Shown here: piece by piece, positions 1 to 64,000 of the stretch
Position numbering within the stretch: position 1 is the stretch's first letter
How the letters are laid out: each line of letters starts with the position of its first letter
NCBI GenBank assembly: GCA_963930775.1
Contig: OZ005692.1
Span: forward strand, 8,418,135-8,482,134
Reading direction: 5' to 3'
DNA from: Cliona cf. orientalis
Lineage: Eukaryota > Porifera > Demospongiae > Clionaida > Clionaidae
Length of the DNA: 64,000 nucleotides
Notes under the pieces: model-generated
Told to the model about the DNA's origin: nothing
The model's input: the letters and a program-made list of their open reading frames with translations, nothing else
Database searches by the model: none
Position numbers and translations under genes: made by a program

Positions 1-614
1 TGTTCATAAAATAATATATAACACATGCCCATGGACATGACATGCACAGTGCATGCATGATTGGTGCCATTGTATGCTGTATACGTGGGAGAAGCACATG
101 ACATTGTACAGTTCTTTATTGCATAATATGCATGATCTCATTATCTTTTCCTAGTTTTGAATCCGGGCCCTACTTTTCCTTCTTTGTCAGTTTATGCATG
201 ATTTCCCTATCTTGGGCATTAATTTATATGCAACTATCCATGCATGCATGATTAACTAAAGCACACTAGCACAGTAGCTAACAGGCATTTAGCTAAGTTA
301 TAAGCTCAATAAACACATTCGTGCATGCATGATCAGTTCTCCATGTGAGAGAGGATCGTGCAGACCATGCATGATCTTAAAAATTTGTTTTTCTTAGTCT
401 TATAAATTATGCAGGCTATTCCTTCCTTTTCCTATTTTGCCACTTAATCGTTTCCTTATGTTATTGTTAATTATTATTCCTACTCACTGTACGATCACAC
501 TACTACAGACATTGATTTATTATGCTTAGTAGATCTGGAGGAAGTCAAGCCTTACTGAACAGGAATGAAAAGCAGCGAACGGGCCATGCTAGACGGAGCT
601 GGCCAGAAATTTTT
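1..614 (+). promoter_or_regulatory. 5' flank of beta-helix copy 1 with repeated GCATGATY motifs
   Basis: This non-coding stretch precedes copy 1. The octamer-like motif (T)GCATGAT recurs at least six times between about 50 and 370, often as TGCATGCATGAT. Most of the block reappears before copy 2 at about 4,560-5,102, so it was duplicated with the gene. Only the last 200 bases or so resemble the flank of copy 3. A regulatory role is inferred from repetition and conservation only; it could also be a simple-repeat tendency of this genome. Confidence 0.35.
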
Positions 615-622
615 TATTTAAG
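615..622 (+). promoter_or_regulatory. TATA-like element of beta-helix copy 1
   Basis: TATTTAAG lies 118 bases before the ATG. The same octamer sits at 5,103-5,110 (copy 2) and 11,705-11,712 (copy 3), 105-107 bases before their ATGs, within otherwise diverging flank. Conserved position and sequence make a core promoter likely. No initiator was identified. Confidence 0.45.
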
Positions 623-732
623 CAGTTGAAGGAACTCACAAATTCAGAGCTACATGCCTACATACCCAGCTACAAGATCTAGAAACTATCATAATTATTT
701 GGAATAGCTTAAGCATAGACCAAGAAGTAGCT

Positions 733-2562
733 ATGCTTCGGATAATCATTGCCCTAGCTGTTCTGAAAATCGCCGCATGTGATACCTTCTACATCATTCC
801 AAACACTGGAGGTGCAGGCAGCTGTCCAGTATCAGCCGGAAGATGTTATACTCTCCATGACTATGCCAGCAACCCAATGCTCACATCCAACCTCACCTTG
901 GAGTTGCTGCCTGGGAACCACAGCCTCAATACAACTCTAGCACTTACTTCCAGTGTAGTGAACTTCACCATGGTGTCCATTAATACTATAGTCATTTGTG
1001 GTCGCAGTCCCAACCGAGGTTCCATCACATTTGAAGCAGTGCAGAATGTAAATATTGTTGGGCAGATAAACTTTGTGGATTGCTACACCAGAGTCAGGGC
1101 TGCAAGTAATTTAACTGTTGAAGGTAGTACATATCAAGGTGGAGACTCTGTGGGGTTTCAGGTGTCCGAAGTCACTTATGCTCGTTTTCAGCGAACTTCA
1201 TTCATCAGTGTCCGTGGCAGTGCTATAGCTATTACTAGATCTATCGGTCCCATTACTGTTGAAAGCTGCGATTTTGTTGCGAACGGTCACACGCTTCGTC
1301 ATGGAGGTGCAATTGTTATTACTCAGTCTCGTACCTTGACTGTCATCAATAGCAAGTTTATTGGTAACAGTGCGGGAGTGGAAGGAGGTGGTATATACTC
1401 CATGAGCAGTCGTGTCGATATTAGAGGGTGCAATTTTACACGTAACGTGGCCAGACAACTAGGAGGTGCAGTATCCATACAGGAATCGGGCGGATCAATA
1501 CTGTACAGTAATTTCATGGAGAATACTGCTGGTGATCCAATTAGTGGAGGTGGAACTGCTGGTGCTGTTCACAATCAAGCAGTCTTTGATTCTACAGCTT
1601 TGGAGATTCATTACTCGACTTTTGTTAATAATGCAGCTGGTGGTAATGGAGGGGCAGTGTTCGTACGTACACGAAGGCACTTTGACATCACAAATTCCAT
1701 CTTCCGGAATAATTCAGCTTATCGAGGTGGTGCAATTGACTTGTATAAAAATCATCACGTCATCATTCTATCAGTGATCAACTGTTCATTCAGTGACAAC
1801 AGTGCAGTTCTTAAACGAATCTATTCCAATCCCAGCCCCAGGGGTGGTGCAGTTCAAATAAGAGGAGGAATACGCTGCATCGGAAGCAATTTTACCAACA
1901 ATTCAGCCGAATACTATGGAGGAGTGGCCTACATGTATGATGATTCAAATGATTTCTATTCAGAGCAGTGTACTTTCATCAACAATTCCGTCAGTGTCGG
2001 AAGTGGAGGCGTTATTTATGGCGTCAGAAGAGAAACGGTTGCCCTGATTATCGACAGCACTTTCATTCGTAACAGTGCTCCACTCTGTGGAGTTGTTGAT
2101 ATGCTCACTGTTACTGATGGATACCATAATAACTTCACTGCTATTTCCAGCCTTTTCTCACATAATAGTGCTACAGACAATACCAGTGATATAGGAGGAC
2201 TTGGTGGCACAGCCTGTATTAGAAATGGTTCCATCACTGCCATCTGTAGTACCTTTACTGATAACATAGCAGCTCAAAATGCTGGTGTCTTTTATGCAAA
2301 CGAAAGTACTCTTACTGTTTCTCAGAGTTTGTTGTCAAGAAATATCGCAGTAAATAATGGAGGAGTAATGTACACTAATCATTCCTCCCATAGTATTTCA
2401 GACACCGTTTTTAATTCCAACTCTGCTGAAAATAATGGTGGGGTTCTCTTCACTAGAGAAGCCAACGGACAAGGTACCATTCACAATTGTCTATTTCGGC
2501 AGAACAGTGCAGGTGAAGGTGGAGCACTATTCGTCGATGCGAGCATTTTTGCCGTAACTTAA
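733..2562 (+). CDS. Secreted beta-helix (POMP-repeat-like) protein, copy 1, shortened by an in-frame stop
   Basis: The frame encodes 609 residues. It starts with a signal peptide (MLRIIIALAVLKIAAC), followed by a run of repeats with the FxxN...A...GGA(I/V) pattern of chlamydial polymorphic outer-membrane-protein repeats. Such repeats normally fold as a right-handed parallel beta-helix. N-glycosylation sequons (NNS, NSS, NDT type) are very common, as expected for a secreted or surface protein. The ATG chosen directly precedes the signal peptide and matches the other two copies. The TAA at 2,560-2,562 replaces a CAA present in copy 3 (a single C-to-T change), and the same frame then stays open to 2,967. 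The product is therefore about 135 residues shorter than copy 3 and loses the conserved C-terminal region. It may still be expressed as a short secreted protein. Binding partners are unknown; the family call rests on repeat pattern only. Confidence 0.7.
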   Translation: MLRIIIALAVLKIAACDTFYIIPNTGGAGSCPVSAGRCYTLHDYASNPMLTSNLTLELLPGNHSLNTTLALTSSVVNFTMVSINTIVICGRSPNRGSITFEAVQNVNIVGQINFVDCYTRVRAASNLTVEGSTYQGGDSVGFQVSEVTYARFQRTSFISVRGSAIAITRSIGPITVESCDFVANGHTLRHGGAIVITQSRTLTVINSKFIGNSAGVEGGGIYSMSSRVDIRGCNFTRNVARQLGGAVSIQESGGSILYSNFMENTAGDPISGGGTAGAVHNQAVFDSTALEIHYSTFVNNAAGGNGGAVFVRTRRHFDITNSIFRNNSAYRGGAIDLYKNHHVIILSVINCSFSDNSAVLKRIYSNPSPRGGAVQIRGGIRCIGSNFTNNSAEYYGGVAYMYDDSNDFYSEQCTFINNSVSVGSGGVIYGVRRETVALIIDSTFIRNSAPLCGVVDMLTVTDGYHNNFTAISSLFSHNSATDNTSDIGGLGGTACIRNGSITAICSTFTDNIAAQNAGVFYANESTLTVSQSLLSRNIAVNNGGVMYTNHSSHSISDTVFNSNSAENNGGVLFTREANGQGTIHNCLFRQNSAGEGGALFVDASIFAVT

Positions 2563-2967
2563 ACTAACTTTCTGAGCAATACAGCCACAACTAGTGCTAG
2601 CGGTGTTGCCAGCTCTTGCAATAGCCAGTTCCTATCAATTGATGGTGCTACTCAGTATCTTCAGACAACATTTATCCCTCCCTGCATGATGTTTAACGGA
2701 GACATAAGTAACTTTAATGTATCGATAAATTTTGATTGCCCTCTCGGAGAGCCAGACGATCCATCAGTGATAACTCCACCTCAAGGAATTTCTCTTCCGA
2801 TCGCTTATGATGTTGCAAGCATAAGTCAGGGATTGGGGTCAGATGCTACATGCCCAACAGAGCAACTGCGACAGGAAACTCGAGAAAATGCGAACAATAA
2901 TATCCAAGGGATTATTCGAAATGTTGTTGTACCACTCTTGCAAGCAAATGAACCACGCAATCGCTAG
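2563..2967 (+). pseudogene. Disabled 3' part of beta-helix copy 1
   Basis: This segment continues the exact reading frame of copy 1 after its in-frame stop. It is nearly identical to the end of intact copy 3, finishing with the same NEPRNR residues and stop. It has no other disruption, so the stop is a recent lesion. Readthrough or a polymorphic allele would restore a protein of 744 residues. An AATAAA polyadenylation signal lies about 90 bases beyond, at 3,055-3,060. Confidence 0.7.
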
Positions 2968-3320
2968 TAATCAGCTAACTAATATTAAACATCCCTGATA
3001 GAACATTGCATAGTTGTAAACATTTTAATTGAGTCTGTTAACTGTATAACATTAAATAAATACTCTTGCTGCAATATTATTTATATAGTATACCTTTCTT
3101 ATTGATGCCCCATACTTTTTACTACCTGAGTTTTTATATCGATAATAATTGTAGTGATCTTTCTGAATCATTGTATTCGTTATTTTGACCATAATCATGT
3201 GGTTGTCTTAGTTTCATGCCTCCTAATTTTAATGTAGCATGAGGAAATCTCATTGCCTGAATATTCCAAATTCCTAATTGTAAACAACTTAATTTGGACT
3301 TTCTGGAACATTAGTTAATC
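2968..3320. other. Copy 1 3' flank, shared with copy 3
   Basis: Non-coding. It holds AATAAA at 3,055-3,060. The part from about 3,095 on is collinear with 14,180-14,400 after copy 3, which shows that the duplication included the 3' flank. Homology ends at the fold-back breakpoint near 14,400. Confidence 0.6.
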
Positions 3321-3861
3321 ATGCAGAGCAGTCAGATACAATACAATAGTAGGACACTTGTAGTGGCTATTTCAGTATTCCTTTTGCTTCTGATATTACC
3401 AAAGATTTGTTATAGCATTTCAGGTCACCTTTATAGAAATTTCATTCTTAATCTCCTTGAATTAGTAGTGTATATCAACCTTGTGCTTTTTTCCATCATG
3501 AAACTTTATGCCTTAGGTTTGAAAAGAGTAGATATTGAGATCGTTGTGGCTTACGTTTCAGGATCAGTCATATTTTTCCTCTTTATTGCTGTTTTGGTTT
3601 ACCTTCACTGAGATCATTGCTAAAACTAGAGTATGGAAAATGAGTGTAGAAAAATGCCATTGGCTATGGAAATCAAATAGTAGAAAAAGTATTATTGATA
3701 ATGAGCCTAGCAACAGATTATCAAGATCTAATCCCACCTTCAGTGAAGTTGGTAGACCTTCATCAAAAGAAAAGCCATTGTCAGCACTTGTTGAATCGGA
3801 AAGTGAAGGAGCTGCTAATAATTATTCAATAGATATGGAAAGTCAATCAATCATCGAGTAA
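3321..3861 (+). pseudogene. Remnant of a multi-pass membrane region with cytoplasmic tail
   Basis: Two overlapping open frames together resemble the end of a membrane protein. Frame one (3,321-3,611) has three strongly hydrophobic segments, roughly residues 12-30, 40-60 and 72-95. Near 3,600-3,612 the frame ends, and the next frame continues with a basic-rich juxtamembrane stretch (TEIIAKTRVWK) and a Ser-rich acidic tail to 3,861. A one-base indel at the end of the third membrane segment explains the switch. I infer a C-terminal membrane module of an ancestral beta-helix receptor, since it follows copy 1 and is missing after copy 3. It could instead belong to an unrelated gene or be an exon spliced to copy 1. 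No splice donor linking them was found. Confidence 0.45.
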
Positions 3862-4559
3862 GGGATTAGAGCGACAAATTACGTAGCTTTTCTGATGAGT
3901 CAGTGGACTGCACTACTGCACTACTGGATGCATGAGCAAAACTAAGAGACTCGTTAACTTTATTCAATTAAGGTATCATTAATAGTTAATAGATAAATAA
4001 ATTGCAGATCTTAAGCAACGTATATAGTGCAATATTCAATGTCATTCTGTACAGTAACTACTTTCCTGATGTCACGATTTCTAATAATTGCGCAGCACTA
4101 AAGCACTGTTACATGTTATGGTCGTGCTTGAGAGAGAAATCTAATTTTAATCTTTTGCTATTTTGGAGGTAGCCAATGGTAAACTATCATTATTATAAAA
4201 TTTATGCATCAACACACTGTGGCTATTGGTGTTAAGTTACCAACTCCATCAATTATTTTAATTATGTATACCTATACATGTGTGCAAAGCTTGATTGGTA
4301 CAGTGCTCATGTAAACTCTAACTGACAGATTGATTGTTACTGTATTTCTTCTAAAAGTTCGGTATGAAAATAATAATATTCCATTCCCGTTTATAGCATA
4401 TACGTACGCATGATGACCTTTGCTGAAAATTAGAGACTATTTTCAATCATTCAGTAAAGGGTGCCGAATAATTAGAAGGGCCGAATTTTTAGAAGAAATA
4501 CAGTATAAACATTATGGCACAATTAACCATTGAAACTCATCAGTGATCCATCAACAAGT
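3862..4559. other. Intergenic, no gene seen
   Basis: AT-rich sequence between the membrane remnant and the duplicated 5' flank of copy 2. No convincing ORF, RNA or terminal-inverted-repeat element was seen. Confidence 0.5.
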
Positions 4560-5102
4560 GCCCATGGACATGACATGCACAGTGCATGCATGATCGGTGC
4601 CATTGTATAGCTCTATATGCTGTACGTGGAAGAAGTACATATATCTTTTCCTAGCTTTGAATCCGGGCCCTCCTTTTCCTTCTTTGTCAGTTTATGATTT
4701 CTCTATCTAGTATCTAGGGAATTAATTTATATGCAACTATCCGTGCACGCATGATTAACTAGCACAGTAGCTAATTGGCATTTAGCTAAGATATAAGCTC
4801 AATAAACACATTCATGCATGCATGATCAGTTCTCCATGTGAGAGAGGATCGTGCAGACCATGCATGATCTTATTTGTTTTTCTTAGCCTTACTTTCATGC
4901 AAGCTTTTCCTTTGAATTCCTTTTCCTATTTTGCCACTTAATCATTTCCTTAAAGTATAGATTGTTCCTACTCACTGTACGATCACACTACTAAAGACAT
5001 TGATTTGTTATGCTTAGTAGATCTGGAGGAAGACAAGCCTTACTGAACACGAATGAAAAGCAGCGAATGGGCCCTGCTAGACGGAGCTGGCCAGAAAATT
5101 TT
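4560..5102 (+). repeat. Duplicated 5' flank of beta-helix copy 2
   Basis: Collinear with about 20-614 upstream of copy 1, with small indels. It includes the repeated GCATGATY motifs and the segment beginning CCCATGGACATGACATGC. It marks a tandem duplication unit of roughly 4.5 kb (copy 1 ATG at 733, copy 2 ATG at 5,208). Confidence 0.75.
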
Positions 5103-5207
5103 TATTTAAGCCGTTGAAACTCACAAATTCAGAGCTGTCTACTTACCTAGCTACCAAATCTAGAAACATTCTTTGTAATTTTCTAAAGCATAGACCAAGA
5201 AGTAACT

Positions 5208-7345
5208 ATGCTTCGGATAGTCATTGCCCTAACTGTTCTAAAAATTGCCGCATGTGATACTTTCTACATCATTCCAAACACTGGAGGTGCAGGCAGCTGT
5301 CCAGTATCAGCCGGAAGATGTTATACTCTCCATGACTATGCCAGTAACCCAATGCTCACATCCAACCTCACCTTGGAGCTGCTGCCTGGGAACCACAGCC
5401 TCAATACAACTCTAGCACCGAATTCCAGTGTAGTGAACTTCACCATGGTGTCCATTAATACTATAATCGTTTGTGGTCGCAGTCCAAACCGAGGTTCCAT
5501 CACATTTGAAGAAGTGCAGAATGTAAATATTGTTGGGAAGATAAACTTTGTGGATTGCTACACCAGAGTCAGGGCTGCAAGTAATTTAACTGTTGAAGGT
5601 AGTACATATCAAGGTGGAGACTCTGTGGGGTTTCAGGTGTCCGAAGTCACTTATGCTCGTTTTCAGCAGACTTCATTCATCAGCGTCCGTGACAGTGCTT
5701 TAGCTATTACTAGATCTACGTACCGTTACTGTTGAAAGATGTGATTTTATTGGGAATGGTCACACGCTTCGTCATGGAGGTGCAATTGTTACTACTCAGT
5801 CTCGTACCTTGACTGTCATCAATAGCAAGTTTATTGGTAACAGTGCGGGAATGGAAGGAGGTGGTATATACTCCATGAGCAGTCGTGTCACTATTAGAGG
5901 GTGCAATTTTACACGTAATGTGGCCAGACTAAAGGGAGGTGCAGTATCTATACAGGAATCGGGTGGATCAATACTGTATAGTAATTTCACGGAGAATACT
6001 GCTGGTGATCCAACTAATGGAGGTGGAACTGCTGGTGCTGTTCATAATCAAGCAGTCTTTGATTCTACAGCTTTGGAAATTCATTATTCAACTTTTGTTA
6101 ATAATGCAGCTGGTGGTAATGGAGGGGCAGTGTTTGTACGTACGCGAAGGCACTTTGACGTCACAAATTCCATCTTCCGGAATAATTCAGCTTATCGAGG
6201 TGGTGCAATTGACTTGTATAAAAATCATAATGTTATCACTCTATCAATGATCAAATGCTCATTCAGTGACAACAGTGCTGTTCTTAAACCGATCTATTCC
6301 AATCCCAGCCCCAGAGGGTGGTGCAGTTCAAATAAGAGGAGGAATACGCTGCGTCAGAAGCAATTTTACCAACAATTCCGCCGAATACTATGGAGGAGTG
6401 GCCTACATGTATGATGATTCAAATGATTTCTATTCAGAGCATTGTACTTTCACCAACAATTCCGTCAGTGTTGGAAGTGGAGGCGTTATTTATGGCGTCA
6501 GAAGAGAAACTATTGCTCTGATTATCGACAGCACTTTCATTCGTAACAGTGCCCCACTCTGCGGAGTTGCTGATATGCTCACTATTACTGATGGATACCA
6601 CAATAACTTCACTGCTATTTCCAGCCTTTTCTCACATAATAGTGCTACAGAAACTATCAGTGATGTAGGAGGACTTGGTGACATAGCCTGTGTTAGAAAT
6701 GGTTCTATCACTGTCATCTGTAGTACCTTTGCCGATAACATAGCAGCTCAAAATGCTGGTGTCTTTTATGCAAATGAAAGTACTCTTACTGTTTCCCAGT
6801 GTTTGTTCTCAAGAAACATCGCAGTAAATAATGGAGGAGTAATGTACACTAATCATTCCTCCCATAGTGTTTCAGACACTGTTTTTAATTCCAACTCTGC
6901 TGAAAATAATGGTGGGGTTCTCTTCATTAAAGAAGCCAACGGACAAGGTACCATTCACAATTGTATATTTCGGCAGAACAGTGCAGGTGAAGGTGGAGCA
7001 CTATTTGTCGATTCGAGCACTTTTGCCATAACTCAAACTAACTTTCTGAGCAATACAGCCACGACTACTGCTAGCGGCGTTGCCAGCTCTTGCAATAGCC
7101 TATTCCTATCAATTGATGGTGCTACTCAGCATCTTCAGAGAACATTTATCCCTCCCTGCATGATGTTTAACGGAGACATAAGTAACTTTAATGTGACAGT
7201 ATTGATAACTTTCAATTGCCCCCTTGGTAGCCATTTCCAACCAAAATTGGAACCAAATAAATACAATTCCCATTGTGCTCAGGTAGTTTCTTCAGCTCAA
7301 ACCATACACATCGGTGTGCAAGTCAAATTTCTACGTTCTCCATAG
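5208..7345 (+). pseudogene. Beta-helix protein copy 2, two frameshifts and altered C-terminus
   Basis: This paralogue starts with the same signal peptide and repeats as copies 1 and 3, but the frame is broken twice. Near 5,717 the sequence is 2 bases shorter than copy 1, ending the first frame at 5,735. The frame resumes at about 5,740 and is lost again at about 6,312, where an extra base in a G-rich stretch (CCCAGAGGG against CCCAGGGG) shifts it. The third frame runs to 7,345. Homology to copies 1 and 3 also stops at about 7,229, and the last 38 codons are unrelated. The parts between lesions show no extra stops, so decay is recent. Assembly error is possible for the G-run change but less likely for both lesions plus the replaced end. 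Confidence 0.8.
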
Positions 7346-8419
7346 AGAAGATGGCACCGCAAAAAGTGGTAGCTATTTTCTTTTATCAATAACTTCACTT
7401 AATTAATTCAGAACAAGCTGTGAAGGTGCATGAAACTTGCACCAAACCTCTAATTCAGAATCTATTTATTAATAATTAGTGAATAATATTATTAGTAATA
7501 TCACATAATTAAACTGTATGGCTTCATAGATTATTATTCTACCCTTCGTACAACATGGAATGCTTACATTTGACCAAATGTTTCTGGCCATCAACATGCA
7601 TAATATAATATATATGCAGCATTAATTATAGAGCTATCATAAGTAACCAGTTATGTATGCATGGTGAAGAATAGTAAATCAAGAAACTGGAAATGAAACA
7701 AAAATGAAACAGAATTTTGTATTGAATGATATATTGATCTTCAAGCAAAGCATTCAACCGTGCACAATCATAATGCCAATGGACTATTTAGCTAGCAATA
7801 GCCATCAGTTCTACAATCAGTAGATTGGACTAGCTACCGGAATATCATTCAAAAATATACTGAGACAGTCCTCCATGACGTTACTTAAAAGTACCACTAT
7901 GATTGATTAGCATGCTGGATAACTCAATCCAATACCTGTATAAGCTTATACATGTACCAGCTAGTGTAGGCTAACTGGGCCACCAACTGTTCAAAATTAT
8001 GACGATCTTTACCATAGTATAATATGTTCAGGGCTACTATATTTAAGTTCATGCATGTGGCTGTAATTGGCATGACATTGTCATACATGTATGCACGTGT
8101 AGTGTGCTGAGATATCTGCAAGTGTTTACTGAATACCCCTAGTCTATATCACTCCATGGATCATTAATCTTAGCAGGGCCTAGCTATATAGCTATGTAGC
8201 TATTCAGCCTTTGGGCCAAGTCAACTTGTGTCTTGGATTATGACACCTATAGCTAGATTGTCTATCACAGCATTTAATAAGGTATCACCAAAGTGCGTGG
8301 GTGTGAGGTGGGGGATATGACATATCAAAGTCATAAGTGAGATGCATGTGTATGGCCATGCCCTTTTAATTGCCCATGTCTCAGGGGTGTGGCTGCTAGA
8401 GCTGGAAGTGTTCATTTAT
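7346..8419. other. Intergenic, no gene seen
   Basis: AT-rich, with many GCATGC and TAGCTA motifs. Short minus-strand frames at 7,924-8,121 and 8,221-8,415 have no recognisable features and look like chance ORFs. Confidence 0.5.
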
Positions 8420-8960
8420 TAATAATGTTCTCAATGGACCGGAAGCCGAGCCGGAAGGGAGGGGCCAGGCCACGGCCAAAACGGTACCACCATGTGCCTC
8501 AAGGACCACCATTCTCAATCAAGTGTTGATTGGCCACCGGATGTTTATCAGAAGCCCACAGTCAATCCCAATTAAAACACACAGCTTCCTCAAGACACAA
8601 ATCCTTCAAGGTCATTCTACTGCACCGCCCACACAAGAGCTCACCTCATTTCCTGTGTGGGTGGGGTAACATCATGTCATCGCAACCACATCCGCTTCAA
8701 ACCATCGTCAACATCCATATGGTCCTCTTGATCACACCGGCATACAGTGCCTCATTAACGTATAACAGGCATGGCCTCACCTTGACCTCCTACCGCGCCC
8801 CCACTGCGCCACCTGGCAGGTTCAAAGGTCACACCGATTCTGGGACACGCCCATCTATCGCTGCGGCGCCCCAATGTCCAAGCATTGGCTCATGAAGCCA
8901 CGCCCAATCGGAAGGAATAAAACCTGCATCAACGCACATTGCCTGGAACACGCCCACAAG
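8420..8960. other. GC-richer, C-biased island of unknown origin
   Basis: Base composition changes abruptly to a C- and A-rich strand with several CGCCC and CACGCCC motifs, unlike the AT-rich flanks. A 121-codon open frame at 8,530-8,895 has no ATG at its start and no recognisable domain. It may be a transposon fragment, a regulatory CpG-type island or an unrecognised exon. Confidence 0.35.
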
Positions 8961-9224
8961 CTAAAATTAATTAGGGCCTAATTACCTTTTTCAAGGGGAC
9001 CACACTCTAAGCAGAAAAAATCGTCCAGAAACCTCCACATAGTCAAGCTAGATGCATACATATAGTAGAGCCATACAATACAAGCAGGAATTGCATGGAT
9101 TTTCAAGTTGTGTATGACAGTGCTGTCTGCTGGTAGGTTATGCATGGATGGGCACAAGTGATCAGCCACAGTAATCAAGCACATGAGTGTGTATCTCTTT
9201 CCCAATATAGGCTCTGCGCTGGGA

Positions 9225-9263
9225 ATTATCTATCAACAACATCAGATGTTGTTGACAGATAAT
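9225..9263. repeat. Short near-perfect hairpin
   Basis: Arms 9,225-9,243 and 9,245-9,263 are 19 bases each with one mismatch and a one-base loop, built around CAACAACATC/GATGTTGTTG. It has no neighbouring gene, so it is probably a fold-back remnant. Confidence 0.6.
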
Positions 9264-9373
9264 GCACCTTCCTTCTTTGCCAGCCATGGTTTATGACTTC
9301 TTTATCTAGGGTAATAATATTATTGTTCATGCATGCATGATTAATAATTAAAGCACACTAGCAGTAGCTAATG

Positions 9374-11417
9374 CAGGGGCAGATCTAGGAGTTTTAGCAT
9401 GGTGGGACCACTGGACTGGACTACTGGACTCACCTTTGACCCCAAAATATTAACTAAACTTGAACCTGTGATTTTGCACTGATTGGCAGTCCTAGAATGC
9501 TATCATGCCCCTTCTCTGATTGGGAACACACATAATTTTTATGCTTGCTTTCTCTAAATCAGGTCATGCAGGCATTCATGTCAGGCAGGTGAAAATCAGT
9601 AATAATAACTGTTACTGGTAGCTATTTTCAAGCTGGTCAGTGGAATTTGAGTGCATCCTAGCTATTGAAAACTGTGACATGCAGGTTTTTTTCACTCCTT
9701 TCCTGTATCTGTACCATACTAAGTGACAATACATGGTACGCGTATACGCGTACAGACTGATTAAATTCTAGATAGCCTTATATAGCATACTAACATAATA
9801 TTATATAGCTGAAATCATACTCAATATATAGCCACAATACGTGTACACATTCATCATGCTAACGGTATACGTAGCGGGGACTTGTTCATGATTCTAAGAT
9901 TGAGCATCAATTTATCAATGTCCCTACATGTACAGCTTCCTATCACTGAACGCAGATGATTTTTTTTTAATTATCATAGCTACACAGTTACTGTATTAGC
10001 AAGGCAACTACAGAGGTCAAAATATCATCCAGAATCAGACCATTGTGGCAAAAACAGACTCTGCTGGCTTATGGGTACAAGATTCCCTTATAAATGTATC
10101 GGTAGGGATATATGCTTGCGTATGAGCAAACATACCCCTACTGATCCGATACATTTATAAGGGAATCTTGTACCCATACTGCATGACTGCTGGGAACGGT
10201 ATGTCCACATTAATATAATTATTATGGGCAGTTTGAATTTTTATCATTTTACTATACTAGATATACCCATACTGACTGCTGAGAAAGGTATGTCCACATT
10301 AATATAATTATTATGGCCAAGCTATGTCACTATATAAACTGAAAGCCTCTGTGATGTACCAGGCTTAAACTGAATTATGCACTTGAGAGCCACTGCCTGT
10401 TTACACTGTCACTGCATTGACTGTCCCTTATAAATGTATTGGTAGGGGTATGTTTGCGTATGAGCCAACATACCCCTACCGATACATTTATAAGGGAATT
10501 TTGTACCCATACTGACTGCTGAGAAAGGTATGACCACATCAATATAATTATTATTATGAGCAGTTTGAATTTTTATTATAATTGCCCATTTTTAATATAC
10601 CCATACTGACTGCTGAGAAAGGTATGTCCACATTAATATAATTATTATGGCCAGGCTATGTCATTATATAAACTGAAAGCCTCTGTGATGTCCTAGGCTT
10701 AAACTGCACTTGAGAGCCACTGCCTGTTTACACTATCACTGCATTGACTGTCCCTTATAAATGTATCTGTAGGGGTATGTTTGCGTATGAGCTAACATAC
10801 CCCTACCGATACATTTATAAGGGAATCTTGTACCCATACTGACTGCTGAGAAAGGTATGTCCATATTAAATATTATAATTATTATGGGCAGTTTGAATTT
10901 TTACTATAATTGCTATTAGAATCAATGTACAGGAGTGTAGAACCCTCACCGCTATACATGCATGCACGACTCATGCATGTGTTGATCTATAGCATGTCTC
11001 ATCCTGTTCAATATCAGAAGTATTGACAGGTACTGTTTCTTCAGAGTCAGTAGTCAAAGCATACATCAGATACAACTGACATGCAGATTTGAGTAAAGAT
11101 GATGCTATAACACTGTATAGGTATAGGGCTTTACCACGCCTAGCACCATGACTCTTGTGGTTTACAGGAGATTATTCTTAGCTGAAGCCATGTTCAGGAT
11201 ATACCACTAATCCAGGCACCGTGCACCACCTGTTGGTTTGAGGCCAATTATACGTACTACATAGCTTGTCTGCTGCTAATCATACTGTGGCAGCTACTGT
11301 GCCAAGCTAATAGTAGGCCTTGTATATAAGTGGGAGGGGCTGCTCAAAATCATTTGGGGGGGGGGGGGGGGGGGGGGTTGCAACCCCCTGAACCCCCCTC
11401 CCCCAGATCCACCCCTG
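9374..11417. mobile_element. Putative hAT-like non-autonomous element (about 2 kb)
   Basis: The left end reads CAGGGGCAGATCTAGGAG, and the right end reads CCCCCAGATCCACCCCTG, its imperfect inverse. CAGGGG(T/C)GGATC-type termini are common in hAT transposons. No transposase ORF is visible inside. The interior carries three tandem hairpin units, segments of dispersed repeat A and a run of 22 G at 11,356-11,377. A clean 8-bp target duplication was not seen, so the boundaries are tentative and the stretch may be a composite of several insertions. Confidence 0.45.
10071..10823. repeat. Three tandem units, each with a 72-107-bp hairpin
   Basis: Hairpins at 10,071-10,177, 10,425-10,496 and 10,752-10,823 have arms starting CCCTTATAAATGTAT and loops around TTGCGTATGAGC. 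Between them lies a repeated spacer with ACCCATACTGACTGCTGAG, a TAATATAATTATTATGG block and a piece of dispersed repeat A. Unit spacing is about 345 and 327 bases. The units are arranged head to tail, so the array grew by tandem duplication after insertion of a fold-back element. Confidence 0.8.
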
Positions 11418-11704
11418 TAATAGGTATATTCGATGAACACATGCCTAGGTGGCATACATGCTATTCTCCATGTGGGAGAATATCAGACTATGATCTTATC
11501 TCACTGTATTAGTAATACAGGATTAGGAATGTGACTTATGTAGTTTAAAGTCAAGAATGTTAGCTAGTCACATTCCAATAATCCTGTATTATTAATGACG
11601 TTCACTTATTATATGCTTAATAGATCTGCATGGAGGAAGTCAAGCCTTACTGAACAGGAATTAAAAGCAGGAATGGGCCGCTAGATGTTGCTGGCCAGAA
11701 AATT

Positions 11705-11712
11705 TATTTAAG
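11705..11712 (+). promoter_or_regulatory. TATA-like element of beta-helix copy 3
   Basis: TATTTAAG lies 107 bases before the ATG at 11,812, matching the spacing in copies 1 and 2. Confidence 0.45.
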
Positions 11713-11811
11713 TAGTTGAAGGAACTCACAAATTCAGGGCTGCCTAATTACGTACCTTGCTACCAAATCATAATTATTTGTAATTGCTTAAGCATAGACC
11801 AAGAAGTAGCT

Positions 11812-14040
11812 ATGCTTCGGATAATCATTACCCTAGCTATTCTGAAAATCGCCGCATGTGATACTTTCTACATCATTCCAAACACTGGAGGTGCAGGCAG
11901 CTGTCCAGTATCAGCCGGAAGATGTTATACTCTCCACGACTATGCCAGCAACCCAATGCTCACATCCAACCTCACCTTGGAGCTGCTGCCTGGGAACCAC
12001 AGCCTCAATACAACCCTAGCACTGAATTCCAGTGTTGTGAACTTCACCATGGTGTCCATTAGTACTATAGTCGTTTGTGGTCGCAGTCCTAACAGAGGTT
12101 CCATCACATTTGAAGCAGTGCAGAATGTAAATATTGTTGGGCAGATAAAATTTGTGGATTGCTACACTAGAGTCAGGGCTGCAAGTAATTTAACTGTTGA
12201 AGGTAGTACATATCAAGGTGGAGACTCTGTGGGGTTTCAGGTGTCCGAAGTCACTTATGCTCGTATTCAGCAAACTTCATTCATCACCATTCGTGGCAGT
12301 GCTATAGCTATTACTGGCTCTACTGTTACTGTTGAAAACTGCGATTTTATTGGAAACGGTCACACGCTTCGTCATGGAGGTGCAATTGTTATTACTCAAT
12401 CTCGTATCTTGACTGTCATCAATAGCAAGTTTATTGGTAACAGTGCAGGAGTGGAAGGAGGTGGTATATACTCCATGAGCAGTCGTGTCGATATTAGAGG
12501 GTGCAATTTCACACGTAACGTGGCTAGCGAACTAGGAGGTGCAGTGTCCATACAGGAATCGGGTGGATCAATACTGTACAGTAATTTCATGGAGAATACT
12601 GCTGGTGATCCAACTAATGGAGGTGGAACTGCTGGTGCTGTGCTCAATCAAGCATTCTTTGATTCTACAGCTTTGGAAATTCATTATTCGACTTTTGTTA
12701 ATAATGCAGCTGGTGGTAATGGAGGGGCAGTGTTCGTACGTACGCGAAGGCACTTTGACGTCACAAATTCCATCTTCCGGAATAATTCAGCTTATCGAGG
12801 TGGTGCAATTGACTTGTATAAAAATCATCACGTCATCATTCTATCGGTAATCAACTGCTCATTCAGTGACAACAGTGCAGTTCTTAAACCGGTCTATTCC
12901 AATCCCAGCCCCAGGGGTGGTGCAGTTCAAATAAGAGGAGGAATACGCTGCGTCGGAAGCAATTTTACCAACAATTCAGCCGAGTACTATGGAGGAGTGG
13001 CCTACATGTATGATAATTCAAATGATTTCTATTCAGAGCAGTGTACTTTCACCAACAATTCAGTCAGTGTCGGAAGTGGAGGCGTTATTTATGGCGTCAG
13101 AAGAGAAACTATTGCTCTGATTATCGACAGCACTTTCACTCGTAATAGTGCCCCACTCTGTGGAGTTGCTGATATGCTCACTATTACTGATGGATACCAC
13201 AATAACTTCACTGCTATTTCCAGCCTTTTCTCGCATAACAGTGCTACAGACAATACCAGTGATGTAGGAGGACTTGGTGGCATAGCCTGTGTTAGAAATG
13301 GTTCTATCACTGCCATCTGTAGTACCTTTACCGATAACATAGCAGCTCAAAATGCTGGCATCTTTTATGCAAACGAAAGTACTCTTACCGTTTCCCAGAG
13401 TTTGTTCTCAAGAAACATCGCAGTAAATAATGGAGGAGTAATGTACACTAATCATTCCTCCCATAGTATTTCAGACACCGTTTTTAATTCCAACTCTGCT
13501 GAAAATAATGGTGGGGTTCTCTTCACTAGAGAAGCCAACGGACAAGGTACCATTCACAATTGTCTATTTCGGCAGAACAGTGCAGGTGAAGGTGGAGCAC
13601 TGTTCGTCGATGCGAGCATTTTTGCCGTAACTCAAACTAACTTTCTGAGCAATACAGCCACAATTAGTGCTAGCGGTGTTGCCAGCTCTTGCAATAGCCT
13701 GTTCCTATCAATTGATGGTGCTATTCAGTATCTTACGAGAACATTTATTCCTCCCTGCATGATGTTTAACGGAGACATAAGTAACTTTAATGTATCGATA
13801 ACTTTCAATTGCCCCCTAGGAGAGCCAGACGATCCATCAGTGATAACTCCACCTCAAGGAATTTCTCTTCCGATCGCTTATGACGTTGCAAGCATAAGTC
13901 AGGGAGTGGGGTCAGATGCTACATGCCCAACAGAGCTACTGCGACAGGAAACTCGAGAAAATGCAAACAATGATATCCAAGGGATTATTCGAAATGTTGT
14001 TGCACCACTCTTGCAAGCAAATGAACCACGCAATCGCTAG
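11812..14040 (+). CDS. Secreted beta-helix (POMP-repeat-like) protein, copy 3, intact
   Basis: This is the only uninterrupted member of the tandem family, with 742 residues. An upstream in-frame ATG at 11,716 would add 32 residues before the signal peptide. I chose 11,812 because it directly precedes the signal sequence (MLRIIITLAILKIAAC) and aligns with copies 1 and 2. Residues from about 130 to 640 consist of FxxN...GG(A/V)(I/V/L) repeats typical of right-handed beta-helix, POMP-like proteins, with many N-glycosylation sequons. The last 70 residues or so lack the repeat and end without a transmembrane segment or GPI-like tail, so the product is predicted to be secreted. Known POMP-repeat proteins serve as adhesins or surface proteins; the role here is unknown. 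The gene is intronless as read. The 5' flank is shared with copies 1 and 2 for only about 220 bases. Confidence 0.82.
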   Translation: MLRIIITLAILKIAACDTFYIIPNTGGAGSCPVSAGRCYTLHDYASNPMLTSNLTLELLPGNHSLNTTLALNSSVVNFTMVSISTIVVCGRSPNRGSITFEAVQNVNIVGQIKFVDCYTRVRAASNLTVEGSTYQGGDSVGFQVSEVTYARIQQTSFITIRGSAIAITGSTVTVENCDFIGNGHTLRHGGAIVITQSRILTVINSKFIGNSAGVEGGGIYSMSSRVDIRGCNFTRNVASELGGAVSIQESGGSILYSNFMENTAGDPTNGGGTAGAVLNQAFFDSTALEIHYSTFVNNAAGGNGGAVFVRTRRHFDVTNSIFRNNSAYRGGAIDLYKNHHVIILSVINCSFSDNSAVLKPVYSNPSPRGGAVQIRGGIRCVGSNFTNNSAEYYGGVAYMYDNSNDFYSEQCTFTNNSVSVGSGGVIYGVRRETIALIIDSTFTRNSAPLCGVADMLTITDGYHNNFTAISSLFSHNSATDNTSDVGGLGGIACVRNGSITAICSTFTDNIAAQNAGIFYANESTLTVSQSLFSRNIAVNNGGVMYTNHSSHSISDTVFNSNSAENNGGVLFTREANGQGTIHNCLFRQNSAGEGGALFVDASIFAVTQTNFLSNTATISASGVASSCNSLFLSIDGAIQYLTRTFIPPCMMFNGDISNFNVSITFNCPLGEPDDPSVITPPQGISLPIAYDVASISQGVGSDATCPTELLRQETRENANNDIQGIIRNVVAPLLQANEPRNR

Positions 14041-14365
14041 TAATCAGCTAGCTAACATTAAACATTCTTGATAGAACATTGCAACATCTTAGTTGAGTCC
14101 ATTACACCTTTAAACTATGCTATGTATAACTTTAATTTAATACTGTTAATTTATTTAATGTTATTTTATGATATAGTATACCTTTCTCATGATACCCCGT
14201 ACTTTTTACTACCTGAGTTTTGATAATAATGATTGTAGGCATCTTTCACTGTAGTCGTTATTTTGACCATAATCATGTGGTTGTCTCGGTTTCATGCCTC
14301 CTAATTTTAATGTAGCATGAGAAAATCTCATTGTCTGAATATTCCAAATTCCTGATTGTAAACAA

Positions 14366-14445
14366 CTTAATTTCCACTTTCTGGAACATTAGCTAATCAT
14401 GCAGACCTGCACGATTAACTAATGTTCCAGAAAGTGCAAATTAAG
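14366..14445. repeat. Fold-back duplication at the end of copy 3 homology
   Basis: Arms 14,366-14,398 and 14,413-14,445 are 33 bases each with two mismatches, separated by 14 bases. The left arm is the normal copy 3 flank shared with copy 1. The right arm is an inverted copy of it inserted between ATGCAG and AGTCAGATACAA, which are adjacent in copy 1. Downstream of it the homology with copy 1 ends. Confidence 0.8.
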
Positions 14446-15215
14446 AGGAGTCAGATACAATTCTAGATAAGTAATTTATAACTATATATTAAAAATGAGT
14501 ATATACCTTAAAGGTTTAACCAGCGATTAAGAGTAAATTACCCTCCTCTGCATAGCTATATTGAATCACTCCGTTTGCTAAAAAAAATAAACAGTAACCA
14601 GTGAGTCTCCAATATGGTATGTCGAAATGAAATTATGTAGCTAATTAATTTACAGTCCATCATCATGATTTAATCATACGTACAATGTCATGCATGCATG
14701 ATGTCAGATATCAGTGACAATAATTAATCTCTGATTCAATGTCACATGTCTTACCCAAAGTGGGTGTGTCCAGAGCTGTGACCACGTGCACGGCGGGACT
14801 GCTACATCACAGTGAATTACCCTTGACCCCAGAGCAGAAATCTGAAGAAAAAGGTCGAGTAGGGTGGGTCGGGGGGGGGGGGGGGGGGGAGAGAATAGGA
14901 AGTGGGTCAAAGTGTGGTTTTGTGATATAAATTGAACTGTGTCCACCAGGGATCATTGGCAACATACATGTAGATAATAGAGGGTGGGGATTGGCAAAGA
15001 TGCACTGTAAAAATTTAATAATGATGTCAATAAAATCATACCAGAAATCCGTAGTTTGGATTCGAAATCTAACCCGAACTGCATGCCATACATGCAACAT
15101 AATTGTATGACGTAATCTATTATGGGAGGGCGCCGGGCGCGCACAAAATTGTTTAACGACCCTTTACCAGTCACAATCTTACACGTGGTAACAGTAGAAG
15201 TTGGCTGAGCTGAGC
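14446..15215. other. Intergenic upstream of PRMT5
   Basis: No gene seen. It contains a run of 19 G at 14,871-14,889 and a GC-rich patch (GCGCCGGGCGCGC) at about 15,128-15,142, which may belong to the PRMT5 promoter. No TATA box was found. Confidence 0.4.
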
Positions 15216-21782
<6,567 letters not shown>

Positions 21783-22229
21783 GCTCATAACTACTATAAT
21801 ACAATGTAGCTCAACGATGTAATGATATGTATCAACTGCACAGTTATATTATTCTGCCAATTTGTACATATTTATCATATTATTATTTATCCTCCTGATC
21901 CCTTATTTAACCACTATCACCAAACAGCCATGTGTACAATGCCATACCTTTATTATTATGATATTCCTGTTACTAAAAATGGTATATTTGTGTATTTATG
22001 AATGATTAGTGCGAAGGTGGTGATGACTAGACCCATACCTCCTGTTAAATGCGTATTTCCTTGTTGCCACAAGCTATAAGGCTTAATTTAGCATCCAGCA
22101 TCTACGGTATTATGTTTGCATTATACATGTATAAAATTAATGTACATGATTATGCATAATTATTAACTATTTTGAAGTTTAGCAATCGCAGTTCAGTCAC
22201 AGTGCTATCACAGTAGCCGAATTGTGCAG

Positions 22230-23192
22230 TCATACAGCATTGCAATAGAATCCAATGCTGTCCATCCAACTAAACGACCTTCCAAATACCCCTGCAACAT
22301 TACAGCCGTCAATGGTAAAGGGATCTCCCCCACACCCTCCGTATGGTCCAAGGGTTCTTCCCTTGTTTGTGATGAATCCCAGTTGATCAAGATAATTATA
22401 GCTTCTGCCGAAGACCCCAATGATTCTCTCTCCGTTAGCAACATCGATTTCTATGATGCTCGGTGTTCCCCCATTTCCGCCATAGTATCCTCCCACTAGT
22501 TCAGTTCCATCTGGTAGTTCGTATGTGATCTGGATTGCATCGACGTACAACGCTCCACGTATGAGGATTTTCTTGACAATTCCCGTGCAGTTGGCTGGGA
22601 GCTCGTCAAACGGATTGCCACCAGTACCACCAAAGCTCGATGATTTAAATGAGCAGCTGAAATTAAAAGAATAATGTAGCCATATTGCTGTAATTGCTTC
22701 TTCATAATATATTATTATATGACATTGTAATAATTATTATGACAGCTTAAAAATTTCTCGTGCTAAGAATTAAAAAAATGCACTTTGACAGAAGCACATA
22801 TCTTTCTCAGTAGTGTAGTAGCTTTAAAGTGGTTAACTGTATAGAATATTATTACGCTATCCCACTGCCTATTATCTCGATATATCAGCAGTACCTGCAT
22901 TTCTATTGCTGTTTGATATGACAATGGGACCACCAATCATTATGTGAGTTATTTAGGTGATTACCATGAATGTTGTTCAAGTCTTTCATTCAGTGTGTGC
23001 AGTAGCTAGCTGATTGACTTACTCATTTTCCGCTTTAGTCTTCAGCTCCTCCTGCAGAAGGTAATGTAGAAATTCATCTTCAGCTACAGCTTCTTCCAGT
23101 TGAGCATCAATGCGATCCAATGGTAATTTCCAGCCTTGCACAGTGGCAGCGAGCAGTGCTAGGCCAGCTAAGATGCTTAAAACAAGACGCAT
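22230..23192 (-). CDS. Secreted jacalin-like lectin-domain protein, two exons
   Basis: Exon 1 is 23,023-23,192 and exon 2 is 22,230-22,656 on the minus strand. The junction keeps phase and gives 198 residues. The start chosen is the Met opening a clear signal peptide (MRLVLSILAGLALLAATVQG). An in-frame ATG at 23,234 adds 14 polar residues but lies close to the probable transcription start. After an acidic linker, exon 2 carries FGGTGG near its start, then GGYYGGNGG, IIGVFGRSYNYLDQLGF and a second IAGVFGRS-type segment. This pattern (GG at the start, repeated xGxxGxxxDxLxF) is that of jacalin/ZG16-like beta-prism lectins. Glycan binding is therefore likely but unproven. Two cysteines flank the domain. 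It is convergent with PRMT5, with about 450 bases between the stops. Confidence 0.75.
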
Positions 23193-23272
23193 GCTGTTCA
23201 AGCCCTCAGTTTTGTTATCTTTGTCGACGTCCAAATTGGAATCCTTTTAATAGCTAAGCCAAAGTGACAGCA

Positions 23273-23281
23273 CTTTTTATA
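23273..23281 (-). promoter_or_regulatory. TATA box of the jacalin-like gene
   Basis: On the minus strand it reads TATAAAAAG, about 40 bases upstream of the first in-frame ATG and about 80 bases before the preferred start. This spacing would put transcription initiation near 23,245, which favours the inner ATG at 23,192. Confidence 0.5.
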
Positions 23282-24058
23282 GTAATTATTCATGAAGTGC
23301 TGTCCTCTTTATATATCCATTCTTCTCGAGCTCGTGCCATGGTATATAGCTCTGCACACGAGCAAAGCATGCATGATAATTGGCTACGTGTATGCATATG
23401 GAGTTACTGTCTGGGAAGTTGTAGATAGATGACGAGTAAAATAGCATAATTACAGTCATTGTGGACTGCATGAAAGGGCAACTGCATATTAATGAGTGTA
23501 CTTGCAAAGAATAGCATTCATAGATCCTGTGCATGATACACGGTGCAGTGCCATAGTTCAAATGTTTGGTGACTGTACTCTGATACGTACATGTAGTGCT
23601 CTGTGCCCGACATCTATCTTTGTACTAGTCTGTAATTAAAGAGCCAGGGAACTCACGGATAAAACTGTCACGTGCGCAAGATACTTGCCATTATTGCCGA
23701 GTGCCTTAGCACGAGGCATCAGCGTGATCTCATTATGTGTATGTTGTATATAGCATGCTTTGGAATGCCATTATAAGTATAGGGATTTTGTGACATCATA
23801 ATAATTATGCTCAAGATTTAGCAGTATAGTTGTAGACTAAAACCTGATTCTCGTGCACTGCAGCAGCATAATATGATGCAAGGGCTTGCATTGCATTGCA
23901 TTGCCTTTGTGTTAACGCTCGTAGGAAGGTTTACACAATGTCATTGATATAGAGCAAATTATGCCCTTTTTAAATTTGCATTATCTACATGCATACCCAA
24001 GAAGCAATTATTCGTGTACATGCCCCTTGACTGTGATCCTTGCATGCTTCTTCAGAAC
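23282..24058. other. Intergenic, no gene seen
   Basis: Sequence between the jacalin-like promoter and a MITE. A few short ORFs have no features. Confidence 0.5.
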
Positions 24059-24273
24059 TACCGTAGAGTCCCGGGTAAGTGCCCATGGGTACCCATGGGT
24101 GCTTAAACGTAACTCACGATTTTGGTCCACATGGGCACTTACTTACTGAGTGGTTAACCGGGATATAACTAGCTTCCATAATATGTTTGTATAGAAGCTT
24201 CTACATAGACACCTTGAAATGAGGTACATGGGCGCTTACCTGGGAATGGGCGCTTGCCCGGGATACTACAGTA
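24059..24273. mobile_element. MITE of the CCGTAG/CCCGGG family
   Basis: It begins TACCGTAGAGTCCCGGG and ends CCCGGGATACTACAGTA, with internal AAGTGCCCATGGG blocks. It is related to the elements at 19,880-20,040 and 34,504-35,096. TA lies at both ends, which fits TA target duplication. Confidence 0.75.
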
Positions 24274-24823
24274 TTGCACAATGCAACAACACTAAAGCAC
24301 TGAATACAGTATATACAGTAACCTACCATTTCACCTTCATCTATATAGTGTGTACTAGTAGGACAAGCATAAAGTGTTGATTTCTTATGGCCTGTTATAC
24401 AGTAAGCATAACAATGTTGCGTGTGACATGACAGCAACCAGCTGCTTAATAATATTTACCAAGTCAGATGTGTCAATTAGTGTGATTAAAACTGTAGCTA
24501 TAGATTGTCATCCAGCACTAGGTGTGAAATATTCTCACCACTTTTCTCAATTAACTATCAGAATAATTAAAAGCATGCAGGGTTTGACAGTATCTAGATC
24601 CACTGAAGCAAGAGTATCTAATTTATCGTAGCATAGTTGTCATAAGGTACTGGATATTTATAGTCTAATTGCATAGTGCAAGACTGGAATATGTGCAAGT
24701 AGGTATAGTATATATTATGATATTGTGCTCACTATATCTAGGCTAGTTCTTCACTTTGGGTGCTAGCTAGCTAGCTATTCACACTAGGCCCTAGCTAGCT
24801 AGTAGCTAGCTGTGTTTGAGAAG

Positions 24824-35925
<11,102 letters not shown>

Positions 35926-36628
35926 TGTCAGTAACTTTATTAAGGGATTGTTATCTTGCATTTAAAACCAATTACTGGACTTAAATGTTCAGCTAATTTA
36001 TTTATTTCTTGCCAATTATCACGTATCCATTATAGAAAAATGACATTAGTAGCTCATTCATTGCATAATAACTTTAATCATGTCAAGTTATCCACTATTA
36101 TAGGTTATCATAATACCAGTGCTGCAGTGAATTTTATACAATAGGTGGTCACTATGTGAGACAGCCACCTCCTTATTATAGTGTATAGCATTCTGCAAAA
36201 GTTTCTTCATGAAATGTTGATGGGCCACAAAAATTTTCTTTTTACGCTATACAGCTGCAATATTAATAGTAATTATTAGGAGTGCACTCAACCATGTGGT
36301 TTGTGTATCCTAAACTGTCATGTTATGTAACAGTTACTAGTAATTTGCCTTGACATTCCCTGCATTCAGTAATAATATAATTATTATACTTATGGGCTGT
36401 CCCCCTTCCCACTCAAAAGTTGGCACTGTGTGTATATAATTTACGTCATGCACCATAATATTATTATACTTCATGATCATGTGGGTAACATTATACACAT
36501 AAGGAATGTAGTCGTGATGTGTGGTAGATAAGGTTTGTACTTTGTGGGCATGTACATGCACCCAATAAAGTACATGCAAGCTTCAGTGGCTACTAAGAGA
36601 TAACATTTTTGTACCAATAGTGTAGCTA
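35926..36628. other. Intergenic between channel and first kinase-Kelch gene
   Basis: AT-rich sequence with no gene seen. The kinase-Kelch promoter must lie here, but no clear TATA box was found. Confidence 0.5.
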
Positions 36629-39551
36629 ATGGCTGAGAGAGCAACATTCACAGGCTTTGATCCTTACAAGCTAAATGAAATTAGAGTGACAGACAGAGAG
36701 CTGGGACATGGCTCCTATGCCACTGTTCTAGAACTGGAGTACATGGGACTGAAATGTGCTGGCAAGAAGATCCACGAACTACTTCTGCGTCAGGGAGATA
36801 CCAGCTATACTGTTCGTAGATTTGAAGAAGAATGTCGTCTACTTAGTCAGGTACGCCACCCTAACATTGTCCAGTTTCTGGGAGTCTATTTCCAGCAAGG
36901 AGTGCGAGTACCCATCCTAATCATGGAGTTTCTTCCCATCAACCTCACCTCCTGCATTGAGCAATATGGTGTTCTCCCAAAGGAGATCAACTACTCCATC
37001 CTTCATGATGTGGCTCTGGGTTTGTGCTACCTCCACAGTCAAACTCCTCCCATCATTCACCGAGATCTCTCTTCCAACAATGTCCTCCTCACCCCCAACA
37101 TGACGGCCAAGATCTCTGATCTGGGTGTGGCCAGAATCCTCAACCTAACTCCTCTACAGGTCAGTCGCATGACTGGGACTCCTGGTACCCCTGCCTACAT
37201 GCCACCAGAGGTGATGGTAGCCAATCCTAAGTATGATACCAGTGTTGATGAGTTTTCCTATGATGTTTTGATGATCCACATTTTCAGTGGTCGGTGGCCA
37301 GAGCCACAGGTTGGACCAAATCGCATCGAGCAAGGAAGGTTGATTCCAGTGTCTGAAGCTGAACGACGTGAGGTATTTCTACAAGCCATTAGAAGTGATA
37401 ATGCTCCGATGATTCTAATTCACAGATGTATCAGTAATGATTCCAACATAAGACCTCCTGCCAGTGAGATAGCTGACCGGATTGGAGAGATAGTATCACA
37501 GTTTCCTGCTTCATTTGCCAACCGACTGGAAATGCTTGGGCATATTAAAGTGGTTGAACATGAGAAAGGAGCCTTAATTTTGGAGGGGGAGAGGAAGAAT
37601 CAGGCAATTCGACAAAAAGAGAACCAGATATCACTACTCTCAGGAAAGATTCAAGTTAAGGAGCAACAAGCTATGACAGAAATTGACCAACTGAAACTAG
37701 CCCAATCCAATGAAATGGAGCTACTCCACCTAAAACTCAGAGATTTGAATACACAGTGGCAACTAATGAAAGCTGAAAATGAAGCTGAAATAGCTGAACT
37801 CTCATCCAAGGTTGAAGCTCTACAGACTCAAGTGGAGAATGATAGCAGGGTTCTAAATCAAGAAAGAGAGCAGCATAAGACGTGGCTAGTAGAAGAAAAA
37901 GAACGACACGAAGGTCAATTAAGAAAAGAAAGGAAAGAGTTTGACGCACTGATTGCAAACGAAAAAGAAACAAATGGGCGGTTGATGGTCTATAACCATG
38001 ATCTACAATCTGATTTATCAATAGCACAATCAGAAATAGCCAGACTTCGAGGTACTAACTTAATGCTGCAATCTGACGTAACGCAGAAGAATACTACTAT
38101 TCAAAAGAATAATGCCTCTATCAAACGAAAGGACTCAGAAATTGAAGCAAAGAGCAGAGCTCTAGAAGAGAAAGATGCAACTATCTCAGTAATGACTAAG
38201 CAGATCACCAAAACCAGAGAGTATATAGCTACTAATAAACAGGTTAGTGTACATGACGTTTATTATGTTATTTCTCATATTTTCCGATGGCATCTATAAG
38301 CAACATGCTTGACAGCTTTATCTTTCATGTGTCTGAATATCTTAATAAATTAAAATAAATATATAATTGAGACTATTAGGCTAGCTAAGAGCCCACATGG
38401 ATAAAAGCTGGGGCAAATCATACTATGCATTTCTGAACTCAATAATTTATACGTGGTAACATGGCACATTCCCAGTTTAAGAGCATGCATGTGCCATAAC
38501 TCTTAGAATGGCCTCACTATGCAGGGTAATAGGCATTGAAGTTTCAGCATGAAAATCAAAAAGCTGGGAAAAATAATGCTTTTATTTGATTTGAATGTAA
38601 CAACAGGGTTTACAAGCTTGTATCAGCTGGAAGCAGTGTGCAGATCTGCCAGTAAAATTTCGTGATGGGACCACTGCAATAGTCAACAGCAAAGTTTATT
38701 GCGGAGGAGTAGTGACTAATAATGATAGTGAGTATATTGTATACTGCTATGACCCATCACAAGACAAATGGACCACTCTACCACCACTTCCAGTCAGATA
38801 TTTTGGTCTGGGTCAAGTCGAGAGCAAGCTAGTGGCTGTAGGAGGGAATAAGAGAGGTGACGATCAAGGAACTGACGAAGTTTACACATTTGATGAGCGA
38901 TCTCGTAAGTGGAAGCAGACCATTCCACCAATGCCAACGGCTAGATGGTCTGTAAGCGTCTTGACTCTCCAATCAGCACTTGTGGTGGCAGGTGGAGCAT
39001 CTAGTTACACAAATGTTGTCGAGATCTTCAAACCAGACACATCATTGTGGTACAGGACCGACCCATTACCTAGACCTTGTTGTGATGCATCGCTGATGGC
39101 TATTGGCAACACGTGCTATGCACTAGGAGGATACAGACACCCAACGTACCTCAATCAAGCACTCTATGCATCAATTGACGATCTTCTTGGCAATGCTGTA
39201 CCTGCCAATAGCAAACAACAATCCACCCAAAGAAGTAGCAGTGACACTCAGTCTTCTTGGAGGGCCCTACCGAACACTCCAACCTATGAACCAGCTGCAG
39301 TAATGCTAGCAGGGAACCTTCTTGCTGTAGGAGGTAAGGAAACATCCTATGGTGGTGACGATAAGAAGGAGATCTACATGTACTCTCGCTCCACCAACTC
39401 CTGGATCTACGTCGGTGATCTACCAGCTCCACGGTTAACTACTGCGGTTGCTGTTTTGTCGCCAACCAAATTCCTGATGATTGGAGGCTGGAGTCAAGGT
39501 GCAAGACTGAACACCATGTACATGGGTACACTTACATGCTCTGTGTCATGA
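36629..39551 (+). CDS. Protein kinase + coiled coil + Kelch-repeat protein 1
   Basis: Exon 1 is 36,629-38,242 and exon 2 is 38,607-39,551. The junction is phase 0 and gives 852 residues. Residues about 20-285 form a protein kinase domain of tyrosine-kinase-like (TKL) appearance: Gly loop LGHGSYATV, lysine at AGKK (K46), HRDLSSNN (144-151), DLG in place of DFG (164-166), and PPE in place of APE. Key catalytic residues are all present, so activity is likely. Residues about 305-538 are rich in E/K/Q heptads, a long coiled coil for dimerisation. Exon 2 supplies about five or six Kelch repeats (VAVGG, VVAGG, YALGG, LAVGG, LMIGG motifs), presumably a beta-propeller for substrate binding. The exon boundary falls exactly between coiled coil and propeller. 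Substrates are unknown. The next gene is a tandem paralogue. Confidence 0.88.
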
Positions 39552-39940
39552 GCATGTAACAAAAGAGAACGTTCAATAGCACAATGTCATGCAGATATAT
39601 ACAATAATGCAGTTAATTATTATTAATAATAATTGCTTGTGCCACCATTCTAATTAGCAACATTTCAAAGTACATACTGGTATATTATATCAAGCTAGAT
39701 CACTATTAGCTACAATAATCATGCCATGCAGGGAAGGTTGACATATTCTGAATTAACATACTACAATCAAGCAATGTGTCATAATAATATTATTATTATT
39801 ATGCAAAACAATAGTTTCCATAAATGGAATGTCATGATCATGTGATTTATTGCTCAGAAGCTGCAGTCTATATTAGCTATGATCATCCAGTGACTGTTGT
39901 ATTATAATATTATTATGACTTGTATGTTATCTAAAGTTTC
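39552..39940. other. Short intergenic spacer between the two kinase-Kelch genes
   Basis: AT-rich spacer with TAATAATATTATTATT runs and no gene. The promoter of the second gene must be here. Confidence 0.5.
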
Positions 39941-42900
39941 ATGGATGAGAGAAGAATGTTCTCGGGACTAGAGCCTTACAAGCTGACCAGTATTAGAATG
40001 ACAGATCGAAAGCTGGGACGTGGCTCCTATGCCACTGTTCTAGAGGTGGAGTACAAGGGACTGAAATGTGCAGGGAAGAAAATCCACGAAGATCTGCAAG
40101 GTCAGCTGGGAGGTGGCTTAACTTATGCTGTTAACCGGTTTGAAACAGAGTGTCGTCTACTTAATCAAATGCGCCACCCCAACATTGTTCAGTTTTTGGG
40201 GGTCTTCTTTCAACAGGAGGAGCAAATACCCATCCTAGTGATGGAATTTCTCCCCATCAATCTCACCATCTGCATTGATAAATATGGCATTCTCCCAAAG
40301 GAGATCAGCTACTCCATCCTTCATGATGTGGCTCTGGGCTTGTGCTACCTCCACAGTCAAACTCCTCTCATCATTCACCGAGATCTCTCTTCCAACAATG
40401 TCCTCCTCACCCCCAACATGACAGCCAAGATCTCTGATCTAGGTGTGGCCAGAATTCTTAACCTAACCCCTCTACAGGTTAGTCGCATGACTGGGACTCC
40501 TGGCACCCCTGCCTACATGCCACCAGAGGTGATGGTAGCCAATCCTAAGTATGATACCAGTATTGATGAGTTCTCCTATGGTATTTTGATGATCCACATG
40601 TTCAGTGGTCAGTGGCCAGAGCCACAGGTTGGACCAAATCACATGGAGCAAGGAAAGCTGATTCCAGTATCTGAAGCTGAACGACGAGAATCTTTCCTTC
40701 AGATCATTGGAAAGGATCACCCCCTTATGAATCTCATTCTAAAATGCCTTGACAATGACCCTAAAAATAGAGGTGGTTCTAGCGAAATCGTTGAAATCTT
40801 GGCAAAATTGACATCACAGTTTCCAGCCTCCTTTGCTAATCGCTTGGATATGCTAAGCCGTATTGAGGCAGATAAGGAGAAACTTCAACAGGAAGAGCAA
40901 CAAGTTCTTAGTTGGAAAAATGAAGCTGAAATGAAAAGTGAGGAAATACATCGACTGAATATGGCGCATTCTAGTGAAATTGAACAATTGAAATTAAAGT
41001 TGAGAGCTACAGTATCACAAAATGAACTATTCGTTGAAGAGACTGAAGCTGAACTAGAAGAACTAAGGAGCAAAGTTGCACTTTATGAAGCTCAAATGGA
41101 GAATAAAGCCACAATTGAACATGAAACAGATCAATTCGATATACGGGTACAAGAGACAGAAGAAAAGGAAACGTTTGATGTGTCAAAAGCTCAGGAAAAT
41201 GGAGAACCGGCAGTGAGACTGAGCCGAATGTTTACGAGGAAAATTAAATCTTTGCAATCTGAGGTATCGAAAACACGGACAAAAGCACATGCTTTACAGC
41301 ATAGACTGGAGGCTGATATTGCAATAAGAGATGGAGCTATAAGGAGGAACCAGACTGAGCTAAAAGCCCGGGCTAGAGTTCTACAAGAAAAGGATTCTAT
41401 CATTTTAGGAATGGATGAGCAGCTTACTAAAGCAAGAGAACATCTTGCCATTAAAAAGCAGGTATGACTTCAATATACACATGGGGGTAACGTATGTCAG
41501 TGATGTCACACTATTATACATGGGGGTAATGTGAAGGGAAAACACAACCTTCCTGTATTATGCACATGTATAATATAGTAGCTATTACAGAATACGAGCG
41601 CTATTGCTATAGTCATAATAATTATACTGGATTGCAGAACCCTCACCGCTACATTAGCTATGCATTACTCATGCCGCGAGTCGTGCACATGTATAGCATG
41701 GCTCACTGTAGGTGTATGCAGTATTGAACTACATACTCTGCACCTGAACAGAGTTCTGGTACTGAGTCAAGTGCATGATCTGGGAGTAGGAGGAAGCCAC
41801 CTGGCTATTATGTCACTATATAAACTGAAAGCCTCTATGACATACCGTATGGCGGGTAATTTTCGTGGAAAGTCCGAAAGGTCGCTCAAAATTAATTATT
41901 GTGGTTTTAAATTTTCATGACAGCAACCAGTTCAGGGACATGGCACTACACAAGCGATGATGTAATCAGTACATGTGCTCAATCTCGCTCGCGATCTTCC
42001 TTTTTGAATTACTAAGCCATACCTACAGAGAGAATATTAGTGTTGAAGATGCTATCAGCTGGATGACAGTGGCTACTGTTGACTGACGATATTTGTGGCC
42101 ACAGCCATCATCATTGACTCGCATAACCTTATCACCAACTTTTGTGGATGGGAAAAATTTTGTATTTATCAAGTCAACCACAAAATTAGCACCCCACGAA
42201 ACTTGATTACCTGCCATGCAGTACCTAAACTCTGAATTATGTACTGAGAGCCACTGTCTGTTTAACTTTACGCATTAATAACTGACCAGTGAAGCACAGA
42301 AATTATGGCAATCAGTCATGTAGCTGAGGTAGGTGCCATGTCATAGACTGGCAACAGTTGCACGATACTATAAGATGCTTACCACTTAGTACAGGGGGGT
42401 TCGGACGGATGGATGGATGGACGGACAAAAAATCGCCTAATGATTACAGCAACCCTCTGCCTATGCTTTGCGGCAAGACTTAATTATGGAAATTATGATA
42501 TTTGAAACTCCTACATTTACAATGTTATGCATCTATAATACAGGTCCTAAGGGCTAACATAACATGGAATGAGTGTGCTCCACTACCAGCCAGACTGTAT
42601 GGAGGTACCTCCACGGCAATCAATGGGAAAGTCTACTGTTCAGGAGGAGAAGCTGTCACTGAAGATAACAACTACTATGTCTACTGTTATGACCTATCAC
42701 TAGATCAGTGGACGACACTACCCCCACCTCCCTTAAAGTGGTTTAGTTTGGGTCAAATCAATGGAAAGCTTGTGGCCATCGGGGGGCAGGAGAATTGCAC
42801 GAGTAAGGGAACAAAGAAATCGGAAAAAAGTCTAAAGGGATGCACGTACGATGAAAAAGAGCAAAAGTGGAAACGGACGATTCCGCCACTGCCAACTGCT

Positions 42901-43515
42901 AGGAATTCTCCACGAGTTTTGAGCCTCCAGTCAGCACTGGTTGTGGCAGGTGGCTATACACAGTCTAAAAGTTGCGCAGGTACTGTGGAGATCTTCAAAT
43001 CAGATACAGGACAATGGTACACTGCTGATCCTCTGCCGGCTGAATCCACTGCAATCTCCATCGTTGCTATTGACAATACATGCTACGTACTGGGAACATT
43101 AGAGTGTTCAACGTATCTCAACCGAACCTATTATGCCTCGCTTGATGACCTCCTTCTAAACGCTTTACCAGCTAATCAGACAAGACACAGTCCTTCCAAT
43201 GAGACTAAGCATCAATCAGCTTGGAATTCGCTACCTAACACCCCTACATATCGACCAGCTGCGGCCATGCTAGCTGGTAATCTTCTAGCTATCGGAGGAA
43301 ATGAAACCGATAACTACAAATCAGCAGAGAGGAAAGAGATTCATATTTATTCTCCCTCTACAAACTCCTGGATCTACATCAGTGATCTACCGGCACCGCG
43401 ATCAAGAGCTATAGTTGCATCTTTGTCAGCAACAGAAATATTGGTGATGGGAGGCCGGAGTGGTGGTAGTAAAGTGAACACAGTGTACAAGGGAACGCTA
43501 CAACTTGAAGTGTAA
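39941..43515 (+). CDS. Protein kinase + coiled coil + Kelch-repeat protein 2
   Basis: Exon 1 is 39,941-41,461 and exon 2 is 42,544-43,515, joined in phase 0 for 830 residues. The layout matches gene 1. The kinase domain has LGRGSYATV, AGKK (K46), HRDLSSNN (146-153), DLG (166-168) and PPE. A coiled coil covers about 310-507. The Kelch propeller has VYCSGG, VAIGG, VVAGG, LAIGG and LVMGG motifs. DNA in the kinase core (40,320-40,560) is almost identical to gene 1, while coiled coil and propeller have diverged strongly. The intron is longer than in gene 1 because it holds a copy of dispersed repeat A. The same function class is expected, with different partners chosen by the propeller (inference). 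Confidence 0.88.
41640..42482 (+). mobile_element. Dispersed repeat A, copy in kinase-Kelch 2 intron
   Basis: Recognisable landmarks are GAACCCTCACCGCTA at the left, GCACCTGAACAGAGTTC, CACTATATAAACTGAAAGCC, CAGTCATGTAGCTGAGGTAG and, at the right, GGACGGACAAAAAATCGCC followed by CTTTGCGG. The same ordered landmarks occur at 53,540-53,672 plus 55,312-55,535 and, inverted, at 63,545-64,000. Fragments lie at about 10,311-10,424 and 10,938-11,005. No transposase was seen. Confidence 0.75.
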
Positions 43516-44311
43516 CTTGCCTGTAGCTATTATTCCTTTTTTTTCATTAATTATTAAATTTTTATGATTTATTTTTGATATCAAAATTATTTTACTGTTA
43601 TCGACTATTAAATATATCCCTCATCCCATTTCTCAAAATTTAGACTCTATGCAGTCGATCTAAATTAAAGCATACAATAATAATATATTATTATTTTTGG
43701 TAGGTATATTAATATAATCATAGGCTAATAATTAGCTATCAGTGAAAATAGTTCCATTAACACAGCAGTATGACATTTGATCAAGCTCTGCATCCATGGC
43801 AAATTAAATAGGGAATTAATTTGATAGATCTAGAAATACCGGCATTCAATTATTCAATCCATCCAAGTGATCGGTAATTGCAAAAAGAATCTTTTTGATA
43901 GCTATCGATTTTCCAGGAGCTTTCCTTCATGGATCAAATTCCATGCAACACACTCCTCCGTGCATGCCTGCATACCACAATGCTGCGAGCGAGTGCTCCA
44001 GCACTGAGACTGCCAGCATGGAATTCAAATGTAGCTGGAAATAATATCCAGAAGGGAGTGACATGGATGGGTCTCGAAACTAGGTGGGTCCATAGGTAAC
44101 CATGGGGGAGTGTATTGGAAAATTATTGTAATTGATACCTGCACATCAACTAAAGAGGTGTTTGTTTTTGTATTATTAGTAGTGACGACTATCAAATTTC
44201 TTCGCTTGAATATCGAGTGTTTCTTTCAAATTCCCTGTTGAAGCTGATGGTATCTATGGAATAGTATAGCTACTTCCTGGCTGCCACTAACTGCCCCACC
44301 TATGTGATGCA
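43516..44311. other. Intergenic, no gene seen
   Basis: AT-rich spacer before the trefoil-protein gene. No ORF or repeat family was recognised. Confidence 0.5.
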
Positions 44312-44319
44312 TATAAAAG
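44312..44319 (+). promoter_or_regulatory. TATA box of the helical/trefoil gene
   Basis: TATAAAAG stands about 220 bases before the ATG. It implies a 5' UTR of about 190 bases, possibly with a small intron. Confidence 0.5.
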
Positions 44320-44533
44320 GTTTGAATTCACTCAGTGGAGTCACAAAGATTCTCGCAATCATTCTTTGACTTTATCATCAGCTAATACATTAATTTTAGT
44401 GGAGACTGTCTAAGAATTTCTTGAGCTCGGTGTCTATAGATGACTATAATATTATATGAAATAGACTATAATAGTTACAGTGCCTGATTGCCTACTTGGA
44501 TACAGCATTTTCTAACTTGAGTCTCCAGTAAAG

Positions 44534-45859
44534 ATGTCGAAGAAGGAGGCCTCTGTTGCAAAACCAATTGGTGATAAATTAAAAAAATATGTTGCGAAAG
44601 AAGAAGTGAAAGAGATCTATGCCGCCTTGGAAGTAGGTGCAAAAGTTCTCGATACAACAAATAACACAATCAAATTTTTGTCCAAGCCCGAGGTCAAGAA
44701 GGCACTTGTGAAGGTTTCTCCTGATTTGGCAGAAGTTGTTGGTAAAGCTACATGCATTGCAAAAGCATTAGGTCCTGCTGGAATGGTTCTTGGAAAAGGA
44801 GTTGACCTTTTTGTTGCTATGGGTCTTGCTCAAGATGCTACAATGGCCAAACTTGACGAAATTAGTAGCCAGATTGATGCACTGAGGAGCGAAGTGGAGC
44901 AAGGCTTTCAGAATTTGAAGGCATTCATAAAAAGCACGGTAGAGCTGAATCGATTCCTTCAAACCTATGATACAATGCTCACCAACGTTCTAAAGTACGA
45001 GAAACTCATTTCGAGTCCTGAGAAAAATACGCCCGATCTCTTTATGCGAAAAATGAAATTAATGGTGGATACATATTCACCGAGCCAGATTGTTCATGAT
45101 CTTGAGAAAATGCATAACCTGATTGCTGGTAAGACTGGAATGGGTGATCCATTATTTGAAGTACTTTCTCGAGAAGTAAATGCATATAAAGGAAAGGATG
45201 TTGATCAATTCATAGCAAATCTCATTCTCAAGTTCCAGACGGTCATTGGTGTGGAAATGAGGGCTGTACGCATGTTACGATCTTTTGTTGCCTTTACTGA
45301 GGAAGATGTAGCATTTTTGGACTCCATCGAATCCATCTTCAGAAATATTGCTGACCAACGGAGAGAATATGATCCTGGTACGAAGTTTGAGTGGTATCTG
45401 AAGTTTATGGCGACTGGTGGTGTGGTGAAAATGAAATCAACGAAGTGGCCAGAATACAATTTAACAATGTCACATTTCGAAGAAAAGCGATTGAGTGGTT
45501 ATGCTAAAGAGATTGATGAAAATGGTGTCTTCATTATCACACCTCATTCTGAAGGAGGGAAGTTCCTGATCTCAACTAAAGAGCACCCAAAACGCTACTT
45601 GTACATGGAAAACGGAGTTTTTACCTCCAACGTTGTTCAGTGGGTAACTGACGAGGATCCAGGTCCCCAAGGTCATTGGAATTTTATCATCAAAAATTTT
45701 CAAGCTCGTTCATTCACTCTGACTACATGTAAGTGGCCAGAGTGGTTCGTGTACATGACAACCAATGTATTGCAGCGTACACTGGATGGAAGTTATGGCA
45801 TCGTTGGAGAAAAAGGAGATTGTGATAAGCAAGGAGAATATACGTTCGATTTTGTTTAA
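44534..45859 (+). CDS. Intronless protein with helical N-domain and C-terminal three-fold (beta-trefoil-like) repeat
   Basis: 441 residues, no signal peptide, no intron. I do not recognise the family. Residues about 1-285 are predicted mostly helical: Lys-rich start, amphipathic helices around 60-150, and one Gly/Ala-rich hydrophobic stretch at about 77-95 (ALGPAGMVLGKGVDLFVAM). Residues 297-342, 343-392 and 393-441 form three repeats of about 45-50 residues with the pattern (K/S)FxLxTxxWPxxxLxM...D...WxF. The motifs STKWPEYNLTM, STKEHPKRYLYM and TCKWPEWFVYM align. Three such repeats are the signature of a beta-trefoil, often a carbohydrate- or lipid-binding module. A helical domain joined to a trefoil could be a membrane-active lectin or a defence protein, but this is speculative. 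Lack of a signal peptide argues for a cytosolic protein or unconventional secretion. Confidence 0.75.
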   Translation: MSKKEASVAKPIGDKLKKYVAKEEVKEIYAALEVGAKVLDTTNNTIKFLSKPEVKKALVKVSPDLAEVVGKATCIAKALGPAGMVLGKGVDLFVAMGLAQDATMAKLDEISSQIDALRSEVEQGFQNLKAFIKSTVELNRFLQTYDTMLTNVLKYEKLISSPEKNTPDLFMRKMKLMVDTYSPSQIVHDLEKMHNLIAGKTGMGDPLFEVLSREVNAYKGKDVDQFIANLILKFQTVIGVEMRAVRMLRSFVAFTEEDVAFLDSIESIFRNIADQRREYDPGTKFEWYLKFMATGGVVKMKSTKWPEYNLTMSHFEEKRLSGYAKEIDENGVFIITPHSEGGKFLISTKEHPKRYLYMENGVFTSNVVQWVTDEDPGPQGHWNFIIKNFQARSFTLTTCKWPEWFVYMTTNVLQRTLDGSYGIVGEKGDCDKQGEYTFDFV

Positions 45860-46670
45860 GTTGCATTGTGGACTACATTTGCACAGCACTTTTGCCAGAA
45901 TTCATAATTATTAAGTCTACGGTGTCTCGTGCACCGTCCTTGCGATTGTAGCTATACTACTTATTTTTTTACAGATTAATATCGTGCAAGAATATTAATT
46001 TTTATTTATGGCATACTTAGATACTTCATAGTAATTTTCTGTGTGTCTTACCTGTAGATCTGTGGTATGTTGTAATAGGTGTGAGTGTATGTCATTGTGT
46101 AACTATCCAACAATCATGAAATTTATAGTTATCAGTTATGACATTCAATCTGCTCATGATATTATTTCTGATTATATTATTATAGCTATTACTACATAGC
46201 TACATACTTCCTAGATAGATACTGTAGATCAGGAAATTTTCGTCGTTGATTGATAGAACTTAATAACTTGGCATAATAATTATAATATTATTATTACATC
46301 CCCTATTATAGTAGCAATTTACTTTTCTAAAACAAGCAATAATTATTAAAGTAAGGGTATCAAGTTGTGAAAATTTGGCACAGAGATGGATGAATATGGA
46401 AAATGGTTCTGTAAAATATTATCATCTGTTTTCAGTTTCAAGTTATGCCAATTTGACGATTATATAACATTGCATAACTTAAGTACATACATAGTAACCC
46501 TTTACCATATTATTATGCAATGAAACTACTAGGGATGTGGTAATCGTTTCATAATAATTATTATACAACACAAACTCAATAATTAAATTTTTATGGGATA
46601 ATAATCGTAATTATTATCTGTATCTTACTCCATAATAATAATATATTATCAGATCAACTACTCGTAGGTG
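45860..46670. other. Intergenic, AT-rich
   Basis: 3' flank of the trefoil gene, with many TAATAATTATTA runs. No gene seen. Confidence 0.5.
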
Positions 46671-47640
46671 TTAATCAATCACTGTAAACTCATTCTTTGT
46701 GGAGAAGTCATCACAATATTCATCCATTTCATGTGCCGCCAACTTTGGTTTCGACTTTCTAGTGTAGCTATGTGAAAAACAAAAATCCGATCACACACAC
46801 ACCCAATATCATAAGAGACACTGCAAATGATACCGTTGAAAGCACCATAATGATCGTCACTGTTATAATTTGTATGAATACATTGTCATCCCCTTTGAAT
46901 TATTCTTCCACTGAATCTGCTACTGTAGTCTCTATTTCAGGGTGGAGCTAAATCTGTGGTGGTTGAGGACATATTTGTGTTCATTTGTTCTGTTTTGGTG
47001 GACAGTGTCGTAGCAGTTTCATCCGATATGATGTTGTGAGAGGAGTAGTAGTGGGTGGAACTATTGTTGTAGTAGGTGGAGCTATTGTGGTAGTGGGTGG
47101 AGCTATTGTTGTAGTGGGTGGAGCTGTCGTAGTAGTGGGTGGAGCTGTTCATATTGTGGTACGTGGTGCAGCAGTTGTAATTGATCCCGGTTCGGGTATT
47201 ATAACGTTAAAGTAGCGGATATCTTCTCCATAGAGCATGCAAATAGAGATAAGAGGGTCAACATAAGCAGTAAGGACATCTTCCTCAAAAGTGATCATAC
47301 TGTTATAATATAATAATAGCTACCCCCAACCTGAGCTGTATTATTGTAGATATTTGTCCGATTGATCTCCATGTGCATTGAACTAGCAATCGATAACACT
47401 TCCTCTGTCATATTATTATGCACTGTTAAAATCAAAGATCGATTCATCGATACTCACAAGCCTTAGGCTATTAAGTCGTCCAATGAAAATGACTTCACCA
47501 TCATCTCTAGCCATTATTTGACTTCTTCTAACAATATAATCGGATGCATGAACGTAAGTGTAAAACACTCCACCATCTTCAGCTGCTGAATTGTTGATAA
47601 ATATATAGTAGTGATATCAAACTTTGGCTGGATTCGCTAA
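46671..47640 (-). pseudogene. Decayed beta-helix single-pass membrane protein
   Basis: Read on the minus strand, fragments appear in the right order for a type I surface protein. Near 47,470-47,640 there is FINNSAAEDGGVFYTYV and a second DDGEVIF, then a splice donor (GTGAGT) near 47,456. Near 47,300-47,400 comes INRTNIYNNTAQVGG. Both match the FxxN...GG beta-helix repeat. At about 47,036-47,160 is a Thr/Pro linker with repeated APPTTT, interrupted by a TGA. At about 46,780-46,880 is a hydrophobic membrane helix (VLSTVSFAVSLMILGVCVIG). A tail starting RKSKPKLAAHEMDEY and ending at the stop at 46,671 lies in a frame offset by one base. The stop plus frameshift argue for a pseudogene. The 8-residue SSTHYYN-type ORF over the linker is a frame shadow. 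Confidence 0.55.
47036..47150. repeat. 24-bp minisatellite coding an APPTTT linker (minus strand)
   Basis: About five copies of a GGTGGAGCTATTGTNGTAGT-like unit. In the minus-strand frame that joins the flanking exons it encodes a Pro/Thr-rich, mucin-like stalk. Confidence 0.75.
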
Positions 47641-48688
47641 AATTATTCTCCTCATATTTATATCAGTGACATGGCACAAATGATATGTAAGTTTGCGCAT
47701 GCTGTAGATCCAATGGTGAGGCACCCAGACCACTTATAGGGTAAGTTTGGGTGCTGAACATGATGGTTTATATATATAGTTTTTCTCTTCAAAGACAAGT
47801 TTTTCTGACTTTGCAATGTGCAATGTGGACTTTCAGAACTACCATTACTTGTAATAGACCAATTATGCCATTTTTTGTATTGTTTACTCCGGAGAATGTT
47901 GACATGAATTAACCCAGGATTGAGACATAAATATGGAATTAATATAGGTCATATACATATCAGAGTGATCAGCTATACCTACTTTACACACTGGTGCAGA
48001 GTAATAATGCTAATGATGAAGTGAATTTTTTACCCTGACATCCCAGTATACGCTTCCTATGATTGTACTTACACTCTCATTGATGTATATAGAAAGCACC
48101 AGCATGATAATTTAATTGCTTGGTTATAATTATTATTAAATTAATGGCACTATAGTACTATTGAATGTTGATAGAGGCATTTAATTCTGATGCACACCAC
48201 ACCTCCTCCAATGCCAATGGTTTGTCATCTCACGTTATTATAAATGAACATGTATACTGTTGGTTAAATTAACACAGTAGCGGTCAAAGTCACTCTGGGT
48301 CAAAGTCATCAACATCCAACACACTGCAGGCTAAACAATGACCTTAAAATTTCGCGGTTCTTATTTTCGCGGCACCAACGAAAACATTTGCGCAATATTA
48401 ATTTTTTTCCGGTGGTAAGGGTCGTTGAGTCGTGTGGGAGGACTGTCGTCAGGGCTCGCGATCGGCGAAGAAATTTGAAGGTTAGCGTTGTCTAGTAGCT
48501 ATAAATAATTTAAGTTGTATATAGGACTGACACAAATTATGGCTGTAGTACTAGTAGACTCGCAGGCCTCTTCCCTGCCTACTGATAGAATTTTGTAGCT
48601 CCTTTAAGTTCATATTATAATATTAAATTTTATTTGTTATCTCATGCCCCTGCCTACCAAGCCCAAGCCTTTATTGATTTCTTACCAT
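47641..48688. other. Intergenic, no gene seen
   Basis: AT-rich. A small GC-richer patch at about 48,350-48,480 (TTTCGCGG, GGGCTCGCGATCGGCG) may be a transposon scar. Confidence 0.4.
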
Positions 48689-49921
48689 GCCCAGTGGCAA
48701 TCAAGTTACTTTTCTGTGGTTATGAGGTAATTATAGTGTAATGTATGACGAAATTTATGGTGTAATCTATGAGGTAATTGCCAGAAAATTCAGGGCCTCC
48801 ATGGAGCCTTTCTGAGACTTGAAAATATAGAGTATCTGACGCATGTATCCAAGGGAATACATTACAAGCTGAGTGCTACTTTCTCTGGTAAGTACTGCCA
48901 GCTGAACTTCACGCGTTCTCTTGGCTGACGTAATCCCGTGGATAAATAAAGCTAGCCTTGCGCTATATATAGCACACATGCTATGCAACGGTGTGCCATA
49001 CCACGACCAACCCGATGTTCAGAAGCTGTTATGGCGCTGTCGTGTTCGTCTTCTGTAATTGAAAATAATATTATTATTATCAGTGTCGAGGTCGAGAGTT
49101 GGTCTCAGACTCCATCTCTGCAATTGAGGGGCCGACATCGATGTGGCTTAGACTGTGTATACGCACTATATTGACAACCTTTTACCATAATTATGAATCA
49201 TTATGCAGCTACTGGGCATGTGGTCAAGTTTATCATTGAAATTAATAGTATTTTGTATGCTTTATAAACTTGAAAATAATTATTACATGTATGCCAGTTT
49301 GGTAACTAAACCCATGCAGCTGCAGGACTATGCATGGCTAGCCTATCAGGCCAGCTAGGTATTTAATGAACCCTTGACCATCTCCCCAGTAGCTGCCTAG
49401 TGTAATGGTGCATGTGGTAAAGGTCGTCAATAGAATGCGTACACATCGATCGATGCTCGCCCCAGAAATCATGGAGATGGCGTCTAAGATCGACTCTCAA
49501 CCTTGATAGCGACAAGTTTCGATGCTTCAATCACAGAGACGAACTCGACAGCACGGTATTCATTCCGAACTTCAGGTTGGTCACGTTGCTGCAGTCGCAC
49601 GCGGGCCAGCCCCTTGTGACAATGATGCGTGCTATATATAGCGCAAGACTAGCTTTATTTATCCACGGCATTACGTAAGCCAAGAAAACACGTGAAGTTC
49701 AACCAACAGTACTTCTCAGAGAAAGTAGCGCTCAGCTTGTAATGTATTTGCTAGATACACGCGTAAGATACTCTACATATTTACTGATTTTCAAGTCACA
49801 GAAAGGCTCCAGTGAGGCCCTAGATTTTTTCATAATTACCTCATAGGTTGCATCATAATTTCATCATAGATTACACTACAATTACCTCATAACCACAGAA
49901 AAGTAAATTGCTACTGGGGTG
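48689..49921. mobile_element. 1.2-kb fold-back element with about 460-bp inverted arms
   Basis: The left arm is about 48,689-49,150 and the right arm about 49,442-49,921. Terminal sequences GTGGCAATCAAGTTACTTTT and AAAAGTAAATTGCTACTGG are inverses. Internal matches (GCTATATATAGC, GTTGGTC, CATCGATG blocks) run through the whole arm with roughly 75-85% identity by eye. The loop of about 290 bases holds no ORF. It is a long inverted-repeat non-autonomous transposon or a degenerate palindrome. Confidence 0.75.
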
Positions 49922-50760
49922 ATAATAAAAAGAAGGGTCAAGTTAGCATAAACTGTACTTCAAATTTTTGTACCCTTCAATCTCCACAAGAAAGAAGGTC
50001 TGGTTAAACCTTGTGTACATAGTTTTGCTGCTCAAATGCACGTGATGTCACATTAGCAATAACAGAAGCCGTAATATTCTATTGAATAGTAGTTATTCTA
50101 TATGGCTTCTGTTTTTGCTAATCTGTAGTAATATTACACTTGTAATATTATAGTAGTTTGTGTAGGCTGTGTAGCTATGGTTATTAATTATGGTATGTGT
50201 GAGAGATGACTGACATAACTTAACTTAAAGAATATTGCGGATGAGCATTGGGCCGAGGGTGGGAATCTTACCCTTCATAGCTTCCCATATTTGAATAATA
50301 TACCGTAGTTAATCGAATACAACGTATGATCCAATTGAATGCAAGAAATTGAATTCTCATAATTCTTATATATGGAGCGATTGATGATCTTTACCAGAAA
50401 AATGCGAGCGTGTCTTTCAATCGATACTCGAAAAATTCTTAGAAAAGTCACTGGCAGAGATACATAGCCTAATACGTCCTAGATTGAGAAGGATAATATA
50501 ACATACATGCTTCATAGTACATGTACATGTACATGTATCATTCCATGCATATGCACTGGGTGAAAGAATCGGTCTATACGTGTGTGTTCAGTATCTCTGA
50601 TCATTATCCATGAGAAATCATCATAATATCTCAAGCTGTTACAGGCTGTAGGCATTATTCTATTAATTGACTCTTGTGTACCTGATATTATACCTCATAG
50701 CCTTGCTACGTACATGCATGTATGCATGCACCTATACAGTTGTGTGTTAATTGAGTGAAC
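49922..50760. other. Intergenic before the AGC kinase
   Basis: No gene seen. It includes a 19-base hairpin (50,052-50,070 with 50,104-50,122, GGCTTCTGTT arms, one mismatch) and a partial element starting ATACCGTAGTTAATCG at about 50,302. Confidence 0.5.
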
Positions 50761-59589
<8,829 letters not shown>

Positions 59590-60392
59590 TAGTAACAGGA
59601 GTACATTACAAGGAGTGTGCAATACACAGTAGTAGTACAAACATCTCTTTCCAGATTTGACATCACAACTACTCTTTTACATGGGGCTGAATATCATTAA
59701 AAGGTACTTAAAGGAACTGTGTATTTTTAGTAACGGGAGCCGGATGAGCTCAAGTACATGGGCAATGCGGTTTTGTGATGTTGTGATCACACCACTTGCT
59801 CGTGCCTGGCCTGCTGGTCTAAGCAACCGGCCACATCCTTTGGCGAAATCGACTTCGCGAGGATACTAAACCAAGCAAGAAGGTTAGTTTACCTCTCTTT
59901 TTGATGTTTAGCCTTCTTTTTAGGATTAGCTGCCATCATAAGGTGCATTGGGCTTGCTCGATCGATAACTGTGGGCGTGGTGCTTGGCATGTGGTTGCGA
60001 ACGTGATATTGACTTGCATCACGTTATGCGGTTGATTTTAAAGAATAGTAATGCGCGGCCCTTATATTATAGTGACCACTGAGTTACATTGATTCTGTAT
60101 AGTTGCAGCAGCAGCTAGTTACTATCAAAACAAGGACAGTGCAGACACATTCATGGCTTCATGGTTTTAGTGGTTGTGTGTTAATGATGTTCTGTGACGC
60201 CAAATCTGGAAAGAGATGATTGTACTACTACTATGTGTGTTGCATATTCTTTGTAATTGGGGCGAGCCTGAGCGAGCCCCACATAAATGGGAATGAACTG
60301 CGCGAATGAGATATATATATTATGTATTTATATCCCGTTACTATGTTGTTGCTATGTAAAATATACACCATAATGCACTTCCTAGAGACAAG
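59590..60392. other. Intergenic, no gene seen
   Basis: Mixed composition. A patch around 59,730-59,875 (GGAGCCGGATGAGC, GAAATCGACTTCGCGAGG) is GC-richer and may be repeat-derived. GGCGAGCCTGAGCGAGCCCC at about 60,262 is a short palindrome-rich motif recurring inverted near 63,505. Confidence 0.4.
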
Positions 60393-60505
60393 CAGTGCAA
60401 TATGAACACCCTCAGGTAAGCCACAGTGCAATATGAACAGCTCCAGGAAACCCACAGTGCAATATTAGTGGCCCAAGGGAAGTCAAAGTGCAATATTGAA
60501 TACTG
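60393..60505. repeat. Short tandem array, about 33-bp unit
   Basis: Four diverged copies of a unit containing AGTGCAATAT and a following CCAGG/CAAGG block. Confidence 0.7.
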
Positions 60506-60739
60506 CAGGCCTTGAACAATAAATATGTTGGTAGCAATAAAAGTAAAACTATCAATGGAGCATCTCGCAAGACTGAATGGAGCGTATGGCGGGAAAAGTA
60601 GCGGGAGATCGCCAGTTCGATCGAAGCGATGGGCGGAGTCATCGATCGATCAATCGCGTATCTAGGTAAGCTTACCGCGTAGGCACGTAGCCTTGTTTTT
60701 AGGACAGTCAAAAGTTCAACATAAGGGTGCAGGATTGGA

Positions 60740-61060
60740 TCAATATACAAAGTATACTAAAATATATCACAAATATGCGTATAACTGTCTAACCAATGGA
60801 TTATACAAATATACAAATATACATAAGTATACCTCAAGTATGCGTATATAATTGTCTAATCCAATACTATATGCCTAAATATATAGTCCATATAATAATT
60901 GCATCAGTATTGAAGGCAAGTATAATTTGCATAAAGTGCATAATTATATAGACGTTATACAACAAATATGCAATAGTATACCCTATACAGTCTAACTGTA
61001 TACTGTATAATATGTATAATTAGTATACTATTAATTTCAATGTCCGAGTCGCCTGTCAGA
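60740..61060. repeat. AT-rich TATAC-rich block
   Basis: Irregular repeats of ATATAC, GTATAC and ATACAAATATAC, including two copies of a GCGTATA(A)..TGTCTAA word. It leads into the tandem arrays that follow. Confidence 0.6.
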
Positions 61061-61195
61061 TAAAGTTTAAATGTCCGAGTCGTGTGTCAGACGTAGTTAA
61101 GTTTAGACGTCCGTGTCGCGTGTCAGACGTAATTAAGTTTAGACATTCGTGTCACTTGTCAGACGTAATTAAGGTTAGACGTGCATATCCAACGT
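61040..61195. repeat. Tandem array, about 40-bp unit (GTCAGACGTAATTAAG)
   Basis: About four copies of a unit running TTTAGACGTCCGTGTCGC and GTGTCAGACGTAATTAAG, diverging outward. Confidence 0.8.
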
Positions 61196-61211
61196 AATTA
61201 TAACAACATCT

Positions 61212-62072
61212 CCAAGCCGAGGGTGAGATATGATTTTATGCAAATCAGACATTATACAAATATACTGTATAATTATACATAATGTATACATGTAATCTAA
61301 AGATGTATAATTATGCAAATTATGCATTTTATACACCTCCAAGAGAGTGAGATATGACTTTATGCAAATTAGACATTATACAAAGATACTGTATAATTAT
61401 ACATAGTGTATAAATGTAATCTAAAGACGTATAATTATGCAAATTATGCATTTTATACATCTTTGAGAGGGTGAGATATGACTTTATGCAAATTAGACAT
61501 TATATAAATATACTGTATAATTATACATAGTGTATAAATGTAATCGACGTATAGTTATGCAAATTATGCACTTTATACACCTCCAAGAGAGTGAGATATG
61601 ACTTTATGCAAATTAAACGTTATACAAATATACTGTATAATTATACATAATGTATAAATGTAATCTAAAGACTATGCAAATTATGCACTTTATACACCTC
61701 CAAGAGAGTGAGATATGACTTTATGCAAATTAGACATTACACAAATATACTGTATAATTATACATAGTGTATAAATGTAATCTAAAGACGTATAATTATG
61801 CAAATTATGCATTTTATACATCTTTGAGAGGGTGAGATATGACTTTATGCAAATTAGACATTATATAAATATACTGTATAATTATACATAGTGTATAAAT
61901 GTAATCTAAAGACGTATAGTTATGCAAATTATGCACTTTATACACCTCCAAGAGAGTGAGATATGACTTTATGCAAATTAGACATTATACAAATATACTG
62001 TATAATTATACATAATGTATAAATGTAATCTAAAGACGTATAGTTATGCAAATTATGCACTTTATACACCAA
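61212..62072. repeat. 124-bp satellite, seven units with three-unit higher-order pattern
   Basis: The unit landmark GTGAGATATGA occurs at 61,223, 61,347, 61,471, 61,591, 61,708, 61,832 and 61,956. Units three and six share TTTGAGAGGGTG and TTATATAAATATAC, while two, four, five and seven have CCAAGAGAGTG, so the array repeats every three units (about 361 bases). Each unit has TATGCAAATTATGCA and TGTATAATTATACA palindromes. Confidence 0.9.
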
Positions 62073-62614
62073 TGCAAGGGAATCACAAAAGACTTAATAT
62101 AGACTACAGTTATACAGTATAGTGTATAATATAATATTATATAGTAATAAGAGAAGCACACTACTCAAATAGACAAATTATGCTGGTCATATACGAATTT
62201 AAGCTTTATTATACAGTATATTATACATATAATATGTATAATTAAGTAATAAACCTTAATAGTATAATAATGTAAGAGTATAACTAGTATAAAGATCCAT
62301 TACTGCACAGCTCTCAAGTTCAAGCATCGTTTCTTGGCTTCCGAGCTCAACGTTGCAGGTCACGCTAACGGTGATAGTTCATCGTCAAGAGTCGGATGGC
62401 TGTAGCTACGTAGCCAGAGCATGCCAGAGCTGTGTTTGTGGAATTGGCCACACCCCTCGGTCACGAGACGTTCAGACGTTCGAGTGACGTTCGACAACTT
62501 TTCTCAGAGAGCGATTTTGTGTGTCCGTTTCGATTAAGATAAGCTTGTCTTTTCTTTCTTTTTTTGAATTAGTGTTCTATGCGTATCTACGGTAGCTATG
62601 CCCACGGGATATAA

Positions 62615-62740
62615 ACTAGTTATATCACGCGCACTCGGGATGCATGGCATTTATTGCCCTCAACCCTCGGGCACAAGGCCCTCGGGCTTCGGTGCAATAA
62701 ATGCCATACATCCCTCGCGTCCGTGATATAACTATTACCA
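62615..62740 (+). mobile_element. Small palindromic element F
   Basis: It starts TTATATCACGCGC and ends CGCGTCCGTGATATAA, with inner palindromic arms GGCATTTATTGC / GCAATAAATGCC. A related inverted copy is at 57,965-58,095. Confidence 0.8.
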
Positions 62741-63048
62741 GGAGTAGATTAGATAGGAGTGTTGAACTCCCATACAGAAGCCTGTATAGCATTCCGGTAG
62801 GATGACGCAAGCAAAATAGTAACCGGTGCCTCATGCTGTGTAGCTTAAGTAGGTGTTATGTAAACTCAGACCTGTAGTTGCCATGGCTCACTAGATGCAG
62901 CTGTGCCCTCACCCACAGCAGTGTGAGACTGGCTGTGTCACTGTATAAACTGGGAGGTACAGCTTGGTTTCATTACAAGCCATACTACTACGTCATCCTA
63001 CCGGAACGCTGTTGTATGCAGTTCAACACTCCTATCTAATCTACTCCT
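62740..63048. mobile_element. TIR element G, about 310 bp
   Basis: Arms 62,740-62,807 and 62,991-63,048 are inverted (AGGAGTAGATTAGATAGGAG and TTCCGGTAGGATGACG blocks). The interior (62,830-62,960) resembles part of dispersed repeat A (GTCACTGTATAAACTGGGAG). Confidence 0.75.
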
Positions 63049-63544
63049 GCTATATACATATGGTACGTCGGTCCTTCCTTAGTTACGCCCCGCCCAATGC
63101 CGATCATTCCGGATTCCGTATGTATGCTGTTCTAATTCAGCAACTTGCAAATTTACACTCGTGTCTTTGGCTATGAACGCTGAACATTAACAAAGCATAA
63201 ACCAGTGAGAACTGAGGCTCCAGAGGAGGCGAGAGCGAGACAGAGTTCCATAGTAAATCGCAGCCTCAGCTCAACAGCCGTGCTGCTCAGAGCGTTCAGG
63301 AACAGAGGCAGCTATATCCTTGCAATGAAGGCGTGATGGACTGATCGCTGTCCTGATTCAGTAGAGTCTAGGCTACTGGAAATGAGTGCATGTCAACGCA
63401 AGAGACAAGCAATAGAGTCGGCAGAACTTGGAGGACAGGCCAGCCTATGAGCATGCATCCTGCAGCCTATAGTTGGGTGTGGTACAACATAAATAAGCTC
63501 ACTGTCGCTCAGGCTCACCCCACAATGCTTTGCATTTCCCTAGT
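63049..63544. other. Intergenic, no gene seen
   Basis: GC closer to 50% at 63,190-63,470, with no convincing ORF. It may be an unrecognised repeat. Confidence 0.4.
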
Positions 63545-64000
63545 GTACTCCGGATAGTAATCATTAACCCTTACCGCAAAGCGTAGGTGGAGGGGTTACT
63601 GCAATTGTTTGGCGATTTTTGTCCGTCCGTCCGTCCCTCCTATACTAAATGGTAAGGGTCGTCTGAGAGAAAGTACACATTCGAGGTATACCGGATACCG
63701 TGACAAAGGAATAGTGGTCATGTAAGTCCTGCCCAGTGGAGTAGTAGTGTGCAGCTGTTGCCCGTCTGTGTTTACATGGCTCTTACCTCAACTACATGAC
63801 TGGTTACAGTTCTGTGCCTTGCTGGTCAGTTGTCAGTGCAGTGACAGTGTAAATAGGCAGTGGCTTTCAAGTATATAATTCAGTTTAGGTTGTCACAGAA
63901 GCTTTCAGTTTGTATAGTGACATAGCCAGGTGCCTTTCCCCTACTCCTAGATCATGCACTGCACCTGAACATGATTATGGTACTGTTCAGAGTCAGGGTA
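63545..64000 (-). mobile_element. Dispersed repeat A, inverted copy running off the window
   Basis: Read on the minus strand it matches 41,740-42,480 in order: GTTCAGGTGCA, CTATGTCACTATACAAACTG, CAGTCATGTAGTTGAGG, GGACGGACAAAAATCGCC, CTTTGCGGTAAGGG. The left end is beyond position 64,000. Confidence 0.8.

Follow-up and report, generated by a model that had tools for sequence, protein, structure and literature searches.

Two neighboring genes in a 64,000-nucleotide stretch of the genome of the sponge Cliona cf. orientalis (contig OZ005692.1; hereafter the window), termed gene A and gene B, each encode a protein kinase followed by a long predicted coiled coil and a Kelch propeller, in a family whose kinase is conserved and whose propeller carries a hypervariable face under diversifying selection. 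The original prediction, made from the DNA of the window, described such a tandem pair; the architecture was correct, but the scale was missed, the pair being two of at least 152 loci. We judge with a probability of roughly 0.6 that genes A and B belong to a repertoire of recognition kinases that are encoded in the germline and act inside the cell.

Architecture of the Kinase-Kelch Genes

The features of the two genes, which are 55% identical over their full length, are collected in Table 1. Both can be read as two exons joined in phase 0 across predicted GT-AG introns, as had been proposed. Additional in-frame AG acceptors lie 27–30 bases downstream of the predicted ones in both genes, and the exact junctions are predictions made from the DNA.

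Table 1. Features of genes A and B, in positions of the window (slashes mark predicted splice sites).
Feature	Positions	Strand	Basis
Gene A exon 1, kinase and long helical coiled coil, 538 codons	36629..38242	+	ATG at 36629, frame open to 38242, donor CAG/GTTAGT; Pfam Pkinase
Gene A kinase domain, residues 22–282	36692..37474	+	Pfam PF00069, catalytic residues checked
Gene A coiled coil, predicted single helix, residues 295–536	37511..38236	+	AlphaFold2/DSSP, weak heptad signal
Gene A predicted intron, phase 0, GT-AG	38243..38606	+	Sequence only
Gene A exon 2, six-bladed Kelch propeller, hypervariable top face	38607..39551	+	Start set by acceptor AACAACAG/GGT; Pfam, AlphaFold2, Foldseek, selection analysis
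Gene B exon 1, kinase and coiled coil, 507 codons	39941..41461	+	ATG at 39941, frame open to 41461, donor CAG/GTATGA; Pfam
Gene B kinase domain	40001..40795	+	Pfam PF00069, E 9.5e-40
Gene B predicted intron, phase 0, GT-AG	41462..42543	+	Predicted from the DNA alone
Gene B exon 2, Kelch propeller	42544..43515	+	Start set by acceptor ATACAG/GTC; Pfam

That kinase, coiled coil, and propeller form one protein, also part of the original prediction, is borne out by two relatives on C2 and C13 that have no intron before the Kelch part. One of these, L069, carries a whole kinase and Kelch in a single 757-aa frame, and in the other, L073, a single 634-aa frame runs from a kinase C-lobe through a helical linker into Kelch, so the fusion does not depend on guessed splicing. 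The original prediction further took the phase-0 boundary as a sign of assembly by exon joining, a proposal on which intron phase has no bearing. Were kinase and Kelch instead separate neighboring genes and the proposed introns spurious, it would be accounted for that a simple rule (CAG or AAG donor plus phase-0 acceptor) is satisfied in only 13 of 21 genes, but this explanation is scarcely credible given the uninterrupted frames of L069 and L073, the same-strand kinase-to-Kelch order at 86 + 66 loci, and the correlation between kinase and Kelch distances (r 0.81, 15 genes).

The kinase domains of both genes score over the Pfam Pkinase cut-off (PF00069; E 4.8e-34 for A and 9.5e-40 for B) and carry the catalytic Lys, HRD, and DFG-type Asp of the eukaryotic protein kinase superfamily. 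The complete catalytic set noted originally (AGKK Lys, HRD, and DLG Asp) holds beyond the pair, with Lys46 of CAGKK, the alpha-C Glu, HRD, Asn, the DLG Asp, and the PPE Glu invariant in all 25 stop-free copies examined. Either of two adjacent columns could hold the alpha-C Glu; Glu66 is invariant and Glu67 is present in 23 of the 25. Every copy (25/25) has Ala in place of the third Gly of the glycine-rich loop, and gene A alone among the 25 has Asp at the conserved Gly of subdomain IX, a feature absent from the original prediction. AlphaFold2, run on gene A exon 1 with a 10-row alignment, gave a block mean pLDDT below 50 for the kinase lobes. Among sequence matches in the PDB, the kinase profile retrieved WNK3 first and CTR1 second, and gene A alone retrieved CTR1 first; the catalytic motifs are common to TKL-type kinases (plant CTR1, TNNI3K, RIPK2, and Roco4) and WNK kinases, the best PDB matches of the sponge kinases being divided between WNK3 and CTR1. 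None of CTR1, TNNI3K, RIPK2, Roco4, or the WNK kinases is known to carry a Kelch propeller on the C-terminal side of its kinase domain. When the kinase alignment was compared with non-eukaryote collections, no match was found among viral contigs and two bacterial-MAG loci (30–33% identity) were found among genome contigs.

In the AlphaFold2 model of gene A, residues 295–536 form one predicted helix, with block mean pLDDT of 66–88 over residues 311–530 and lower values at both ends, and the heptad count for a coiled coil is weak (z 2.4 for A and 1.7 for B). The propellers of both genes score over the Pfam Kelch_1 cut-off (E 7.6e-24 for A and 7.9e-21 for B), and that of gene A has a mean pLDDT of 89 and matches structures of NS1-BP, Keap1, and KLHL proteins in Foldseek at a TM of about 0.7; Pfam, AlphaFold2, and Foldseek together identify a Kelch propeller of six four-stranded blades with Kelch motifs. 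This six-bladed propeller is shared with the BTB-Kelch (KLHL) proteins, including Keap1, KLHL20, and NS1-BP, and the fast-evolving sites described below align with the Keap1 ligand pocket. The sponge proteins differ from these in their N-terminal kinase and coiled coil and their large tandem expansion, and Pfam scans of A, B, L069, and L073 detected none of the BTB or BACK domains that mark BTB-Kelch E3 adaptors.

Size and Composition of the Family

At least 152 kinase-then-Kelch loci were found in two groups of 86 and 66, counted by pairing matches by position rather than by annotating each locus singly, and some of them are broken. Of the 127 kinase matches of group 1, 87 have a Kelch match 3′ on the same strand, at 86 distinct Kelch places, and the same holds for 66 of the 83 kinase matches of group 2. 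Among 31 exons of each kind, stops are present in 6 for the kinase and 2 for Kelch, and one pair of Kelch exons is identical. The published assembly had 81 haplotypic duplications removed, so that some copies could be retained haplotypes.

On the kinase side, a 19-residue window above Kyte-Doolittle 1.6 is absent from the frames of A, B, and 18 others of 21 genes, three of the 18 being read only to an early stop, and the arrangement of a receptor kinase, with a transmembrane segment between sensor and kinase, was not found in the gene set. L069 alone of the 21 has a membrane-type segment (Kyte-Doolittle 2.43), which counts against an intracellular reading.

Diversifying Selection on the Propeller Face

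The original prediction suggested that the propeller could select substrates, and a ligand-selecting propeller is strongly supported by its hypervariable face; the diversifying selection acting there was overlooked. In group 1, comparison of paralogues, rather than of alleles or orthologues, gave an omega of 0.725 for the Kelch exon, with approximately 10% of sites near omega 5 and a 2ΔlnL of 421–434 between models M1a and M2a. The corresponding value for the kinase was only 45–47, with approximately 4–5% of sites near omega 3, above the null, an overall omega of 0.32, and purifying selection at 168 of 305 sites; eight null simulations gave 0–11.5. The Kelch signal was retained when each half was analyzed on its own tree (2ΔlnL of 212 and 207) and in gap-free columns (326).

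Fast sites occupy 37 of 191 top-half codons versus 5 of 113 bottom-half codons and recur periodically in every one of the six blades on one face, and the blade cores are conserved. Among the fastest are gene A exon-2 residues 20, 37, 65, 81, 86, 114, 131, 136, 159, 178, 181, 244, 248, 278, and 295. When aligned with the Keap1 ligand-pocket residues, taken from passages of PMC6891428, fast sites fall at 13 of 16 pocket positions versus 34 of 288 others, the Keap1 positions having been picked after the fast sites were seen, and it is only by this comparison that the top face is taken as the putative binding face. The family combines many paralogues with replacement changes concentrated on that face, as in a recognition repertoire.

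A second set of Kelch exons, chosen as an unrelated negative control, was found to have kinase exons of its own and became group 2. In this replicate, six Kelch exons gave an omega of 1.01, a 2ΔlnL of 103, and 16 fast sites, 15 of which lie, as judged by eye, in BC or DA loops; the fast-site omega of 12 is the top of the grid and comes from six sequences.

The replacement excess could be artefactual for the most part, arising from relaxed constraint, errors of alignment, or gene conversion between tandem duplicates that are decaying. The synonymous rate is raised at pocket positions (1.98 versus 1.03), such that the estimates may have been pushed upward by gene conversion or by clustered changes of several bases, and this rise at fast codons is joined on the same side by the stops (8 of 62 exons in all), the identical exon pair, omega below 1 for whole loops pooled without a tree (BC 0.87 and DA 0.70), and the conserved kinase also exceeding the null. 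This explanation is nevertheless very unlikely, as the null simulations peak at 11.5, the signal persists in gap-free columns and separate halves, the pattern has a six-blade periodicity and recurs in group 2, and blade cores and catalytic residues are conserved.

A Putative Recognition Repertoire

Human Kelch proteins are mostly binders of host degron peptides, and KLHL3 and KLHL20 peptide complexes are present among the Foldseek matches, both of which favor the possibility that the sponge proteins are signaling kinases for the sponge's own substrates, with the propeller docking host substrates, diversification reflecting a division of labor among paralogues, and no role in immunity or in the recognition of others. 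Such a division of labor alone does not readily explain more than 150 loci, nor an omega at the same face of near 5 in group 1 and 12 in group 2 (six sequences, top of grid), and we hold it to be unlikely.

If genes A and B instead belong to a repertoire of recognition kinases, each Kelch propeller would use its top face to recognize one particular protein surface or peptide, the coiled coil would gather molecules together, perhaps as dimers as originally suggested, and the conserved kinase would then phosphorylate itself and a downstream pathway common to all members. New specificities would keep arising through duplication, loss, and diversifying selection at the binding face, with the signaling end held fixed. 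The targets are probably microbes, symbionts, or non-self, the likeliest ligands being proteins made by microbes, by the algal symbiont, or by other individuals of the sponge. A bolder proposal, to which we give somewhat less than even odds, is that well over 100 germline Kelch-kinase proteins constitute a cytosolic recognition arsenal in a basal animal, a parallel within animals to the intracellular receptor repertoires of plants and fungi. In such an arsenal the conserved N-terminal kinase would supply the output shared by all members and the sensor end could be exchanged, and what it polices may be microbes, the dinoflagellate symbiont, or sponge tissue that is non-self.

Expanded recognition families that combine a diversifying binding domain with a fixed output include plant NLRs and plant receptor kinases, fungal WD40-propeller NLRs, and nematode and plant F-box/MATH adaptors. 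The sponge family resembles these in that its germline copies are many and form tandem clusters, its output end is conserved, and its diversifying sites lie on the binding face; it differs in its protein kinase output, Kelch propeller sensor, and animal host. WD40 and LRR domains act as germline-diversified recognition domains in other systems and, if the present reading is true, the Kelch propeller can also serve as one. How animals without adaptive immunity discriminate self, symbiont, and microbe is an open question, and sponges harbor dense microbial communities. A family that joins a fixed kinase to a Kelch face whose diversification falls on the known positions of a ligand pocket is a concrete, testable candidate, for which the sequences and a set of predicted contact residues are available, along with a public RNA-seq run (ERR13669944, listed in PMC12639293).

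No description of a kinase-Kelch family, or of a sponge kinase or Kelch expansion, was found in the literature searched, the scope of which excluded most subscription papers and supplements, and this set of kinase-Kelch recognition receptors looks previously undescribed. A likeness to the sponge family may be seen in choanoflagellate and filasterean kinase proteins with Kelch or LRR motifs, for which the legend to Figure 3 of PMC6993872 names the Kelch motif among the domains drawn for Eph-like and TKL kinase proteins; section 5 of the same paper describes no expansion. A "Kelch motif containing gene" is listed, with no domain detail, as decreasing after microbial challenge in two other sponges, one such gene in each (PMC6208332).

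Other Partners of the Same Kinase Type

The 40 of 127 group-1 kinase matches without a paired Kelch were initially regarded as all Kelch-less, which proved partly wrong when four loci were read, as L073 carries a diverged in-frame Kelch. L072 and L074 have no Kelch within the stretch read, and L074 has HLN where HRD is expected, along with a P-loop-like motif, spotted by eye, that had no Pfam support. L071, which has no positional Kelch, contains an SH2 segment barely over the Pfam cut-off (21.7 versus 21.0 bits). A tyrosine-kinase match lies downstream in 10 of these 40, a check that covered 23 of 155 matches. Kinases of this type are also found, within the one genome, joined or adjacent to SH3-SH2-tyrosine-kinase modules, an SH2 segment, and a membrane-spanning Kelch.

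Structure of Genes A and B

Genes A and B, the tandem genes of the window encoding a kinase, a coiled coil and a Kelch propeller, both carry kinase and Kelch domains above the Pfam cut-offs, and their proteins are 55% identical over the whole length. The original prediction of two exons joined in phase 0 is borne out for both genes by the reading frames and the GT/AG intron ends, with the exact junctions standing as predictions because other in-frame acceptors lie near the predicted ones. The Kelch exon of gene A is modelled as a propeller (mean pLDDT 89), for which the top solved structures are NS1-BP, designed Kelch propellers, Keap1 and KLHL proteins. The coiled coil is modelled as a single 242-residue helix, and its heptad signal is weak.

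Predicted exons of genes A and B (window positions)
Feature	Position	Intron ends and join
Gene A exon 1	36629-38242	GT/AG, phase 0 (predicted)
Gene A exon 2	38607-39551	GT/AG, phase 0 (predicted)
Gene B exon 1	ATG 39941, end 41461	GT/AG, phase 0 (predicted)
Gene B exon 2	42544-43515	GT/AG, phase 0 (predicted)

Directly 3' of gene B lies an unbroken 447-aa frame (window 44516-45859) with no Pfam match at 0.001. Elsewhere in the window, frames 622-2562, 5704-7345 and 11716-14040 match the Chlamydia polymorphic membrane protein repeat above the Pfam cut-off, and two of the three also match a right-handed beta helix.

Fusion of Kinase and Kelch Domains

The fusion rests on more than splicing, as relatives elsewhere in the genome combine the domains in one frame. 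L069 (C2) is a single 757-aa frame with kinase and Kelch separated by a 19-residue hydrophobic segment (Kyte-Doolittle 2.43). L073 (C13) is a single 634-aa frame comprising a kinase C-lobe, a helical linker and a Kelch domain; its in-frame kinase part taken alone falls under the Pfam cut-off (E 2.8e-5), and the remaining kinase part occupies a separate upstream frame that is above it. A simple rule that looked for CAG or AAG at the donor and an acceptor in phase 0 succeeded in 13 of 21 whole genes. The other eight are L069, one gene with a phase-2 pair only, three whose kinase frame stops early and three with no pair. Kinase and Kelch distances are correlated across 15 genes (r 0.81), which speaks against free shuffling of ends inside group 1, the loci found with gene A queries.

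Family Size and Genomic Setting

The published account reports a 217.17 Mb assembly of 307 scaffolds for Cliona cf. orientalis, an RNA-seq run, and Symbiodiniaceae symbiont sequence in the sample (PMC12639293). The genome searched here comprised 216.8 Mb in 149 contigs, with the window on chromosome 4 (C4, OZ005692.1). At least 127 matches to the gene A kinase domain and at least 128 to its Kelch exon were found, both lower bounds because the search scores just part of the candidates. When paired by strand and a distance below 6.5 kb, with no intervening kinase match, 87 of the 127 kinase matches join 86 distinct Kelch places; 42 of these 87 are on chromosome 4, and 34 of the 87 fall within a cluster at 10.30-10.86 Mb. 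A second set, group 2, has Kelch exons 32-38% identical to that of gene A, with coiled-coil and kinase exons 5' of the Kelch exon at the single locus examined. In this group 83 kinase matches were found, and 66 of them have a Kelch partner (66 places, zero overlap with group 1), giving 152 kinase-Kelch loci in total, paired by position and including broken loci. In-frame stops occur in 6 of the 31 best-matching kinase exons and 2 of the 31 best-matching Kelch exons. Targeted searches of open-access papers turned up no description of the family.

Two Kelch exons about 18 kb apart (C4:10406374-10407291 and C4:10387052-10387969) have zero differences, and may reflect a very recent duplication, conversion or a retained haplotype.

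Codon Selection

Selection was analyzed by codon likelihood with our own script, which took its topology from FastTree and fitted M0, M1a and M2a as well as a FUBAR-like grid. The data were 25 of the 31 kinase copies, 6 with stops being removed, and 28 of the 31 Kelch copies, 2 with stops and 1 identical being removed. The ratio of replacement to synonymous rates (omega) was 0.32 for the kinase and 0.725 for the Kelch exon. With a class above 1 allowed, the gain in 2lnL was 421-434 for Kelch (∼10% of sites, omega 5) and 45-47 for the kinase (4-5% of sites, omega 3), against 0 to 11.5 in eight null simulations on the Kelch tree; the kinase gain exceeds this range, so some of its sites, though few, are fast as well. 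When the Kelch exon was split in half and each half given its own tree, the gains were 212 and 207; restricting the analysis to columns free of gaps gave 326. At a posterior above 0.9, replacement exceeded synonymous rate at 42 of 304 Kelch and 4 of 305 kinase codons, and the reverse held at 136 and 168, respectively. Codon 212 of gene A (window 36629-38242) encodes Asp at the conserved subdomain IX Gly, in A only among the 25 stop-free copies.

Fast Sites on the Propeller

With loop borders drawn by hand from the strands of the model, fast codons made up 20/57 of BC, 10/56 of DA, 1/14 of AB and 3/44 of CD loop positions, and 8/133 in strands. Halving the strands at the middle placed 37/191 on the top vs. 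5/113 on the bottom (Fisher p 2.2e-4). Weighing against diversifying selection, pairwise omega stays below 1 when pooled per whole loop (BC 0.87, DA 0.70) or per half (top 0.72, bottom 0.31).

The fast sites recur from blade to blade (gene A exon-2 numbering): in the DA loop (20, 65, 114, 159, 228, 278), directly after GG (37, 81, 131, 176, 244, 295; 176 by M2a only) and at or near GG+6 (86, 136, 181, 248, 300). On alignment to the BTB-Kelch protein Keap1 (chain 5wfl_A), DA sites correspond to Ser508/Ser555, GG+1 to Phe478/Tyr525/Tyr572 and GG+6 to Arg483/530/Phe577. This numbering is anchored on what we take to be Tyr525, and the spacing agrees. One study gives those residues, with 530 written Gly530, as inhibitor contacts in the Nrf2 pocket (PMC6891428). 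Thirteen of 16 pocket-matched positions were fast by either method vs. 34/288 elsewhere (p 2.4e-9), the grid on its own scoring 11 pocket-matched and 31 other positions as fast, and M2a on its own 12 and 13; pocket p-values are descriptive, as the positions were defined after the fast sites had been seen. Replacement rate at these positions was 4.13 vs. 0.69 elsewhere, and synonymous rate 1.98 vs. 1.03, so that conversion or clustered changes may contribute.

Six of the 88 group-2 Kelch matches gave omega 1.01, an M1a vs. M2a statistic (2dlnL) of 103 and 16 fast sites, the null simulations covering the group-1 Kelch tree. The fitted class reached 12, the upper limit of the grid. The fast sites include 88 and 295 at GG+1, 93 and 300 at GG+6 and, by eye, 25, 26, 121, 169, 231, 277 and 278 in DA loops; one of the 16 (241) is in an AB loop. 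Diversification hits the same propeller surface in both groups.

The combination of a conserved catalytic end with a long helix and a sensor that changes fastest at its ligand-facing residues points to recognition followed by kinase signaling, in which the propeller would sense a ligand and the kinase end would then signal. The proteins are presumably cytosolic, as A and B are without a membrane segment; they may dimerize, and they may serve an immune or symbiotic purpose.

Related Kinases With Other C-Terminal Ends

Forty kinase matches have no paired Kelch exon, and 10 of these have a tyrosine-kinase match downstream (23 tyrosine-kinase matches tested). At locus L006, one frame starts with the end of the same kinase type (by eye) and runs on through three SH3 domains; SH2 and a tyrosine kinase lie in the frame that follows. 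At L071 the kinase is followed by a hydrophobic segment and then an SH2 segment. All 25 stop-free copies cluster together in a tree of 33 kinases (support 0.906, the sole value reported), with A and B as sisters; SH2/SH3-linked kinases branch next, and Kelch-linked L069 and L073 fall outside both, which suggests that the C-terminal end was swapped at least once.

L006:1471-3746 (minus strand) and L008 (C10:1.13-1.145 Mb) appear to be genes in which this kinase type is linked to an SH2, a tyrosine kinase and three or four SH3 domains. L070 (C4:8613900-8619100) contains kinase-like frames in which HRD is replaced by HGD, HGN, HQN or HQS; some include SH3, and they are probably pseudokinase pairs. 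Ten kinase-domain matches fall in a single 2925-aa open frame on C17 (G000:C17:2316562-2324877, minus strand), a possible poly-kinase protein.
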